The notes under the pieces: model-generated
Database searches by the model: none
What the model was told of the DNA's origin: nothing
Seen by the model: only the letters and a program-made list of their open reading frames with translations
Shown: in pieces, positions 1 through 64,000 of the stretch
Position numbering within the stretch: the stretch's first letter is position 1
Layout of the letters: every line of letters starts with the position of its first letter
Origin: Rothia halotolerans
GTDB taxonomy: Bacteria; Actinomycetota; Actinomycetes; Actinomycetales; Micrococcaceae
DNA length: 64,000 nucleotides
Assembly (NCBI RefSeq): GCF_004136635.1
Contig: NZ_NOIU01000003.1
Span: 186,001-250,000 of the forward strand
Direction of reading: 5' to 3'
Translations under genes and position numbers: made by a program

Positions 1-45
1 CTTGACAACGTTACCCCTCCGTGATCTTAAGCATAGGGCGAGGGG

Positions 46-75
46 TTGACCCCCGCCGCGCGGGCCTCATAGTCT
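46..75 (+). promoter_or_regulatory. Candidate distal promoter of rpf
   Basis: TTGACC at 46-51 and TAGTCT at 70-75 are separated by 18 nt, a plausible sigma-70 type pair. It would give a leader of about 300 nt before rpf. A further TTGACA lies at 2-7 without a convincing -10. This is motif matching only. Confidence 0.3.
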
Positions 76-155
76 GGCACGCGTGCCTCATGAGCAGATC
101 GGATGCAGTTCCGTGATGCGGGCCGAAAAATGTTGAGCTTCCATCAAAATTTTGG

Positions 156-185
156 TTGCCAACTCCAAAATCGTTATTGTATCGT
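156..185 (+). promoter_or_regulatory. Candidate proximal promoter of rpf in an AT-rich patch
   Basis: TTGCCA at 156-161 and TATCGT at 180-185 are 18 nt apart inside an unusually AT-rich stretch (about 127-190), which is how strong promoters look in this high-GC sequence. The leader that follows can form hairpins at 203-220 (GTGAGG/CCTCAC) and 220-237 (CCGCGC/GCGCGG). An alternative TTCGAG/CTCGAA pairing at 194-214 competes with the first. Confidence 0.35.
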
Positions 186-379
186 TATAAACGTTCGAGG
201 CCGTGAGGCTCGAACCTCACCGCGCGGAAGTGCGCGGATCTACATGCTGGGTGCTGCCGTAACACCGGACGTCGTCTACAGGGCAGACACCTGAAACAGA
301 ACCCCAAAGACATCTAGGGGTAGACGACGGCGCGCAGAAGTCCAGGGATGGATGGAGCGTAGGTGGCCCGAGGAGCATC

Positions 380-1132
380 GTGAACACTACTTCCAACATT
401 CGCCGTAACGCCCGCCGCGGTGCCGCCGCTCTGGTGATCGGCGGCGCAGCCGCTGCAACCCTGTCGATGCCGGCCAACGCCGCCTCGACCGACACCTGGG
501 ACCAGCTGGCCGAGTGCGAGTCCGGCGGTAGCTGGGACACCAACACTGGCAACGGCTTCTCCGGCGGCCTCCAGTTCACCCCGAGCACCTGGTCCGCCTT
601 CGGCGGCCAGGGCGACCCCCAGAGCGCCTCCAAGGCAGAGCAGATCAGCGTTGCCGAGAAGGTCCTCGACGGTCAGGGCTGGGGCGCATGGCCCGCCTGC
701 TCCGCTTCGCTGGGCCTGGGCGACGCCGACAAGGCCGGCACCGCCTCCGTGGCCGACTCGGCCCCGCAGCAGCAGGAGCAGACCGAGGCCGTCGCGCCGC
801 AGTCCTCCAACGTCGAGGCCTACGAGGCCCCGGCTCAGGCTGAGGCCCCGGCCCAGCAGGCCGAGGCTCCGGCTCAGGCCGAGGCCCCCGCCCAGACCGA
901 GGCCGCCGCCCCGGTCCAGGAGGCCTACGAGGCCCCGGCCCAGGTCGAGGCCCCCGCCGCTCCGGCTCAGGCCTCCGCCGGTGAGCACACCGTCGCCGCC
1001 GGTGAGACCATCTCCTCCATCGCCGCTCAGCACGGCGTCTCCTGGGAGGAGCTGGCCTCCGCCAACGGCACCGTGGTCTCCGACCCCAACCTGATCTTCC
1101 CGGGCCAGGTCCTGGAGATCCCCGCCGCGTAA
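380..1132 (+). CDS. rpf: Resuscitation-promoting factor with C-terminal LysM domain
   Basis: Secreted peptidoglycan-cleaving enzyme that wakes dormant actinobacterial cells. The 250-residue product starts at GTG 380 after AGGAG at 371-375. Residues 1-34 form a signal peptide (basic N-end, Ala-rich core, cleavage near PANA). Residues about 36-110 are the Rpf fold with LAECESGGSW, where Glu47 matches the family's catalytic glutamate, followed by NTGNGFSGGLQF. Residues about 115-200 are a low-complexity Ala/Pro/Glu/Gln linker with repeated EAPAQ units and two EAYEAPAQ copies, likely spanning the wall. Residues about 203-250 are a LysM peptidoglycan-binding module. Domain order resembles Micrococcus luteus Rpf. 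The gene is monocistronic, with a long leader and a strong terminator. Rpf leaders in actinobacteria often hold c-di-AMP (ydaO) riboswitches, but I could not match that consensus here. Confidence 0.95.
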   Translation: MNTTSNIRRNARRGAAALVIGGAAAATLSMPANAASTDTWDQLAECESGGSWDTNTGNGFSGGLQFTPSTWSAFGGQGDPQSASKAEQISVAEKVLDGQGWGAWPACSASLGLGDADKAGTASVADSAPQQQEQTEAVAPQSSNVEAYEAPAQAEAPAQQAEAPAQAEAPAQTEAAAPVQEAYEAPAQVEAPAAPAQASAGEHTVAAGETISSIAAQHGVSWEELASANGTVVSDPNLIFPGQVLEIPAA

Positions 1133-1176
1133 GTGGCTGATCCCCGGGCCTCGCCCAGCGAGTCCGAGTGATCTCC

Positions 1177-1218
1177 GTCGCACCCCGTCCTGTTCGCAGG
1201 GCGGGGTGCGACGCTTTT
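1177..1218 (+). terminator. Rho-independent terminator of rpf
   Basis: GTCGCACCCCG (1177-1187) pairs perfectly with CGGGGTGCGAC (1202-1212) and is followed by GCTTTT. Confidence 0.85.
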
Positions 1219-1302
1219 AACGGTCGGCACGGCGTCCTCGACGGCCCGGACGGCGTCGTCCACAGGCTCCTGGCGGATGCGGGCCCCGTGCGGGCCCGTG
1301 AC

Positions 1303-1308
1303 TAGACT
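1303..1308 (+). promoter_or_regulatory. -10 element (TAGACT) of gatCAB
   Basis: TAGACTGG lies 82 nt before gatC. The same octamer or close variants precede many transcription units in this window, which supports the call. No clear -35 is visible. Confidence 0.5.
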
Positions 1309-1389
1309 GGGCGGAGGGTCCCGGGCGCCGTCGGATGGACGGCAGCGCGCCGCCGGGCCAACCGAGCCATCAACCGAGCAGGAGAATGC

Positions 1390-1686
1390 ATGTCTGCCAT
1401 CAGCCGTGATCAGGTCGCGCACCTCGCGAACCTGGCGCGCATCGAGATGGGCGACCAGGAGCTGGACCTCATGGCCGCCGAACTCGACGTGATCGTCGAC
1501 GCCGTCGCCTCGGTCGCCGAGGCGCCGATCCAGGACGTCCCGCCCACCTCACACCCGATCGCCATGTCCAACGTGCTGCGCGAGGATGTCGTGGAGGAGG
1601 GACTCACCAGCGAGGAGGCCCTGATGAACGCGCCCGACGCCGAGGACGGGCAGTTCAAGGTCCCGGCCATCCTGAACGAAGACTAA
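1390..1686 (+). CDS. gatC: Asp-tRNA(Asn)/Glu-tRNA(Gln) amidotransferase subunit C
   Basis: Small 98-residue subunit that wraps around GatA and GatB and holds the transamidosome together. The enzyme converts misacylated Glu-tRNA(Gln) and/or Asp-tRNA(Asn) to the amide forms. The family pattern is clear: an N-terminal helix with ISRDQVAHLANLARIEM and a C-terminal LREDVVEEGLTSEEALMNAP followed by FKVPAIL. Start ATG 1390 follows CAGGAG. It is the first gene of gatC-gatA-gatB, with 9 nt to gatA. Its presence implies indirect amidation of at least one tRNA in this organism. Confidence 0.96.
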   Translation: MSAISRDQVAHLANLARIEMGDQELDLMAAELDVIVDAVASVAEAPIQDVPPTSHPIAMSNVLREDVVEEGLTSEEALMNAPDAEDGQFKVPAILNED

Positions 1687-1695
1687 GAGGAGCAG

Positions 1696-3297
1696 ATGAC
1701 CGTGAGTCGCAACGAACTCGTCCAGCTGTCCGCCGCCGCGGCGGCCGCGAAGCTCGCCGCCGGCGAGGTCTCCTCCGAGGAGCTGACCCGGGCGCACCTG
1801 GAGCACATCGCCTCGACCGAGGGCGAGGCCCTCGACGCCGCTGACCGCTCCCGCGGCACGAGCGGCCTCAACTCCTTCCTGCACGTCGCGCAGGAGGAGG
1901 CCCTGGCCACCGCCCGTGGCGTCGACGCCTCCCGGGCCGCCGGGGACGATCTGCACCCCCTGGCCGGCGTGCCGGTCGCGGTGAAGGACAACATCGTCAC
2001 CCGCGGCATGCCCACCACCGCCGCCTCCCGCATGCTGGAGGGCTGGCTGAGCCCGTACGACGCGACCGTCGTCGCCAAGCTCCGCGAGGCCCGCATGCCG
2101 ATCCTGGGCAAGACCAACCTCGACGAGTTCGCCATGGGCTCGTCCACCGAGCACTCGGCCTTCGGCGCGACCCGCAACCCCTGGGACCTGGACCGGATCC
2201 CCGGCGGCTCGGGCGGTGGCTCCGCGGCGGCCGTGGCCGCCTTCCAGGCCCCGCTGGCGCTGGGCAGCGACACCGGCGGCTCGATCCGCCAGCCCGCGGC
2301 CGTGACCGGCTCGGTCGGCGTCCACCCCACCTACGGCTCCGTCTCCCGGTACGGGGCCATCGCGATGGCCTCCTCCCTGGACCAGATCGGCCCGCACGCC
2401 CGCACGGTGCGCGACGCCGCGCTGCTGCACGAGGTCCTGGGCGGCCACGACCCCCGCGACGCCACCTCCCTGAAGGACCCCGTCGGGCCCTACGCGGCCC
2501 AGGCCGCCGAGGGTGCCGCCGAGGGCGGGCTGCGCGGGATGCGGGTCGGCGTCGTGAAGGAGCTCCTCGACGCCGAGGGCATCCAGGCCGGCGTCTCCCA
2601 GCGCTTCCGGGAGTCGCTCGAGGCCCTGCGCGCCGCCGGCGCCGAGGTCCTCGAGGTCTCCCTGCCCAACCTCAGGTACTCGCTGGGCGCGTACTACCTC
2701 ATCATGTCCTCGGAGGTCTCCTCCAACCTGGCCAAGTACGACGGCGTCCGCTTCGGCTCCCGCACGCTGCCCGAGGACGGCCCGGTGACCATCGAGCGGG
2801 TCATGGCGGCCACGCGCGCCGCCGGTTTCAACCCCGAGGCCAAGCGCCGCATCATCCTGGGCACCTACGCCCTCTCGGCGGGCTACTACGACCAGTACTA
2901 CGGCGCGGCCCAGAAGGTGCGCACGCTGGTCATGCGCGACTTCGAGCAAGCCTTCGGCCAGGTGGACGTGCTGGTCTCGCCCACCTCGCCGACCACCGCG
3001 TTCCCGGTGGGGGAGAAGGTCGAGGACCCGCTGGCGATGTACCTCAACGACATCGCCACCATCCCCGTGAACCTGGCCGGCGTCCCGGCGATCTCCGTCC
3101 CGGGCGGCCTGGCGCCGGAGAACGGGCTGCCGGTGGGCGTCCAGTTCGTCGCGCCCGTCCGCGAGGACGCCCGCCTGTACCGCGCCGCGGCCGGTCTGGA
3201 GGCGGCGCTGGAGGCCGAGTGGGGCGGGCCCCTGCTGGACCGCCTGCCCTCGACCGAATCCCTCATCTCCGCACGCACCGAAGGAGCCGCCAAGTGA
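1696..3297 (+). CDS. gatA: Asp-tRNA(Asn)/Glu-tRNA(Gln) amidotransferase subunit A
   Basis: Glutaminase subunit of GatCAB. It hydrolyses glutamine and passes ammonia to GatB for amidation of misacylated tRNA. The 533-residue amidase-signature protein shows AVKDNI with Lys97, [15 protein letters not shown] with cis-Ser172, and [13 protein letters not shown] with nucleophile Ser196. The spacing between these three residues (75 and 24) equals that of characterised GatA enzymes. Start ATG 1696 follows GAGGAG. It lies 9 nt after gatC, and its stop overlaps the GTG start of gatB by 4 nt, so the three subunits are translationally coupled. Confidence 0.97.
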
Positions 3298-4796
3298 GCG
3301 ACGAGACCCTCTCCTTCGACGAGGCCCTCGCCAAGTACGACCCCGTGCTCGGCTTCGAGGTGCACGTCGAGCTGAACACCAGGACCAAGATGTTCGACGC
3401 CGCCCCCAACGCCTTCGGGGACGTGCCCAACACCAACACCACCCCGGTCTCCCTGGGCCTGCCGGGCGTCCTGCCCATGGTCAACCGCACCGCGGTGGAG
3501 TCCGCCATCAAGCTGGGACTCGCCCTGGGCTGCGAGATCGCGCCGGTCAGCGAGTTCTCGCGGAAGAACTACTTCTACCCGGACACGCCCAAGAACTTCC
3601 AGACCTCGCAGTACGACAAGCCGATCGCGGAGAACGGATCGCTCGACGTCGAGCTCGAGGACGGCACCGTGTTCACGGTGGACATCGAGCGGGCGCACAT
3701 GGAGGAGGACGCCGGCAAGCTCAGCCACATGGGCGGGGCCGGGCGCATCCAGGGCGCCTCCTACTCGCTGGTCGACTACAACCGGGCGGGCGTGCCGCTG
3801 ATCGAGATCGTCACCCGCCCCATACGCGGGGCGGGTGAGCGGGCCCCGGAGCTGGCGCGCGCCTACGTCGCGGCGATCCGCGAGATCGTGAAGAACCTGG
3901 GGATCTCCGACGCCCGCATGGAGCGGGGCAACGTCCGCTGCGACGCCAACGTCTCGCTGATGCCCAAGGGCGCGGACACGCTGGGCACCCGCACGGAGAC
4001 CAAGAATGTGAACTCGATGCGCTCGGTCGAGCGCGCCGTGCGTTACGAGATCTGCCGTCACGCGGCGGTGCTGGACTCGGGCGCGCCGATCGTCCAGGAG
4101 ACCCGGCACTGGCACGAGGACACCCGGGAGACCACCTCGGGCCGCCCGAAGTCCGACGCCGACGACTACCGCTACTTCCCCGAGCCGGACCTCGTCCCCG
4201 TGGTCACCGACGCCGAGTGGATCGAGCGGCTGCGCGCCGAGCTGCCGGAGCCCCCGGCCGAGCGGCGTCGTCGGCTCAAGGCCGAGTGGGGCTACTCCGA
4301 GGAGGAGTTCCGCGACGTCGTCAACGCCGGCGTGATGGACCAGATCGAGGAGACCATCGCCACCGGCGCCTCGGCGGCGGTCGCGCGCAAGTGGTGGATG
4401 GGTGAGATCTCCCGCCTGGCGAAGCAGCGCGAGGTGGAGCCGGGCGAGCTCGGCGTCACCCCGGCCACGGTGGTCGAGCTGAACCAGCTGATCGAGAAGG
4501 GGGAGATCAACGACAAGATCGCCCGCCAGGTCCTCGAGCACGTGCTCGACGACGAGGGGACCCCGGCCGAGGTCGTGGAGAAGCGCGGCTTGGCGGTCGT
4601 CTCCGACGAGGGAGCGCTCTCGACCGCTGTCGACGAGGCCCTGGCCGCGATGCCCGACGTCGCGGAGAAGATCCGCGGGGGCAAGGTCCAGGCCGCCGGC
4701 GCCGTCGTCGGCCAGGTCATGAAGGCCACCCGCGGCCAGGCCGACGCCGGCCGCGTGCGCGAGCTGATCCTGCAGAAGCTCGGCGTGGAGGGCTAG
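3294..4796 (+). CDS. gatB: Asp-tRNA(Asn)/Glu-tRNA(Gln) amidotransferase subunit B
   Basis: tRNA-binding kinase and amidotransferase subunit. It activates the misacylated side chain with ATP and amidates it with ammonia delivered from GatA. The 500-residue product carries the hallmark [17 protein letters not shown] near the N-end, [28 protein letters not shown] and [15 protein letters not shown], with a C-terminal helical YqeY-like tail of about 150 residues. I chose GTG 3294, which overlaps the gatA stop (GTGA) and sits behind AAGGAG at 3281-3286. A longer in-frame start at 3219 lies inside gatA and lacks a ribosome binding site. Confidence 0.96.
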
Positions 4797-4815
4797 GCCC
4801 TCCGGCCGCCGAGCG

Positions 4816-4862
4816 GACGGCCCGGGGCGGGGAGGCGGTGCGCCTTCCCGCCCCGGGCCGTC
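4816..4862 (+). terminator. Very strong GC hairpin after gatB
   Basis: GACGGCCCGGGGCGGG (4816-4831) is the exact reverse complement of 4847-4862, and the helix extends to about 20 bp toward a CGGTGCG loop. There is no U-tract. The right arm is duplicated downstream (see repeat at 4842-4902). It lies between convergent gatB and the oligopeptidase gene, so it may stop transcription from both sides. Confidence 0.65.
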
Positions 4863-4902
4863 TCTGCGGGGCGATGCCTTCCCGCCCCGGGCCGTCTCTG
4901 CG
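4842..4902 (+). repeat. Tandem duplication of a terminator arm
   Basis: A 27-nt segment at 4842-4868, containing the right arm of the gatB hairpin plus TCTCTGCG, is repeated exactly at 4876-4902, a period of 34 nt. Either copy can pair with the left arm at 4816-4831, so two mutually exclusive hairpins are possible. Confidence 0.85.
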
Positions 4903-4949
4903 CTGCGGGCTCCTCGGCCGACGGCGTGCCGCCCGCCCGCCCGGTCCCG

Positions 4950-7160
4950 CTACTCGACCACGCCGAGGCAGGCCAGCAGGAAGGCGTACTCCCAGGCCGT
5001 GTCACGCCACTGCGTGTACCGCCCCGAGCCGCCGCCGTGCCCGCCCTCCATCTCGGTGCGCAGCAGCACCGGCGCGGAGGAGGCGCTCAGGGACCGCAGC
5101 CGCGGCACCCACTTGGCCGGCTCGACGTACAGCACCCGCGTGTCGTTCAGGCTCGTCACGGCCGCGATCGGCGGGTAGGGCAGGGCGCGGACGTTCTCGT
5201 ACGGCGAGTAGCCCATCATGTACGCGTAGGCCTCCGGGTCCTCGAGCGGATTGCCCCACTCCTCCCACTCCAGCGCGGAGAGCGGCAGATCCGGGTCGGA
5301 CACGGAGGTCACCGGGTCCACGAAGGGCACGACGGCGAGGATCCCGCAGTACTTATCGGGCGCCATGTTGGCCACCGCCCCCATCAGCAGCCCGCCCGCG
5401 GAGCCGCCGGTCGCCGCGATCCGGGCGGCGTCGGCCCAGGGCTGGGCGGCGAGGTGGTCGGTGACCGCCACGAAGTCGGTGAAGGTGTTCAGCTTCCGCA
5501 GCTTCTTGCCGTCGGTGTACCAGCGGCGCCCCAGCTCGCCGCCTCCGCGCACGTGGGCGATCGCGAAAACGACGCCGCGGTCCAGCAGGCTCAGCCGGGA
5601 GATCGAGAAGCCGGGGTCCATGCTGATCTCGTAGGAGCCGTAGCCGTACTGCAGCACGGGGTGGGCGGCGTCGGGGTCCAGGTCCGCGCGGTGGACCACC
5701 GAGACCGGGATCCGCGTCCCGTCCTCGGCGAGCGCCCACTCGCGGCGGGCGGTGTAGCGCGCCGGGTCGTACCCGCCGAGCACCGGGGTCTCCTTACGCA
5801 GGCGCAGGGCGCCGGTTGCCGGGAAGTAGTCGTAGCGGCGCGAGGGCGTGACGAAGGAGGTGTAGCTCAGCCCTACGACGGGGGAGTGGACCGAGAACGC
5901 CCCGACGCCGGCCGAGTACAGCTCCTCCTCGAAGGCAGGCTCCACAGCCTCGGGCAGCGGCTTCCCCTCCAGGGCCGCCTCGAGGCCGGCCAGCGGCAGG
6001 AAGGCGGCCTTGGGCAGGGTGTCCTCCCGCAGGTCCAGCACCAGGTGGGTGGCGGTGAGCCCGACGCCGTGCAGCCGCCTGGTCTCGCTGGGCCCCAGCA
6101 GCACGGTGCCGGCCCGCTCCAGCTCCCCGATCCCCGCGGCCTGCCGCGCCTCCTCGAGCGGGACCAGCGTCAGCTGGCCGTTGGGCGCCCCGTGGTCGTG
6201 GCTGACCAGGAGGTGGCGGGTACTGCCCAGCAGCACCGGCTCCGCCTCGTAGAGGACCCGCTCCTGGCGGCCGATCACGGTCCAGGCCTCCTCGGCGCGG
6301 TCCTCGGCCAGGCCCTCCAGGGGCAGGAGGCGGGCCTCGTTGAACTCCGAGCAGCCGGCGTCGAGCACCAGGTGGGACTCGTCCGAGCTCAGGCCGACGC
6401 CGAGCCACAGCGTCGGGTCCTCCTCCCGGGCCAGGACGCGGTCCTCCCCGTCCGAGCCGATGCGGTGGGCCCGCACCTCGTAGGGGCGCCAGGAGGCGTC
6501 CACCAGCGTGTAGATCAGGTGGCCGGCGTCGGGGGTCAGGAAGCCGCCGGCGAAGACGTCCTCGAGCCGGTCCGGGAGCAGCTCGCCGGTCTCGAGGTCC
6601 CGGACGTACTGGGTGTAGCGCTCGTCCCCGGCGTCGTCCACCGCGTAGGTCAGGTAGCGGCCGTCGCGGGTGACCTGGAAGGCGCCGAGGGAGAAGAAGG
6701 GCAGGCCCTCGGCGAGGGCGTTGGCGTCCAGGAGGACCTGCTCGTCCTCCAGCGCCTCGTCCGCGGGGACCTCGGGCGGGGTCCAGTCCCGCTCGGTCTC
6801 CCCGGTGGTCCGGGCGGGGACGCGGCAGAAGACGGGGTAGTCCCGGCCCTCCGCCGTGCGGCGGAAGTACCACCAGTCGCCCTTGCGGACCGGCACCGAG
6901 AGGTCGGTCTCACGCGTGCGGGACCTGATCTCGCCGAAGATCGCCTCGCGCAGGTCGGCCAGCGGCTCGGTGACGGCCTCGGCGTAGCGGTTCTCGGCCT
7001 CCAGCTGGGCGATGACCTGAGGGTCGTCCTTGGCGCGCAGCCACTCGTAGTCGTCGGTGAAGACCTCGCCGTGCAGCCGGCGTTCGACCGGCTCCCGCCG
7101 CGTCGAGGGAGCCCGGGCGGCGTCGTTCCAGGGGGATGCTGAGTCAGCGGAAGGAGTCAT
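4950..7160 (-). CDS. ptrB: Oligopeptidase B (protease II), S9A prolyl oligopeptidase family
   Basis: Cytosolic serine peptidase that cuts short peptides, in characterised relatives after Arg or Lys. The 736-residue protein has an N-terminal beta-propeller region (about 80-460) and a C-terminal alpha/beta-hydrolase domain. Visible catalytic residues are Ser587 in ATGGSAGGLLMGA, Asp673 in SLNDTRVLYVEPAKW and His708 in EGGHGGGSGRY. No signal peptide is seen. The start ATG overlaps the stop of the upstream permease (ATGA), so the two genes form a translationally coupled minus-strand operon, consistent with a role in peptide and amino acid use. Substrate preference (Arg/Lys versus Pro) is inferred from family resemblance only. 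Confidence 0.9.
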   Translation of the reverse strand: MTPSADSASPWNDAARAPSTRREPVERRLHGEVFTDDYEWLRAKDDPQVIAQLEAENRYAEAVTEPLADLREAIFGEIRSRTRETDLSVPVRKGDWWYFRRTAEGRDYPVFCRVPARTTGETERDWTPPEVPADEALEDEQVLLDANALAEGLPFFSLGAFQVTRDGRYLTYAVDDAGDERYTQYVRDLETGELLPDRLEDVFAGGFLTPDAGHLIYTLVDASWRPYEVRAHRIGSDGEDRVLAREEDPTLWLGVGLSSDESHLVLDAGCSEFNEARLLPLEGLAEDRAEEAWTVIGRQERVLYEAEPVLLGSTRHLLVSHDHGAPNGQLTLVPLEEARQAAGIGELERAGTVLLGPSETRRLHGVGLTATHLVLDLREDTLPKAAFLPLAGLEAALEGKPLPEAVEPAFEEELYSAGVGAFSVHSPVVGLSYTSFVTPSRRYDYFPATGALRLRKETPVLGGYDPARYTARREWALAEDGTRIPVSVVHRADLDPDAAHPVLQYGYGSYEISMDPGFSISRLSLLDRGVVFAIAHVRGGGELGRRWYTDGKKLRKLNTFTDFVAVTDHLAAQPWADAARIAATGGSAGGLLMGAVANMAPDKYCGILAVVPFVDPVTSVSDPDLPLSALEWEEWGNPLEDPEAYAYMMGYSPYENVRALPYPPIAAVTSLNDTRVLYVEPAKWVPRLRSLSASSAPVLLRTEMEGGHGGGSGRYTQWRDTAWEYAFLLACLGVVE

Positions 7161-8545
7161 CCCTCCACTCTACGGCGGGCCGGCCGCAGGGCGAGGTAGA
7201 GCGCCGCGAGCACTGCGCACCACACCGCGCCCACGATCAGCGCCAGCCGGGTGTCCTCGAAGAACCCCAGCAGGACCAGGACGCCGAGCATGAAGGCCAG
7301 CGCGATCCACGAGCCCGCGGCGCCCAGCGGCGTCGGGAACTCGGTGGGGCCGGCGCCCTCCCGCGCCCGCTGCCGCCGGAACGCCAGGTGGGTGACCAGG
7401 ATCATGATCCACACCAGGACGGTCGCGAAGGTGGCCAGGGAGGCGACCACCAGGAACGCGTCCTCGAAGAAGTAGTTGAGCAGCACGCCCGCCACCAGCA
7501 CCACGCCCATGCACGCCACCGTCATCCACGGGATGCCGCGGGAGGAGACCCGGGTGAACGACGCCGGGGCCAGCCCGCGCCGGGCGAGGCCGTAGAGCAT
7601 GCGCCCGGCGCCGTAGACGTCGGCGTTGATCGCGGAGACCGCGGCCGTGAGCACCACGACGTTGAGGATGTGGGCGGCCGCCGGGATGCCCAGCCCGTCG
7701 AAGATCTGCACGAAGGGCGAGTTGCCCGAGCTGATGCCCGACCAGGGGGAGAGCGACATGATCACCGCCATGGTGAGCACGTAGAACAGCAGGATGCGCA
7801 CGGGGACGGTGTTGATGGCCTTGGGGATCGAGGCCCGGGGGTTCTCCGCCTCGCCGGCGGTGATGCCGATGGTCTCGATGCCCCCGAAGGCGAACATCAC
7901 CACCGTGAAGCAGGCGAGGAAGCCGGACAGGCCGTTGGGGAAGAAGCCGCCGTCCTCCCACAGGTTGGCCACCGAGGGGGCCGCCTCGGCGTCGAGCCGG
8001 ACGCCGAAGACCAGCAGCGCGATCCCGCCGACGATCATGGCCGCGATCGCGGTGACCTTCACGACGGTGAACCAGAACTCCATCTCGCCGAACAGCTTCA
8101 CCTTGGAGAGGTTGATCGCCAGGATGACCAGCACCACCGAGGCCACCCAGATCCAGCTGGGGGAGCCCGGGAACCAGAACTTCATGTACACGGCGACGGC
8201 GGTCACGTCGGCGATCGCGACCAGCGCCATCTCGAAGGCGTAGGACCAGCCGGTGACGAAGCCCGCCCAGGGGCCCAGGTAACGGGTCGCGTACTCGGAG
8301 AAGGCCCCGGAGACCGGGTGCGCGAGCGCCATCTCGCCCATCGCCCGCATCACCATGAAGACCGCCGCGCCGCCGACCACGTAGGCCAGCAGCACCGAGG
8401 GGCCGGCGAACTCGATCGCCGACGCCGACCCGAGGAACAAACCCGTGCCGATGGCCGAGCCCAGGGCGATGAACAGGATGTGCCGGAGGGACAGCCCGCG
8501 GGACAGCGGCTGGAGGTCGGTGTCGGACACGGTCGGAGAAGCCAT
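7157..8545 (-). CDS. Amino acid permease, APC superfamily (AAT type)
   Basis: Integral membrane importer for amino acids, 462 residues, with about 12 hydrophobic segments. Diagnostic stretches are FIALGSAIGTGLFLGSA in the first helix, MRAMGEMALAHPVSGAFSEY, and GGIETIGITAGEAENPRASI, all typical of the AAT group that includes LysP, AroP, ProY and CycA. The substrate cannot be told from sequence. I chose ATG 8545, preceded by GAAGGA at good spacing. Upstream in-frame codons read through non-conserved DNA toward the riboswitch region of the divergent gene. Its stop overlaps the start of oligopeptidase B, suggesting co-use of peptides and amino acids. A serine-rich cytosolic N-end precedes the first helix. 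Confidence 0.88.
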   Translation of the reverse strand: MASPTVSDTDLQPLSRGLSLRHILFIALGSAIGTGLFLGSASAIEFAGPSVLLAYVVGGAAVFMVMRAMGEMALAHPVSGAFSEYATRYLGPWAGFVTGWSYAFEMALVAIADVTAVAVYMKFWFPGSPSWIWVASVVLVILAINLSKVKLFGEMEFWFTVVKVTAIAAMIVGGIALLVFGVRLDAEAAPSVANLWEDGGFFPNGLSGFLACFTVVMFAFGGIETIGITAGEAENPRASIPKAINTVPVRILLFYVLTMAVIMSLSPWSGISSGNSPFVQIFDGLGIPAAAHILNVVVLTAAVSAINADVYGAGRMLYGLARRGLAPASFTRVSSRGIPWMTVACMGVVLVAGVLLNYFFEDAFLVVASLATFATVLVWIMILVTHLAFRRQRAREGAGPTEFPTPLGAAGSWIALAFMLGVLVLLGFFEDTRLALIVGAVWCAVLAALYLALRPARRRVEG

Positions 8546-8707
8546 GCGGATCCTTCGGGGTAACGCGGATGGGGGATTCCCGGCGCCCCGGTGCGAGGGG
8601 CGGAACCCGAAAGGACAGTGTACGCGTCCGCCGGCGCGCGGCAGCGCCGCGGTCCCGTCACGGGGCGGCCCGCCTTGACCGCGGCGGCCGCACGGGCCAA
8701 AATGTTC

Positions 8708-8815
8708 CCAGGTCAAGAGAACCAGCGACAAGCCCCAGCTAGCTGGTCGGCAACCCTCCAACCGCGGTGGGGTGCCCTGGGTGAGGACCTGGCCGGAGGC
8801 GAACACCGCATCCGG
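8708..8815 (+). promoter_or_regulatory. SAM-IV type S-adenosylmethionine riboswitch
   Basis: The leader of metY carries conserved blocks of the actinobacterial SAM-IV aptamer: GGTCAAGAGAACCAGCG, AAGCCCCAGC, GCTGGTCGGCAACCCTCC, CCGCGGTGGGGTGCCCTGGG and GTGAGGACC. Helix P1 is perfect (CCAGGTC 8708-8714 with GACCTGG 8786-8792). A 3' hairpin CCGGA/TCCGG (8793-8797, 8811-8815) follows, as in SAM-IV. By family knowledge, S-adenosylmethionine binding lowers expression of the downstream genes. The expression platform between 8816 and the metY start is not resolved by eye. Confidence 0.88.
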
Positions 8816-8959
8816 CAAGCGCGGGCGCGGTGTGCCCGGCTGTCACGCGGGCGCGGCTCCCCACTCCCCGGTGAACCAGAGGGTTCCGGGTCGAACGGGC
8901 GCCTCCGGCCGGTGCGCCGCCGGGTCGCCTCGCCCCCTCGAGACGAGAAGGAGCGACGC

Positions 8960-10336
8960 ATGACCACCGAGGACACCCTGCCGACCCCGTCCCAGCCGCA
9001 GGGCTGGAGATTCGAGACCCGCCAGATCCACGCCGGGCAGGAGCCCGACGCCGCGACCGGCGCCCGGGCGCTGCCGATCTACCAGACGACGTCGTACGTC
9101 TTCCGTGACGCCGAGCAGGCCGCCGACCGCTTCGGCCTGCGGGAGCTGGGCCCGATCTACTCGCGGCTGACCAACCCGACCCAGGAGGTCGTGGAGAACC
9201 GGATCGCGGCGCTGGAGGGCGGCGTCGGGGCCCTGCTGGTGGCCTCCGGGCAGGCGGCGATCACGCTGGCCATCCTCAACGTGGCGCAGGCCGGAGGGCA
9301 CGTCGTCGCCAGTCCCAGCCTGTACGGGGGCACCTACAACCTGCTGCGGTACACCCTGGCCAACTACGGGGTCGAGACGACCTTCGTGGAGGACTTCGAC
9401 GATCCCGAGGCCTGGCGCGCGGCGGTCCGGCCCAACACCAAGGCCTTCTTCGGCGAGACCGTGCCGAACCCGCGCAGCGACGTCCTGGACATCGAGCCGC
9501 TGGCCGAGATCGCCCACGAGGCCGGGGTGCCGCTCATCGTGGACAACACCGTGCCGACGCCGTACCTGGTGCGGCCCATCGAGTGGGGCGCCGACGTCGT
9601 CGTGCACTCCGCCACCAAGTACCTGGGCGGGCACGGCAACAGCGTCGGCGGCGCGATCGTCGACGCCGGGACCTTCGACTACGGTGCGCACCCGGACCGG
9701 TTCCCGCAGTTCACCACCCCGGACCCGAGCTACCACGGCCTGGTCTTCGCGGAGGACCTGGGGGCCGAGGGCGCCTTCGGCGTGAACCTCTCCTACATCC
9801 TGCGGGCGCGGGTCACCCTGCTGCGCGACCTCGGGCCGGCGATCTCCCCGACCAACGCCTTCAACATCTCCGTAGGGATCGAGACGCTCTCGCTGCGCGT
9901 GGAGCGGCACGTGGAGAACGCCCGGAAGGTCGCGGCCTGGCTCGAGGAGCGGCCGGAGGTGACCCGGGTGCACTACGCCGGGGCGGAGTCCTCGCCGTGG
10001 TACCAGCGCGGCCTGAAGTACGCGCCGAAGGGCGTGGGGGCCGTGGTCGGTTTCGAGATCGAGGGCGGGGCGCCGGAGGCGAGGTCCTTCGCCGACTCCC
10101 TGCAGCTGCACTCCAACGTCGCCAACATCGGCGACGTCCACTCGCTGGTGATCCACCCGGCCTCGACGACCCACTCGCAGCTCTCCGAGGAGGAGCTGCG
10201 GGCGGCCGGCGTCGCCCCCGGGTTCGTCCGGCTCTCGGTGGGGCTGGAGCACATCGACGACATCCTGGCCGACCTCGAGCAGGGGTTCCGGGCGCTCGCC
10301 GCGCGCCGGGCCTCCGCCGCGACGGCCGCCGAGTAG
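8960..10336 (+). CDS. metY: O-acetylhomoserine sulfhydrylase (PLP-dependent)
   Basis: Makes L-homocysteine from O-acetylhomoserine and sulfide, the direct sulfhydrylation route to methionine. The 458-residue Cys/Met-metabolism PLP enzyme shows PIYQTTSYVF, YSRLTNPTQEVVENRIAALEGG, the cofactor aspartate in PLIVDNT and the Schiff-base Lys220 in HSATKYLGGHGNS. Start ATG 8960 follows AAGGAG at 8947-8952. The upstream frame is open but runs through the riboswitch. It is followed 17 nt later by metX, which supplies its substrate, and both lie under the SAM-IV riboswitch. Some family members also accept O-acetylserine. Confidence 0.94.
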   Translation: MTTEDTLPTPSQPQGWRFETRQIHAGQEPDAATGARALPIYQTTSYVFRDAEQAADRFGLRELGPIYSRLTNPTQEVVENRIAALEGGVGALLVASGQAAITLAILNVAQAGGHVVASPSLYGGTYNLLRYTLANYGVETTFVEDFDDPEAWRAAVRPNTKAFFGETVPNPRSDVLDIEPLAEIAHEAGVPLIVDNTVPTPYLVRPIEWGADVVVHSATKYLGGHGNSVGGAIVDAGTFDYGAHPDRFPQFTTPDPSYHGLVFAEDLGAEGAFGVNLSYILRARVTLLRDLGPAISPTNAFNISVGIETLSLRVERHVENARKVAAWLEERPEVTRVHYAGAESSPWYQRGLKYAPKGVGAVVGFEIEGGAPEARSFADSLQLHSNVANIGDVHSLVIHPASTTHSQLSEEELRAAGVAPGFVRLSVGLEHIDDILADLEQGFRALAARRASAATAAE

Positions 10337-10353
10337 GGAAGCAGAGCGAACGA

Positions 10354-11529
10354 GTGACGATCACGGGCACCGGGACCGACCGCCGCACGGGCAGGCAGGA
10401 CGGGGTGGTGCAGTTCCAGCAGGTCGGCGACCTGGAGCTCGAGTCGGGCGCCGTGCTGCCCGAGGTCACCCTGGCCTACGAGACGTGGGGGCGGCTGGCC
10501 GAGGACGGCGGCAACGCCGTGCTGGTGATGCACGCGCTGACCGGGGACACCCACGTGGCCCACGGCTTCGCGGGGGAGGACGCGCCCGAGCTGACCCGCG
10601 AGGCCGCCGAGGCCCCCGGTTGGTGGGAGGGGCTCATCGGCCCCGGCGCCGCGATCGACACCGACAGGTACTTCGTGGTCTGCCCCAACATCGTGGGCGG
10701 CTGCTACGGCTCCACGGGACCCTCGACGCCGGCTCCCTCCTCGGCGGATCCGCAGTGCCGCCCCTGGGGCTCGCGCTTCCCGTTGGTGACGATCCGCGAC
10801 TCCGTGCACGCCGAGGCGCGGCTGGCCGACGCGCTGGGCATCCAGGAGTGGTTCCTGGTGCTGGGCGGGTCCATGGGCGGCGGCCGGGCGGCCGAGTGGG
10901 CCGTGACCTATCCCGAGCGCGTGCGCAACTGCGCGGTGGTGGCCTCCGGCCCCGCGGCCACGGCGGAGCAGCTGGCCTGGGGGCAGACCCAGTCGCTGGC
11001 GATCCGGCAGGACCCGCACTACGCGGGCGGCGACTACTACTCGGGGACCTTCCCCGTGGACGGGCTCGGCCTCGCCCGCCGCATCGCGCACATCACCTAC
11101 CGCTCGGACACCGAGCTGCACTATCGCTTCGGCCGCCATCCCCAGGGCGAGGAGGACACGGCGGGGCCGCTGGCCGCCCGCCGCGGGCGGTACCGCGTGG
11201 AGAGCTACCTGGACCACCAGGCCTCGAAGCTCGCCGGCCGGTTCGACGCGAACTCCTACCTCGTGGTCAACGAGGCCCTCATGAGTCACGACGTCGCCCG
11301 CGGGCGGGGCACCCTGCGCGAAACCCTGGCCCGGACGACCTGCGGCTGGACCGTCATCGCGGTCGACTCGGACCGGCTGTTCTACCCGAAGGAGTCCGAG
11401 GCGCTCGCCGAGGCCCTGCCCGCGCCGGTCGAGGTGCGGATGATCAGCTCGCCCAACGGCCACGACGGCTTCCTGCTGGAGACCTCGCAGCTGAGCAAGT
11501 TCCTGCGGGAGGGCGTCCCGGGGCTCTAG
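10354..11529 (+). CDS. metX: Homoserine O-acetyltransferase
   Basis: Activates homoserine with acetyl-CoA for direct sulfhydrylation by MetY. The 391-residue alpha/beta hydrolase-fold enzyme has PNIVGGCYGSTGPSTPAP, nucleophile Ser173 in LGGSMGGGRAAEWA, Asp340 in VDSDRLFYP and His370 in NGHDGFLLE. I place the start at GTG 10354, 17 nt after the metY stop, where similarity to the family begins. The ribosome binding site is weak (GGGAAG), suggesting coupling to metY. Acetyl versus succinyl specificity in this family depends on a few residues that I did not test, but the adjacent acetylhomoserine-using metY favours acetyl. Confidence 0.93.
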   Translation: MTITGTGTDRRTGRQDGVVQFQQVGDLELESGAVLPEVTLAYETWGRLAEDGGNAVLVMHALTGDTHVAHGFAGEDAPELTREAAEAPGWWEGLIGPGAAIDTDRYFVVCPNIVGGCYGSTGPSTPAPSSADPQCRPWGSRFPLVTIRDSVHAEARLADALGIQEWFLVLGGSMGGGRAAEWAVTYPERVRNCAVVASGPAATAEQLAWGQTQSLAIRQDPHYAGGDYYSGTFPVDGLGLARRIAHITYRSDTELHYRFGRHPQGEEDTAGPLAARRGRYRVESYLDHQASKLAGRFDANSYLVVNEALMSHDVARGRGTLRETLARTTCGWTVIAVDSDRLFYPKESEALAEALPAPVEVRMISSPNGHDGFLLETSQLSKFLREGVPGL

Positions 11530-11689
11530 ACCTGCGGGAGGGACGCTGGGATCCGCATCGCGTGAGCGGTCCGCCCGCCACGCGGGACCCCGCCTCGCCC
11601 CGTTCCCTGCTGTGCCCTGGTGCCCGCAGCCTGCACCCCGGCGCGTCCACAGTGCGGAGCCCGGCTCGGCCCGGGCCGCGCCGGGCTCG

Positions 11690-11695
11690 TAGCAT
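11690..11695 (+). promoter_or_regulatory. -10 element (TAGCAT) giving a leaderless carboxylesterase mRNA
   Basis: TAGCAT ends exactly 7 nt before ATG 11703, so transcription would begin at or next to the start codon. A perfect 9-bp stem (GAGCCCGGC 11657-11665 with GCCGGGCTC 11680-11688) sits directly upstream and may terminate metYX or act as an operator. Confidence 0.45.
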
Positions 11696-11702
11696 GGATC
11701 CC

Positions 11703-12356
11703 ATGGATCAGAAGTTCGTCGTTGAGTACTCGCGCCCGGAGGAGCAGAGGCCGGGCACCCACCTGGTGGTCATGCTGCACGGCTACGGCTCCCACGAGGG
11801 GGACCTCATGGGCCTGCTGCCCGCCCTGCCGGAGGAGGGGTTCACCTACGCCTCGCTGCGCGCCCCCGGGGCCATGCCCGGCGGGGTCGGCTTCGAGTGG
11901 TTCGGCCTGACCGGCCTGCCGGCCGAGGTCTCCTACTCCGAGGAGGGAGTCCGCAGCGCCACCGAGGCGGTGATCGCCTGGATCGAGGGCGAGGCGGGGG
12001 AGTATGCGGACGTCGCCCTGCTCGGCTTCTCCCAGGGGATGGCGGTGGCCGCCTCCGTGGCGCGGCGCCGTCCGGAGCTGGCCCGCGCCCTCGTCGGGCT
12101 CTCGGGCTTCGTGACCGCCCCGATCCAGGGATGGGCCGACGACGCCGCCCTGGCGGCCCGGCAGCCCCGCCTCCCGGTCTTCTACGGCCGGGACCAGGCG
12201 GATCCGGTGGTCCCCGAGCAGGCCGTGGCGCACACGCTGGACTGGCTGCGGGAGAACACCGACGTGACCAAGGTCCTCTACGCGGGCATGGGCCACGGCG
12301 TCAGCAACCAGGAGATCAAGCACGTGGGCGAGTTCCTGCGGCACGTGCTGCGCTGA
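11703..12356 (+). CDS. Phospholipase/carboxylesterase-family serine hydrolase
   Basis: Small cytosolic alpha/beta hydrolase of 217 residues, of the carboxylesterase/thioesterase family (Abhydrolase_2). The triad is visible: Ser110 in GFSQGMAVA, Asp167 in GRDQADPVVP and His198 in GMGHGVS. The oxyanion loop is represented by MLHGYGSHEGDL. Of two in-frame ATGs (11694 and 11703), I prefer 11703, because the -10 box TAGCAT overlaps the first and lies 7 nt from the second, making a leaderless transcript. It follows metX but has its own promoter. The natural ester substrate is unknown. Confidence 0.85.
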   Translation: MDQKFVVEYSRPEEQRPGTHLVVMLHGYGSHEGDLMGLLPALPEEGFTYASLRAPGAMPGGVGFEWFGLTGLPAEVSYSEEGVRSATEAVIAWIEGEAGEYADVALLGFSQGMAVAASVARRRPELARALVGLSGFVTAPIQGWADDAALAARQPRLPVFYGRDQADPVVPEQAVAHTLDWLRENTDVTKVLYAGMGHGVSNQEIKHVGEFLRHVLR

Positions 12357-12393
12357 GGCCGGGCCGCGCCGCCCGGAGGCGGCCACACCGGCC

Positions 12394-12624
12394 TCAGCCG
12401 GCCGAGACCACCTCGAGGACGGCCCCGGCGAAGCCCACGACGTCGCCGGGGCGGACCTGCCGCCCCCGCTGGGTCACGGTCTCGCCGTTGACGGTCACGT
12501 AGCCCTCGGCCACGACCTCCCGGGCCTGGGCGCCGTCCTCGACCAGTCCCGCCAGTTTCAGCAGCTGGCCGAGGCGGATGGACTCGTCGCGGATTTCAAC
12601 GGTATCTCTGTGCTGATCGCTCAT
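12394..12624 (-). CDS. RNA-binding S4-domain protein (YbcJ-like)
   Basis: A 76-residue stand-alone S4 domain: [31 protein letters not shown] and VRPGDVVGF are the classical S4 elements for binding structured RNA. Proteins of this size resemble YbcJ. The exact RNA target is unknown. I chose ATG 12624 because a TAGACT -10 box lies exactly 7 nt upstream on the minus strand, indicating a leaderless mRNA. A longer in-frame start would run into the divergent glyS promoter. It is convergent with the carboxylesterase gene. Confidence 0.8.
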
Positions 12625-12631
12625 CGTGGCC

Positions 12632-12658
12632 AGTCTATCCGCACCGACCCGGTAGGCT
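12632..12658. promoter_or_regulatory. Divergent -10 elements for the S4 gene and glyS
   Basis: On the minus strand TAGACT (complement of 12632-12637) lies 7 nt before the S4 start. On the plus strand TAGGCT (12653-12658) lies 67 nt before glyS. The two boxes are only 15 nt apart, so the two promoters are packed back to back. Confidence 0.5.
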
Positions 12659-12725
12659 TGTCCGGAGATCACCACCCCCGCCACCGCGCGTGGCACATCG
12701 CGTCAATCATGGAGTGAGCAGACAT

Positions 12726-14108
12726 ATGGCACCCAAGTCCACGCTGGACAACGTCATCACGCTGGCCAAGCGCCGCGGATTCGTCTTCCAGGCCGGCGAG
12801 ATCTACGGAGGCTCGCGCTCCGCGTGGGACTACGGTCCCCTCGGCGCCGAGCTGAAGGAGAACATCCGTCAGCTGTGGTGGCAGAACTTCGTCCGCTCCC
12901 GCGAGGACATGGTGGGCCTCGACTCCTCCATCATCCTGCCCAAGGCCGTCTGGGAGGCCTCCGGGCACGTGGAGACCTTCACGGACCCGCTGGTCGAGTC
13001 GCTGCACACACACAAGCGCTACCGCGCCGATCACCTGCTGGAGGCCTACGAGGCCAAGCACGGCCACCCGCCGGCCAACGGCCTGGCGGACATCCGCGAC
13101 CCCGAGACCGGCCAGCCCGGCAACTGGACCGAGCCGCAGAACTTCTCTGGCCTCATGAAGACCTACCTGGGCGCGGTGGACAACGAGGAGGGCCTGCACT
13201 TCCTGCGGCCCGAGACGGCCCAGGGCATCTTCGTGAACTTCAACAACGTGGTGACCGCCTCGCGCAAGCGCCCGCCCTTCGGCATCGGCCAGATCGGCAA
13301 GGCCTTCCGTAACGAGATCACCCCGGGCAACTTCATCTTCCGCACCCGCGAGTTCGAGCAGATGGAGATCGAGTACTTCGTGCACCCCGAGGACGCTCCC
13401 GCCGCCTTCGACCGCTGGGTCGAGGACTGCTGGAACTGGTTCGTGGACCTGGGCATCGACCCGGACCACATGCGCAGGCTCGACGTCCCCGAGGACGAGC
13501 GCGCGCACTACTCGGCCGGGACCATCGACCTCGAGTACCGCTTCGGCTTCCCGGGCAGCGAGTGGGGCGAGCTGATGGGCGTGGCCAACCGGACCGACTA
13601 CGACCTCGGCGTGCACAACGAGAACTCGAACACCCGCCTGGAGTACTTCGACCAGGCGAGCGGGGAGCGCTACGTCCCGTACGTCATCGAGCCCTCCTTC
13701 GGCCTGACCCGCTCCATGATGGCGTTCCTGGTGGACGCCTACACCGAGGACGAGGCGCCCAACACCAAGGGCGGCGTCGACGTGCGGACCGTGCTGAAGC
13801 TGGACCCGCGCCTCGCGCCGGTCAAGGCCGCTGTGCTGCCGCTGTCCAAGAAGCCCGAGCTGACCCCGGTCGCGGAGAGGCTCGCCGCCGAGCTGCGCAC
13901 GGCCTGGAACGTCGACTACGACACCGCCGGGGCCATCGGCCGCCGCTACCGCCGCCAGGACGAGATCGGGACGCCGTTCTGCATCACCGTGGACTTCGAT
14001 ACCCTCGAGGACCAGGCCGTGACGATCCGCGAGCGGGACACCATGGCGCAGGAGCGGGTGAGCCTGGACCAGGTCAAGGCGTACCTCGCCGGGAAGCTGA
14101 TCGGCTAG
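12726..14108 (+). CDS. glyS: Glycyl-tRNA synthetase, homodimeric class II type
   Basis: Charges tRNA(Gly) with glycine. The 460-residue alpha2-type enzyme shows [20 protein letters not shown] at the N-end, [13 protein letters not shown], motif 2 in [36 protein letters not shown], and motif 3 in [14 protein letters not shown]. The C-terminal anticodon-binding domain covers about 350-450. Start ATG 12726 was chosen over an in-frame ATG at 12690 because GGAG at 12711-12714 precedes it and family similarity begins there. The GNAT gene follows after 4 nt. Confidence 0.96.
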
Positions 14109-14112
14109 TCGG

Positions 14113-15102
14113 ATGGCGGAGAGCATGAACGAGTACCAGCTCCGGCCCTGGCGGGAGGGCGACGACCTGCAGCTGATGCAGCTGTGGCCCGATGCCGAGA
14201 ACGTCCACGCCTCCGTCTTCCGCGCCAAGCTGGGGGAGGAGCCCGCGAGCCACTGGCAGCGCACCTTCGTGGTGGAGCACCACGGCGTGCCGGTCGCGGC
14301 GGGGACGGCGTACGAGACGAGCCTGCACTCCTGTCGCCTGTGGGCCTACGTCGAGGTGGCCCCCGACCACCGCCGGCGCGGCCTGGGCGGGATGATCCTC
14401 GCCGCCCTGCGCGAGGCCGCCGCGCAGACCCCCAGCGGCGTCTCCGCCCTGCGCAGCAAGGTGGTCCCGGGCTCCTCCGGGGCGGGCTTCGCGCAGTGGG
14501 CGGGGCTCACCTCGATCCAGCGCACACGCATGGTCCGCATCGAGGCCGGCGCGCTGCCGCCCCGGCCGCTGCGCGAGGACGAGGCGGGACGGACGACCCA
14601 GGCGGTGGAGGACCTCGCGACCGGATCCCTGGAGCTGACCCGGGTCCTGTGGGACTTCTACCGCCGGGTCCACGACTGGGATCCGCCGGCCGAGCAGTCG
14701 CTGGGGCAGGTCAACCGGCTCTTCCTCTCGGACGAGGCCGAGGCGTACGGCGCCGTGGTGCTCCGCGAGGACGTGGTGCGGGCCGAGCGGGAGGAGCGGC
14801 GGGCCCCCATCGCCGCCTTCGCCGTCAGCTACCGTCCCCTGGACGCGGACGCCCCGGACCGGGAGGTCGCGGACGACGAGGCCACGGAGGTCCTGCTGGG
14901 CTACGACGTCGACGCCCAGGGCGCCTCGGACGCGCTGCAGCAGCTCATCGCGCTGCTGGTGCACCAGTACCCGATCGTGATCGAGGTCGACGACTCGATG
15001 GAGGCGCTCGCCCGGATCGCCGAGGCGCTCGTGCACCGCGGGACCGCCGGCGTGGAGGAGGAGACCCTGGTGGTGGCCGAGGAGGGCCCCGCCGCGGCGT
15101 GA
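14113..15102 (+). CDS. GNAT-family acetyltransferase
   Basis: A 329-residue protein with an N-terminal GNAT domain: the acetyl-CoA pyrophosphate loop is VAPDHRRRGLGGMILAALRE (about residues 82-101), preceded by strand-forming VAAGTAYETS and LWAYVEV. The second half (about 170-315) may be a second, degenerate GNAT fold, as in other two-domain members. It starts 4 nt after glyS and is probably co-translated. ATG 14113 or ATG 14125 could be the start, and neither has an ideal ribosome binding site. The substrate is unknown. It is followed by a hairpin facing the convergent dehydrogenase gene. Confidence 0.75.
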   Translation: MAESMNEYQLRPWREGDDLQLMQLWPDAENVHASVFRAKLGEEPASHWQRTFVVEHHGVPVAAGTAYETSLHSCRLWAYVEVAPDHRRRGLGGMILAALREAAAQTPSGVSALRSKVVPGSSGAGFAQWAGLTSIQRTRMVRIEAGALPPRPLREDEAGRTTQAVEDLATGSLELTRVLWDFYRRVHDWDPPAEQSLGQVNRLFLSDEAEAYGAVVLREDVVRAEREERRAPIAAFAVSYRPLDADAPDREVADDEATEVLLGYDVDAQGASDALQQLIALLVHQYPIVIEVDDSMEALARIAEALVHRGTAGVEEETLVVAEEGPAAA

Positions 15103-15129
15103 GCCGACGCCGTCGGTGGGAGGAGACGA

Positions 15130-15167
15130 CCGGGCGACGCCGGGGCCTCGGGCCCGGCGTCGCCCGG
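15130..15167. terminator. Bidirectional hairpin between convergent genes
   Basis: CCGGGCGACGCCGGG (15130-15144) pairs perfectly with CCCGGCGTCGCCCGG (15153-15167). It lies between the ends of the GNAT gene and the minus-strand dehydrogenase. There is no T-run, as is common in high-GC actinobacteria. Confidence 0.65.
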
Positions 15168-15202
15168 ATCGTCCGGTCCTCCCGCACGGCGGCCCGGCGT
15201 GC

Positions 15203-16132
15203 TCAGCGCTCCTCGACGTACCGCCGGGTCACGCTGAGGTCCTGGTCGCCGAGCCCCCGGCCGACCAGCTCCTCGTAGGACTCCAGGAGCACGGGCAGCA
15301 GCGCCGGGTTGACGGCGGCGGCCCCGGCGACGTCGGCCCCGAACCTGAGGTCCTTGACCATGTAGGCCGCGAGGCCGCCGGGCCGGTAGTCCTCCGCGGC
15401 CATCGCCACGCCCCGGGTCCGCAGCACCCGGCTGTCGGCGTAGCCCCGGGAGAGCAGGTCGAAGAGGCGGGCGACGTCGAGCCCGCTGCGCGAGGCGAGC
15501 GCCGCCGCCTCGCCGAGGGCCATCGCCGTCGCGCCCACCACCAGCTGGTTGCACGCCTTGGCGACCTGCCCCGAGCCGAGCGGGCCCAGGTGCTTGGGGG
15601 TCCCGCAGGCCCGGAGCACGGGCTCGGCCCGCTCCACGTCCTCCTCGGCGCCGCCGACCATGATCGAGAGGGTGCCCGCCTCGGCGCCCTCGACCCCGCC
15701 GGAGACCGGCGCGTCGACGACCCGGACCCTGCCCTCCTCGCTCTCGCCCAGGCGCTCCGCGAGCTCTCCGACCCCGACCGGGGAGGAGGTCGAGCAGATC
15801 ACGAGGAGGAGGTCGCGGCCCCGGGCGCCGGCGAGGATCCCGTCCTCGCCGTCCAGGGCCGCCTCGAGCTGGGGGAGGTCCGGCAGGACCGAGAGCACGA
15901 CGTCGCACTGCTCGCCGAGCTCCCGCGGGGTGCCGGCCCAGCTCGCTCCCGCATCCACCAGCGGGCGCGCCTGCTCGGGGCGGCGCGCCGTCACCGCCAC
16001 GGACCGGGGGAAGGCCCCGAGGAGCCGGGAGGCCATCGGCGCGCCCATGTTGCCCAGCCCGATGACCCCGATTCGGGGGCCATCCTCGGCGTCGGTCTTC
16101 GCCCGGGGCCGGGCGGTCTTCTCAGAGTTCAT
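15203..16132 (-). CDS. Beta-hydroxyacid dehydrogenase, 3-hydroxyisobutyrate dehydrogenase family
   Basis: NAD(P)-dependent dehydrogenase of 309 residues. The Rossmann motif is IGVIGLGNMGAPMA, the substrate loop is VVDAPVSGGVEGAEAGTLSIMVGG, and the catalytic lysine lies in GSGQVAKACNQLVVG. Relatives act on 3-hydroxyisobutyrate, tartronate semialdehyde or other 3-hydroxy acids, and which one applies here is unknown. The start ATG 16132 follows GAGAGGA. It is transcribed divergently from the 2-hydroxyacid dehydrogenase gene. The 23-bp operator at 16219-16241 covers its TATGAT -10 box, which ties it to the IclR-controlled cluster. Confidence 0.88.
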   Translation of the reverse strand: MNSEKTARPRAKTDAEDGPRIGVIGLGNMGAPMASRLLGAFPRSVAVTARRPEQARPLVDAGASWAGTPRELGEQCDVVLSVLPDLPQLEAALDGEDGILAGARGRDLLLVICSTSSPVGVGELAERLGESEEGRVRVVDAPVSGGVEGAEAGTLSIMVGGAEEDVERAEPVLRACGTPKHLGPLGSGQVAKACNQLVVGATAMALGEAAALASRSGLDVARLFDLLSRGYADSRVLRTRGVAMAAEDYRPGGLAAYMVKDLRFGADVAGAAAVNPALLPVLLESYEELVGRGLGDQDLSVTRRYVEER

Positions 16133-16218
16133 CGTCGGTCCTCTCCCGCGTGCTGATGGTGCTTTCCGGACCGGCCCGAGGGACGTGCCGCCCCGCACCG
16201 CCGATATCGGATGCTGGC

Positions 16219-16254
16219 TGAATCATATTCAATATGCTGAATGGCGTCTAGACT
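16219..16254. promoter_or_regulatory. Divergent promoter with 23-bp operator, copy 1
   Basis: The operator at 16219-16241 reads TGAA-N5-TTCA-N6-TGAA, so a central TTCA pairs as inverted repeat with both flanks. It lies 7 nt upstream of the plus-strand -10 TAGACT (16249-16254) and contains a minus-strand -10 TATGAT (complement of 16222-16227). The same arrangement, inverted, occurs at 18264-18286. A repressor bound here would block both directions. The IclR protein encoded at 17399 is the obvious candidate. Confidence 0.65.
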
Positions 16255-16302
16255 GGGCGCATCACCGCTCGTAGAGAGCAAAACGACGAAGGAGCTGAAG
16301 CC

Positions 16303-17412
16303 ATGGTGCCGGAGGGTAACGCAGAGAGCACGGTGCGGGGATCGGATCCGGGGGAGGGGGAGGACCGGCCGGTGCGGGTCGTCGTCGCCTCCCCGCTGCC
16401 GGAGGAGCTGTGCGCCTCGATCGCCTCCGCCGTCCCAGGTGCCGAGGTGGTGCGCCGCCAGGAGCTGTACCCGCCGATGCGCTTCCCCGCCGACCACGCC
16501 GGCGACCCGGAGTTCACCCGCTCGGAGCGGGAGCAGCGCGAGTTCGAAGAGATGGTGGACACGGCGGACGTGCTCTACGGGATCCCCGACGTGGACCCCG
16601 ACGCGCTGCGGCGCACCGTCCGGGCCAACGGGCGCCTGCGCTGGGTGCAGACCATGGCCGCCGGCGGCGGGGCCCAGGTCAAGGCCGCCGGCCTGACGGG
16701 CGAGGAGCTCGAGCGGGTCCGGTTCACCACCTCGGCGGGAGTGCACGGGGAGCCGCTGGCGGAGTTCGCCCTGTTCGGCGTGCTGGCCGGGGCGAAGAAC
16801 CTGCTGCGCCTGGCCGCGGACCAGCGGGAGAGGCACTGGCCCCGGGAGCGCTGGTTCATGGGACAGCTCTCCGAGATGACGGTCCTCATCCTGGGCCTGG
16901 GGGGCATCGGGCGCACCGCGGCCCGGAAGTTCGGCACGCTCGGGGCCACCGTGTGGGGCACCTCCCGCAGCGGCCGGCCGGTGGAGTCAGTGGACCGCGT
17001 CGTCTCCCTCGACGAGCTCGAGGACGTCATCGGGGAGGTCGACGCCGTCGTGGTGACCCTGCCCGGCACCGAGGCCACGGAGGGGCTCCTGGATGCCAGG
17101 CTCCTCGCGGCGTGCGCCCCCGGCGTCGTCGTCGTCAACGTGGGCCGGGGAAGCGTCATCGACGAGCCGGCGCTGGTGGAGGCGCTGGACGAGGGACGGG
17201 TGGGCTTCGCCGCCCTGGACGTCACAGCCCGGGAGCCGCTGCCCGAGCAGAGCCCCCTCTGGGAGCACCCCCGCGCCCTCATCAGCCCGCACACGGCGGC
17301 CCAGAGCGAGCACGAGCAGCGCCGCATCACGGAGCTGTTCATCCGCAACCTGAAGGCGTTCATGGCCGGGGGCCCTATGGAGAACGTGGTGGACACCGTT
17401 GAGTTCTACTGA
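16303..17412 (+). CDS. D-isomer-specific 2-hydroxyacid dehydrogenase
   Basis: NAD-dependent dehydrogenase of 369 residues. The nucleotide-binding glycine motif is ILGLGGIGRTAARKFG. The catalytic residues are the Arg in NVGRGSVID, the Glu in TAREPLPEQSPLWEHP and the His in ISPHTAAQSEHE. Relatives reduce 2-keto acids such as glyoxylate, hydroxypyruvate or 2-ketogluconate, and the exact substrate is not readable. An acidic N-end of about 20 residues precedes the fold. Start ATG 16303 follows AAGGAG. It is the first gene of a plus-strand operon, under the operator at 16219-16241, and its end overlaps the IclR gene by 14 nt. Confidence 0.88.
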   Translation: MVPEGNAESTVRGSDPGEGEDRPVRVVVASPLPEELCASIASAVPGAEVVRRQELYPPMRFPADHAGDPEFTRSEREQREFEEMVDTADVLYGIPDVDPDALRRTVRANGRLRWVQTMAAGGGAQVKAAGLTGEELERVRFTTSAGVHGEPLAEFALFGVLAGAKNLLRLAADQRERHWPRERWFMGQLSEMTVLILGLGGIGRTAARKFGTLGATVWGTSRSGRPVESVDRVVSLDELEDVIGEVDAVVVTLPGTEATEGLLDARLLAACAPGVVVVNVGRGSVIDEPALVEALDEGRVGFAALDVTAREPLPEQSPLWEHPRALISPHTAAQSEHEQRRITELFIRNLKAFMAGGPMENVVDTVEFY

Positions 17413-18220
17413 TCCGGAGAGAAGCGAAGAGGCCCTCGCCGCCGAGGCCAGGGGCGGGCCCGGCAGGGGCGCCCCCGCCGTGGTCAGGGCGGCCCGGCTG
17501 CTGCGCCTGCTGGAGGCGGCGCCCGGCCGGGAGATCCCGCTCGCGGAGCTGGCGGCGGACCTGGGCGCCGCCAAGTCCTCCACGCTCTCGGTGTGCGCGG
17601 CCCTCGAGGAGACGGGGCTGATCGTGCGCGGCGGGGGCGGATACCGGCTCGGCCGCGCCGTGCTGGAGCTGGCGGGCTCCTACCTGTCCGGCTTCGACCA
17701 GCTGCGGGCCTTCTACGACCTGTGCCGGGACTCCGAGGCGCTGGAGCGCGAGGTCGTCCAGATAGCGCTGCTGGAGGGCTCCGACGTCATCTACCTCGCC
17801 CGCCATGAGGGCCGGGTGCCCTACCGCTTCTCCGCCGGGATCGGCTCCCGCTTCCCGGCCTCCTCGACGGCGGTGGGGCATGCCCTGCTGGCCGGCCTCG
17901 GGGACGAGGAGGTGGAGCGGAGGTTCGCCTCCGCGGCAGCCTTCCCCCGGCTCACGCCCCACTCGGTGACGGATCTGCCGACCCTCCTGGCGGCCCTGCA
18001 TCGCACCCGGGCGCGCGGCTACGCGCTGGATCAGGAGGGCGTGCATCCGGGGATCGTGGGCGTCGCCGTCCGGCTGCCGCCCTGGAACCCGGCGGACGCC
18101 CCGCTCTCGGTGGGCGCCTCGATCATGGCGACCGAGGCCACCCCCGACCGCGTCGAGGAGGTGGGGGAGGCCCTCCGAGTCCTGGTGGAGGCGCTGAGCA
18201 ATCCGCTGGTCTCCCGATGA
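17399..18220 (+). CDS. IclR-family transcriptional regulator
   Basis: DNA-binding regulator of 273 residues. The N-terminal winged helix (about 27-90) contains PLAELAADLGAAKSSTLSVC and ALEETGLIVRGGGGYRLG. The C-terminal effector domain shows RFPASSTAVGHALLAGL and RARGYALDQEGVHPGIVGVAV. The only start that keeps the helix-turn-helix intact is TTG 17399, which overlaps the preceding dehydrogenase by 14 nt, so translation is probably coupled. The gene therefore lies downstream of operator copy 1 and should be autoregulated. A second operator copy lies just after its stop, before the transporter gene. The effector is presumably the sugar acid or keto acid handled by the cluster. Confidence 0.88.
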   Translation: MSSTDPERSEEALAAEARGGPGRGAPAVVRAARLLRLLEAAPGREIPLAELAADLGAAKSSTLSVCAALEETGLIVRGGGGYRLGRAVLELAGSYLSGFDQLRAFYDLCRDSEALEREVVQIALLEGSDVIYLARHEGRVPYRFSAGIGSRFPASSTAVGHALLAGLGDEEVERRFASAAAFPRLTPHSVTDLPTLLAALHRTRARGYALDQEGVHPGIVGVAVRLPPWNPADAPLSVGASIMATEATPDRVEEVGEALRVLVEALSNPLVSR

Positions 18221-18261
18221 GGACGAGGAACCCCTCCGCTGAGAACGAGGAACCCCTCATA
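18218..18261 (+). repeat. Two-copy 22-bp tandem repeat at the end of the IclR gene
   Basis: Units 18218-18239 and 18240-18261 share a 19-nt core with one mismatch. The first unit contains the TGA stop of the IclR gene. Each core contains GAGG-AACC-CCTC, a potential small hairpin. The repeat abuts operator copy 2. Confidence 0.8.
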
Positions 18262-18263
18262 TG

Positions 18264-18301
18264 TTCAGCACGTTGAATGATGTTCACTCCTGTGTTAGCT
18301 T
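18264..18301. promoter_or_regulatory. Transporter promoter with 23-bp operator, copy 2
   Basis: 18264-18286 reads TTCA-N6-TGAA-N5-TTCA, the exact inverted layout of copy 1. Its reverse complement matches copy 1 at 17 of 23 positions, including all three tetramers. A promoter fits the same DNA: TTGAAT (18273-18278), 17 nt, then TAGCTT (18296-18301). The operator covers the -35 region, consistent with repression. Confidence 0.6.
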
Positions 18302-18372
18302 GAGCCTGTCGCCACTGTGACACCCGTCATCAGGTGGGGATATGGGGTTCAGGTATCAAAGGAGATAGGCCC

Positions 18373-19785
18373 ATGGAAACGGAGAACCGCGCAGAGGCGG
18401 AACGCGCCAGGCAGCTCAAGAGAGCGACCCTGGCCTCCAGCATCGGCAGCGCACTGGAGTACTACGACTTCGCCCTCTACGGGCTGGCCTCGGCGCTGAT
18501 CTTCTCGCGCCTGTTCTTCCCTGACCTCGACCCGGCGACGGCGCTCATCTCGAGCTTCGCGATCTACGGCGTCGGCTTCCTGGCCCGACCCCTCGGCGGG
18601 CTGTTCTTCGGCGCGATGGGGGACCGGATCGGTCGCAAGGCCGTGCTGGTCATCACCATCCTGCTGATGGGCGGGGCCTCGACGCTGATCGGGGCGCTGC
18701 CCACCTACGAGCAGGTGGGCTTGCTGGCGCCCCTGCTGCTGCTCCTGATGAGGCTGGCCCAGGGATTCGGCGCCGGCGCCGAGCAGGCCGGCGCCACGGT
18801 GCTGATGAGCGAGGTGGCCCCGGTGAGGCGCCGCGGCTTCTTCGCGGCCCTGCCGTTCATCGGCATCCAGGGCGGCACCCTGCTGGCGGCCGGCGTCTTC
18901 GTCTACCTGGGCACCCTGCCCGAGGAGACCCTGCTCGGCTGGGCGTGGCGGGTGCCGTTCCTGGCGAGCTTCCTGCTGATCGTCATCGCCGTGTACATCC
19001 GGGCCAAGCTGCACGAGACCCCGACCTTCGCGGAGCTGGAGGCCCAGGACGAGGTCCCGCGCCAGCCCCTGCGCGAGCTCTTCAGCGGCTCCGGGATCCT
19101 GGTCCTCAAGGGGGTCGGGCTGCGCATGGCCGAGAACGGCGGCTCCTACCTCTTCCAGGGCATGGCGGTGGCCTACGCGACCAAGACCGTGATGCAGGAC
19201 CCCTGGGTCGGCTCCCTGGCCGTGGCCATCGGCTCCATGATCGGCCTCTTCTCCGTGCCCCTGACCGGCGCGCTCTCCGACCGCCTGGGCCGCGTCCCGG
19301 TGTACCGGGCGGGCGCGCTGATCATGGTGTGCTACGCCTTCCCCGCCTGGTGGCTCCTCTCCTGGGGGAACACGGGGGTGACGCTGGCCGTCATCGCGTT
19401 CGGCATCGGCGTCGCCGTGAACACCATGCTCGGCCCGCAGTGCTCCATGCTGCCCGAGCTGTTCGGCAACCGCAGCCGGTACATCGGGGTCGCGATGTCC
19501 CGGGAGATCTCCGCGGTGCTGGCGGGCGGGCTGGCCGGCGTCGTCGGCTCGACCCTGCTCAAGATCTTCGACGGCTCGTGGGTCCCGCTGGCCGTCTACA
19601 CCCTCATCCTGGGCCTCATCACCCTGATCACGACCTTCAGGGTCCCGGAGTCGAAGGGGCGCGATCTGCTGATGGTCGAGGACGCCCGGACCGCCTCCGT
19701 CCCGGTCGTCACCACGGCGGACGGGTACCAGGTCACCGGGGCCGCGGTGTCCATCGCCATCGAGGATCCGGAGCGGGAGGCCTGA
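18373..19785 (+). CDS. MFS symporter, metabolite:H+ symporter (MHS) type
   Basis: A 12-helix importer of 470 residues. The conserved first-helix region ASSIGSALEYYDFALYGLASA is typical of the MHS group (ShiA, ProP, KgtP-like carriers of organic acids). It is followed by the MFS loop GAMGDRIGRKAVLV and LMRLAQGFGAGAEQAGATVL. Start ATG 18373 follows AAGGAGAT at good spacing. An upstream in-frame ATG at 18334 has no ribosome binding site. It is controlled by the promoter and operator at 18264-18301 and likely brings in the acid used by the cluster. The substrate is unknown. Confidence 0.88.
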   Translation: METENRAEAERARQLKRATLASSIGSALEYYDFALYGLASALIFSRLFFPDLDPATALISSFAIYGVGFLARPLGGLFFGAMGDRIGRKAVLVITILLMGGASTLIGALPTYEQVGLLAPLLLLLMRLAQGFGAGAEQAGATVLMSEVAPVRRRGFFAALPFIGIQGGTLLAAGVFVYLGTLPEETLLGWAWRVPFLASFLLIVIAVYIRAKLHETPTFAELEAQDEVPRQPLRELFSGSGILVLKGVGLRMAENGGSYLFQGMAVAYATKTVMQDPWVGSLAVAIGSMIGLFSVPLTGALSDRLGRVPVYRAGALIMVCYAFPAWWLLSWGNTGVTLAVIAFGIGVAVNTMLGPQCSMLPELFGNRSRYIGVAMSREISAVLAGGLAGVVGSTLLKIFDGSWVPLAVYTLILGLITLITTFRVPESKGRDLLMVEDARTASVPVVTTADGYQVTGAAVSIAIEDPEREA

Positions 19786-19820
19786 GGGATCCGGAGCAGA
19801 GCGCACCGCAGACCGGCCCC

Positions 19821-19851
19821 GCCCCGCGCCCGCCCCGAGCGGGTGCGGGGC
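19821..19851 (+). terminator. Intercistronic stem-loop between symporter and SDR genes
   Basis: CCCCGCGCCCGC (19822-19833) pairs with GCGGGTGCGGGG (19839-19850) with one G-T pair and loop CCCGA. The flanking G19821-C19851 extends the stem. No T-run follows, so partial termination or mRNA processing is possible. Confidence 0.5.
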
Positions 19852-19895
19852 TGGCCGACACAGAAACCATCCCCAGAGGAAGGACAGCACTAGAT

Positions 19896-20660
19896 ATGCC
19901 GACATTCGACCTGACCGGGCGCACCGCGCTGGTCACCGGATCAAGCCGGGGCATCGGCCGCGGCCTGGCCACGGCGCTCGCCGAGGCGGGCGCGCGCGTC
20001 GTCGTCCACGGCCGCAGCCCCGAGACCGCGCAGGCCGCGGCGCAGCAGATCGCGGAGGAGACGGGCGCGACGACGCTCGGCCTCGCCTTCGACGTCACCG
20101 ACGAGGGGGAGGTGGGTGCGGGCATCGCCGAGCTCGAGGAGCGCTGGGGCACCCCGGACATCCTGGTCAACAACGCCGGGATGCAGAAGCGGGCGCCGAT
20201 CGGGCAGTTCGCGATGGAGGACTGGGAGCAGCTGCTCGCCACCAACCTCACCAGCGCCTTCCTGCTCTCCCGGGCGGTCTCCGGCGGGATGACGGAGCGG
20301 GGCTCGGGGAAGATCATCACGATCGGCTCGGTCCAGTCCCGCCTGGCCCGGCCAGGCATCGCCCCCTACTGCGCGACCAAGGGCGGCGTCGTGATGCTGT
20401 CCCAGGGGCTGTGCGCGGACCTGAGCCCGCACGGCGTGCAGGTCAACGCGATCGCCCCCGGCTACTTCGCGACCGAGCTGACCCAGCCGCTGGTCGAGGA
20501 CGAGGAGTTCAGCGCGTGGGTCGCCTCCCGCACGCCCGCCGGGCGCTGGGGGCAGCTCGAGGACCTCTCCGGCGCCGTGGTGTTCCTGGCCAGCTCCGCG
20601 AGCGACTTCATCACCGGCCAGACCCTGTACGTGGACGGAGGGATGACCAGTGTCGTCTGA
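19896..20660 (+). CDS. SDR-family oxidoreductase, gluconate 5-dehydrogenase-like
   Basis: Short-chain dehydrogenase of 254 residues, closest in pattern to IdnO/gluconate 5-dehydrogenases, which interconvert 5-ketogluconate and gluconate. Motifs: VTGSSRGIGRGLA for cofactor, NNAG at 92-95, and the catalytic Ser145, Tyr158 and Lys162 in SVQSRLARPGIAPYCATKGG. The Arg40 region (VVHGRSP) after the second strand favours NADPH. Start ATG 19896 follows AGGAAGGACAG. It overlaps the next gene, an IdnD-like dehydrogenase, by 11 nt, a pairing that matches the L-idonate route. Assignment to gluconate rather than another keto acid is inferred. Confidence 0.8.
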   Translation: MPTFDLTGRTALVTGSSRGIGRGLATALAEAGARVVVHGRSPETAQAAAQQIAEETGATTLGLAFDVTDEGEVGAGIAELEERWGTPDILVNNAGMQKRAPIGQFAMEDWEQLLATNLTSAFLLSRAVSGGMTERGSGKIITIGSVQSRLARPGIAPYCATKGGVVMLSQGLCADLSPHGVQVNAIAPGYFATELTQPLVEDEEFSAWVASRTPAGRWGQLEDLSGAVVFLASSASDFITGQTLYVDGGMTSVV

Positions 20661-21714
20661 GAACCCGGAGAGCCCTGTGACCACCCGGGCCCTGAGGGTG
20701 GTCCCCGAGGAGGGCGGGCAGCGGCTCGAGCTCGCGGAGATCGAGCTGCCGCCGCGCCGGCCGGACCAGGCGCTGATCCGCGTCGCCTACGGCGGCGTCT
20801 GCGGGAGCGACCTGCACTACTGGATGCACGGCGCGGCGGGGGCCTCGATCCTGAGGCACCCGATGGTGCTGGGGCACGAGGTCGTCGGCACCGTCGAGGA
20901 GGCCGCTGCGGACGGCTCCGGGCCCGCCGCCGGGACCCCGGTCGCGGTCCACCCTGCCACCCCGGGCGACGACGGCGTGACCCGGTACCCCGCCGGCAGC
21001 CCGAACCTCTCCCCGCGCGCCACCTACCTCGGCTCCGCGGCGCACGACCCCCACACCGAGGGCGCCTTCAGCCGCCTGGCCGTGCTGGACGCGCGGATGC
21101 TCCGCCCCCTGCCTGAGGGACTGAGCCTGCGGGACGCCGCGCTGGCCGAGCCGGCCGGCGTCGCGCTGCACGCGGTGTCCAGGGCCGGGGACCTGCGCGG
21201 GAAGGAGGTCATGGTGATCGGCTGCGGGCCGATCGGCGCGCTGATCATCGCCGCGGCCGCGCGCGCCGGCGCCGCGCGCATCACCGCCGCCGACCTCCAC
21301 GCCAGCGCCCTGGAGCGCGCCCGCCAGCTCGGCGCGGACCAGACGCTGCACCGGCCCGATGCCGCCGCGGCAGCGGAGGTGCAGGCCGACGTCGTCTTCG
21401 AGTCCAGCGGCAGCTGGCAGGGGACGGACACCGCGATCCGCGGCGCCGTGCGCGGCGGCCGCGTGCTCATGGTGGGCCTGCTGCCCCCGGGCCAGCAGCC
21501 GGTGGACCTCTCGATCGCGATCGCCCGCGAGCTGGAGATGGTGGGCTGCCTGCGCTTCAACGACGAGATCGACGAGGCGCTGACCGCGCTCGCGGACGGC
21601 TCGCTGCGCACCGGCCCGATCGTCTCGCACGTGCTGGACCTCGACGACGCCCCCGAGGCCTTCGAGCTCGCCCGCCGCGCCGAGGACTCCTGCAAGGTCC
21701 TGCTACGGTTCTGA
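20650..21714 (+). CDS. Zinc-type alcohol dehydrogenase, L-idonate 5-dehydrogenase-like
   Basis: Medium-chain dehydrogenase of 354 residues that would oxidise L-idonate or a similar polyol acid to the 5-keto form. The catalytic zinc site is Cys51 in GGVCGSDLHYWMHG plus His76-Glu77 in LGHEVVG. The cofactor fold has VMVIGCGPIGALII. The segment 99-130 (VHPATP then NLSPRATYLGSAAHDPH) aligns with the IdnD family, but all four structural-zinc cysteines normally found there are missing. GTG 20650 is the start: GGAGG precedes it by 7-8 nt, and it overlaps the SDR gene by 11 nt. With that gene it would convert an idonate-type acid to a gluconate-type acid. No sugar-acid kinase is in the cluster. Confidence 0.82.
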   Translation: MSSENPESPVTTRALRVVPEEGGQRLELAEIELPPRRPDQALIRVAYGGVCGSDLHYWMHGAAGASILRHPMVLGHEVVGTVEEAAADGSGPAAGTPVAVHPATPGDDGVTRYPAGSPNLSPRATYLGSAAHDPHTEGAFSRLAVLDARMLRPLPEGLSLRDAALAEPAGVALHAVSRAGDLRGKEVMVIGCGPIGALIIAAAARAGAARITAADLHASALERARQLGADQTLHRPDAAAAAEVQADVVFESSGSWQGTDTAIRGAVRGGRVLMVGLLPPGQQPVDLSIAIARELEMVGCLRFNDEIDEALTALADGSLRTGPIVSHVLDLDDAPEAFELARRAEDSCKVLLRF

Positions 21715-21752
21715 GGACCTGAGAGGCATCGGCGAGGGGAGGGCCGTCCGGC

Positions 21753-22103
21753 GTGGAGGACGTGAGGATCGAGCGGGTGCTGCGCGCCGTCGAGTGCGTC
21801 CCGCAGGGCCGGGCTGCCACCTACGGTACGCTCGGGCGGATCTGCGGGGAGAGCCCGCGCGTGGTCGGCCGGGTGCTCTCGCTCTGGGGCTCCAACGTCG
21901 CCTGGTGGCGGGTGGTCAACGCCGCGGGCACGATCCCCGGGCACGGGGCGGAGGCCGCGTCGCTGTGGAGGAGCGAGGGGCTGCTCGCGGCGGGTCCCGC
22001 CCGCTCCCGCCGCGAGCCGGCCGTGGACCTGAGGCGGGTCGCCGCGGACGAGGGGGAGCTGCGCCGCCGCTGGGAGGCGGCGGTGGCGGACCTGGAGGGG
22101 TGA
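21753..22103 (+). CDS. Alkyltransferase-like (MGMT-family) protein without the acceptor cysteine
   Basis: A 116-residue protein with the DNA-binding fold of O6-alkylguanine transferases: VPQGRAATYGTLGRICGESPRVVGRVLS includes the helix-turn-helix and the arginine finger. The reactive PCHRV is replaced by AWWRV at 50-54, with Trp at the cysteine position as in ATL proteins (PWHRV) and a second Trp at the histidine position. ATLs bind alkylated guanine and recruit nucleotide excision repair rather than removing the alkyl group. Start GTG 21753 is the most likely. It is not obviously part of the catabolic operon. Confidence 0.8.
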   Translation: MEDVRIERVLRAVECVPQGRAATYGTLGRICGESPRVVGRVLSLWGSNVAWWRVVNAAGTIPGHGAEAASLWRSEGLLAAGPARSRREPAVDLRRVAADEGELRRRWEAAVADLEG

Positions 22104-22232
22104 GCCCCGCGCAGGCGAGCGGCTCCCGCGCGGAGGAACGGCCCCGCGCCGCCGAGCGAGCCCGCGCCGCCGGACGGCGCCCGCCCCGGTGAGATCGGCC
22201 ACGACCCCCGCGCCCGCCGCGCCGGCGTGTGA

Positions 22233-22238
22233 GACAAT
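22233..22238 (+). promoter_or_regulatory. -10-like element (GACAAT) before dus
   Basis: GACAAT ends 6 nt before the GTG start at 22245, and no ribosome binding site is visible, which suggests a leaderless mRNA. Confidence 0.35.
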
Positions 22239-22244
22239 CGCCCG

Positions 22245-23414
22245 GTGACGACCACGACCCCCGCCCAGCTGACCCTGCCGCCTCTGCGCCTCGGCCCCCT
22301 CACGGTCGACGTGCCGGTGGTCCTGGCCCCGATGGCCGGCGTGACCAACAAGGCGTTCCGCAGGCTCTGCCGCGAGTACGGGGGAGGGCTCTACGTGACC
22401 GAGATGGTCACCGCCCGCGCCCTGGTCGAGCGCCGTCCCGAGTCGCTGCGCATCATCGACCACGACGAGGACGAGCGGATCCGCTCGATCCAGATCTACG
22501 GCGTCGACGCCGTGAACGTCGGCAAGGCGGTGCGGATGGTCGCCGAGGAGGGGCGCGCGGACCACATCGATCTCAACTTCGGCTGCCCCGTCCCCAAGGT
22601 CACCAAGAACGGCGGCGGCTCGGCCCTGCCCTGGAAGACCGACCTGTTCGACGCCATCGTCGGCACCGCCGTGCGCGAGGCCGCCCGGGCAGACATCCCC
22701 GTCACGGTCAAGATGCGCAAGGGCATCGACGACGAGCACATCACCTTCCTCGACGCCGCCAAGACCGCCCGGGACCGCGGGGTCGCCGCGATCGCCCTGC
22801 ACGGCCGGACCGCCGCCCAGCACTACTCGGGCCAGGCGGACTGGGACGCGATCGCCGAGCTGCGCGAGGCGATCCCGGACGTCCCGGTGCTGGGCAACGG
22901 GGACATCTGGTCGGCCGAGGACGCCGCCCGGATGGTCGAGCAGACCGGGGTCGACGGCGTCGTGATCGGCCGCGGCTGCCAGGGGCGCCCGTGGCTGTTC
23001 GGCGACCTCCAGGCCGCCTTCGAGGGGCGCCCGGACCGCTACCGCCCCGGCGTCGCGCGCGTGGCCGAGATCATCTACCGCCACGCGCAGATGCTGGTGG
23101 AGACCTTCGGCGACGAGCACCGCGGCGTCCGCGAGATCCGCAAGCACATCGCCTGGTACTTCAAGGGCTACCCCGTGGGCGGGGAGCTGCGCGCCCGGAT
23201 GGCGCAGGTCCCGGACCTCGCCACCTTCCGCGAGCTGCTGGGCGAGCTGGACCTGAGCCTGCCCTACCCCGGCGCCGCCGTCGAGGGCCCGCGGGGCCGC
23301 GCCGGCTCGCCCAAGCGCCCGCACCTGCCCCAGGGCTGGCTGGACTCCCGCACCGTCGACGACGCCGAGCGCCTCGGCCTGCTCGACGCCGAGCTGGACA
23401 TCTCCGGCGGCTGA
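22245..23414 (+). CDS. dus: tRNA-dihydrouridine synthase
   Basis: FMN enzyme that reduces uridine to dihydrouridine in tRNA D-loops, 389 residues. Motifs: LAPMAGVTNKAFRRLCREYG, catalytic Cys114 in LNFGCPVPKVTKNGGGSA, ALHGRTAAQHYSGQADW, GNGDIWSAEDA and the phosphate loop VVIGRGCQGRPWLF. The C-terminal region from about 280 is the helical RNA-binding domain. It is of the DusB/Nifr3 type. GTG 22245 is chosen because family similarity begins shortly after it and a -10-like box lies 6 nt upstream. It precedes dgt and dnaG, separated by 172 nt. Confidence 0.92.
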   Translation: MTTTTPAQLTLPPLRLGPLTVDVPVVLAPMAGVTNKAFRRLCREYGGGLYVTEMVTARALVERRPESLRIIDHDEDERIRSIQIYGVDAVNVGKAVRMVAEEGRADHIDLNFGCPVPKVTKNGGGSALPWKTDLFDAIVGTAVREAARADIPVTVKMRKGIDDEHITFLDAAKTARDRGVAAIALHGRTAAQHYSGQADWDAIAELREAIPDVPVLGNGDIWSAEDAARMVEQTGVDGVVIGRGCQGRPWLFGDLQAAFEGRPDRYRPGVARVAEIIYRHAQMLVETFGDEHRGVREIRKHIAWYFKGYPVGGELRARMAQVPDLATFRELLGELDLSLPYPGAAVEGPRGRAGSPKRPHLPQGWLDSRTVDDAERLGLLDAELDISGG

Positions 23415-23541
23415 TCCCGGGCGGGCACCCCGTCCCGTGGGACGCGACGGTGTCCTCCTCCCACGGCCGGGCGGGCCGCCCCCGGGCTGATCCCGCATCC
23501 CCGAAGAGGGCGAGAACCCCGCCCTCGCGCGGGATCCGCGA

Positions 23542-23547
23542 TACTGT
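23542..23547 (+). promoter_or_regulatory. -10 element (TACTGT) of dgt
   Basis: TACTGT fits the TAnnnT form and lies 39 nt before the dgt start. No good -35 is visible. Confidence 0.35.
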
Positions 23548-23586
23548 GAGCCTCAGTCCACCGACGTCTCACGTGAGGTACCGCCC

Positions 23587-24891
23587 ATGTCCTTCCCCTC
23601 GGCGCTGAGCCTCCCCGGATACTCCGCGGAGGACACCGAGCGACGTCTGCCCGAGCACCACAAGAACCTCTACCGCAGCCACTTCGAGCGGGACCGGGCG
23701 CGGGTGCTGCACTCCTCGGCGCTGCGCCGGCTCGGCTTCAAGACCCAGGTGGTCTCGCCGACCTCGGACGACTTCACCCGCACCCGCCTGACCCATTCGC
23801 TCGAGGTCGCCCAGGTGGGCCGCGAGGTCGGCCGGATGCTCGGCTGCGACCCGGACCTGGTCGACGCCGCCTGCCTCTCCCACGACCTGGGGCACCCGCC
23901 CTTCGGCCACAACGGGGAGAGCGCGCTGGACGCGATCGGCGCCCCGGCGGGGGGCTTCGAGGGCAACGCCCAGACGCTGCGGCTGCTCAGCCGGCTCGAG
24001 CCCAAGGTGGTCCTCCCCGACGGCGGCTCGGCCGGGCTCAACCTCACCCGCGCGGCGCTGGACGCCGCCTGCAAGTACCCGTGGTCGCGCGACGACGCCC
24101 CGCTGCGCGAGGGCGTCCCGACCCGGAAGTTCGGGGTCTACGGCGATGACCGCCCGGTCTTCGAGTGGTTCCGGCAGGGAGCCCCGGAGGGGCAGAAGTG
24201 CCTCGAGGCGGAGGTCATGGACCTGGCCGACGACATCTCCTACTCGGTGCACGACGTCGAGGACGCGGTGTTCGGCGGGCACGTCCAGCTCGGCTGGGTC
24301 GCCGACGCCATGGCCCGGGACCGCGTGATCCAGTGGGCCCAGCGCTGGTACATGCCCTCGACCTCCGCCGAGGAGCTCGACGCCGCCCTGTCCCGCCTCG
24401 AGCGCCTGGACGAGTGGCTGCCGGAGATGACCGGCACGCGCGCCTCGATGGCCGCCCTCAAGGCTCTGACCAGCCGGCTCATCGGCCGCTTCTCCGGTGC
24501 CGCGCTCGAGGCCACGCGCGCCCGGCACGGGGACGGCCCGCTGACCCGCTACGCCGCCCGGCTGCACGTCCCCCGGGAGGTCGAGACCGAGATCGCGGTG
24601 ATGAAGGGCATCGCCACGGCCTTCGTGATGGCGGTGCGGGACCAGGAGCCGCTGTACGAGAACCAGCGCGAGATGCTCACGGTCCTGGTCGAGGCCCTGA
24701 TCCAGACGGACGGGCAGTTCCTCGACCCCGTCTTCGCCGAGGACTGGCGGGAGACGGACCGGAACGACGACGCCGCCCGCCTCCGCCTGGCGATCGACCA
24801 GGTCGCCTCCCTGACCGACAGCTCCGCGGTGCGGCTCCACGACCGCATCACCGGCCTGAACTGGAGGACCGGCGACAAGCCGCTGTGGTGA
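23587..24891 (+). CDS. dgt: Deoxyguanosinetriphosphate triphosphohydrolase-like HD protein
   Basis: HD-domain phosphohydrolase of 434 residues that splits dNTPs, typically dGTP, to the nucleoside and triphosphate. The metal ligands are visible: His70 in TRLTHSLEVAQ, His99-Asp100 in LSHDLGHPPFGHNGE, and a later Asp in DLADDISYSVHD. The start ATG 23587 follows GAGG. It lies 55 nt before dnaG, an arrangement usual in actinobacteria. A role in controlling dNTP pools is inferred. Confidence 0.92.
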   Translation: MSFPSALSLPGYSAEDTERRLPEHHKNLYRSHFERDRARVLHSSALRRLGFKTQVVSPTSDDFTRTRLTHSLEVAQVGREVGRMLGCDPDLVDAACLSHDLGHPPFGHNGESALDAIGAPAGGFEGNAQTLRLLSRLEPKVVLPDGGSAGLNLTRAALDAACKYPWSRDDAPLREGVPTRKFGVYGDDRPVFEWFRQGAPEGQKCLEAEVMDLADDISYSVHDVEDAVFGGHVQLGWVADAMARDRVIQWAQRWYMPSTSAEELDAALSRLERLDEWLPEMTGTRASMAALKALTSRLIGRFSGAALEATRARHGDGPLTRYAARLHVPREVETEIAVMKGIATAFVMAVRDQEPLYENQREMLTVLVEALIQTDGQFLDPVFAEDWRETDRNDDAARLRLAIDQVASLTDSSAVRLHDRITGLNWRTGDKPLW

Positions 24892-24933
24892 TCGGCGGCC
24901 TGCCGCCGGCACCCCGCGACTTGCCGGGCCGGA

Positions 24934-24939
24934 TAGCAT
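24934..24939 (+). promoter_or_regulatory. -10 element (TAGCAT) giving a leaderless dnaG mRNA
   Basis: TAGCAT ends exactly 7 nt before GTG 24947, the same distance seen at three other genes here. The ATG at 24938 overlaps this box and is therefore unlikely to be the start. Confidence 0.5.
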
Positions 24940-24946
24940 GGGAGAC

Positions 24947-26818
24947 GTGGCAGGACTGATACGACGCGAAGACATCGACGAGGTGCGCTCACGCACCGAC
25001 ATCCGGGAGATCGTCGAGGGCTACGTGACGCTGAAGTCGGCGGGCATCGGCTCCTACAAGGGCCTCTGCCCCTTCCACGACGAGCGCACGCCCTCCTTCC
25101 ACGTCCGCCCGCAGATGGGCACCTACCACTGCTTCGGCTGCGGGGAGTCGGGGGACGTGATCGCCTTCGTCATGGCGATGGACCACACCGGCTTCAGCGA
25201 GACGGTGGAGCGTCTCGCCGCCCGGGTGGGCTATGAGCTGCACTACGAGCAGGGCTCGGGCCCCAGCCGGGAGGAGAAGGGCCGCCGGCAGCGCCTCATC
25301 GACGCCCACAAGATCGCCCAGGAGTTCTTCGAGCGCGCCCTTTACACCAAGGACGCGGCCGAGGCCCAGAAGTTCCTGGGCGGCCGGGGCTTCGACGGCG
25401 CCGCGGCGCAGCGCTTCGGCGTCGGCTTCGCCCCCCAGGGCTGGTCCCACCTGCTCAAGCACTTGCGGGACCGCGGCTTCAGCGAGGAGGAGCTCAAGGC
25501 CACGGGCATGTTCTCCGAGGGCCGCCGGGGACTCTACGACAGGTTCAGGGGCCGGCTCATGTGGCCCATCCGCAACATCGCGGGGGAGACCATCGGCTTC
25601 GGGGCCCGCAAGCTCTTCGAGGACGACCAGGGGCCGAAGTACCTCAACACCCCCGAGACGCAGCTCTACCGGAAGTCGCAGGTCCTCTACGGCATCGACC
25701 TGGCCAAGCGGAAGATCGCGCAGGGCAAGCAGCTCGTCGTCGTCGAGGGGTACACCGACGTCATGGCCGCGCACCTGGCGGGCATCGAGACGGCGGTGGC
25801 CACCTGCGGCACGGCCTTCGGCGCGGAGCACATCAAGATCGTGCGGCGGCTGCTGGGCGACGACGGCTCGGGCGGCGAGGTCATCTTCACCTTCGACGGC
25901 GACGCCGCGGGTCAGAAGGCCGCGCTGCACGCCTTCCAGGAGGACCAGCGCTTCACCGCCCAGACCTATGTGTGCGTGGCCCCCGACGGCATGGACCCCT
26001 GCGACCTGCGGCTGCGCCGGGGGGACAAGGCGGTGCGCGACCTGCTCCAGGCCAAGCGCCCGCTCTTCGAGTTCGCCATCCAGGTGACGCTGAAGGACTA
26101 CGACCTCGACTCGCTCGAGGGCCGGGTGCGGGGGATGCGCGCCGTCGCGCCCATGATCGCCTCGATCCGCGACCACGCGCTCCGTCCCGCCTATGCCCGC
26201 CGGGTGGCCGGCTGGCTGGGCCTGGACCCGCTCGAGGTGGAGCGCGCGGTCGCGACCGCCGGCGCTACCCCGCCCCCGCAGCGCCAGGAGCGCCCCGCCC
26301 AGGCCCCTGCCGACGACGACGCCCCCCGCCCCGAGATCGAGGCCCCGGACCCGCGGGACCCGGCCGCCCGGATGGAGCGGGAGGCCCTGGAGGTGCTGGT
26401 GCAGACCCCGCACCTGATCGAGGACTCGCAGTGGACGGTCCTCGCCTCGACCAGGACGCGCTACCGGATGCACCACGAGCTGCTGGCCGGCGTCCTCGCC
26501 GCGCACGCCAGGGTCCCGGCGCGCCCCGGCGCGGAGTGGGTCAACACCATCCGCGCCCACGCCCACGAGGCGACCCACGGGCTGCTGGCGCAGCTCACGG
26601 TGGCGCCCCTGCCTGCCTCGACGCCGGAACAGCTCACCCGCTACGCCGCCGCGATCCTCAACCGGCTCCTGGGACAGGAGCTCGTCGCGCAGAAGGCGGA
26701 CAAGATGGCCGAGCTGAACCGGCTGGACCCCGCGACGGACCGGGACGCCTGGCAGTCGGTGCAGCAGGAGCTGATGCGGCTGGAGATGCGCCGCCGGGAG
26801 CTCTTCGAGGCTCGGTGA
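24947..26818 (+). CDS. dnaG: DNA primase
   Basis: Makes RNA primers for replication at the fork. With start GTG 24947 it has 623 residues. The N-terminal CHC2 zinc finger uses Cys41, His44, Cys62 and Cys65 (LCPFHDERTPSF and YHCFGCGESGDV). The TOPRIM domain carries VVVEGYTDVMAAH with Glu267 and later FTFDGDAAGQKAA for metal binding. A Pro/Ala-rich linker (about 440-475) leads to the C-terminal helicase-interacting region. An in-frame ATG at 24938 would add three residues but overlaps the -10 box TAGCAT, so a leaderless GTG start fits better. It forms a pair with dgt. Confidence 0.96.
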   Translation: MAGLIRREDIDEVRSRTDIREIVEGYVTLKSAGIGSYKGLCPFHDERTPSFHVRPQMGTYHCFGCGESGDVIAFVMAMDHTGFSETVERLAARVGYELHYEQGSGPSREEKGRRQRLIDAHKIAQEFFERALYTKDAAEAQKFLGGRGFDGAAAQRFGVGFAPQGWSHLLKHLRDRGFSEEELKATGMFSEGRRGLYDRFRGRLMWPIRNIAGETIGFGARKLFEDDQGPKYLNTPETQLYRKSQVLYGIDLAKRKIAQGKQLVVVEGYTDVMAAHLAGIETAVATCGTAFGAEHIKIVRRLLGDDGSGGEVIFTFDGDAAGQKAALHAFQEDQRFTAQTYVCVAPDGMDPCDLRLRRGDKAVRDLLQAKRPLFEFAIQVTLKDYDLDSLEGRVRGMRAVAPMIASIRDHALRPAYARRVAGWLGLDPLEVERAVATAGATPPPQRQERPAQAPADDDAPRPEIEAPDPRDPAARMEREALEVLVQTPHLIEDSQWTVLASTRTRYRMHHELLAGVLAAHARVPARPGAEWVNTIRAHAHEATHGLLAQLTVAPLPASTPEQLTRYAAAILNRLLGQELVAQKADKMAELNRLDPATDRDAWQSVQQELMRLEMRRRELFEAR

Positions 26819-27033
26819 GCCGCCCCCGTGCGGGGCGCTCGCAGGAGGATCGGCGGGCCCCGCGACCGGGGGGACGACCCCAGTCGCCGGGGTGTTTCCG
26901 CGCCGGGGCGGTTCCCGCGGCTGTGAGGGCTCCGCCGCCGGAGGGTTCCGCGTCGGGAGAGCCGCGTCGGAAGGGCGGACGACGTCGTCATGGAGGGGTT
27001 ACGCCGGGTGGCGAGGCTCACTCCGGGGCGGTT

Positions 27034-27062
27034 TTGCGCGAGTCGGCGCGACCGGGTAGAGT
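27034..27062 (+). promoter_or_regulatory. Promoter of tRNA-Asn
   Basis: TTGCGC (27034-27039) and TAGAGT (27057-27062) are 17 nt apart, about 40 nt before the tRNA. The 26819-27033 stretch before it holds no gene that I can support. Only a short CGCCCC/GGGGCG stem at 26821-26837 after dnaG is notable. Confidence 0.5.
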
Positions 27063-27102
27063 CTCATGATGTTGCGAACGGGGAACCGTTCGGAGCGGGC
27101 GA

Positions 27103-27178
27103 TCCCCCGTAGCTCAATTGGCAGAGCATTCGACTGTTAATCGAAGGGTTACTGGTTCGAGTCCAGTCGGGGGAGCCA
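27103..27178 (+). tRNA. tRNA-Asn (GTT), CCA encoded
   Basis: Full cloverleaf: acceptor TCCCCCG with CGGGGGA, D-arm GCTC...GAGC, anticodon stem TTCGA/TCGAA with loop CTGTTAA (anticodon GTT), T-arm ACTGG/CCAGT with loop TTCGAGT, discriminator G and encoded CCA at 27176-27178. It is a single-gene unit followed at once by a terminator. Confidence 0.98.
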
Positions 27179-27180
27179 AC

Positions 27181-27225
27181 AAGCCGGGTCTGACCTGCGG
27201 AAACGCGGGAGAGGCCCGGCTTTTT
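27181..27225 (+). terminator. Rho-independent terminator of tRNA-Asn
   Basis: AAGCCGGG (27181-27188) pairs with CCCGGCTT (27215-27222) and a five-T run follows CCCGGC. An inner hairpin CCTGCG-GAAA-CGCGGG (27194-27209) has a GNRA tetraloop. Confidence 0.85.
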
Positions 27226-27508
27226 CCATGCCCGGGTCCGTGGAGGTGTCCACAAACTGTCCTTTTTGGCGGCGAGGATCGCCGAGAAGGGCCGGGGCGC
27301 CTCCACCGCTTAATGACGACGTCCCGCTGCACCAACGGCGCAACGGGACGGCGGAGGGAAACTGACCCACGGCAGATGTCAAATGGGGGGCCGATCTGCC
27401 GTAGGCATGTCGGACCCTCACCGACGTGTTTCAGGATAGCCCCTCCGGGCCCACCGGGAAAGCTGGGCCGACCGGCGCGGGGCGCGCTTGGGCCACGTGG
27501 GGCGATGG
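27226..27508. other. Intergenic region after tRNA-Asn, no gene recognised
   Basis: I see no convincing gene. The stretch contains small inverted repeats: GTGGA-GGTG-TCCAC at 27240-27253, and a perfect 9-bp pair ACGGCAGAT (27369-27377) with ATCTGCCGT (27394-27402). It also has several short AT-rich bits unlike coding DNA here. Function unknown. Confidence 0.5.
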
Positions 27509-27514
27509 TAAGTT
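27509..27514 (+). promoter_or_regulatory. -10 element (TAAGTT) of the Holin-X-like gene
   Basis: TAAGTT lies 35 nt before the start. TTGGGC at 27488-27493 could serve as -35, at a short 15-nt distance. Confidence 0.3.
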
Positions 27515-27549
27515 GTGATGGAAGAGAACCATCACCATGAGGAGGCTCG

Positions 27550-28422
27550 ATGTCTCACGCACCCGGACCGGCGCAGCCCGGAACCACCTCCCGGCCCCGT
27601 TCCTACCGGAGCGGGGTCGGGGCCCTCAAGAACGGGGCGACCCAGCTGCTGGGCGTCTCCAAGGTCGCCTCTCGGCTCGGCCCCAAGCAGATCAAGGACG
27701 AGCTCCAGATCGCCAAGCTGGAGATGAAGGAGAAAGGGGTCAAGTTCGGCGTCGGCGCGGCCTTCGTGGTCGCCGGCCTGGTCTTCCTCCTGCTCGCGGT
27801 CATCGCGCTCGTGGTCGCCGCCGTCGCCGGCCTGTCCAAGGTCATGGAGGCCTGGCTCGCCGCGCTGCTGATCGCCGCGCTGTTCATCGTCATCCTCGCC
27901 GTGCTCGCGCTGATCGGCGTCGCCAAGATCAAGGCGCAGCTGCCGCTGAAGCCCGAGTCGGCGATCTTCGGCCTGCTCTACGACCTCGGCGTCGCCAAGG
28001 AGGGCTCGGACTACACGGCCACCCGGGTGCGCCGCGAGATGCGCGAGAAGCAGGAGGCCAAGCAGCAGGCCAAGGACGAGGAGAACCGGCGCCGCCGCTC
28101 CGGGGAGGCGCCCGAGGTCCCCCAGCCGAACCGGGATCAGCTCGAGCAGCGCACCAAGGCGCGCCGCGATCACCTCAAGTCCCTGCGCGACGACCTGGGC
28201 CAGCAGGCCCAGGGGATCCGCTCGACGGCGTCGGGCCTGGTCGGCAAGACCAAGAACGACGCCCGGACCGCCCCGGACCAGGCGCGCTCCGCCGCCTCGG
28301 GCTTCGCCGCCAACGCCCAGGACCCGGAGGCCCTGCGGCTGCGCTGGAAGCCGCTGACCGTCCTGGCGGTCTCCCTGGGCGCGGCCGCGATCTTCCTCGC
28401 GCGCCTGCTGAAGCGCCGCTAG
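27550..28422 (+). CDS. Membrane protein resembling actinobacterial Holin-X (phage_holin_3_6)
   Basis: A 290-residue protein. Residues about 25-60 form an amphipathic segment (LGPKQIKDELQIAKLEMKEK), followed by two membrane helices at about 62-88 and 94-120. The 120-145 segment (LPLKPESAIFGLLYDL) is followed by a charged, Lys/Arg/Glu-rich coiled tail (about 155-260) and a final hydrophobic helix (about 268-285) ending in LLKRR. The front half matches what is annotated as putative Actinobacterial Holin-X. Despite the name, this is a chromosomal membrane protein of unknown role with no phage genes near. ATG 27550 follows GAGGAGG. Confidence 0.7.
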   Translation: MSHAPGPAQPGTTSRPRSYRSGVGALKNGATQLLGVSKVASRLGPKQIKDELQIAKLEMKEKGVKFGVGAAFVVAGLVFLLLAVIALVVAAVAGLSKVMEAWLAALLIAALFIVILAVLALIGVAKIKAQLPLKPESAIFGLLYDLGVAKEGSDYTATRVRREMREKQEAKQQAKDEENRRRRSGEAPEVPQPNRDQLEQRTKARRDHLKSLRDDLGQQAQGIRSTASGLVGKTKNDARTAPDQARSAASGFAANAQDPEALRLRWKPLTVLAVSLGAAAIFLARLLKRR

Positions 28423-28438
28423 GAGGACCCTTCCGCAT

Positions 28439-28492
28439 CACGACGCCGCCCGGTCGCCTCGCCACAGCGCGAGCCGGCCGGGCGGCGTCGTG
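28439..28492 (+). terminator. Long GC hairpin after the Holin-X-like gene
   Basis: CACGACGCCGCCCGG (28439-28453) pairs perfectly over 15 bp with CCGGGCGGCGTCGTG (28478-28492), with further pairing possible inside. No T-run follows. Confidence 0.65.
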
Positions 28493-28521
28493 CGCGGGGT
28501 GGGGTGGCCGGAGCCGGCCGG

Positions 28522-28527
28522 TAGACT
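28522..28527 (+). promoter_or_regulatory. -10 element (TAGACT) of the glycosyltransferase gene
   Basis: TAGACTGG lies about 43 nt before the start at 28571, the same octamer as at gatC, nusA, ribF and rpsO. Confidence 0.5.
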
Positions 28528-28570
28528 GGATCGCGGGGCCCACGGCCTCCGCGCGGAACGTTCCCGACGA

Positions 28571-29797
28571 ATGACAGCGAGAATGCAGACGAAGCCCCTG
28601 AGAATCCTCATCGGCGCGGATACCTATCCGCCGGACATCAACGGAGCCGCCCAGTTCGGGCACCGCCTGGCGGCGGGCATGCGGGACCGCGGGCACGAGG
28701 TCCACGTGGTCGCCGCCCGCACGAGCTCCGGCCCCTCCTACGAGGTGGAGATCGACGGGATCACCGAGCACCGTCTCCGGTCCCACCACCCGCCGACCCA
28801 CCCCTACTACAGGCTCTGCTTCCCGTGGGAGGCCCAGCGGCGCGTCGACGCCATCCTCGACAGGGTCAGGCCCGACGTCGTGCACATCCAGTGCCACTAC
28901 ATCGTGGGACGCATGCTGGCCCGCTCCTGCCGCAAGCGGGGCATCCGCCTGGTCGCGACCAACCACTTCATGCCGGAGAACCTCGAGCCGTTCCTGCCCT
29001 TCCCCGACTGGTTCCTCCGCGGCTTCTCGCGGATCTCCTGGAAGGACATGGAGCGGGTCCTGAGCCGGGCGGAGTACATCACGACGCCGACCCCCATCGG
29101 CGCCCGCTCGATGCGCGAGCACGGCTTCGGCCGCCACGTGGAGCCGGTCTCCAACGGCATCGACGCCGCCGCCTACGAGCCGCGCGAGGGGGAGCGGATC
29201 GAGCGGCCGGGGCACCCGGTGGTCCTGTTCACGGGCCGGCTGGCCGTGGAGAAGAACATCGACGTGCTGATCAAGGCGGTGGCCAGGCTGCCCGAGGCCG
29301 ACGGCGTCCGGCTGCACGTGGCGGGGACCGGCGAGATCGAGCCGACGCTGCGGGAGGTCGCCCGGCAGGAGGGGGTCGAGGACCGCGTCCGCTTCCTCGG
29401 CTACGTCAACGACGAGCAGCTGCGCCGGGAGTACCTGGCGGCGGACGTGTTCTGCCAGCCGGGGACGGCGGAGCTGCAGTCCCTGGTCACCCTCGAGGCG
29501 ATGTCCGCCTCCACCCCGGTGGTGCTCGCCGACGCGCTGGCCCTTCCCCACCTCGTGCGCGAGGGGGGCAACGGCCACCTCTTCCGCCCGGGCGACCCCG
29601 AGGACCTGGCCGAGAAGCTGCGTACGGTGCTGGAGCTCCCGGAGGAGGAGCGGCGGCGGATGGGGCGGGTGAGCCATGAGATCGTGCGGCACCACTCGGT
29701 GGAGCGGACCTGGGACACCTTCGAGGCCATGTACCGGGGCGAGTACCGCACCGAGGCCGGGCGCGGCTGCGCCGGAACCGGTGAAGGCCTGGGGTAG
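28571..29797 (+). CDS. GT4-family glycosyltransferase
   Basis: Retaining glycosyltransferase of 408 residues with the two Rossmann domains of the GT-B fold. The N-terminal domain has ADTYPPDINGAAQFGHRLA, typical of PimB/MgtA-like enzymes that act on lipid acceptors, and the linker VSNGID. The C-terminal nucleotide-sugar domain has VLFTGRLAVEKNIDVLIKA and the ESL-like motif GTAELQSLVTLEAMSASTPVV, where the usual first Glu of EX7E is present. No signal or membrane helix is seen, so it is likely peripheral on the inner membrane face. ATG 28571 or 28583 may be the start. The sugar donor and acceptor are not determinable by eye. Confidence 0.87.
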   Translation: MTARMQTKPLRILIGADTYPPDINGAAQFGHRLAAGMRDRGHEVHVVAARTSSGPSYEVEIDGITEHRLRSHHPPTHPYYRLCFPWEAQRRVDAILDRVRPDVVHIQCHYIVGRMLARSCRKRGIRLVATNHFMPENLEPFLPFPDWFLRGFSRISWKDMERVLSRAEYITTPTPIGARSMREHGFGRHVEPVSNGIDAAAYEPREGERIERPGHPVVLFTGRLAVEKNIDVLIKAVARLPEADGVRLHVAGTGEIEPTLREVARQEGVEDRVRFLGYVNDEQLRREYLAADVFCQPGTAELQSLVTLEAMSASTPVVLADALALPHLVREGGNGHLFRPGDPEDLAEKLRTVLELPEEERRRMGRVSHEIVRHHSVERTWDTFEAMYRGEYRTEAGRGCAGTGEGLG

Positions 29798-29800
29798 TGT
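29795..29800 (+). promoter_or_regulatory. -10 element (TAGTGT) of the CAT-anticodon tRNA
   Basis: TAGTGT overlaps the stop of the glycosyltransferase gene and lies 28 nt before the tRNA, so the tRNA promoter sits inside the end of that gene. Confidence 0.4.
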
Positions 29801-29827
29801 GATGTCTCGGCCGGCTCGTCCGGCCGC

Positions 29828-29901
29828 GGGGGGTTAGCTCAGCTGGTCAGAGCAGAGGACTCATAATCCTTGGGTCGCGGGTTCAAGCCCCGCACCCCCT
29901 A
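29828..29901 (+). tRNA. tRNA with CAT anticodon (elongator Met or Ile2)
   Basis: Cloverleaf of 74 nt: acceptor GGGGGGT with ACCCCCT, anticodon stem GAGGA/TCCTT with loop CTCATAA (anticodon CAT), T-arm GCGGG/CCCGC with loop TTCAAGC, discriminator A. CCA is not encoded (CCG follows). The first acceptor pair is G1-U72, a wobble. The variable loop and T-loop resemble tRNA-Ile2 of E. coli (ileX), whose C34 is changed to lysidine, but elongator tRNA-Met is equally possible from sequence. It is not the initiator, because the anticodon stem lacks the three G-C pairs. Confidence 0.93.
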
Positions 29902-29907
29902 CCGAGG

Positions 29908-29946
29908 AGGCCCTCGTCCGCGCGCTCACGGCGCGGACGAGGGCCT
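29908..29946 (+). terminator. Terminator of the CAT-anticodon tRNA
   Basis: GGCCCTCGTCCGCGC (29909-29923) pairs perfectly with GCGCGGACGAGGGCC (29931-29945), with A29908-T29946 extending the stem. Only TT follows. Confidence 0.75.
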
Positions 29947-29989
29947 TCGTCGTTGCTGGAGCAGGCGGGGCGGGGGCAAGCCGTTCGTC

Positions 29990-30240
29990 CAACTCGTTCC
30001 CCAACTATATTCGTTTACGACTCAGTGCTCCTTGTCACACCACTTAATGCATATCCATTAGGGGAAACGGATCATTAGTTTCCACTGGGTGCTGAAATTG
30101 CCTCTGCCCTAACGGGAGCTACTGTAACTCCAAAGTGTACTGAAGCGTATTTTTTAGATGACCCCTACATTTCGCGATTCCCTCATCCAAAAGTTTGATG
30201 CTTCCTCATTCTTTAGTTTTGAACTAAGCTATGGATTTAA
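29990..30240. other. AT-rich intergenic patch (42% GC)
   Basis: Direct count of 30001-30240 gives 100 G+C of 240 (42%) against about 72% around it. No gene is recognisable. It contains an imperfect inverted repeat CTTTAGTT/AACTAAG near 30211-30227. It follows a tRNA gene and precedes a TetR regulator, so it may be a remnant of transferred DNA or a strongly AT-rich promoter region. I found no integrase and no copy of the tRNA 3' end. Confidence 0.85.
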
Positions 30241-30308
30241 ATTCACGGGCCGTGGGAGGGGTGCCTTCGCAGACGAAGGCGCCGGGCGGCCGGATGGAAG
30301 GAAACGCC

Positions 30309-30902
30309 ATGAATCGGATGACTCGGCATCATCGTGAGCAGCTGCGCCGCAAGATCCTCGACAGCTCGCGGGAGCTGTTCGTCATGCAGGGGTGCTACGG
30401 CGCCACCATGGACGACGTCGCGGTGGTCAGCGGCCTCTCCAAGCCCGCCCTCTACCGCCACTTCGACAGCAAGGACGACCTGTGCATCGCCGTCGTCGAG
30501 GAGTGCTCGGACTTCGTCGAGTCGCTGATCTCGCCCTCGCTGTTCACGGGGCTCAGCCTCGAGGAGCGGGTCTCCCGCATGATCGCCCTGTTCATCGGGC
30601 TGGCCGTGGACCACCCCCACGTATACGCCATCGTCTTCGAGTCGGACATGGGTCACATCCCCGAGGTCGGGGATCGGCTGGGGGACCTGCGGGACACCCT
30701 CCTCCACTCGCTGACGGTGGGGGCCGAGGAGGGGCTGGTCGCCGAGGCGACGGACGAGTTCGCGCTGCGCGCCGAGATGATGCTCGCGGCGGTCATCCCC
30801 CTGTCCAAGCGGATCGGCGTCGAGTCCACGGTCATGAAGCGGGAGAACCTCCAGAAGGTGCTGTTCGACGCGATGTGGGGCGGTCTGAGGTCGGCGGCCT
30901 GA
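30309..30902 (+). CDS. TetR-family transcriptional regulator
   Basis: A 197-residue one-component regulator. The N-terminal helix-turn-helix is RRKILDSSRELFVMQGCYGA followed by TMDDVAVVSGLSKPALYRHF, a textbook TetR DNA-binding domain. The rest is a helical ligand-binding domain of no recognisable subtype. I chose ATG 30309 because GAAGGAAA precedes it, though earlier in-frame starts exist (30231, 30294). It lies directly behind the AT-rich patch. No obvious target operon adjoins it, and its 3' end overlaps the convergent M23-like gene by 71 nt. The target is unknown. Confidence 0.85.
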   Translation: MNRMTRHHREQLRRKILDSSRELFVMQGCYGATMDDVAVVSGLSKPALYRHFDSKDDLCIAVVEECSDFVESLISPSLFTGLSLEERVSRMIALFIGLAVDHPHVYAIVFESDMGHIPEVGDRLGDLRDTLLHSLTVGAEEGLVAEATDEFALRAEMMLAAVIPLSKRIGVESTVMKRENLQKVLFDAMWGGLRSAA

Positions 30903-31584
30903 GCGAGGGAGCGGCCGGGGCCGCCGCGTCCGGAGGGTGGGTCGGGGCCTGAGGCCCCGGTCGCGAGGCCGGACGCGGCGGCGGCAGCAGGACGGAAGGC
31001 GCCAGACGGCGCACGTAGGCGAGCGGGTGGAGATACCGCTCGCCTCTCCGCACGCCCCAGTGCAGGCAGCTGCCGCAGGGCTCGTGGGGGAGGTCGGGGT
31101 CCCGGCGGGCGATCTCCTCCCCGCGGCGGACCGGCCGGCCCCGGGCGAGCTGGTCGACCACCGGCTCGAAGCTGATGCGCTCACCGGTGCGCGCGGTCAC
31201 CGTGATCACGCCGCGGTGCACCACCCTGCCGGAGAAGGTCACGACGCCGTCCGCGGGGGAGAGGACCGGCTGCCCCGGCGAGGCCGCCAGGTCCACGCCG
31301 CGGTGCCCGGGGAGCCACTTCCGCTCGGGTGGGTCGAAGGCCCCCACCACGGCGGGGATGGGAGAGAGCGGCCAGGACCATCGTGGGGAGGGATGCGGGG
31401 CGGCCCCGCGCCCGATCGGCGCGGTCCGCTCCGCGCGGATTGCGCCCTCGGTCAGAGCCGCTGCTTCGGTCGGCGCGCTCCGGGAGGGAGCGGCGGCCTG
31501 TGCCCTCCCCGCGGACGCCGCCAGTGGGTCCGAGGCCAGCACGAGGATCCCGAGGAGCGCGAGGATGAGGTTCATGCGCCCCAT
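30832..31584 (-). CDS. Exported M23/LytM-like peptidase-domain protein
   Basis: About 250 residues. The N-end MGRMNLILALLGILVLASDPLAAS is a signal peptide or membrane anchor. The LytM fold is seen in PVVGAFDPPERKWLPGHRGV-type sequence with HRGVDLAASPGQPV (HxxxD zinc ligands), then GDGVVTFSGRV-like strands. The second zinc motif HxH reads SCLHWGV, so the first His is Cys and hydrolysis is doubtful. The C-terminal 60 residues are Pro/Ala-rich and overlap the end of the convergent TetR gene by 71 nt. An M23 gene next to rpsB is common in actinobacteria. The start could be 31584 or 31575. Confidence 0.78.
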   Translation of the reverse strand: MGRMNLILALLGILVLASDPLAASAGRAQAAAPSRSAPTEAAALTEGAIRAERTAPIGRGAAPHPSPRWSWPLSPIPAVVGAFDPPERKWLPGHRGVDLAASPGQPVLSPADGVVTFSGRVVHRGVITVTARTGERISFEPVVDQLARGRPVRRGEEIARRDPDLPHEPCGSCLHWGVRRGERYLHPLAYVRRLAPSVLLPPPRPASRPGPQAPTHPPDAAAPAAPSLRPPTSDRPTSRRTAPSGGSPAS

Positions 31585-31699
31585 CCCACCCGATCCGGCG
31601 CGGTCGCGGGCCCGCCCGGGGCGCACTCGCCCCCGTCCTGGGGAGGATCCGTGGCGAAGACGACGGTCCGACGGGACTGTGGACGGCCCCTCGGTGCTG

Positions 31700-31705
31700 T
31701 ATAGT
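31700..31705 (+). promoter_or_regulatory. -10 element (TATAGT) of rpsB-tsf
   Basis: TATAGT is close to the ideal -10 and suits a strong ribosomal promoter. It predicts a leader of about 275 nt up to the rpsB start. Confidence 0.5.
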
Positions 31706-31711
31706 TGACGC

Positions 31712-31985
31712 GGCAGTGGTAGCCGTGTGCCCACTGACTTCGCGTGGTTCGCGCGCTGGAGCAGCCCCTGAGGGGATGCGCCGCCGCGGGGACGGCCACC
31801 GGTCCATCGTCCGCTCGCGGACATGGTGACGGCCGTCCGGGACCAGGGCCTTCCGGGCCCGCGTCCCGCGAGCCGCCAGGTCCGACGCAAGCCGCCCGGC
31901 GAGCGTCGGAGGAAGCAACCGATAACTACGAGAGCGGTGCGTGACCCTAAGGAACATGGGGCGTGCCGCACCTAAGGAGACGACT
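31712..31985 (+). other. Long 5' leader of rpsB
   Basis: No gene is recognisable between the promoter and rpsB. The GC-rich sequence can fold extensively. Ribosomal protein S2 represses its own mRNA through the leader in other bacteria, so a regulatory leader is plausible, but I cannot match a named motif. Confidence 0.35.
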
Positions 31986-32909
31986 TTGCCCGTCGTAACA
32001 ATGCGCCAGCTGCTCGATTCCGGTGTCCACTTCGGTCACCAGACCCGCCGCTGGAACCCGAAGATGAAGCGCTACATCTTCACCGAGCGCAACGGCATCT
32101 ACATCGTGGACCTGCAGCAGTCGCTGGAGTTCATCGACCGTGCCTTCGAGGCCGTCAAGGCCACCGTCGCCCATGGCGGCACCATCCTGTTCGTCGGCAC
32201 CAAGAAGCAGGCCCAGGAGACCATCGCCGAGCAGGCGACCCGCGTCAACATGCCCTACGTCAACCACCGTTGGCTCGGCGGCATGCTCACCAACTTCGCC
32301 ACCGTCTCCAAGCGCATCGAGCGCATGAAGGAGCTCGAGCAGGTCGACTTCGACGACGTCGCCGGCTCGCAGTACACCAAGAAGGAGCTGCTGCTCCTGC
32401 GCCGCGAGTTCGAGAAGCTCGAGAAGACCCTCGGCGGCATCCGCAACCTCACCAAGGCGCCGTCCCTGGTGTGGGTCGTGGACACCAACAAGGAGCACCT
32501 CGCGGTGGACGAGGCCAAGAAGCTGGGCATCCCGGTCGTGGCCATCCTGGACACCAACTGCGATCCGGACGAGGTCAACTTCCCGATCCCGGGCAACGAC
32601 GACGCCATCCGCTCCGTGAACCTGCTGACCCGCGTCGTCGCCGACGCCGTGGCCGCCGGCCTGATGGAGCGCAACAACAAGCAGTCGGGCCAGGGGAGCT
32701 CCGCCGAGGAGCCCATGGCCGAGTGGGAGAAGGAGCTGCTCGAGCAGCACGAGTCCCAGCAGGCCGCGGCGGCCCAGTCCGAGGTCGTCGAGCCGGCTCC
32801 GGAGGCCGCGGCCGCCGAGTCGGAGATCGCGCAGCCCGAGACCGCCGAGCCCCAGCCGGTGGACACCGTCGAGCAGGGCGAGAGCGTCCAGCAGGGCGGC
32901 ACCGCCTAA
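31986..32909 (+). CDS. rpsB: Small ribosomal subunit protein S2
   Basis: S2 binds the head of the 30S subunit and is needed for docking of S1-type activity. The 307-residue product begins [20 protein letters not shown] and contains [46 protein letters not shown] and the C-terminal [13 protein letters not shown]. Start TTG 31986 is chosen because AAGGAG (31974-31979) precedes it and the actinobacterial N-end is conserved here. An acidic Ala/Glu/Gln-rich tail of about 55 residues extends the usual length. It forms a unit with tsf across an attenuating hairpin. Confidence 0.97.
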
Positions 32910-32962
32910 GGCGAGTCACCTCAGGCCGAGCGGCGGGCCCACCCGGCCCGCGACAGCCTGTC

Positions 32963-32993
32963 ACGGGGCCGGGCCGCACCGGCCCGGCCCCGT
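32963..32993 (+). terminator. Hairpin between rpsB and tsf
   Basis: ACGGGGCCGGGCC (32963-32975) pairs perfectly with GGCCCGGCCCCGT (32981-32993), followed by CTTCT. It probably lowers tsf expression relative to rpsB or ends part of the transcripts. Confidence 0.7.
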
Positions 32994-33034
32994 CTTCTCA
33001 CCGTGATCATCACGTAACCGCAAAGGAAGTTCAT

Positions 33035-33865
33035 ATGGCGAACTACACCGCAGCCGACATCAAGGCCCTGCGCGAGCGCACCGGCGCCGGCATGCTCGAC
33101 GTCAAGAAGGCCCTCGACGAGGCCGACGGCGACCAGCAGAAGGCCATGGAGATCATCCGCGTCAAGGGCCTGAAGGGCGTCACCAAGCGCGAGGGCCGCG
33201 CCACGGCCGAGGGCCTGGTCGCCGCACGCGTGGAGAACGGCGTCGGCTACCTGGTCGAGGTCAACTCCGAGACCGACTTCGTCGCCAAGTCCGCGCCCTT
33301 CGTCGAGTTCGGCAACGCCGTGCTCGAGGCCGCGATCGCGAGCGGGGCCGAGAGCCTCGAGGACCTCCTCAAGGCCTCCTCCAACGGCAAGACCGTCGAG
33401 GAGCAGGTCACCGAGACCGGCGCCCTGCTGGGCGAGAAGGTCGTCGTGCGCCGCGTGGCCCGCGTCGAGGGCCAGAACGTCGCCGTGTACCTGCACAAGA
33501 CCTCCAAGGATCTCCCCCCGCAGGTCGGCGTCCTGCTCGCCGTCGAGGGTGAGAACACCGAGGAGATCGCGCACGACCTCGCCGTCCACATCGCCGCGAT
33601 GGCCCCGAAGTTCCTCGACGACAGCGCCATTCCGGCCGACCAGGTCGAGTCCGAGCGCCGCATCGCCGAGGAGACCGCCCGGTCCGAGGGCAAGCCCGAG
33701 AAGATCATCCCGCAGATCGTCGAGGGTCGCCTGAAGGGCTTCTTCAAGGAGAACACCCTGGTGGACCAGGACTTCGCCAAGGACTCCAAGAAGTCCGTGG
33801 GCCAGGTGCTCGAGGAGGCGGGGGCCAAGGCCACCGCGTTCGTGCGCTTCCGCGTCGGCAGCTGA
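33035..33865 (+). CDS. tsf: Translation elongation factor Ts
   Basis: Exchange factor that releases GDP from EF-Tu. The 276-residue product has the N-terminal UBA-like domain [20 protein letters not shown] with [13 protein letters not shown], and the exchange motif [12 protein letters not shown] with the TDFV loop that displaces magnesium. It is followed by the two core subdomains. ATG 33035 follows AAAGGAAG. The length is typical of actinobacteria. It lies 125 nt after rpsB and ends in a strong terminator. Confidence 0.98.
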
Positions 33866-33881
33866 CCGACCGTCCGCGCTT

Positions 33882-33917
33882 GAGGGGGCGCCCACCGCGT
33901 GTGGGCGCCCCCTCTTT
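33882..33917 (+). terminator. Rho-independent terminator of rpsB-tsf
   Basis: GAGGGGGCGCCCAC (33882-33895) pairs perfectly with GTGGGCGCCCCCTC (33901-33914) with loop CGCGT, followed by TTT. Confidence 0.85.
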
Positions 33918-33920
33918 GCG

Positions 33921-33926
33921 TAAGCT
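33921..33926 (+). promoter_or_regulatory. -10 element (TAAGCT) of pyrH
   Basis: TAAGCT lies just after the tsf terminator and about 85 nt before pyrH. Confidence 0.4.
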
Positions 33927-34011
33927 GACCGGGGGAGCGGAACTCCGCCGCCCTCATCAGCGCAAACCCTGTAGAGCTATCACACGAGGGCCGCACGGCC
34001 CAGGAGGAAAC

Positions 34012-34749
34012 ATGTCTGAGAATTCTGCGGCCCCCAGCCCCCACCCGCAGCGCCGTCGCGTGCTGCTGAAGCTCTCGGGCGAGGTGTTCGGCGGGGGCAT
34101 GGTCGGCATCGACACCTCCGTGGTGCGTGAGATCGCCGTGCAGATCGCCTCGACCGTGGGGCAGGCCGAGACGGCCGTCGTCGTCGGGGGCGGGAACTTC
34201 TTCCGGGGCGCGGAGCTCTCCGGCGCGGGCCTGGACCGCTCGCGGGCCGACTACATGGGCATGCTGGGCACGGTCATGAACTCCCTCGCGCTGCAGGACA
34301 TCCTGGAGCAGGAGGGCGTGGACACGCGCGTCCAGTCGGCCATCGAGATGGCCCAGGTCGCGGAGAACTACATCCCCCGCCGCGCCATCCGCCACATGGA
34401 GAAGGACCGCGTGGTCATCTTCGGCGCCGGCGCGGGCCTGCCCTACTTCTCCACCGACACCGTGGCGGCCCAGCGCGCCCTGGAGGTCCACGCCGACGAG
34501 GTGCTGGTGGCCAAGAACGGCGTCGACGGCGTCTACACGGCCGACCCCAAGCTCGACCCGGCCGCCGAGCGCCTCCACCACCTCACCTACGACGAGGCGC
34601 TGCGCCGGGACATCCGGGTGATGGACCAGACCGCCTTCAGCCTCTGCAAGGACAACAACGTGACCATGCGCGTGTTCGGCATGCAGGGCGGCGGCAACGT
34701 CGCCCGGGCCATCCTGGGCGAGGAGATCGGGACGCTGGTCACCGCCTGA
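34012..34749 (+). CDS. pyrH: UMP kinase
   Basis: Phosphorylates UMP to UDP for pyrimidine nucleotide synthesis. It is a 245-residue protein of the amino acid kinase fold. Motifs: [13 protein letters not shown] at the ATP end, [46 protein letters not shown] and [12 protein letters not shown]. The start ATG 34012 follows AGGAGG. An upstream in-frame extension would cross the tsf terminator. It is followed by frr, which has its own promoter. Confidence 0.97.
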
Positions 34750-34792
34750 GGCGCGCACGGCCGCCGTGTCGTCGCCTCGCCGCGGCGGTCGG

Positions 34793-34798
34793 TAGACT
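34793..34798 (+). promoter_or_regulatory. -10 element (TAGACT) of frr
   Basis: TAGACT lies 122 nt before the frr start, giving a GC-rich leader that can form a stem near 34830-34870. Confidence 0.45.
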
Positions 34799-34920
34799 TT
34801 CAGGAGAGAAGCACAGGCGCGCGGCCCCGCCGGCGTCCGCTCCGCAGCGGGCGCCGGGGTCTCGCGCCGGAGCCCCGAGCGGCACCTTCGCGGTGGCGCA
34901 CCCCGAACGAGGAGATCGCA

Positions 34921-35478
34921 GTGATCGAAGATTCCCTGTCCGAAGCCCGCACCAAGATGGGCAAGGCCGTCGAGGCCGCCAAGAACGACTTCGCCGCCGT
35001 GCGCACCGGCCGCGCCAACCCCTCCCTCTTCTCGAACGTGCTGGTCGAGTACTACGGCGCCCCGACCCCGCTGCAGCAGCTGGCCTCCTTCCAGAACCCC
35101 GAGGCCCGCACCCTCCTGATCACCCCCTACGACAAGTCGGCCCTGGGTGAGATCGAGAAGGCGCTGCGCAACTCCGACCTCGGCGCCAACCCTGCCAACG
35201 ACGGCAACGTCATCCGCATCGTCATGCCCGAGCTGACCGAGGAGCGCCGTCGCGAGTACGTGCGCCTGGTCTCGGGCAAGGCCGAGGACGCCCGCGTGTC
35301 CGTGCGGAACATCCGCCGCACCGCCAAGGGCGAGATCGAGAAGGCCGTCAAGGACGGCGACGCCGGCGAGGACGAGGGCAGCCGGGCCGAGAAGGAGCTC
35401 GACGCCACGACCAAGAAGCACATCGACCAGATCGACGAGCTCCTCAAGCGCAAGGAAGCCGAGCTGCTCGGGGTCTAG
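34921..35478 (+). CDS. frr: Ribosome recycling factor
   Basis: Splits post-termination ribosomes together with EF-G. The 185-residue product has the family's three-helix bundle and hinge: [66 protein letters not shown] and [22 protein letters not shown] 34921 follows GAGGAG. It is 3 nt upstream of cdsA, so the two are co-translated. Confidence 0.97.
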
Positions 35479-35481
35479 TCC

Positions 35482-36339
35482 ATGAGTGATTCAGCAGAGC
35501 GCCCCGCCCCCTCGGGGGAGCCCCGTCAGCGGACTCCCCGAGCGGGCCGGGACCTGCCCGCCGCCATCGGGGTCGGGGCCGTGCTCGTGGCCCTGGTGGT
35601 CCTCGGGCTGTTCTTCCTCCCGCTGGTGCTCGTGGCGCTGGCCGCCGTGGCGGCCGGCGTGGGCACCTGGGAGATCGGCCAGTCGCTCAACAGGAAGCGG
35701 GGCATGAGGATCCCGCTGATCCCGGCGGTGGTCACCGGCGCCCTCTTCCCGTTCGCCGCGTACTTCGGCGGCAGCGAGTCGCTGATCTACACGGTGCTCG
35801 GCTCGATCATCGTGGTGATCCTCTGGCGCGCCCTGGGCCGCCGGGACGGCATGCTGACCTCCATCATGGGGTCGATCTTCACGATGCTCTGGGTCCCCTT
35901 CATGCTCGCGCTCGCGATCCTGCTCTTCCGGCAGGAGGACGGCGCGGCGCGGGTCTTCACGATCGTGCTCATGGCCATCGGCAACGACACGTGGGGTTAC
36001 ATCGCGGGCGTCCTGTGGGGCAAGCACCCCATGGCGCCGCGGATCAGCCCCAAGAAGACGTGGGAGGGCATGGCAGGCTCGCTCGTCGGGTCCATGGCCG
36101 TGGGCATCCTCTGCGCGATCTTCCTGCTCGACGACGCGTGGTGGATCGGCGCCGTCCTGGCCGTCCTGCTCGTGATCGCCTCGACGGCCGGGGACCTGTC
36201 CGAGTCGATGATCAAGCGGGAGATCGGCATCAAGGACATGAGCAACATCCTTCCCGGCCACGGCGGCGTGATGGACCGGCTCGACTCGGTCGTCTTCGCG
36301 GTCGCGGCCGGCTACGTCGTCTTCGTCGTCCTCGGCTGA
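35482..36339 (+). CDS. cdsA: Phosphatidate cytidylyltransferase
   Basis: Makes CDP-diacylglycerol from phosphatidic acid and CTP, the branch point of phospholipid synthesis. The 285-residue integral membrane enzyme has about eight hydrophobic segments and the C-terminal signature running from STAGDLSESMIKREIGIKDM to LPGHGGVMDRLDS with its conserved Asp and Lys residues. The N-terminal 35 residues are hydrophilic and Pro/Arg-rich. Start ATG 35482 is 3 nt after frr. Confidence 0.95.
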   Translation: MSDSAERPAPSGEPRQRTPRAGRDLPAAIGVGAVLVALVVLGLFFLPLVLVALAAVAAGVGTWEIGQSLNRKRGMRIPLIPAVVTGALFPFAAYFGGSESLIYTVLGSIIVVILWRALGRRDGMLTSIMGSIFTMLWVPFMLALAILLFRQEDGAARVFTIVLMAIGNDTWGYIAGVLWGKHPMAPRISPKKTWEGMAGSLVGSMAVGILCAIFLLDDAWWIGAVLAVLLVIASTAGDLSESMIKREIGIKDMSNILPGHGGVMDRLDSVVFAVAAGYVVFVVLG

Positions 36340-36367
36340 TCCCGCCCCACCGTTCACAGGAGGTCCC

Positions 36368-37030
36368 ATGCCCAGCACCGCACCGGATCCCGGCCAGCGT
36401 CCCGGCCCGCCGGGGCAGAGCATCACCGCGACCCAGGAGCTCGACAGCATGGGCCGCGCTCCCGAGGGGGCCAGGGGGTACTCGAGCCGTCAGGTCGAGG
36501 CCTTCGTGCGGGCCTGCGAGGAGAGCCTGCGGGCCGTCGAGGCCGGGGGAGAGCCCGAGGTGGCCTCCGCCGACGTGCGGGGCAAGGCCTTCGACGCGGA
36601 GGAGGGCGGCTACGACGTCGCCGACGTCGACTCGATGCTCGACTCCTACGAGGACCGCCTGGCCCGCGCCGAATGCGCCCGGTTCGCGGCCGAGCACGGC
36701 CGCCCGGCCCTGCAGGCCCGCGCCGAGGAGCTGGCGGGCCTGGTCATGGGCCGGCTGCACCGCCGGGAGGGCGAGCGCTTCCGCCGCCCGGTCGGGAAGA
36801 GGGCCGCCGGGTACTTCGCCGGCGACGTCGACCGGCTCTGCGAGGAGCTCCTGGCCTACTTCGCCGCGGCCGAGCGCGTCAGCCCCCGCCCCCTGCGCGA
36901 GGCCGCCTTCCGCGTCGCGAGCGGACGCACCGCCTACGACGAGGCCCAGGTGGACGCCTTCATGACTCGGGTGGGCGAGCTGATCCAGACTCTGCGCTGG
37001 TCAGACGCTTATTCGGCGGAGGACCGCTAG
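36368..37030 (+). CDS. DivIVA-motif repeat protein
   Basis: A 220-residue soluble protein containing four copies of a Y-x4-V-[DE]-x-[FML] motif: GYSSRQVEAF (37-46), GYDVADVDSM (81-90), GYFAGDVDRL (148-157) and AYDEAQVDAF (189-198). This motif is the first part of the DivIVA N-terminal domain, which binds curved membranes at poles and septa. Proteins built from repeats of it are known in actinobacteria near the rlmN/dxr region. The usual DivIVA coiled-coil tail is absent. ATG 36368 follows AGGAGG, 28 nt after cdsA. A role in cell-pole or envelope organisation is inferred. Confidence 0.78.
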   Translation: MPSTAPDPGQRPGPPGQSITATQELDSMGRAPEGARGYSSRQVEAFVRACEESLRAVEAGGEPEVASADVRGKAFDAEEGGYDVADVDSMLDSYEDRLARAECARFAAEHGRPALQARAEELAGLVMGRLHRREGERFRRPVGKRAAGYFAGDVDRLCEELLAYFAAAERVSPRPLREAAFRVASGRTAYDEAQVDAFMTRVGELIQTLRWSDAYSAEDR

Positions 37031-37060
37031 CCCGCGGGACGCGCCCCGAGCGCCCCTCGC

Positions 37061-37121
37061 GCCTCCTAGTTGTGTCATGGGACACAAGGTACTGTTTCTT
37101 ACATCACAGTACCTAGGAGGC
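37061..37121 (+). promoter_or_regulatory. Three nested perfect inverted repeats enclosing the DUF485-actP ribosome binding site
   Basis: Outer arms GCCTCCTAG (37061-37069) and CTAGGAGGC (37113-37121) are exact complements, and the second contains the Shine-Dalgarno AGGAGG (37115-37120). Inside lie TTGTGTC-ATGG-GACACAA (37070-37087) and GGTACTGT-N10-ACAGTACC (37088-37113), directly abutting. As RNA this is a compact three-way junction that hides the ribosome binding site. As DNA, TGTGT-N6-ACACA (37071-37086) resembles a CRP/GlxR-type operator. The two readings are not exclusive. TACTGT (37090-37095) could be a -10 box. I know of no named RNA family that matches. Confidence 0.75.
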
Positions 37122-37125
37122 TCGC

Positions 37126-37530
37126 ATGACATCCCACGGACCCCCCGACGCCGCGCCCTCGACCGGGCACGGCGCCCCGCCCCCCATCGACTTCGAGAGG
37201 GCCCAGGCCGACCCGCGCTTCCAGCGCCTGCGCCGCTCCCACCGGAGCTTCGTCTTCCCCCTGACGGTCGCCTTCCTGGTCTGGTACCTGGCCTACGCGG
37301 TGACCGCCATGTACGCGCCCGGCTTCATGTCCCACAAGGTCGTGGGCAACGTGAACGTGGGCATCGTGTGGGGCCTGCTGCAGTTCGCCTCGACCTTCGG
37401 CATCACGGCCTGGTACGTCCTGTTCGCCAACCGCCGGCTGGACCCGCGCGCCGTGGAGCTGCGCGAGGAGATGGAGGCCGGAGGGTTCTCCGGGCACGAC
37501 GCCGCCCCCGCCGGGGGTGATCCGCGATGA
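37126..37530 (+). CDS. DUF485 membrane protein, partner of the acetate symporter
   Basis: A 134-residue protein with two membrane helices. The family core is RLRRSHRSFVFPLTVAFLVW then YAVTAMYAPGFMSHKV and FGITAWYVLFANRRLDP. DUF485 proteins (YjcH in E. coli) are nearly always encoded directly before the ActP acetate symporter, as here, and may stabilise it. ATG 37126 follows AGGAGG, which lies in the outer arm of the inverted-repeat element at 37061-37121. The stop overlaps the actP start (ATGA). Confidence 0.9.
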   Translation: MTSHGPPDAAPSTGHGAPPPIDFERAQADPRFQRLRRSHRSFVFPLTVAFLVWYLAYAVTAMYAPGFMSHKVVGNVNVGIVWGLLQFASTFGITAWYVLFANRRLDPRAVELREEMEAGGFSGHDAAPAGGDPR

Positions 37531-39164
37531 GGGCGCTCGCGGAGGAGACGAGGCCGCTGCTGCTGAGCGCGGCCGAGACCGAGACGGTGGGGACCCCCGC
37601 GGTCAACATGTCCATCTTCGGGGCGTTCGTCCTGGTCACCCTGGTAGTGGTCCTGCGGGCCTCGCGGAACAACAAGACCGCCGCCGACTACTACGCCGGC
37701 GGACGCTCCTTCAACGGCACCCAGAACGGGCTGGCCATCGCGGGGGACTACCTCTCCGCGGCGTCGTTCCTGGGGATCGTCGGGGCCATCGCGGTGCAGG
37801 GCTACGACGGCTTCCTCTACTCGATCGGCTTCCTGGTCGCCTGGCTCGTGGCGCTGCTGCTGGTCGCCGAGCTGCTGCGGAACACGGGCAAGTTCACCAT
37901 GGCCGACGTGCTCTCCTTCCGGCTGCGTCAGCGGCCCGTGCGGGTCGCTGCGTGCATCGCGACGCTGGCGGTCACCTTCTTCTACCTGCTGGCCCAGATG
38001 GCCGGCGCCGGCGCCCTGGTCTCCCTGCTGATGGGGATCAGCTCCCGGGCGGGGCAGTCCCTGGTCATCGTGGTGGTCGGGGCGCTCATGATCGTCTACG
38101 TCCTGGTCGGCGGGATGAAGGGCACCACCTGGGTGCAGATCATCAAGGCCGTGCTCCTGCTGGTGGGGGTCGCGGTGATGACCGTCTGGATCCTCGCGCT
38201 CAACGGCTTCAACCTCTCGGAGCTGCTGGGGGCCGCCGTGGAGACCTCGGGCAGCGAGGCCATCCTCGAGCCGGGGCAGCAGTACGGCGCGACCAACCTG
38301 ACCAAGCTGGACTTCATCTCGCTGGGCCTCGCGCTGGTCTTCGGCGCGGCGGGGCTGCCGCACGTGCTGATGCGCTTCTACACGGTCCCCACCGCGAAGG
38401 AGGCGCGGAAGTCGGTGGTCTGGGCGATCGTCCTGATCGGCCTGTTCTACCTGTTCACGCTGGTCCTCGGGTACGGGGCGGCGGCGATGATCGGCAGCGA
38501 GCGGATCGCCGAGGCCCCGGGCGGGGTCAACTCCGCGGCCCCGCTGCTGGCCTTCGAGCTGGGCGGGTCGCTCCTGATGGGCGTCATCGCGGCGGTCGCC
38601 TTCGCCACGATCCTGGCGGTGGTCGCCGGGCTGGCGATCACGGCATCGGCCTCCTTCGCGCACGACGTCTACACGAACGTGATCTGCAAGGGCAAGAGCG
38701 ACCCCCGCAAGGAGATCCGGGTGGCCAAGACCACGGTGGTGGTGATCGGGCTGTTCGCCATCGCCGGCGGGATCGGCGCGCAGGGGCAGAACGTGGCCTT
38801 CCTGGTCGCGCTCGCCTTCGCCGTCGCGGCCTCGGCCAACCTGCCCACGATCGTCTACTCGCTGTTCTGGCGCGGCTTCACCACGCGCGGGGCGGTCTTC
38901 TCGATGTACGGCGGGCTGATCATCTCGGTCGTGCTGATCGCGTTCTCCCCGGTCATCTCCGGAAGCGAGACCTCGATGATCCCCAGCGCGGACTTCGCGC
39001 TGTTCCCGCTGAGCAACCCGGGGATCGTCTCGATCCCCGCCGCGTTCCTCCTCGGCTGGATCGGGTCGGTGACGTCCCGGACCCGCGAGGACCGTCGCAA
39101 GCAGGCAGAGATGGAGGTGCGTTCGCTGACCGGCATCGGCGCGGAGAAGGCCGTCGAGCACTGA
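37527..39164 (+). CDS. actP: Cation/acetate symporter
   Basis: Sodium:solute symporter family member of 545 residues that imports acetate and related monocarboxylates. About 13 membrane helices are visible. Typical segments are ADYYAGGRSFNGTQNGLAIA, GDYLSAASFLGIVGAIA, FYLLAQMAGAGALVSLLMG and GLPHVLMRFYTVPTAKEAR. The protein begins with a periplasmic-side stretch of about 25 residues. ATG 37527 overlaps the stop of the DUF485 gene, so the two are translationally coupled. The pair interrupts an otherwise conserved cdsA-to-dxr housekeeping block. Confidence 0.93.
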   Translation: MRALAEETRPLLLSAAETETVGTPAVNMSIFGAFVLVTLVVVLRASRNNKTAADYYAGGRSFNGTQNGLAIAGDYLSAASFLGIVGAIAVQGYDGFLYSIGFLVAWLVALLLVAELLRNTGKFTMADVLSFRLRQRPVRVAACIATLAVTFFYLLAQMAGAGALVSLLMGISSRAGQSLVIVVVGALMIVYVLVGGMKGTTWVQIIKAVLLLVGVAVMTVWILALNGFNLSELLGAAVETSGSEAILEPGQQYGATNLTKLDFISLGLALVFGAAGLPHVLMRFYTVPTAKEARKSVVWAIVLIGLFYLFTLVLGYGAAAMIGSERIAEAPGGVNSAAPLLAFELGGSLLMGVIAAVAFATILAVVAGLAITASASFAHDVYTNVICKGKSDPRKEIRVAKTTVVVIGLFAIAGGIGAQGQNVAFLVALAFAVAASANLPTIVYSLFWRGFTTRGAVFSMYGGLIISVVLIAFSPVISGSETSMIPSADFALFPLSNPGIVSIPAAFLLGWIGSVTSRTREDRRKQAEMEVRSLTGIGAEKAVEH

Positions 39165-39232
39165 GGGGCCCGCCGCGGGCCGCCCGTTCCTAGCACGGCG
39201 GGCGTCCCGTGCGGCCCGATCGGCCGATCCGT

Positions 39233-39238
39233 TATGCT
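39233..39238 (+). promoter_or_regulatory. -10 element (TATGCT) of the GlsB-like gene
   Basis: TATGCT is followed by a leader of about 120 nt that contains an A-rich bit (GTAAAAACCCC). GCACGG/CCGTGC at 39193-39214 upstream may end actP transcripts. Confidence 0.45.
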
Positions 39239-39363
39239 GTCCGGGTAAAAACCCCACTCAGGGCGTGAATGTGCCAGGGTGGGAACTCTTCCGACATCAC
39301 ATCGCGACCCCCGGGGCGCCGGCCACAAGCCGACCGCCTGCGGGAACCTAGAGAGGACGAGTC

Positions 39364-39627
39364 ATGGGAATCATCGGTTGGATTGTATTGGGAATCGTCG
39401 CCGGAGCGATCGCGAAGCTGATCCTCCCCGGCAAGCAGGGCGGGGGCATCATCGTCACGATGATCCTCGGCATCGTCGGCGCGGTCCTGGGGGGCTTCCT
39501 CGGGTCGGCGATCTTCGGAGCGTCGCTGGAGAACTTCTGGTCGCTCCAGACCTGGGTCCTGGCCATCGTGGGCGCGCTCATCGTGCTGCTCATCTGGGGC
39601 CTGGTGACCGGACGCAAGCGGGCCTGA
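39364..39627 (+). CDS. GlsB/YeaQ/YmgE-family stress membrane protein
   Basis: An 87-residue protein made of three membrane helices: IIGWIVLGIVAGAIAKLI, the Gly-rich IIVTMILGIVGAVLGGFLG, and WVLAIVGALIVLLIWGLV, with the PGKQGGG loop between the first two that marks the transglycosylase-associated family. Members rise under general and envelope stress, but the molecular role is unknown. Start ATG 39364 follows AGAGGACG. It is monocistronic with its own promoter and a long terminator. Confidence 0.9.
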   Translation: MGIIGWIVLGIVAGAIAKLILPGKQGGGIIVTMILGIVGAVLGGFLGSAIFGASLENFWSLQTWVLAIVGALIVLLIWGLVTGRKRA

Positions 39628-39660
39628 CCGCCTGAGGGAACGGCACCCCGCCGTCCCCGG

Positions 39661-39712
39661 GGCCCGGTGCGCGGGGGAGGACGCAGATCCTCCCTCCCGC
39701 ACCGGGCCTTTT
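39661..39712 (+). terminator. Rho-independent terminator after the GlsB-like gene
   Basis: GGCCCGGTGCG (39661-39671) pairs with CGCACCGGGCC (39698-39708). The stem continues, after one mismatch, through GGGGGAGGA/TCCTCCCTC, and TTTT follows. Confidence 0.9.
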
Positions 39713-39767
39713 GCGTGCGCCGGGGGCGGCAGCCGGGCCGGGCGGGCGAGGGCGCCCGCGGCGGGCC

Positions 39768-39773
39768 TACACT
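39768..39773 (+). promoter_or_regulatory. -10 element (TACACT) giving a leaderless dxr mRNA
   Basis: TACACT ends exactly 7 nt before ATG 39781. The GGAGG between them is too close to the start to be a normal ribosome binding site. Confidence 0.45.
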
Positions 39774-39780
39774 GGAGGTC

Positions 39781-41070
39781 ATGAAATTCGGTTCCGTCCC
39801 CGCCGCAGCGTCCGCCTCCGCCGCGGGGCTCCCCGCCCGCGCCGTCGCCGTCCTCGGCTCTACGGGGTCCATCGGCACGCAGGCCCTCGACGTCGTGGAC
39901 CACTGCGCCGCGCTGCGCGCCGAGGGCGGGGACGCAGCGGCGCCCGCCCTGACGGTCTCCGCGCTCGCGGCCGGCTCCGGCAGCCTCCCCCTGCTCGCCG
40001 ACCAGGCCGCCCGGCACCGGCCGGAGGTGCTGGCCACCAGCGGGACCGCCGAGGACGCCGAGCGCCTCCGAGCCCTCCTCGCGGACCGCGCCGAGCCGGA
40101 TTACGCCCCGCCGATCCTCCACGGCTCGGAGGCCGCCGCGACCGTGGCCGCCGAGGCCTCCGGGGACACCGTCCTCAACGGCATCACCGGCTCGATCGGC
40201 CTGGCCCCCACGCTGGCGGCCCTGCGCGCCGGGAAGCGGCTCGCCCTGGCCAACAAGGAGTCCCTGATCGCCGGCGGGCGCCTGGTCCAGGAGGCCGTCG
40301 CGGCCAGCCCGCTGGAGCAGCCGCTGATCCCCGTCGACTCGGAGCACTCCGCGCTCGCCCAGGCCCTGTCCTGCGGGGCGGATCGGGAGGTCTCCCGGCT
40401 CGTGGTGACCGCCTCCGGCGGGCCCTTCCGCGGCCGCAGCCGCGAGGAGCTGCACGATGTCACGCCGGCGCAGGCGCTCGCCCACCCGACCTGGGACATG
40501 GGCCTGGTGGTCACCACCAACTCGGCCACGATGGTCAACAAGGCCCTGGAGGTCCTCGAGGCCCACCTGCTGTTCGGGATCGAGCTGGACCGGATCGTCG
40601 TCGCCGTGCACCCGCAGTCGATGGTCCACTCGCTGGTGGAGTTCGTCGACGGCTCGACCATCGCGCAGGTCTCCCCGCCGGACATGCGGCTGCCGATCGC
40701 GCTCGGGCTGACCTGGCCGCACCGCGTCGAGGGGATCGCCGCCGGCTGCGACTGGGGGACGCCGCAGAGCTGGACCTTCGAGCCGCTGGACGAGGAGGCC
40801 TTCCCCGCCGTCCGGATGCTCAAGGAGGCCGCGCGAGCCGGCGGCACCGGCCCCGCCGTCTTCAACGCCGCCAACGAGCAGGCCGTCGCCGCCTTCCACG
40901 CCGGCCGGATCCGCTTCACAGAGATCGTCGAGACGGTGGGGACGGTGCTCGCCGAGCACCCCGGCTCCGGAGCCCACGCGCCCGACGCGGAACTCACGGT
41001 CGAGGCCGTGCTGCGCGCCGAGCGGTGGGCCCGTGAGCGCACCGATGCGCTGCTGGGGGCCGGCGCCTGA
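39781..41070 (+). CDS. dxr: 1-deoxy-D-xylulose 5-phosphate reductoisomerase
   Basis: Second step of the MEP isoprenoid pathway: rearranges and reduces DXP to 2-C-methylerythritol 4-phosphate with NADPH. The 429-residue enzyme shows VLGSTGSIGTQALDVV for NADPH, ITGSIGLAPT, LANKESLIAGG, the metal and substrate residues in VDSEHSALAQ, and TASGGPFRG with HPTWDMGLVVTTNSATMVNK. ATG 39781 is used; an upstream in-frame extension crosses the preceding terminator. It overlaps the protease gene by one base (TGATG). ispG of the same pathway lies one gene further on. Confidence 0.96.
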   Translation: MKFGSVPAAASASAAGLPARAVAVLGSTGSIGTQALDVVDHCAALRAEGGDAAAPALTVSALAAGSGSLPLLADQAARHRPEVLATSGTAEDAERLRALLADRAEPDYAPPILHGSEAAATVAAEASGDTVLNGITGSIGLAPTLAALRAGKRLALANKESLIAGGRLVQEAVAASPLEQPLIPVDSEHSALAQALSCGADREVSRLVVTASGGPFRGRSREELHDVTPAQALAHPTWDMGLVVTTNSATMVNKALEVLEAHLLFGIELDRIVVAVHPQSMVHSLVEFVDGSTIAQVSPPDMRLPIALGLTWPHRVEGIAAGCDWGTPQSWTFEPLDEEAFPAVRMLKEAARAGGTGPAVFNAANEQAVAAFHAGRIRFTEIVETVGTVLAEHPGSGAHAPDAELTVEAVLRAERWARERTDALLGAGA

Positions 41071-42425
41071 TGGACATCCTGCAGGCGTTCGCCGGCTCCT
41101 GGCCGCTGTTCCTCCTGGGCATCCTCGTGATGGCGGTGGGCATCGCCGTCTCCATCGCGCTGCACGAGGTCGGGCACCTGATCCCCGCCAAGCTCTTCGG
41201 CGTGCGGGTCACCCAGTACATGATCGGGTTCGGCCGCACGATGTTCTCCCGGCGCCGCGGGGAGACCGAGTACGGGGTCAAGGCGATCCCGCTGGGCGGG
41301 TACATCTCGATGATCGGGATGTACCCGCCGGCGAAGGACGGCACCGCGACCGCCGACTCGACCGGGCTGTTCCAGCAGCTCGCCGCGGAGACCCGCAGCG
41401 TCGAGGAGGGGCGCCTGCAGCCGGGGGACGAGGACCGGCAGTTCTACCGGCTGCCGATCCGCAAGCGCATCGTCATCATGCTGGGCGGGCCGGTCATGAA
41501 CCTGGTCATCGGCGTCGTGTGCATCAGCATCGTCGTCGCGGGGTTCGGCACGGCGCGCCCCAGCACCACCGTCGCCTCGGTGAGCCGGTGCGTCCAGACG
41601 GTGGAGGCCGGCCAGGAGGCGGAGCAGCAGTGCGGCGCGGGGGACCCGGACTCTCCCGCGCTCGCGGCGGGCCTCCAGCCCGGCGACCGCATCGTCTCCT
41701 TCGCCGGCCAGCCGGTCGGCTCGTGGGAGGAGATGAGCGGGCTGATCCGCGAGAGCGGCGGGCGCCAGGTCCCGCTCACGGTGGTTCGGGACGACGCCGA
41801 GGTGCGGCTGAGCATCGAGCCGATCGTGACGGACCGGCCCGTCGTCGACGCCGCCGGGCTGCCGGTGGTCGACGACTCCGGGGCGTACGAGACGGAGCGG
41901 GTCGGGTTCATCGGCGTCGGGCCCACGCAGGAGCTTCAGCCGGGGAGCATCTCCGAGGTGCCCGGCGTCGTCGGGCAGACCTTCGGGCAGATCGCGGGCG
42001 TGATCGTCAAGCTGCCGGTGCGGCTGTGGGAGGTGGGCGCCGCGCTGTTCACCGACCAGGAGCGGCCCGCGGACTCGCCGATGTCGGTGGTCGGCGTCGG
42101 GCGGGTGGCCGGCGAGCTCGCCGCCACGGACCAGATCCCCGCCGACGCCAAGGCGGCCTCGCTCCTCTCCGTCCTCGGCACGCTGAACTTCAGCCTGTTC
42201 GCCTTCAACCTGCTCCCGCTGCTGCCGCTGGACGGCGGGCACGTCGTGGGGGCACTGTGGGAGGGCCTGCGGAGGACCTGGGCCAGGGTGCGACGACGGC
42301 CGGACCCCGGGCCCTTCGACCCGGCCCGGATGCTGCCCCTGACCTACGGCGTCGCGGTGGCCTTCATCGGCATGACGGTGCTGCTGATCGCCGCGGACCT
42401 CTTCGACCCCGTGCGCGTCTTCTGA
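41070..42425 (+). CDS. Membrane-embedded site-2 zinc protease (RseP/Rip1-like, M50)
   Basis: Intramembrane protease of 451 residues that cuts anti-sigma factors and other membrane proteins within the bilayer. The zinc motif is His32-Glu33-x2-His36 in [14 protein letters not shown] within the first helix. The third ligand region is [15 protein letters not shown] near the C-end. A PDZ domain lies between (about 190-270, [20 protein letters not shown]). Four hydrophobic segments are visible. The start ATG 41070 overlaps the dxr stop. Position between dxr and ispG is conserved in actinobacteria, where the gene is called rip1 or rseP. Confidence 0.93.
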
Positions 42426-42446
42426 CCGCGACGGCCTCCGGCCGCC

Positions 42447-42472
42447 CCGCGGCGGGCTCCGGCCCGCTGCGG
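42447..42472 (+). terminator. Hairpin after the site-2 protease gene
   Basis: CCGCGGCGGG (42447-42456) pairs with CCCGCTGCGG (42463-42472) with one G-T pair and loop CTCCGG. No T-run follows. Confidence 0.5.
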
Positions 42473-42558
42473 TCCCGATGGAGCCCCGCCCGATGCGCCG
42501 GCGGGCCCCGTCCGCCCCGCCCGGCGGGAAATCACACGGGGCCGTCGTCGGGCTCACA

Positions 42559-42579
42559 CCCATTGTGGGGCACAATGGG
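42559..42579. promoter_or_regulatory. 21-bp perfect palindrome upstream of ispG
   Basis: CCCATTGTG-GGG-CACAATGGG has 9-bp perfect arms and sits 69 nt before the ispG start. CACAAT inside it resembles a -10 element, and TTATAC/TATACG follows at about 42600-42606. It looks like a repressor operator on the ispG promoter, but the regulator is unknown. Confidence 0.6.
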
Positions 42580-42648
42580 AACGTCGGATGCGTTGTGCCT
42601 TATACGGTGCGCCGTCCCATATCAGCCATCTCTTCTCGGAGGAACGAT

Positions 42649-43809
42649 TTGACCTCGGTCAGCCTAGGCATGCCCGCCCCACCACCGCCCGTCCTGGCGC
42701 CGCGTCGAAAGACCCGGCAGATCCGGGTGGGCGACGTGGGCGTGGGCTCCGAATCTCCGGTCAGCGTGCAGTCGATGACCACCACCAAGACGCACGACAT
42801 CGGCGCCACCCTTCAGCAGATCGCCGAGCTCACCGCGTCGGGCTGCGACATCGTGCGCGTGGCCTGTCCCACGGACAAGGACGCCGAGGCGCTGCCCATC
42901 ATCGCCAAGCAGTCCAACATCCCCGTGATCGCGGACATCCACTTCCAGCCCAAGTACGTCTTCGCCGCGATCGAGGCGGGCTGCGGGGCGGTGCGCGTGA
43001 ACCCGGGCAACATCCGCAAGTTCGACGACCAGGTCCGGGAGATCGCCCAGGCCGCCAAGGACCACGGGACCTCGATCCGCATCGGCGTCAACGCCGGATC
43101 GCTGGACCGCCGCCTGCTGCAGAAGTACGGCAAGGCCACCCCGGAGGCGCTGGCCGAGTCGGCCATGTGGGAGGCGTCCCTGTTCGAGGAGCACGGCTTC
43201 CACGACTTCAAGATCTCCGTGAAGCACAACGACCCCGTGGTGATGGTCCGCGCCTACGAGCTGCTCGCCCAGGCCGGCGACTGGCCACTGCACCTCGGCG
43301 TGACCGAGGCCGGGCCTGCCTTCCAGGGCACCATCAAGTCCGCGACCGCCTTCGGGGCCCTGCTCTCGCAGGGGATCGGCGACACCATCCGGGTCTCCCT
43401 CTCCGCCCCGCCGGTCGAGGAGGTCAAGGTCGGCGCCCAGATCCTGGAGTCGCTGAACCTGCGGCCGCGCAAGCTGGAGATCGTCTCCTGCCCCTCGTGC
43501 GGCCGCGCGCAGGTGGACGTCTACGAGCTGGCGAACTCGGTCACCGAGGGCCTGGAGGGCATGAAGGTGCCGCTGCGCGTGGCCGTCATGGGCTGCGTCG
43601 TCAACGGGCCGGGGGAGGCACGCGAGGCGGACCTCGGCGTCGCCTCCGGCAACGGCAAGGGCCAGATCTTCGTCAAGGGCGAGGTCATCCGGACGGTCCC
43701 GGAGGACCAGATCGTGGAGACCCTGATCGAGGAGGCCAACCGCATCGCCGAGCAGATGGAGGCCGACGGCGAGCTGCCCGAGGGCGAGCCCTCGGTCTCG
43801 GTGAGCTGA
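42649..43809 (+). CDS. ispG: 4-hydroxy-3-methylbut-2-en-1-yl diphosphate synthase
   Basis: Iron-sulfur enzyme of the MEP pathway that makes HMBPP from MEcPP. The 386-residue product carries [24 protein letters not shown] TIM-barrel start, [23 protein letters not shown], and the [4Fe-4S] cysteines in [15 protein letters not shown] and [12 protein letters not shown]. Start TTG 42649 is chosen because GGAGGAACGAT directly precedes it. An earlier in-frame ATG at 42478 reads through the palindromic promoter region, and an ATG at 42670 is a weaker choice. It precedes the DUF4081-GNAT gene by 11 nt. Confidence 0.95.
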
Positions 43810-43820
43810 TCGCGTCCTCC

Positions 43821-44753
43821 ATGCGGTTCCTGAGGCAGCGACTGGACCGCGTCACCGGTCCCACGGTGCGTCCCCTGACCCAGGAGGACGCCGAGCCGCT
43901 GCTGACCATGATCCGCTCGCGGCCCGTGGCCAACCTCTTCGCGCTGGAGCACTTCCAGCGGATCGGGCTGCCCGGGTCCTCCTTCCTGACCCGGGCCCGC
44001 TCGGCCTCGCCGTTCCTGGGCGTCTTCGAGCCGGGCGGGCCCTCGGGAGCCCCGCGGCTGGCCGGCGCGGTGTGGTTCGGCGCCAACCTGGTGCCGGTGC
44101 ACCTGGCCCCGGCACACCTGCCGCGGGTCATCTCCTACGTCCGCTCCACGGACCGGGAGATCTCCTCGATCTTCGGCACCGCCCGGGAGGTGATGACCCT
44201 GGGGGAGGGGCTGGAGCAGGCCGGCTACCAGCCCTTCGACGTCCGCCCCGAGCAGCCCCTGCTCGTGCTGCGGGCCGACGCCTCGCTGGAGGCCGCGGAG
44301 AACGGGCTCGCGCGGGGCGCGGGGGTGAGCCCCGTCCGCTGGGCCCACTCGCTCGACGTCGACGCCCTGCTGCCGGCCGCCGTCGCCATGTTCACGGAGG
44401 AGGTCGGCTACTCCCCGCTCGCGCGTGACGCCGCGGGGTACAGCCGCCGCATCGCCGAGGGCGTCGCTGCCGGCCGCACCGTGCTGGCTCTGGACGGCGT
44501 GGGGGACGTGGTCTTCAAGACGGACGTGGGCCTCGCCGCCGAGGGACTGTGCCAGCTGCAGGGGGTCTGGCTCGCCCCCCGGCTGCGCGGGCAGGGCCTC
44601 TCCGAGGGGCTGCTCGCCGAGGCGTGCCGGCTGATCAGGCCACAGCACCCCACCATCAGCCTGTACGTGAACGGGTACAACCTGCGGGCGCGGGCGCTGT
44701 ACCGTAGAGTCGGCTTCGACCAGGTGGACACCTTCGCGACCGTGCTCTTCTAG
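43821..44753 (+). CDS. GNAT acetyltransferase with N-terminal DUF4081
   Basis: A 310-residue protein. The N-terminal half (about 15-150; [32 protein letters not shown]) matches the DUF4081 region that occurs with GNAT domains in actinobacteria. The C-terminal half has the acetyl-CoA loop [18 protein letters not shown] and the terminal [20 protein letters not shown] of a GNAT domain. Its place between ispG and proS is conserved in many actinobacteria, but substrate and function are unknown. ATG 43821 begins 11 nt after ispG. Confidence 0.85.
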
Positions 44754-44774
44754 CGGCGCGGTTTTCAGCTGTTC

Positions 44775-44780
44775 TAGACT
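44775..44780 (+). promoter_or_regulatory. -10 element (TAGACT) of proS
   Basis: TAGACT lies 47 nt before the TTG start of proS. Confidence 0.45.
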
Positions 44781-44827
44781 TGCCGGGACACCTCGGCACC
44801 CCTTTCGAAGAGAAACGGACTCCATCC

Positions 44828-46630
44828 TTGGCCCTTCGCCTCTCCACCATGTTCCTGCGCACCCTGCGCGAAGATCCCGTCGACGCCGAGGTGGACAGCC
44901 ACAAGCTGCTGGTGCGCGCCGGGTACATCAGGAGGGCCGCGCCGGGGATCTACAGCTGGCTCCCCCTGGGCCTCACGGTGCTCCGGAAGGTCGAGAAGGT
45001 CGTCCGCGAGGAGATGAACGCCATCGGCGGCCAGGAGGTGCACTTCCCGGCGCTGCTGCCGCGGGAGCCCTACGAGACCACCAACCGCTGGACCGAGTAC
45101 GGCGAGAACCTCTTCCGCCTCAAGGACCGCAAGGACGCGGACTACCTCCTGGCGCCCACCCACGAGGAGATGTTCACCCTGCTGGTGAAGGACCTGTACT
45201 CCTCGTACAAGGACCTGCCGGTGATCCTGTACCAGATCCAGACCAAGTACCGGGACGAGGCCCGCCCCCGGGCCGGCCTGCTGCGCGGCCGCGAGTTCAT
45301 CATGAAGGACTCCTACTCCTTCAGCGCCGACGACGCCGGCCTCGACGAGGCGTACCTCGCCCACCGCGGCGCCTACCAGCGCATCTTCGCCCGCCTCGGG
45401 CTCGAGATGGTCATCGTCAGGGCCCAGTCCGGCGCCATGGGCGGCTCCCGCTCCGAGGAATTCCTCTACGCCACCCCCATCGGCGAGGACACCTTCGTCC
45501 GCTCTCCCGGCGGCTACGCCGCCAACGTCGAGGCGGTGACCACCGTGGCCCCCGAGCCGGTCGACGCCTCCGCCACGCCCGCCGCCCACGTCGAGGAGAC
45601 GCCCGAGTCCCCGACCATCGAGACCCTCGTGGCCCGCGCCAACGAGCTGCACCCTCGCGAGGAGGGGGAGTGGACCGCCGCGGACACGCTGAAGAACGTC
45701 CTGGTGGCGGTGACCCTCCCGACCGGCGAGCGGCGCATCGTGGGGGTCGGCGTGCCCGGCGACCGGTCCGTGGACCTCAAGCGGCTCGAGGTCAGCCTCG
45801 GCGTCGCGCTGGGAACCGGCGGGGAGGTCGACGTCGAGCCGGCGCTCGACGCGGACCTGCGCTCGTTCCCGATGCTGGTCAAGGGGTACATCGGCCCAGG
45901 CCTGAGCCTCGACGCCCCGCTGCTGGGCACCGACTCGCCCTCGGGCGTCCCGTACTTCGTGGACCCCCGGGTCGTCGAGGGCTCCGCGTGGATCACCGGC
46001 GCCAACCTGCGGGACCGCCACGTCTTCGACCTCGTGGCCGGACGGGACTTCTCGCACGACGGCGTCGTGGAGGCCTGCGAGGTCCGTGAGGGCGACCCGG
46101 CCCCGGACGGCTCCGGCCCGCTGTCCACCGCCCGCGGCATCGAGATGGGCCACATCTTCGCCCTGGGCCGCAAGTACGCCGAGGCCCTGGGCCTGCGGGT
46201 GCTCGACGCCAACGGCAAGCTCACCACCGTGACCATGGGCTCCTACGGCGTCGGGGTCACCCGGGCGCTCGCAGCGGTGGCCGAGGCCAATCACGACGAG
46301 AAGGGGCTCATCTGGCCCCGCCACCTGACCCCCGCCGACGTCCACGTGATCGCCACGGGCAAGGGCGCGGAGATCATGGAGGGCGCGGAGGCGCTGGTCG
46401 CCGACCTCGAGGCGGCCGGCCTCGAGGTGATCTTCGACGACCGTGCCAAGGCCTCCCCGGGCGTGAAGTTCGGCGACGCCGAGCTGCTCGGCGTCCCCAC
46501 CCAGCTGATCGTCGGACGCGGCTTCAAGGACGGCGTGGTGGAGCTGAAGGACCGGCGCTCCGGCGAGTCCCGGGAGCTCCCGCTGGACAACGCGGTCGCC
46601 GAGGCCATCGCCGAGGTCCGTGCCGGCTGA
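44828..46630 (+). CDS. proS: Prolyl-tRNA synthetase, bacterial type
   Basis: Charges tRNA(Pro). The 600-residue product has class II motif 1 around [14 protein letters not shown], motif 2 in [20 protein letters not shown], the YbaK-like editing insertion (about 230-395) that deacylates Ala-tRNA(Pro), motif 3 in [18 protein letters not shown], and a C-terminal anticodon-binding domain (about 495-600). I use TTG 44828 ([16 protein letters not shown]), the conserved actinobacterial N-end. The ribosome binding site is weak, and ATG 44849 is an alternative. Confidence 0.96.
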
Positions 46631-46632
46631 TC

Positions 46633-46653
46633 CCCGGGGCCGCGTGCCCCGGG
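46633..46653 (+). terminator. Hairpin after proS
   Basis: CCCGGGGC (46633-46640) pairs with GCCCCGGG (46646-46653) over 8 bp, loop CGCGT. No T-run. Confidence 0.45.
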
Positions 46654-46683
46654 TCCTCGCCGGGGCGCCGGCCGGCGGCCGCC

Positions 46684-46755
46684 CCCGCGTCCGGCGTCGT
46701 GCCCATCCCCGCCGCTGTCCCCGCGTCCGAGGACGCTCCCATACCCGCCGCTCTC
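46684..46755. repeat. Two-copy 36-bp imperfect tandem repeat
   Basis: Units 46684-46719 and 46720-46755 are aligned without gaps and agree at about 29 of 36 positions. The best-kept part contains CCGCCGCT preceded by CCCAT. It lies between proS and the TSUP gene, with no assigned function. Confidence 0.7.
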
Positions 46756-46786
46756 CTCTCACCGGGTGCCGTCCGGGGAGCCCGGC

Positions 46787-47581
46787 GTGACCGAGATCCT
46801 CGCGGACCTGGAGCCCGGCATCCTGGCGCTGATCGTGGTCGCGGGCTTCGCGGCGGGGTGGGTGGACGCCGTCGTCGGCGGGGGCGGCCTCATCCAGCTG
46901 CCCGTGGTGCTGATGATCCCGGGGATGTCGCCGGTGCAGGCGCTGGCCACCAACAAGATGGGCTCGGTCTTCGGCACGGCGATCAGCGCGGCGACCTTCT
47001 ACCGGCGCACCACCGCCCCGCTGCGTCCCGCCCTGCCGATGGCGGCCGTGGCGTTCTGCGGCAGCTTCGGCGGCGCCTCGGTGGCCGCGCTGCTGCCCGC
47101 CGAGGTCTTCAAGCCCATCATCCTGGCCGCCCTGATCGGCGTCGCCTCCTTCACGGTCGCGCGCCCGCAGGCAGGCCAGCTGGAGCGTCCCGAGCGCGGG
47201 CGCCGGGAGCAGGCCGTGATCGGCACCCTGATCGGCGTCTGCATCGGCTTCTACGACGGCGTGCTCGGCCCCGGCACGGGGTCCTTCCTGATCATCGGCA
47301 TGATCACGCTGCTGGGCTACAGCTTCCTGCGGGCCAGCGCCCAGGCCAAGGTGGTCAACCTGGCGACCAACCTCGGCGCGCTGCTGTTCTTCTCCCTCAG
47401 CGGCTCGCTGGTCCCGCTGCTGGGCCTGGTGCTCGGCGCGGCGAACATGCTGGGCGGGTACGTGGGCGCGCGCAGCGCCGTCGCGCGGGGGAACCGCTTC
47501 ATCCGCGTGGTGTTCCTTGCCGTGGTCCTCGTGCTCATCGCGAAGACGGGGTGGGACGTCTACCGGGAGCTGCTCCTCTGA
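46787..47581 (+). CDS. TSUP (TauE/SafE) family permease
   Basis: Membrane permease of 264 residues with about eight helices. The two-fold repeated TSUP motif is visible: AGFAAGWVDAVVGGGGLIQL with PGMSPVQALATNKMGSVFGT in the first half, and IGVCIGFYDGVLGPGTGSFL with ASAQAKVVNLATNLGALLFF in the second. Relatives export sulfite or organosulfonates, or import sulfur compounds, and the substrate here is unknown. GTG 46787 is preferred over GTG 46766 because GGGAG sits 6 nt before it. It converges with the next gene, 11 nt apart. Confidence 0.88.
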   Translation: MTEILADLEPGILALIVVAGFAAGWVDAVVGGGGLIQLPVVLMIPGMSPVQALATNKMGSVFGTAISAATFYRRTTAPLRPALPMAAVAFCGSFGGASVAALLPAEVFKPIILAALIGVASFTVARPQAGQLERPERGRREQAVIGTLIGVCIGFYDGVLGPGTGSFLIIGMITLLGYSFLRASAQAKVVNLATNLGALLFFSLSGSLVPLLGLVLGAANMLGGYVGARSAVARGNRFIRVVFLAVVLVLIAKTGWDVYRELLL

Positions 47582-47592
47582 TCGAGGTCCCC

Positions 47593-48573
47593 TCAGTCCT
47601 CCGACTCGCCCGGAGGGTCGCCGGGCAGCGCGGGGACCGCGCCGGGCTCCGAGGACATCGCGGCGTGGACCGCGAGCCAGCGGAGGGACCAGGTGCGCCA
47701 GGCGGGGGAGGGCTCGACGTCGTCGGCGGCGAGGATCGCGAGGCTCCTGCCGGCCAGCGCGTCCGCCTCCTGCGTCCCGAGCCGTGCCGGATCCTCCTCC
47801 CTCGGCAGGCTGTAGGCCGCGGCGGGCTCGGGGAGCCCCTCGCAGCCGGAGGGGAGGGCCTCGCGCAGCTGGCCGAGCTGCTCGGAGTGCGCCCGGGCCG
47901 CGGCGCGGACGCCCTGCTCCTGCTCCGCGCTGGTGCCGTCCGCGGTAGCGCGGGCCAGGAGCACCTCGTCGGCCCACGTCGTCGCGTACAGCTCGGACAG
48001 CGTCGCGCCCACGGCCTCGGAGCGGGGATCCTCCGCCGCGCCGTCGGGGCACAGGCCCGCGGACAGCTCCTCGGAGGCAGGCTCCTCGCCCAGCAGCTCC
48101 CCGAGCGAGGCCCCCGCACCGCTGGCGGGGTCCGGGACCTCCGCCAGCGTCCCCTCGAGATCGCGCGCCGTGAGCCAGCTGCCCACCGCGATGGAGTCCA
48201 TCAGCGCGGACTGGCGGGGGGCCAGGGCGGCGTCCCCGGCGATCCCGTGCAGGTCCGCGGCGGCGGCGTCGAAGACCTGGGCGGGCGTCCGGGAGGGATC
48301 GGTGGCCTCGGGCGTCCCGGCGCGGTCCCGGGCGACGGGCGAGAGCGCGGCGAGCTGCTCCTCGACGCGGTCCTCCAGCGTCCCCTCGGGATCCTCCACG
48401 ACGCCGTCCTCGACCGCCCGGCGCACCTCGAGCAGCCGCTCCGCGGCCCGGACCTGCGCGTCCAGCTCGGGAGAGGCGGCGGAGACGCGCCACCACAGGA
48501 TGCCGGCGAGGGCCAGCAGCAGCACCAGCAGCACCGCGAGGCACAGCGCGAGCGCGCGCGGGAGGGTCCTCAT
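47593..48573 (-). CDS. Membrane-anchored protein of unknown function
   Basis: A 326-residue protein. Residues 1-30 form an N-terminal signal anchor (RALALCLAVLLVLLLALAGILWW). The rest is extracellular, Ala/Glu-rich and mostly helical, with two cysteines about 60 residues apart (GLCPDGAAEDPR and SGCEGLPEP), possibly a disulfide. The second half (about 190-310), with SELYATTWADEVLLARA and AGRSLAILAADDVEPSPAW, could be the ferritin-like DUF4439 domain often encoded beside rimP in actinobacteria. I infer that from position more than sequence. ATG 48573 follows AAAGGACA. It is divergent from rimP. Confidence 0.7.
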   Translation of the reverse strand: MRTLPRALALCLAVLLVLLLALAGILWWRVSAASPELDAQVRAAERLLEVRRAVEDGVVEDPEGTLEDRVEEQLAALSPVARDRAGTPEATDPSRTPAQVFDAAAADLHGIAGDAALAPRQSALMDSIAVGSWLTARDLEGTLAEVPDPASGAGASLGELLGEEPASEELSAGLCPDGAAEDPRSEAVGATLSELYATTWADEVLLARATADGTSAEQEQGVRAAARAHSEQLGQLREALPSGCEGLPEPAAAYSLPREEDPARLGTQEADALAGRSLAILAADDVEPSPAWRTWSLRWLAVHAAMSSEPGAVPALPGDPPGESED

Positions 48574-48651
48574 GAGTCGTGTCCTTTCCGCGCGCAGCCG
48601 AACCGGATGTACGTGAACCCATCATGGCACGTCCCCGGGCACCCGCGGCGC

Positions 48652-48657
48652 TAGGCT
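48652..48657 (+). promoter_or_regulatory. -10 element (TAGGCT) of rimP
   Basis: TAGGCTGG lies 39 nt before the rimP start. Confidence 0.45.
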
Positions 48658-48696
48658 GGAGCCGAGCAACGATCCATCACGTCACGAGGAGGAGCC

Positions 48697-49308
48697 GTGT
48701 CCAACGGCCAGCAGAAGAAGTCGTCATCAACGTCGAGGTCCCGGCGCCGGGTCGCCCGGGAGAAGGCGAGCGCCGGGTACTCGGACCGGACGCACCCGCG
48801 CAGCGCCCTGGCGGACAGCGTGGACCTGGACCGGATCCGGGGGCGGCTCGAGCCGGTGGTCCGGCAGTTCGACCTCGTCCTGGAGGACGTCAGCGCGCGC
48901 GGCGCGGGCAACGGCCAGACCCTGTCGGTGATCGTGGACCTCCAGGAGGACGAGGAGGGCGCGGTCGCGCTGGACACGATCGCGGAGGTCTCCCGCGCGC
49001 TGTCCGCCACGCTGGACGAGGCCGACGACGAGCCGGAGAGCGAGTACCTGCTGGAGGTCTCCTCCCCGGGTGCGACCCGCAAGCTCACCGAGCCCCGGCA
49101 CTGGAAGCGCTCCCGCGGCCGCCTCGTGCGGATCTCCATGGGCGGGGGGTCGTTCCTGGCCCGCCTCGAGGACACCGACGGCGCCACCGCCACGGTCCGC
49201 CGCAAGAGGGACACCCCCAAGGGCGTCCCCGAGAAGTACGAGGAGGCCGAGCGGCTGGACCTGGACGACGTCGAGAGGGCCCACGTCGAGGTCGAGTTCA
49301 ACCAGTAG
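48697..49308 (+). CDS. rimP: Ribosome maturation factor RimP
   Basis: Assists assembly of the 30S subunit. The 203-residue product begins with a basic, disordered extension of about 45 residues (SSSTSRSRRRVAREKA). The RimP N-domain follows (VRQFDLVLEDVSARGAGNGQ, LSVIVDL, SRALSATLDE, EYLLEVSSPGATRKLTEP), then the C-terminal Sm-like domain (GRLVRISMGGGSFLARLED). GTG 48697 follows GAGGAGGAG. It is the first gene of the rimP-nusA-ylxR-infB block, although nusA has its own promoter. Confidence 0.94.
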   Translation: MSNGQQKKSSSTSRSRRRVAREKASAGYSDRTHPRSALADSVDLDRIRGRLEPVVRQFDLVLEDVSARGAGNGQTLSVIVDLQEDEEGAVALDTIAEVSRALSATLDEADDEPESEYLLEVSSPGATRKLTEPRHWKRSRGRLVRISMGGGSFLARLEDTDGATATVRRKRDTPKGVPEKYEEAERLDLDDVERAHVEVEFNQ

Positions 49309-49320
49309 CCCCGGCTCGCC

Positions 49321-49326
49321 TAGACT
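49321..49326 (+). promoter_or_regulatory. -10 element (TAGACT) of nusA
   Basis: TAGACTGGGG lies 12 nt after the rimP stop and 111 nt before nusA. Confidence 0.5.
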
Positions 49327-49338
49327 GGGGCGAGACCA

Positions 49339-49408
49339 ATGGATAGAGCGGGCGCCTCGAGGGGCGCGTGGGACTGACCGGCGCCGGAACGCACCTGCGT
49401 TCCGGCGC
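49339..49408 (+). promoter_or_regulatory. nusA leader with 12-codon reading frame and stem-loop
   Basis: ATG 49339 opens a 12-codon frame ending at TGA 49377. Four nt later GCGCCGGAACGCA (49381-49393) pairs with TGCGTTCCGGCGC (49396-49408). The stem is followed by TTCGG, then the nusA ribosome binding site. The layout is like a leader peptide followed by an attenuator. nusA operons are autoregulated in other bacteria. The short frame may be chance. Confidence 0.4.
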
Positions 49409-49437
49409 TTCGGCAGCGGAGCGAGAAAGGTTCAGCA

Positions 49438-50424
49438 ATGGACATCGATATGAGCAACCTTCGGCTGCTGGAGAAGGAGCGCGACATCCCGGTCGAGACG
49501 CTCATCTCCATGATCGAGTCGGCCCTGCTGCTCGCCTACCAGAAGAACCCGGGGGCCATCCACGACGCCCGGGCGGTGGTGGACCGCGCGACCGGCCGGG
49601 TGAGCATCCTCGCTCCGGAGGTCGACGAGGACGGGACCGTCGTCGGCGAGTTCGACGACACCCCCCGCAACTTCGGGCGCATCGCCGCCTCGACCGCCCG
49701 CCAGGTGATCTTCCAGCGCCTGCGCGAGGCGGAGGACGACCAGATCCTGGGCGACTTCAGGGGCCGCGAGGGACAGCTGGTCTCCGGCCAGATCCAGCAG
49801 GGCGGCCGGAACAACATGGTCCAGATCGACCTCGGGACGGTCGAGGGCGTCCTGCCCCCGCACGAGCAGGTCCCCGGCGAGCGCTACGAGCACGGCACGC
49901 GCATCCGCGCCTACGTCGTCGAGGCCCGGCGCGGCTTCAAGGGGCCCTCCATCACGCTCTCCCGCTCGCACCCGGACCTGGTGCGCCGGCTCTTCGAGCA
50001 CGAGGTGCCGGAGATCCAGGAGGGCGCCGTGGAGATCATGTCCGTGGCCCGCGAGGCCGGGCACCGCACCAAGATCGCCGTGCGGGCCACCCGCTCCGGC
50101 ATCAACGCCAAGGGCTCCTGCATCGGGGAGATGGGATCGCGCGTGCGCGCGGTCACCTCGGAGCTCAACAACGAGAAGATCGACATCGTGAGCTACTCGG
50201 AGGATCCCGCGGCCTTCATCGCCGGCGCGCTGAGCCCCGCCAGGGTGGCCCGGGTGGAGGTGGACCCCTCCGGGCGGTACCAGGCCCGCGCCGTCGTGCC
50301 GGATGACCAGCTCTCGCTGGCCATCGGCAAGGAGGGGCAGAACGCCCGGTTGGCGGCCAAGCTGACCAACTGGCGGATCGACATCGTCGCCGAGTCCAAG
50401 GCGCGCGGCGCGGCGGAGTTCTAG
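49438..50424 (+). CDS. nusA: Transcription termination/antitermination factor NusA
   Basis: Binds RNA polymerase and nascent RNA and tunes pausing, termination and antitermination. The 328-residue product has the N-terminal polymerase-binding domain (1-105), the S1 domain (about 110-180, [19 protein letters not shown]), and two KH domains (about 200-325) with [20 protein letters not shown] and the GxxG loops [10 protein letters not shown] and [13 protein letters not shown]. The acidic C-terminal repeats of proteobacterial NusA are absent, normal for actinobacteria. ATG 49438 follows AAAGG. Confidence 0.97.
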
Positions 50425-50475
50425 AGGGGGACCGGGCCCGCGGGAGGGGCGCGGGTGTGGCCTGAGCCTCAGGCA

Positions 50476-50505
50476 TTGGGGGAAAGCGCGCACAGGGTCT
50501 AGAAT
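50476..50505 (+). promoter_or_regulatory. Candidate promoter of ylxR-infB
   Basis: TTGGGG (50476-50481) and TAGAAT (50500-50505) are 18 nt apart, 64 nt before ylxR. Confidence 0.45.
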
Positions 50506-50569
50506 GGTCTACGGTGATCAGACCGCGTGGTGCCTGATGGTGCCCGCAATCCGAGAGCGAGGGTGAGCG

Positions 50570-50902
50570 ATGTCTTCTCCCCCGGGGCGGCGCACCTGCA
50601 TCGGGTGCCGCGCGATCGATGACCAGACCGCACTAGTACGTGTGGCCCTGAGGCCCTCGGAGGGGAAGCAACCCGACGTCGTCGTGCCGGATCCCGAGAG
50701 GTCCGTCCACGGCCGCGGAGCGTGGCTGCACCCCCGCCGCGCATGCCTCGAGCGGGCGGTCCGAGCGAAGTCCTTCGCGAGGTCGTTCCGCCGAGCCGTC
50801 GCCACGGAGGAGATCCTCCGCCGGCTGACGGAGGCTCCGGACGAGTCCGGAGCCGATCAGGGGTCACGCCAGCCTATGTCAACGGACGCCGACGCGTCCT
50901 GA
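50570..50902 (+). CDS. ylxR: YlxR-family RNA-binding protein
   Basis: A 110-residue basic protein of the YlxR (DUF448) family with the signature GRRTCIGCRAID, then GRGAWLHPRRACLERAVRAK near the middle. The gene sits between nusA and infB in most Gram-positives. YlxR is nucleoid-associated or binds RNase P in studied species. Its exact role here is not known. The C-terminal 20 residues are acidic and not conserved. ATG 50570 follows GAGGGTGAG. Confidence 0.9.
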   Translation: MSSPPGRRTCIGCRAIDDQTALVRVALRPSEGKQPDVVVPDPERSVHGRGAWLHPRRACLERAVRAKSFARSFRRAVATEEILRRLTEAPDESGADQGSRQPMSTDADAS

Positions 50903-51064
50903 GAAAGCGAGCCAGAAAACCGATGGAAACCCGATGAGTGCCGCGCAATGAGTGCCTCACAGTGCTCTGCCAACGGCGTTCCCGCGGCTGAATCAGCCGG
51001 CGGGGACCTTATCCGGAACTAAACGGTCTGGGCCTGTTTCGGCGCAGACCGAGACAGGAGAAAT

Positions 51065-53995
51065 GTGGCCAAGCCCCGCGTTCACGAGCTCGCCAAGGAG
51101 CTCAACGTCACCTCGAAGGAAGCCGTCGCCAAGCTGCAAGAGCTCGGCGAGTACGTCCGAGGTGCATCCTCCACGGTGGAGCCCCCCGTGGAGAAGAAGC
51201 TGCGCGCCGCCTTCGCCGGCCGCAGCAAGTCCCAGCGCCCGGCGGCGCAGGGCACGCCGGCCCCCGCCCCCAAGCCCGGGGCGAGCGCGCCCAAGCCCGG
51301 CGCCGGCGCCGCGTCCCCCAAGCCCACGACGGCGACCCCCGCCACCGCGGGCAAGACCGCCCCGCCCCCGGGGGAGCAGTCCGCTCCCAAGCCGGGGGCC
51401 CAGCAGAAGCCCGCGCCGGCGGAGTCGGCCCAGCCCGAGGCCGTCCAGCCTCGCGAGGACCGCCCCCAGCAGGAGGCGCCCAAGCCGGGCGCGCAGGCTC
51501 CCAAGCCCGCCCCGAAGCCGGGCACGCGTCCCGGCAACAACCCCTACGCCTCGCAGCAGGGCATGCGCGCCAGCGACGGGTCCTCCTCGGAGGCCCCCGC
51601 CCCGCGTCCCTCGGCCGCGCGCGGCAACGTCCCCAAGCCGGGCGCCCCGCGTCCGGGCAACAACCCCTTCGCCTCGCAGCAGGGCATGCGCGGACGCGGC
51701 CAGGGCGGCGGCGAGCGCCGCGGCGGCCCGCGTCCCGGCGGCCCCCGTCCCCCTCAGGGGCAGGGCCAGGGTGCCGGTGAGCGCCGCGGCGGTCCCCGCC
51801 CCGGCGCTCCGCGCCCCGGGCAGGGCCAGGGTCAGGGCGCTCCGCGTCCCGGCCAGGGCGCCGGTGCGCCGCGTCCCGCGGCCAGCGGCGGCGCGCGCCC
51901 CAGCCCGAACATGATGCCGGCCAAGATGGGCCCGGGCGTCGGAGGACGTCCCGGCGCCGGTACCGGCGCGGGCGGCGGCGGACCCCGGCGCGGCGGCCCC
52001 GGGGGCGGCGGTGGCGGTCCGGCCCGCGGAGGCGGTCCCGGCCGCGGTCGCGGCAACGCCCAGGGCGCGTTCGGGCGCGGCGGCTCCAAGCGGAAGCAGC
52101 GCAAGTCGAAGCAGGCGAAGCGGCACGAGCTGGAGCAGATGCAGGCTCCCGCGGTGGGCGGCGTCGTCGTCCCCCGCGGCAACGGCGAGACCGTGGTCCG
52201 CATGCGCCGCGGCGCCTCGCTGATGGACTTCGCCGAGAAGATCAACGCGAACCCCGCGGCCCTGGTGACCGTGCTCATCCACCTCGGTGAGATGGCCACG
52301 CAGACCCAGTCCCTGGACGAGGAGACCTTCGCCCTGCTGGGCGAGGAGCTGGGCTACAAGGTCCAGGTCGTCTCCCCGGAGGACGAGGAGCGCGAGCTCT
52401 TCGAGTCCTTCGACATCGACTTGGAGGGCGAGCGCGAGGCCGAGACCGAGGAGCAGCTGGAGGCCCGTCCTCCGGTCGTCACCGTCATGGGCCACGTGGA
52501 CCACGGCAAGACCCGCCTGCTCGACGCGATCCGGAACACCAACGTGATCGAGGGCGAGGCCGGCGGTATCACCCAGCACATCGGCGCCTACCAGATCACC
52601 ACCGAGGTCGGCGGCGAGGACCGCAAGTTGACCTTCATCGACACCCCGGGCCACGAGGCGTTCACCGCCATGCGTGCCCGCGGCGCCAAGGTCACCGACA
52701 TCGCGGTGCTCGTGGTGGCCGCCGACGACGGCGTCATGCCGCAGACCGTGGAGGCGCTCAACCACGCCCAGGCCGCGGACGTGCCGATCGTCGTCGCGGT
52801 CAACAAGATCGACAAGGAGGGCGCGAACCCGGACAAGATCCGCGGCCAGCTCTCCGAGTACGGGCTGGTGCCCGAGGAGTACGGCGGCGACACCATGTTC
52901 GTCGACGTCTCCGCGCGGCAGAACGAGCACATCGACGAGCTGCTCGAGGCCGTGTGCCTCACGGCCGACGGCGCGCTGGAGTTGCTGGCCAACCCGGACA
53001 AGGACGCCCGCGGCGTCGCGATCGAGGCGAACCTGGACAAGGGCCGCGGCGCGGTCTCGACCGTCCTGGTGCAGTCCGGCACGCTGCGCGTCGGCAACAG
53101 CATCGTCGCCGGCGTGGCCCACGGCCGCGTGCGCGCCATGTTCGACGAGAACGGCCAGGCCGTGACCGAGGCCGAGCCCTCGCGTCCGGTCCAGGTCCTC
53201 GGCCTGAACACGGTGCCGCGAGCGGGCGACACCTTCCTGTCCACGCCGGAGGAGCGCACCGCCCGCCAGATCGCCGAGAAGCGCGAGGCGGCGGACCGCA
53301 ACGCCCAGCTGGCCAAGCGCCGCAAGCGCGTCACGCTCGAGTCCTTCGACGAGGCCGTGGCCGAGGGCAAGATGGACACGCTCAACCTCATCATCAAGGG
53401 CGACGTCTCCGGTGCCGTCGAGGCGCTGGAGGACTCGCTCTACAAGATCGAGGTCGGCAACGGCGACGAGGTCCAGCTGCGGGTCATCCACCGCGGCGTC
53501 GGCGCGATCACCCAGAACGACGTCAACCTGGCGACGGTGGACAACGCCATCATCATCGGGTTCAACGTCCGTCCGGCCGAGCGGGTCAGCGAGCTCGCCG
53601 ACCGCGAGGGCGTGGAGATGAAGTTCTACACGGTGATCTACCAGGCCATCGACGAGGTCGAGCAGGCCCTGAAGGGCATGCTCAAGCCGGAGTACGAGGA
53701 GGTCGAGCTGGGCTCGGCGGAGATCCGCGAGGTCTTCCGCTCCTCCAAGTGGGGCAACATCGCCGGCTCGATCGTCCGCGGCGGCATCATCCGCCGCAAC
53801 GCCAAGGCCCGCCTGGTCCGCGACGGCAACGTGGTGGGGGACAACCTCACCATCGAGTCGCTGCGCCGGTTCAAGGACGACGCCACCGAGGTGCGCGAGG
53901 GATACGAGTGCGGCATCGGGCTCGGCTCCTTCAACGACGTCAAGGAGGGCGACATCATCGAGACCTGGGAGCTTCGGGAGAAGCCCCGCGACTAG
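51065..53995 (+). CDS. infB: Translation initiation factor IF-2
   Basis: GTPase that brings initiator tRNA to the ribosome. The 976-residue product starts at GTG 51065 ([15 protein letters not shown]). Residues about 55-350 are a long low-complexity region rich in Pro, Gly, Ala, Arg and Lys, with repeated KPG units and two near copies of [24 protein letters not shown]. The GTPase core begins near 470: G1 at 476-483 (GHVDHGKT), G3 in DTPGHEAF, G4 in NKID. Domains II, III and the C-terminal tRNA-binding domain follow. The ribosome binding site is CAGGAG. The N-terminal length is typical for high-GC actinobacteria. Confidence 0.97.
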
Positions 53996-54016
53996 AACGC
54001 GCCGAACCGATGAGAA

Positions 54017-54089
54017 GCGCCGCCCCGCACGGGGCGGCGCGCGCGGCGGGCCGGCTCCCCGGGAGGACATCCCGGGGGCCGGCCCGCCG
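54017..54089 (+). terminator. Two tandem GC hairpins between infB and rbfA
   Basis: GCGCCGCCCC (54017-54026) pairs perfectly with GGGGCGGCGC (54031-54040). A second, longer stem pairs CGGCGGGCCGG (54044-54054) with CCGGCCCGCCG (54079-54089) and continues inward. They may reduce read-through into rbfA-truB. Confidence 0.65.
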
Positions 54090-54142
54090 TGCCTGCTGAG
54101 AAGAGGGCGCCCCGCCCAGGGGCGCGAGAGCGAGGAGAGACC

Positions 54143-54736
54143 ATGGCTGATGCAGCCCGCGCGGCCCGGCTGGCCGACCGCATCAAGGTCATCGTGGCCC
54201 GCGCCCTGGAGCGCCGGATCAAGGATCCGCGGCTCGGGTTCGTGACCGTGACCGAGGCCCGCGTGACCAACGACCTGCAGCACGCGACCGTCTACTACAC
54301 CGTGTACGGCACCGAGGAGGAGACCGCCGGGACCCGGGCCGCGCTCGAGTCCGCCAAGGGCGTCCTGCGCTCGGAGGTCGGCAAAAACATCACGGCCCGG
54401 CTGACCCCGACGCTGACCTTCGTCCCGGACGAGGTCCCGGAGAACGCCAGCCACATCGAGGACATCCTGCGCAAGGCCCGGGCCCGGGACGCCGAGCTCG
54501 CGGAGGCCGCCGAGGGCGCCGCCTACGCCGGCGGTGCCGACCCCTACAAGCGCGAGGACGAGGGCGAGGCGGAGGAGGACCTCCTGACCGCCTACGACCC
54601 CGTCGAGGAGGAGCTGCCCGGGGAGACCGGCCAGGAGCCGGCCGACCCCGACTCGGGCGCCCCCGCCAGCGCGGAGGAGGCCGAGGAGGAGGACGACGCC
54701 GAGGGGACCGGCCGCCGCTCCGGGGGCACCGAGTAG
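54143..54736 (+). CDS. rbfA: Ribosome-binding factor A
   Basis: Acts late in 30S assembly at the 5' end of 16S rRNA. The 197-residue protein has a KH-like core of about 120 residues (AARLADRIKVIVARALERRI, DPRLGFVTVTEARVTNDLQH, KNITARLTPTLTFVPDE) and an unusually long acidic tail of about 70 residues (from GGADPYKREDEGEAEEDLL onward) that is not part of the fold. ATG 54143 follows AGGAGAG. The stop is immediately followed by the truB start. Confidence 0.94.
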   Translation: MADAARAARLADRIKVIVARALERRIKDPRLGFVTVTEARVTNDLQHATVYYTVYGTEEETAGTRAALESAKGVLRSEVGKNITARLTPTLTFVPDEVPENASHIEDILRKARARDAELAEAAEGAAYAGGADPYKREDEGEAEEDLLTAYDPVEEELPGETGQEPADPDSGAPASAEEAEEEDDAEGTGRRSGGTE

Positions 54737-55903
54737 GTGGCCCGGAAGCAGCAGGAGGGCGGTCCGTCCGGGCTCGTCGTGCTGGACAAGCCAGCGGGCT
54801 TCACCAGCCACGACGTCGTCGCCCGGATGCGCCGCGTGGCGGGGACCCGCCGGGTCGGCCATGGCGGGACGCTGGACCCCATGGCCACGGGCGTGCTCAT
54901 CGTCGGCGTCAACAAGGCCACCAAGCTGCTGACCTGGATCAGCGGCGAGTCGAAGACCTATGAGGCCACGATCCGGCTGGGCGCCTCGACCGTGACGGAC
55001 GACGCCGAGGGCGAGGTCCTCGAGCGGGCCTCCGCGGCGGCGCTCGAGGCGGTCTCCGAGGAGGCCATCCGGGCGGGCATCCGGAGCCTCACCGGCGAGA
55101 TCCTGCAGGTCCCCTCCGCGGTCTCGGCCATCAAGGTCGGCGGCGTGCGGTCCTACGCCCGGGTCCGCTCGGGACAGGACGTCGAGCTCGCCGCCCGGCC
55201 GGTGTCCATCGGCGAGTTCGCGCTGCACGCGATCCGCCGGGTGGCCGACGCCGGGGAAGCCGGGTCCGGAGGCCAGGCTGCCGGAGCCGGGGACGCGGGG
55301 GCCCATGAGGCCGGTCCCGGCGGCCCCGGGTTCGACCTGGACGTCACGGTCTCCTGCTCCTCCGGGACCTACATCCGCGCCCTCGCGCGCGACCTCGGCC
55401 GGGAGCTCGGCGTCGGCGGCCACCTGACCGCGCTGCGCCGCACCCGCATCGGCGAGGTCGGGCTGGAGGACGCCTCGACGCTCGAGGAGCTGGGGGCCGC
55501 CGCGGAGGCGGGCCGCCCGCTGCCGCTGCTGCCGCTGGAGACCGCGGCCCGGCGCCTCTTCGCCGTCCGCGGGCTCACCGCCCAGGAGGCCACGGACCTG
55601 TCCAACGGGCGCTGGATCGCACCCTCGGCCGCGCCCGGGGGCAGCGGAGACGAGGAGGCCTCGGGGTCCGCGCCGGAGCGCGACGCGGCCCCCGCGGCCC
55701 CGGCCGCGCCCGAAGCCGCCGGCCCGGCCCGGGAGAAGGACGACGGCGTCGTCCCCGCCTCCCGGCTGACGGCCTGCTACGCCCCGGACGGCCGGCTCGT
55801 CGCGCTGGCCCAGGACCAGCACCGCCGGGGCCGCCACGTGGCGGTGCCGCACCTGGTCTTCGAGTCGGGGCAGCGCTTCGGGGCGGAGGGGACGGCGTCG
55901 TGA
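54737..55903 (+). CDS. truB: tRNA pseudouridine(55) synthase
   Basis: Makes pseudouridine 55 in the T-loop of tRNAs. The 388-residue product has VVLDKPAGFTSHDVVARMRR, the catalytic Asp47 in GHGGTLDPMATGVLIVG, and CSSGTYIRALARDLGRELG. It is longer than usual (about 300) because of a Gly/Ala-rich insertion (about 168-200) and a second low-complexity insertion (about 295-340) in the C-terminal part. Start GTG 54737 directly follows the rbfA stop, and its end overlaps the next gene (GTGA). Confidence 0.95.
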   Translation: MARKQQEGGPSGLVVLDKPAGFTSHDVVARMRRVAGTRRVGHGGTLDPMATGVLIVGVNKATKLLTWISGESKTYEATIRLGASTVTDDAEGEVLERASAAALEAVSEEAIRAGIRSLTGEILQVPSAVSAIKVGGVRSYARVRSGQDVELAARPVSIGEFALHAIRRVADAGEAGSGGQAAGAGDAGAHEAGPGGPGFDLDVTVSCSSGTYIRALARDLGRELGVGGHLTALRRTRIGEVGLEDASTLEELGAAAEAGRPLPLLPLETAARRLFAVRGLTAQEATDLSNGRWIAPSAAPGGSGDEEASGSAPERDAAPAAPAAPEAAGPAREKDDGVVPASRLTACYAPDGRLVALAQDQHRRGRHVAVPHLVFESGQRFGAEGTAS

Positions 55904-56271
55904 TCGCCGGATACGACCTCTGGTTCTGGATCTCCGCCCTGCTGGGCGCGGTCTCCGCCGTGGTGTGCCTCGTGCAGTTCCTGCGGGGCCGGGCCCCGGA
56001 CGACCTCACGCAGGGCTCGGTGCTGCTGCTCGAGGCGTTCCTGGTGGTCTACCTGGTCGGCTCGATCGTCATGCAGCTCGCCACCGACGGCCCCTCGGGG
56101 GACGCCTGGGAGTACTACGGATACCTGCTGACCGCGATGATCATCCCGGCCGGCACGTTCATCTGGTCGCTCACCGAGCGCAGCCGGTGGTCGACCCTCA
56201 TGCTGGCGGTCACCGGCCCCATCATCGTGGTCATGATCCAGCGCATGAACATGCTCTGGTACTACTACTAG
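55900..56271 (+). CDS. Small integral membrane protein, unknown function
   Basis: A 123-residue protein with four predicted membrane helices (about 6-27, 42-63, 75-94, 101-117), a Trp/Tyr-rich end (MLWYYY), and a charged loop FLRGRAPDDLTQGS. GTG 55900 overlaps the truB stop (GTGA), so it is co-translated with truB. Similar small membrane proteins commonly follow truB in Micrococcales. No function can be assigned. Confidence 0.75.
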   Translation: MIAGYDLWFWISALLGAVSAVVCLVQFLRGRAPDDLTQGSVLLLEAFLVVYLVGSIVMQLATDGPSGDAWEYYGYLLTAMIIPAGTFIWSLTERSRWSTLMLAVTGPIIVVMIQRMNMLWYYY

Positions 56272-56321
56272 AGTCCACACGTGGAAGCCGCCGAGGCGGC
56301 ACGAGGAGAAGCGAGGCACGG

Positions 56322-56786
56322 ATGGGTTCGAGCCGTTCGGAAGGCGCCACAGGGCGGAGCACGGGGGAGGCCCCCGGCCGCTCCCAGCAGAAGTCCCGGG
56401 GCCCCGGGATGATCATCGTCGCGGTCTACGGGCTGTTCTCCCTCTCGGCGGGAGCCAGGGCGCTCTACCAGGTCCTCACCAAGTTCGACGAGGCGCCGCT
56501 GTCCTTCGTCCTTTCGGCGGTCGCGGCGATCATCTACGTCGTCGCCACGGTCTCCCTGGCGATGCGGGGCCGCCGGGCCTACTGGGCCGCGGTGTGGACC
56601 ATCGGCATCGAGCTGCTCGGCGTGCTCGCGGTGGGGGTCTTCTCCTACCTGCGTCCGGAGCTCTTCCCGCTGGCCTCGGTGTGGTCGCACTTCGGCTCCG
56701 GGTACGGCTACGTCCCGCTCGTGCTGCCGGTGATCGGGCTGCTCTGGCTGTACCGCAGGCGCCCGGGCCGCAACTCCCCGCGCTGA
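56322..56786 (+). CDS. Small integral membrane protein, unknown function
   Basis: A 154-residue protein with a Ser/Gly-rich cytosolic N-end (1-28) and four membrane helices (about 30-50, 60-80, 87-107, 125-145) ending in the basic LYRRRPGRNSPR. ATG 56322 follows GAGGAGAAGCGAGG. It is part of a run of three small membrane protein genes between truB and ribF. The family is not recognised. Confidence 0.75.
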   Translation: MGSSRSEGATGRSTGEAPGRSQQKSRGPGMIIVAVYGLFSLSAGARALYQVLTKFDEAPLSFVLSAVAAIIYVVATVSLAMRGRRAYWAAVWTIGIELLGVLAVGVFSYLRPELFPLASVWSHFGSGYGYVPLVLPVIGLLWLYRRRPGRNSPR

Positions 56787-56813
56787 ACGCCCTCGTCCGG
56801 CGCCCCGGCCACG

Positions 56814-56819
56814 TAATCT
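56814..56819 (+). promoter_or_regulatory. -10 element (TAATCT) of the DUF4345-like gene
   Basis: TAATCTGG lies 42 nt before the start and has the TAnnnTGG form seen elsewhere here. Confidence 0.4.
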
Positions 56820-56861
56820 GGAACCAGTGACCCTCGCACCCCAGCCTGGAAGGTGAGACAG

Positions 56862-57596
56862 ATGAGCACGCGTCCGACCCCCGAGCCCGGCGGCTCCCCC
56901 TCCGACCCTCGGAAGGGGACTGCGCCCGGCGCCGAGGCCCCCGGAACCGCCCCCGCCGGCGGCCCGAAGCGCGAGGACCAGCGCCCGGGCCCGGCCGCAG
57001 ACCCTCGTGAGCAGACCGCCGGCGGGGCAGCCGGCGCCGCCGGGCAGACGCGGCAGGGCGAGGACGCCGGCCGGAAGCGCCGCAGCCGCCCGGCCGCGGC
57101 GGGCACCGCCTCCGCGAAGGCGAAGAAGGAGCGTGCCAAGGAGGACGGCACGCCGCACGACTGGACGCTGTTCCGCGTCGTCATCGCCCTCTACGGGGTG
57201 CTCATCATCGCCTACGGCATCTGGCAGATCGCGGCCGGCACCGCCTCCCTGCCCGGCGTCGCCGAGTCCGGCGGCCCCACCGTGGCCTCCTCCTACGCCG
57301 GCCTGGCCGCCGTGCTCTGCGGAGTCGGCGCCTCGCTGATCGCGATCGCGGTGAAGTTCAAGTGGGCCAACATGCTCAGCTTCGTGTGCTTCGCGATCTT
57401 CCTGGGCGGCGTCGGGCGTATCCTGGCCTGGGCCTTCTTCGGGCTGCCCCACTGGTCGATGATCCTGTTGATGGTGCTCGACCTGGTGGTCCCGCCCTGC
57501 CTGCTCGTCTGGTACGGCTGGATCCGGAAGGCCAACGCGATCCGCCGCGAGATGGCCTCCGAGGACCCCCGGGGCGGAGCCCGGGGACGCCGCTGA
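56862..57596 (+). CDS. Membrane protein, DUF4345-like
   Basis: A 244-residue protein. The first 95 residues are a disordered Pro/Gly/Ala/Lys-rich cytosolic region (GRKRRSRPAAAGTASAKAKK). Four membrane helices follow, starting with LFRVVIALYGVLIIAYGIWQ, then ASSYAGLAAVLCGVGASLIA, FVCFAIFLGGVGRILAW and MILLMVLDLVVPPCLLVWYG, a pattern like DUF4345 proteins. ATG 56862 follows AAGGTGAG. Function unknown. Confidence 0.7.
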   Translation: MSTRPTPEPGGSPSDPRKGTAPGAEAPGTAPAGGPKREDQRPGPAADPREQTAGGAAGAAGQTRQGEDAGRKRRSRPAAAGTASAKAKKERAKEDGTPHDWTLFRVVIALYGVLIIAYGIWQIAAGTASLPGVAESGGPTVASSYAGLAAVLCGVGASLIAIAVKFKWANMLSFVCFAIFLGGVGRILAWAFFGLPHWSMILLMVLDLVVPPCLLVWYGWIRKANAIRREMASEDPRGGARGRR

Positions 57597-57619
57597 GCGC
57601 CGGCCCCGGACGCAGCGTC

Positions 57620-57625
57620 TAGACT
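57620..57625 (+). promoter_or_regulatory. -10 element (TAGACT) of ribF
   Basis: TAGACTGA lies 48 nt before the ribF start. Confidence 0.45.
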
Positions 57626-57673
57626 GATCACGGCCCGCCGCCGCGGCGGGCCGACCGCGCACGAAGGAGAGAA

Positions 57674-58678
57674 GTGGACTGCTTCACCAGCCTCGAGGAG
57701 ATCCCTGCGGGATACGGGCCCACGGCGGTGACCATCGGGAACTTCGATGGCGTGCACCGCGGACACGCCCGGGTGATCGGCACGCTCGTGGAGGAGGCCC
57801 GGGCCGCGGGCCTGCGGTCGGTGGCGATCACGTTCGACCCCCACCCGGCGCTGGTCCACCGGCCCGAGGAGCCGCACTTCCCCATCATGGGGACGCGGGA
57901 CAGCATGCAGCTGCTCGCCGAGCTGGGGCTGGACGCGCTCGCCCTGCTGCCCTACTCGCTGGAGTTCGCGCGGAAGACGCCCGAGGAGTTCATCCGCGAG
58001 ACCTTCGTGGAGGGCCTGGGCGCCAAGCGCGTGGTCATCGGGGCGGACGTGCGGTTCGGCCGGGACAACGCCGGGGACCTCACGACCATGCGGGAGCTGG
58101 GGGAGGAGTACGGTTTCGACGTCGTCGTGGTCGAGGACCTCGGCGTGGACGGCGAGCTCTGCGACCTGGGCGAGGGGAACCGCCGCTGCTCCTCGACCTG
58201 GATCCGGGAGCTGCTGGCCCAGGGCGACGTCGGGGGAGCGGCCCGGCTGCTCGGCCGGAACCACCGCATGCGCGGCGAGGTGGTCCACGGCGCGGCCCGC
58301 GGGCGGGAGCTGGGGTTCCCCACCGCCAACATGTCCACCGACTCCGACGGCCTGATCCCGGCCGACGGCGTCTACGCCGGCTGGCTCCTCGACGAGGACG
58401 GGAACCGCTGGCCGGTCGCGATCTCCGTGGGCTCCAACCCCACCTTCGAGGGGGTCTCCCGCCAGGTCGAGGCCCACGTGATGGGCAGGCCGCAGGAGCA
58501 GGTGGAGGCCTTCGACCTCTACGCGCAGCAGGTGCTGCTGGAGTTCGTCGCCCACCTGCGGCCCATGGTCGCCTACCGCGGAATGGAGGCCCTCATCGAG
58601 CAGATGACCCGCGACGTCGAGAAGGCCTGGGAGGCGCTGGCGCGGGCCGACGCCTGCGCCCCCCGCGACGCCTCCTAG
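57674..58678 (+). CDS. ribF: Bifunctional riboflavin kinase/FAD synthetase
   Basis: Phosphorylates riboflavin to FMN and adenylates FMN to FAD. The 334-residue product has the N-terminal nucleotidyltransferase domain (TIGNFDGVHRGHARVIG, FDPHPALVHRP, VIGADVRFGRDNAGD, SSTWIRELLAQGDV) and the C-terminal riboflavin kinase domain (GRELGFPTANMS, DGVYAGWL, SVGSNPTFEG). GTG 57674 follows AAGGAGAG. It has its own promoter, and its stop overlaps the convergent aldo/keto reductase gene by 4 nt. Confidence 0.96.
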   Translation: MDCFTSLEEIPAGYGPTAVTIGNFDGVHRGHARVIGTLVEEARAAGLRSVAITFDPHPALVHRPEEPHFPIMGTRDSMQLLAELGLDALALLPYSLEFARKTPEEFIRETFVEGLGAKRVVIGADVRFGRDNAGDLTTMRELGEEYGFDVVVVEDLGVDGELCDLGEGNRRCSSTWIRELLAQGDVGGAARLLGRNHRMRGEVVHGAARGRELGFPTANMSTDSDGLIPADGVYAGWLLDEDGNRWPVAISVGSNPTFEGVSRQVEAHVMGRPQEQVEAFDLYAQQVLLEFVAHLRPMVAYRGMEALIEQMTRDVEKAWEALARADACAPRDAS

Positions 58679-59502
58679 AACTCCTCGTGGGTGCGGGGAT
58701 CGTAGCCGGTGCGGGTGATGCCCGTGTTGAGCAGCTCGATGTCCCGCATCTGCTCGGGGCTGAGCTCCCAGTCGAAGACGCTGATGTTCTGCTCCATGCG
58801 CTCGGTGCTGGAGGTCTTGGGGATCGGCACCAGCTTGTTCTGCACGTGCCACCGCAGGGCGACCTGGGCGGCGGTGACCCCCAGCTCCTCGGCGATGTTG
58901 CCGATCTGCGGGATGTCCTCCAGTGTGCTCATCCGGCCCAGCGGCGACCAGCTCTCGGTGACGATCCGGTTCTCCTCGTGGTAGGCCCGGGCCTCCTCCT
59001 GCTGCGCCTGCACCTGGACCTCGATCTGGTTCACGGCGGGGACCTCGCCGGTCTCCTCCTTGAGTCGGTCGATGTGCGCCGGCAGGAAGTTGGAGGTGCC
59101 GATCGAGCGAACGAGCCCGCGCTCCCTGAGCGAGATCATCGCCCGCCAGGACTCCACGTAGAGGTTCACGCTCGGGTTGGGCCAGTGGATGAGGTAGAGG
59201 TCGAGGTACTCGGTGCCGAGCCGGCGCAGCGAGGCCTCGGCTGCGGCGATCGTCGCGTCGTAGCCGTGGTCCTTGCCGGCGAGCTTGGTGGTGAGGAAGA
59301 GATCCTCCCGGTCCACGCCGCCATTGGCGAGCCCGCGGCCCACACCCGTCTCGTTCCCGTACTGGGCGGCGGTGTCGATCAGCCGGTAGCCCCGCATGAT
59401 CGCCTCCGCGACGTTGACCTCGGCCTCGCCGTCGGACATCGGGTAGGTGCCGAAGCCCAGGGCGGGGATCCGGTGGCCGTCCCTCATCGTGTGGTCGTGC
59501 AT
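58675..59502 (-). CDS. Aldo/keto reductase
   Basis: NADPH-dependent TIM-barrel reductase of 275 residues. The catalytic tetrad is visible: Asp43 and Tyr48 in LIDTAAQYGNE, Lys73 in FLTTKLAGKDHG, His106 in DLYLIHWPNPS. The cofactor end shows IPKTSSTERMEQNI. This resembles 2,5-diketo-D-gluconate reductase and methylglyoxal reductase type AKR5 enzymes. The substrate is unknown, although a ketogluconate-type role would fit the sugar-acid cluster 40 kb away. ATG 59502 follows GAGGAGAC. Confidence 0.9.
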   Translation of the reverse strand: MHDHTMRDGHRIPALGFGTYPMSDGEAEVNVAEAIMRGYRLIDTAAQYGNETGVGRGLANGGVDREDLFLTTKLAGKDHGYDATIAAAEASLRRLGTEYLDLYLIHWPNPSVNLYVESWRAMISLRERGLVRSIGTSNFLPAHIDRLKEETGEVPAVNQIEVQVQAQQEEARAYHEENRIVTESWSPLGRMSTLEDIPQIGNIAEELGVTAAQVALRWHVQNKLVPIPKTSSTERMEQNISVFDWELSPEQMRDIELLNTGITRTGYDPRTHEEF

Positions 59503-59545
59503 CGGCGTCTCCTCGTGGTCGGGGTCGGATGGGTCGGTGTCGATC

Positions 59546-60292
59546 TTACGCCCGGGTCGCGGCGATCACGGCGAGCGAGGCCGCGGCGGCGCGCGCCGCG
59601 ACCACCTCGACCGCCATGTGGAAGTCCTGGTCCGCGCTGGGCCCGCACAGGTCGGAGATCCCGCGCAGGGAGAGGAAGTCGACGCCGGCGCTGCCAGCGA
59701 CCTGGGCGATGGCGGTGGTCTCCATGTCCGTGGACACCGCCTCCGGGAAGGCCTCTCGGGCGTCCTTGACGTTGGCCGCGGTGACGAAGGACCCGCCGGC
59801 CAGCATCTGGCCGACCAGGTGCCGTCCCTCCTCCGGGGCGAGGGTGCGGGCCGCGGCGAGCAGGGCGGGGGCGGCGTGGTAGCGCTCGGGCATGCCGGGC
59901 ACCTGGCCGCGCTCGTAGCCGAAGGCGGTCGCGTCCGCGTCGGTGTAGGTGTAGGTCTCGCCGATCGCGAGGTCCCCGACCTCGACGTCGGCGCGCAGCC
60001 CGCCGGCGGAGCCCGCTGAGATCAGGGCGCGCGGCTCGACGGCGGCCAGGGCCGAGGTCGCCGCGCTGGCCGCGTTGACCAGGCCGATCCCGCTGCGCAC
60101 GAGCAGCAGGGGCCGCCCCTGGTGGGAGCGGGGATGGAACCGGGCCCGCGCGAAGTCGAGGGACTCGCCGAGGGGCTCGGTGGCGGCGAGGAACGGCTCG
60201 GCCTCCTCGTCCATGGCGCACTGGACCACGACGCCGCCCAGCAGGCGCTGACGCACCTCGGCGGGGAGCACGGGGGAGTAGGCGATGCTCAC
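59546..60292 (-). CDS. mtnN: 5'-methylthioadenosine/S-adenosylhomocysteine nucleosidase
   Basis: Cleaves S-adenosylhomocysteine to S-ribosylhomocysteine and methylthioadenosine to methylthioribose, releasing adenine. The 248-residue product shows [14 protein letters not shown] (Glu30 by family alignment), [31 protein letters not shown] with Glu191, and LRGISDLCG with catalytic Asp214. Start GTG 60292 overlaps the luxS stop by 4 nt (GTGA), so LuxS and this enzyme are made together and act in sequence. The first 20 residues ([19 protein letters not shown]) are an extension over the usual start. Confidence 0.93.
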
Positions 60293-60747
60293 GCGTAGAC
60301 GACCTCCCACGCCTCGCGGGCGTCGAGGAACTCGCGGACGGCGGCCTGTGCGCCCTCGAGGGTGTGGTGGGCGCCCCAGCCGCACTGGGTCTCGTTGGCG
60401 GCGGGGACCTCCCCGGCCGCCAGGATGTCCCGGAGGGTCGCCTCCAGGATCGGCAGGAAGTCCTCCGGCTCGAGCCCCAGCGTCAGCGCGTAGAAGCCGG
60501 TCTGGCAGCCCATCGGGGAGAAGTCGATCAGCGCGTCGGTGTGGTTGCGCATGTGCTCGGCGGTCAAGTGCTCGATGGAGTGCACGACGGGCATCTCCAG
60601 GTGCCCGCGGTTGGGCTGGGCGAATCGCACGTCGTACTTGACGAGGGTGTCCCCGCCGGGCAGCTCCTTGCGGTCCGCGATCCGGACGTAGGGGGCCGCC
60701 ACCTTGGTGTGGTCGAGGTTGAAGGATTCGACGTTCATCTTCTGCAT
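60289..60747 (-). CDS. luxS: S-ribosylhomocysteine lyase (AI-2 synthesis)
   Basis: Splits S-ribosylhomocysteine into homocysteine and DPD, the precursor of autoinducer 2. The 152-residue product has the metal site His56-x2-Glu59-His60 ([15 protein letters not shown]) and Cys122 ([13 protein letters not shown]), and the reactive Cys81 in [15 protein letters not shown] 60747 follows GGGAGAA. It forms a two-gene operon with mtnN, giving the complete AI-2/homocysteine-recycling route. Confidence 0.97.
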
Positions 60748-60829
60748 GGGCCCATTCTCCCGCACGCCGGGCCCGGATGACAGGCGGCGGGCCCGGCACG
60801 TCGTCCGGGCATCGTCCAGCTTTTTCGGA

Positions 60830-60835
60830 TATACC
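60830..60835 (+). promoter_or_regulatory. -10 element (TATACC) of the small membrane protein gene
   Basis: TATACC follows a T-rich GCTTTTTCGGA and lies 44 nt before the start at 60880. Confidence 0.35.
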
Positions 60836-60879
60836 GGAGACGAAGCCATCTGACCGATCGTCAACGGAAAGGACACATC

Positions 60880-61188
60880 ATGTCAGCTCTCGCCCCCACC
60901 GCCTTCTCCACCGCCGGACTGCTGGGCGGGTACAAGGTCGCCCGGGCCACCGGGGTCCGCCCGCTCGGCGGAGCGGCCCTCGCGCTCGGCGGCGCCGCGG
61001 CCTTCGCGGGATGGAAGAAGAACGCCGGCGCGGGCCGCGCCGCGGCGCTGACCGGCCTCTACCTCGCCGCCTTCGGCCTCTCCCACCCGCTGTCCAAGAA
61101 GATCGGCGCGTGGCCCAGCGTCGCCGCCGTCACCGCCGGGACCGGCCTGGCCTCGCTGGCCTTCGGCCGCTCCCGCTCCGGCAAGTAG
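60880..61188 (+). CDS. Small hydrophobic protein, unknown function
   Basis: A 102-residue Ala/Gly-rich protein with three or four hydrophobic segments (about 8-22, 28-44, 52-68, 78-95) and a basic end SRSGK. ATG 60880 follows GGAAAGGAC. It has its own promoter and is divergent from luxS. It is 12 nt upstream of the methyltransferase gene. The family is not recognised. Confidence 0.75.
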
Positions 61189-61200
61189 GGAGCGGCTGGC

Positions 61201-62007
61201 GTGCGCTGGGACCCGGCCCGCTACCTGCGCTTCGGCGAGGAACGGAGCCGGCCCTTCGCCGACCTCCTGAGCCGGGTCCCCCCGGTGGAGGAGGCGGAGG
61301 CCCCCGGCGCCTCGCCGCTGGTGGTGGACCTGGGCTGCGGCCCGGGCAACGACACCCCGGTGCTGCGCCGCTTCTTCCCCGGCGCGCGGATCGAGGCGGT
61401 GGACAGCAGCCGCCAGATGGTCGAGGCCGCCCGCGCGTCCGCGCCGGGGCCCGACGTCGAGTACGTCCGGGCCGAGGTCCGGCAGTGGCTGGCGGACCGG
61501 CGCGCGGCCGGGGGAGAGGCTCCCCGGGCGATCGTCTCCAATGCGATGTTCCAGTGGGTCGAGGACCACCTGGAGCTGATGCCGGAGCTGGCCGACCTCG
61601 TGGCGCCGGGCGGAAGCTTCGCGGTGCAGGTGCCCGCCAACTTCGAGGCGCCCTCGCACGCGCTGCTGCGCGAGCTCGCGGCCCGGCCGGAGTACGCCCG
61701 GCACGTGACCGAGCCGCTGCGCGCCGCCTCGGTGCGCGCCGAGGACTACCTGCGGGCACTCGCCCGGCCGGGGTGGTCCGTCGACGCCTGGGAGACCACC
61801 TATCTGCACGTCCTGCAGGGACCGGATCCGGTGTTCGAGTGGATCTCGGGGACCGGGGCTCGCCCGGTGCTCGGGGCCCTGCCCGAGGCCGAGCGAGAGA
61901 GGTTCGCCGAGGAGTACAAGGCGCGGCTGCGCCGGGCCTACCCCGTCTCCGAGGCGGGCACTGTCCTGCCCTTCCGCCGGGCCTTCGCGGTGGCCACCCG
62001 GATCTGA
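61201..62007 (+). CDS. tam: Trans-aconitate 2-methyltransferase-like SAM methyltransferase
   Basis: Class I SAM-dependent methyltransferase of 268 residues. The N-end RWDPARYLRFGEERSRPFAD is typical of Tam. The SAM motif is VVDLGCGPGNDTPVLRRFFP, with EAVDSSRQMVEAARA, then IVSNAMFQWVEDHLELMP and PGGSFAVQVPANFEAPSH. Tam methylates trans-aconitate, a TCA-cycle inhibitor. GTG 61201 follows GGAG at 8 nt. It converges with the glycosylase gene, 13 nt away. Confidence 0.9.
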   Translation: MRWDPARYLRFGEERSRPFADLLSRVPPVEEAEAPGASPLVVDLGCGPGNDTPVLRRFFPGARIEAVDSSRQMVEAARASAPGPDVEYVRAEVRQWLADRRAAGGEAPRAIVSNAMFQWVEDHLELMPELADLVAPGGSFAVQVPANFEAPSHALLRELAARPEYARHVTEPLRAASVRAEDYLRALARPGWSVDAWETTYLHVLQGPDPVFEWISGTGARPVLGALPEAERERFAEEYKARLRRAYPVSEAGTVLPFRRAFAVATRI

Positions 62008-62020
62008 GCCGGGGCCCCGC

Positions 62021-62611
62021 TCAGGCCAGCGCGGTGCGCCGCGTCCGCGGGCTGGAGACCGTGGGGTCCCCGGGGATCCAGAAGCGCAGCGGGGCGTCCA
62101 CGTTGCGCGAGATGCCGATGCGGCGCCCGCGCACCCCCTCGACCCGCCGCGTCGGCGCCTCGAGGTGGAACGCCGCGCTCTTGGCCGGGCCGAACTGGCC
62201 CAGCAGCGCGCCGTCGTCCTCCAGGCTCAGGCCCAGCGCCGAGCCGAGGTTGCCGGGGCCACGGGCCAGGCCGGCGTCGAGCGCCCGCTCGCCGCGGCGG
62301 GAGCGGACCTCGTCCCAGCCGGAGAGCACCTCGCCCGCGCGCATGAGCACCCCGGAGCCGGTGCCCTCGGGCGCGCAGACGAGGTTGCCGGCGCGGTGGA
62401 TGCCGTAGGAGGCGTAGACGTAGACGTGCGAGGGCGGGCCGAACATCGTGGCGCAGCGCGGCGTCGGCCCCTTGTAGGAGTGCGACGCCGGGTCGCCCAC
62501 GCCGAGGTAGGCCTCCACCTCCGTGAGGCGGATCGCGACGTCGCCGCGGCTGATCACGGCACCCAGCAGCTGCGGGGCCACGACGTCGGCGGTTGCGGTG
62601 AAATCGATCAT
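62021..62611 (-). CDS. DNA-3-methyladenine glycosylase (AAG/MPG family)
   Basis: Monofunctional base-excision glycosylase of 196 residues that removes alkylated purines. The family pattern is clear: [20 protein letters not shown] with the catalytic Glu, [44 protein letters not shown] and [10 protein letters not shown] with [13 protein letters not shown] 62611 is chosen because AGGATGGG precedes it. Earlier in-frame starts lie in the rpsO promoter region. Confidence 0.93.
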
Positions 62612-62667
62612 CGTCCCATCCTGGCACGCCGCGGGGCCGCCGGGCGGTGACGTCCCGGTCACACGCC

Positions 62668-62696
62668 TTTCACCCGCCCCGGCGATCCGATAGACT
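62668..62696 (+). promoter_or_regulatory. Promoter of rpsO
   Basis: TTTCAC (62668-62673) and TAGACT (62691-62696) are 17 nt apart, giving a leader of about 150 nt. S15 represses its own mRNA through leader structures in several bacteria. The leader here is GC-rich and foldable but matches no named motif by eye. Confidence 0.5.
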
Positions 62697-62856
62697 GGGA
62701 CGCGCGTCTGGCTGCGGTCCGTGGTTGCCGGGCGCCCCTCCCATGCCCCTTCCCGGTGACCGGCGCGCGCCGGACCGGGACGCGGCCCAGGGCGGGTCCC
62801 CCGGCGGCACACGCCGCATCGGGGCCGTTCACGGCACTGACTCTAGGAGTTATTCA

Positions 62857-63126
62857 GTGGCACTCGATCCCGCTGTCAAGCAGGAAATCATCAAGGAGTA
62901 CGCGACCGTCGAGGGCGACACCGGCTCGCCCGAGGTCCAGGCCGCGGTCCTGACCCGTCGGATCTCCGATCTGACGGAGCACCTCAAGTTCCACAAGCAC
63001 GACCACCACTCCCGTCGTGGTCTGATGATCCTCGTCGGCCGTCGCCGCAACCTGCTCGGTTACCTGCGCCGCGTCGACATCGAGCGGTACCGTACGCTGA
63101 TCCAGCGTCTCGGCATCCGCCGCTAG
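62857..63126 (+). CDS. rpsO: Small ribosomal subunit protein S15
   Basis: Primary 16S rRNA-binding protein that nucleates the central domain of 30S. The 89-residue product has the exact family length with [40 protein letters not shown] and [23 protein letters not shown] 62857 follows TAGGAG. A longer in-frame reading through the leader from 62647 is rejected because S15 begins here in all relatives. pnp follows, the usual neighbour. Confidence 0.98.
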
Positions 63127-63141
63127 GACGTCGCAGGCGAG

Positions 63142-63187
63142 GGGCGGCGCTCCGCGATCCCGTGAGGGGACCGCAGGGGCGCCGCCC
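63142..63187 (+). terminator. Hairpin after rpsO
   Basis: GGGCGGCGC (63142-63150) pairs perfectly with GCGCCGCCC (63179-63187), enclosing a smaller CCC/GGG stem. It may attenuate read-through into pnp. The rest of 63188-63375 holds no gene I can support. Confidence 0.55.
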
Positions 63188-63375
63188 GCATCGCTTGACG
63201 CAGGCGCCGGCCCGGCAGGAGCCGGACCGGCGCGCAGAACATCCCAGCGCGGCCCGTACCGACGTGCGGTCCTCGGTAGTGGCCTCCGGAGTCCTGGAAG
63301 GATTCCGTGGGCCTCGATCGAAGACCGAGTCTCGTGATGCGGCGCCGCGCGACCAACGAGAAACGGAGGTGACCC

Positions 63376-64000
63376 GTGGAGGGTCCCGAGATCCAGTTCG
63401 CAGAAGCCGTCATCGACAACGGCGCATTCGGCAAGCGCACCGTGCGCTTCGAGACCGGCCGCCTCGCCCAGCAGGCCGCCGGCTCCACCCTCGTCTCCAT
63501 CGACGAGGACACCACCATGCTCTCGGCCACGGCCGTGGGCAAGAACCCTCGCGAGGGCTTCGACTTCTTCCCGCTGACGGTCGACGTCGAGGAGCGGATG
63601 TACGCCGCGGGCCGCATCCCCGGCTCGTTCTTCCGCCGCGAGGGCCGCCCGTCCACCGACGCGGTCCTGGCCTGCCGGCTCATCGACCGCCCGCTGCGTC
63701 CCGCCTTCACCAAGGGCATCCGCAACGAGGTCCAGGTCGTCGTGACGGTCCTGACCATCGATCCGGACGAGATCTACAACACCGTGGCGATCAACGCCGC
63801 GTCGATGTCCACCGTGCTCTCCGGCCTGCCCTTCCAGGGCCCGGTCGGCGGCGTGCGCATCGCTCTGATCGACGGCCAGTGGGTCGCCTTCCCCAAGCAC
63901 TCGCAGCTCGAGAACGCCGTGTTCGACATGGCCGTCGCGGGCCGCATCGTGACCAAGGCGGACGGCACCGAGGACGTCGCGATCATGATGGTCGAGGCCG
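63376..64000 (+). CDS. pnp: Polynucleotide phosphorylase, 5' part (runs off the window)
   Basis: Phosphorolytic 3'-5' exoribonuclease of the RNA degradosome. Only the first 208 codons are in the window and no stop is reached. The visible part is the first RNase PH-like domain: [80 protein letters not shown] and [23 protein letters not shown] 63376 follows GGAGG at good spacing. The rpsO-pnp order is conserved across bacteria. Confidence 0.96.

Follow-up and report, generated by a model that had tools for sequence, protein, structure and literature searches.

The 61-bp element that precedes the DUF485 gene of Rothia halotolerans is probably a promoter-operator under GlxR/CRP control, driving a DUF485-mctC operon of the mctBC type that is likely to be repressed. 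This reading derives from comparison of sequences. The element is real, and a promoter flanked and overlapped by CRP/GlxR-type operators accounts for most of it; elements of this kind are known. The window, meaning the whole stretch of DNA analysed, comprises 64,000 nt of assembly GCF_004136635.1 (contig NZ_NOIU01000003.1, positions 186,001-250,000 of the forward strand) and is numbered from its first letter. The region contains the following features.

36368-37030, + strand: gene for a DivIVA-repeat protein, the upstream neighbour (TIGR03543 125 bits, below the cut-off of 154; TIGR03544 37 bits, cut-off 22)
37061-37069, + strand: left (anti-Shine-Dalgarno) arm of the outer helix, GCCTCCTAG (sequence and MFE fold)
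37067-37072, + strand: candidate -35 element TAGTTG, 17 nt before the -10 element; uncertain
37070-37075, + strand: alternative -35 element TTGTGT, which would leave 14 nt to the -10 element
37070-37087, + strand: inner hairpin 1, TTGTGTC-ATGG-GACACAA (sequence and MFE fold)
37071-37086, no strand assigned: CRP/GlxR-like site 1, TGTGTCATGGGACACA, two mismatches to the consensus
37088-37113, + strand: inner hairpin 2, GGTACTGT-N10-ACAGTACC (sequence and MFE fold)
37090-37095, + strand: putative -10 element TACTGT (TAnnnT at the same place in 29 of 30 homologues)
37093-37108, no strand assigned: CRP/GlxR-like site 2, TGTTTCTTACATCACA, two mismatches, overlapping the -10 element and the expected start
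37101-37103, + strand: predicted transcription start, from the position of the -10 element
37113-37121, + strand: right arm of the outer helix, CTAGGAGGC (sequence and MFE fold)
37115-37120, + strand: Shine-Dalgarno sequence AGGAGG, invariant in the 30-row alignment
37126-37530, + strand: DUF485 gene (mctB-like), ATG at 37126 (PF04341, 112.1 bits)
37527-39164, + strand: mctC-like monocarboxylate transporter gene (NF058657, 902.2 bits, cut-off 670)

A previous sequence-only reading had named the operon DUF485-actP. The DUF485 assignment stood, whereas the transporter is closer to mctC: the NCBIfam model for monocarboxylic acid transporters, NF058657, exceeded its cut-off by a wide margin (902.2 against 670 bits), but the ActP model TIGR02711 gave 475.5 bits, far below its cut-off of 1099.25. 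The transporter therefore appears, from these model scores, to be better named mctC. Homologues of the DUF485 gene were found in 19 of the 35 genomes of the genus and in 338 of the 395 genomes of the family sample. The DivIVA-repeat gene upstream (36368-37030) is a possible source of read-through RNA.

The sequence-only reading described three perfect inverted repeats nested into a three-way junction, and reading the sequence back confirmed every position, arm and loop, as well as the inclusion of the Shine-Dalgarno sequence in the outer helix, with the ATG 5 nt on. The assertion that no bases are unpaired at the junctions needed amendment; the arms do abut, but C37113 belongs to two arms and can take part in only one pair, which leaves one base free at the junction. 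The minimum free energy (MFE) fold of 37061-37121 has an outer helix of 8 bp and inner helices of 7 and 8 bp. Its geometry is, as had been argued, unlikely by chance: the MFE was -29.8 (z -4.75), no shuffle out of 200 folded equally well, and just one of 334 61-nt stretches with similar GC content (0.49 +/- 0.06) was equally stable. By absolute MFE, 4468 of 31970 sampled 61-nt stretches folded at least as well, a number so high because the window is 72% GC. The element itself is AT-rich for its genome (49% GC), and regulatory DNA is often AT-rich. Its second hairpin, GGTACTGT-N10-ACAGTACC, has one exact occurrence in the genome, and three places with up to three mismatches compared with six in the control. 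The arrangement CCTCCT-N30-60-AGGAGG-N4-9-ATG occurred nine times in the genome (control 4), and the six-base anti-Shine-Dalgarno arm alone is thus unremarkable; the full arm of 8-9 bp should be rarer.

For comparative analysis, upstream stretches were taken from 114 loci (L001-L034 and L044-L123), five of which (L092, L097, L099, L110 and L116) had no start codon; 109 were kept, representing 97 distinct sequences. Alignment A2 contains 30 loci, namely all 19 from Rothia and 11 from a subset of the Kocuria genomes in the family sample, with L001 as the window locus and L002 as its nearest relative. RNAalifold found no consensus structure in these 30 homologues. All eight outer-helix pairs were present in the window only, seven in L002 and L003, six in L019 and at most five in the other 26. 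L002 retained five of seven and five of eight pairs of the inner helices; read from the alignment, one pair of its hairpin 1 had both bases substituted (C-G to U-A), and no both-sided change was found in its outer helix or hairpin 2. L002 can also fold a different long hairpin across its Shine-Dalgarno sequence, because the half-sites of two alike dyads pair across as well as within. A conserved extension of the site-2 palindrome (L017, L021, L027) proved not to be general, as columns 49 and 66 were unpaired in 22 of the 30 rows.

These comparisons bear on the proposal of the sequence-only reading that the junction is a dedicated RNA switch, in which a ligand, protein or temperature would control the translation of acetate uptake genes. 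The compact and stable fold across the Shine-Dalgarno sequence (z -4.75) is consistent with a switch, as are two results of imposing the window fold on A2: 64.3% of cells were paired (shuffled mean 62.6%), a value reached by 6 of 500 shuffles, and both-sided changes affected 26 cells, a count reached by 10 of 500, although related sequences can surpass shuffles in such a test without any structure. Eight pairs carried a both-sided change (37 of 500 shuffles as high), and the covariation score was matched by 63 of 500. A conserved structure with compensatory changes, the mark of a riboswitch, was not found among the 30 homologues. The single both-sided change in L002 lies in hairpin 1, outside the outer helix, of which at least seven of eight pairs occur in 3 of 30 homologues. 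The inner palindromes are largely kept as DNA sites among the homologues and the anti-Shine-Dalgarno arm is not, an outcome that the sequence-only reading had itself named as speaking against a switch. Furthermore, the putative promoter sits inside the element, with its predicted start within hairpin 2, and Rfam gave no match at the element, either at E values up to 1 or at the gathering score; the sequence-only reading, too, had recognised no named RNA family. We therefore regard a dedicated RNA switch as highly improbable.

Elsewhere the window carries a SAM-IV riboswitch (8711-8827, + strand, 109.8 bits), an Actino-pnp RNA (63265-63329, + strand, 68.3 bits), tRNA-Asn (27103-27178, + strand) and tRNA-Met (29828-29903, + strand).

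The features conserved upstream of the DUF485 gene are the -10 element, the dyads and, outside Kocuria, a 22-bp spacing between the dyads. A2 shows no variation at T37090 and A37091, in AGGAGG or in two columns at the start codon, and very little in TGT (37071-37073), in ACA (37084-37086), at T37095 or over most of the right half of site 2. TAnnnT is missing from L004 alone, and is present even where site 2 is degenerate (L005, L018 and L019). We read this conserved motif at 37090-37095 as a sigma-70-type -10 element, from which transcription would be expected to start near 37102. A start at this position lies inside hairpin 2, and so the promoter's own transcript would not include the left arm. 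The -35 region is less regular. TTGnnn stands 17-18 nt before the -10 element in 22 of the 30 homologues, no TTG is found at 14-19 nt in six, and in L001 and L002 the distance is 14 nt (window 37066-37095), which may indicate a weak or differently built promoter. A scan of 36900-37250 for consensus promoters found none. The 14-nt TTG, the six homologues without a TTG and the empty scan all count against the promoter interpretation.

The sequence-only reading had offered, as its alternative, that the inner repeats are CRP/GlxR-type DNA operators, and the conserved dyads and their spacing support this suggestion well. Sites 1 and 2 are set 22 bp apart, about two helical turns. CRP-like sites were counted if they matched 7 or more of the 10 consensus bases. 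Pairs exactly 22 bp apart then occurred in 39 of the family's 97 distinct upstream sequences (17 of 19 in Rothia, none of 11 in Kocuria and 22 of 67 in the others), compared with a mean of 0.30 and a maximum of 2 in 40 rounds of shuffling; the homologues are related, and the counts are not independent events. Site 2 overlaps the TAnnnT motif that 29 of the 30 homologues share and is therefore positioned at the predicted promoter. Among the 67 other upstream regions, 61 have a best site with a single mismatch, often AGTGATTGCAGTCACA. Within the 3.04-Mb genome the motif is enriched: TGTGA-N6-TCACA with up to one mismatch was found at 25 places (three for the reversed control), none of them exact. 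The inner dyads as such are rare there: the exact pattern TGTGW-N6-WCACA was present at four places (control 1), and the two-dyad pattern TGT-N10-ACA-N6-TGT-N10-ACA at a single place (control 0). Several observations weigh on the other side. Each of the window dyads has two mismatches to TGTGA-N6-TCACA, so affinity may be low. Across the 11 Kocuria loci the spacing is 26 bp in nine and 24 bp in five, and site 1 varies in shape.

Other palindromes were noted in passing. In Kocuria loci such as L021, L023, L025 and L028, another palindrome, built around TGTATACA (as in TTTGTATACAAA), is seen repeatedly by eye upstream of the promoter, approximately 130-150 nt before the DUF485 start. In the R. 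halotolerans genome, TGTGTCAATGCACACA (L035:1501-1516; G000:C3:521211) lies just before a gene resembling a GntR/FadR-type regulator, and of the motif neighbours L035-L037 in this genome another lies inside a gene read as ligA. A MerR-type dyad was considered, given that site 1 lies in the -35/-10 spacer of relatives, and was dropped because the dyad is variable in shape and is mirrored by site 2.

The genome encodes a GlxR/CRP-type protein (L042:1414-2091). Over residues 4-225 of 225 it aligns with 3d0s, 4byy, 4cyd and 3r6s, which we take to be Mycobacterium tuberculosis CRP and Corynebacterium glutamicum GlxR. Against NCBIfam the protein reached no cut-off, the best match being PRK11753 (CRP) with 107 bits (cut-off 266). 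In the mechanism that we propose, the -10 element TACTGT would lie between two Crp/GlxR-type dyads and overlap the second. Because site 2 covers the -10 element and the expected start, GlxR/CRP bound there, presumably with cAMP, would most likely repress the operon, and a switch of the cell to acetate would lift the repression. The inner hairpins would be the operator dyads read as RNA, and the anti-Shine-Dalgarno arm a lineage-limited addition absent from the promoter's own mRNA. In this scheme, what we infer is that the protein binds, the cAMP logic in Rothia, the position of the start and the direction of regulation.

Published work on related systems led us to propose repression of mctBC away from acetate. 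Passages of PMC7999487 describe the GlxR consensus, a functional imperfect GlxR site, repression of aceA by GlxR in C. glutamicum and, in the same organism, a lower cAMP level on acetate than on glucose. According to passages of PMC4117774, CRP binding near the start is associated with repression in M. tuberculosis. That positional rule for repression and activation is valid at a subset of sites only, and a table in the same source lists, with its site at -0.5, a gene whose expression decreases in the mutant; both points count against repression here. In the Arthrobacter group the site is mostly farther from the start codon, and activation is thus possible there.

The dyads may instead be operators of another regulator, of the RamA/RamB, GntR/FadR or some other type, although we consider this unlikely. 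The regulators listed in the relevant part of PMC2807442 for C. glutamicum cg0952 (mctB), followed by cg0953 (mctC), are RamA and RamB, and the variable shape of site 1 in Kocuria points in the same direction. Where PMC7026483 names MctC it makes no mention of GlxR control, which counts against the GlxR/CRP reading. Against another regulator, 61 of the 67 other upstream regions have a site-2 homologue close to the CRP consensus. A RamB-type motif had no match with up to three mismatches in the window, where 1.68 would be expected by chance, so this result carries little weight.

It is conceivable, though doubtful, that this Rothia-lineage stretch of 61 bp is doubly used, as a DNA promoter with tandem operators and as a translation lock on read-through RNA. 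The operator dyads and the lineage-specific anti-Shine-Dalgarno arm would then fold together to hide the Shine-Dalgarno sequence in RNA from upstream genes, such that mRNA from the regulated promoter alone would be translated. A lock of this type would act beside the DNA operators, as in phage T4 gene e; passages of PMC3014915 describe long gene e transcripts that form a helix hiding the Shine-Dalgarno sequence and, in phages related to T4, a late promoter within the 5' strand of the structure. The predicted folds agree with a lock. RNA from 37031 retains the three-way junction, and RNA from 37102 lacks the left arm and is poorly structured (z +1.66). The predicted unpaired fraction of the Shine-Dalgarno sequence in the long RNA, as against RNA from -24, was 0.02 versus 0.45 in L001, 0.01 versus 0.33 in L002 and 0.00 versus 0.42 in L003, and burial in the long RNA was matched by 1, 3 and 1 of 100 shuffles, respectively. 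In a crude scan, which misses terminators whose A-T pairs consume the T run, L001 and L002 had no separate terminator before the promoter and 14 of the 17 other Rothia loci had one. About 15 bases over the arm are identical in L001 and L002, and the intergenic DNA preceding them has changed.

The distribution of the arm argues against a lock. Concealment in long RNA and greater freedom in short RNA, as expected of a T4-type lock, are predicted, but the arm is retained in only 3 of the 30 homologues. These three occupy two separate places in the tree of the 30 DUF485 proteins, L001 grouping with L002 and L003 lying apart from them, so the arm needs two changes. For 9 of the 30 the predicted openness of the Shine-Dalgarno sequence equals or exceeds that of 80 of 100 shuffles, and among the other 27 homologues L009 alone is as extreme in burial (0 of 100 shuffles). 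The block shared by L001 and L002 is weak evidence, since it covers a possible -35 element and 36 of 49 fourfold sites are still identical between the two. The idea that the arm replaces a terminator was abandoned, as L003 has both and L004 neither, and 10 of the 11 Kocuria loci lack terminator and arm alike (crude scan). An intrinsic terminator at 37070-37087 would be marginal, its T run being interrupted.

The proposed GlxR/CRP-controlled promoter, which we prefer, has known counterparts. With the GlxR promoters of C. glutamicum and the CRP promoters of M. tuberculosis it shares TGTGA-N6-TCACA-like dyads, a matching regulator gene and, like CRP targets under repression, a site that spans the expected start; it differs in that its two putative sites are imperfect and stand a constant 22 bp apart about the -10 element. 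The product of C. glutamicum cg0952 is presumably a DUF485 protein. In C. glutamicum mctBC (cg0952-cg0953), too, a monocarboxylate transporter subunit gene is followed by mctC, but the regulators listed in that part of PMC2807442 are RamA and RamB. M. tuberculosis whiB1, a gene unrelated to DUF485-mctC, likewise has tandem CRP sites, activating and inhibitory, at one promoter (passages of PMC4117774). Phage T4 gene e has in common a Shine-Dalgarno sequence hidden in long RNA and a promoter within the structure's 5' half (passages of PMC3014915), whereas here the operon is bacterial, the arrangement is not conserved and the lock is predicted only.

Among the matches listed in the open-licence literature, there was no study of the DUF485-mctC promoter in Rothia, Kocuria or the Arthrobacter relatives. 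The element also provides a warning that tandem palindromic operators directly before a Shine-Dalgarno sequence fold into convincing RNA junctions. If the dual use were true, the stretch would represent on a chromosome what the gene e lock is in phage T4. The tandem 22-bp spacing is fixed in Rothia and in part of the Arthrobacter group, and our findings point to CRP/GlxR-type control of acetate and monocarboxylate uptake in Rothia, Kocuria and the Arthrobacter relatives.
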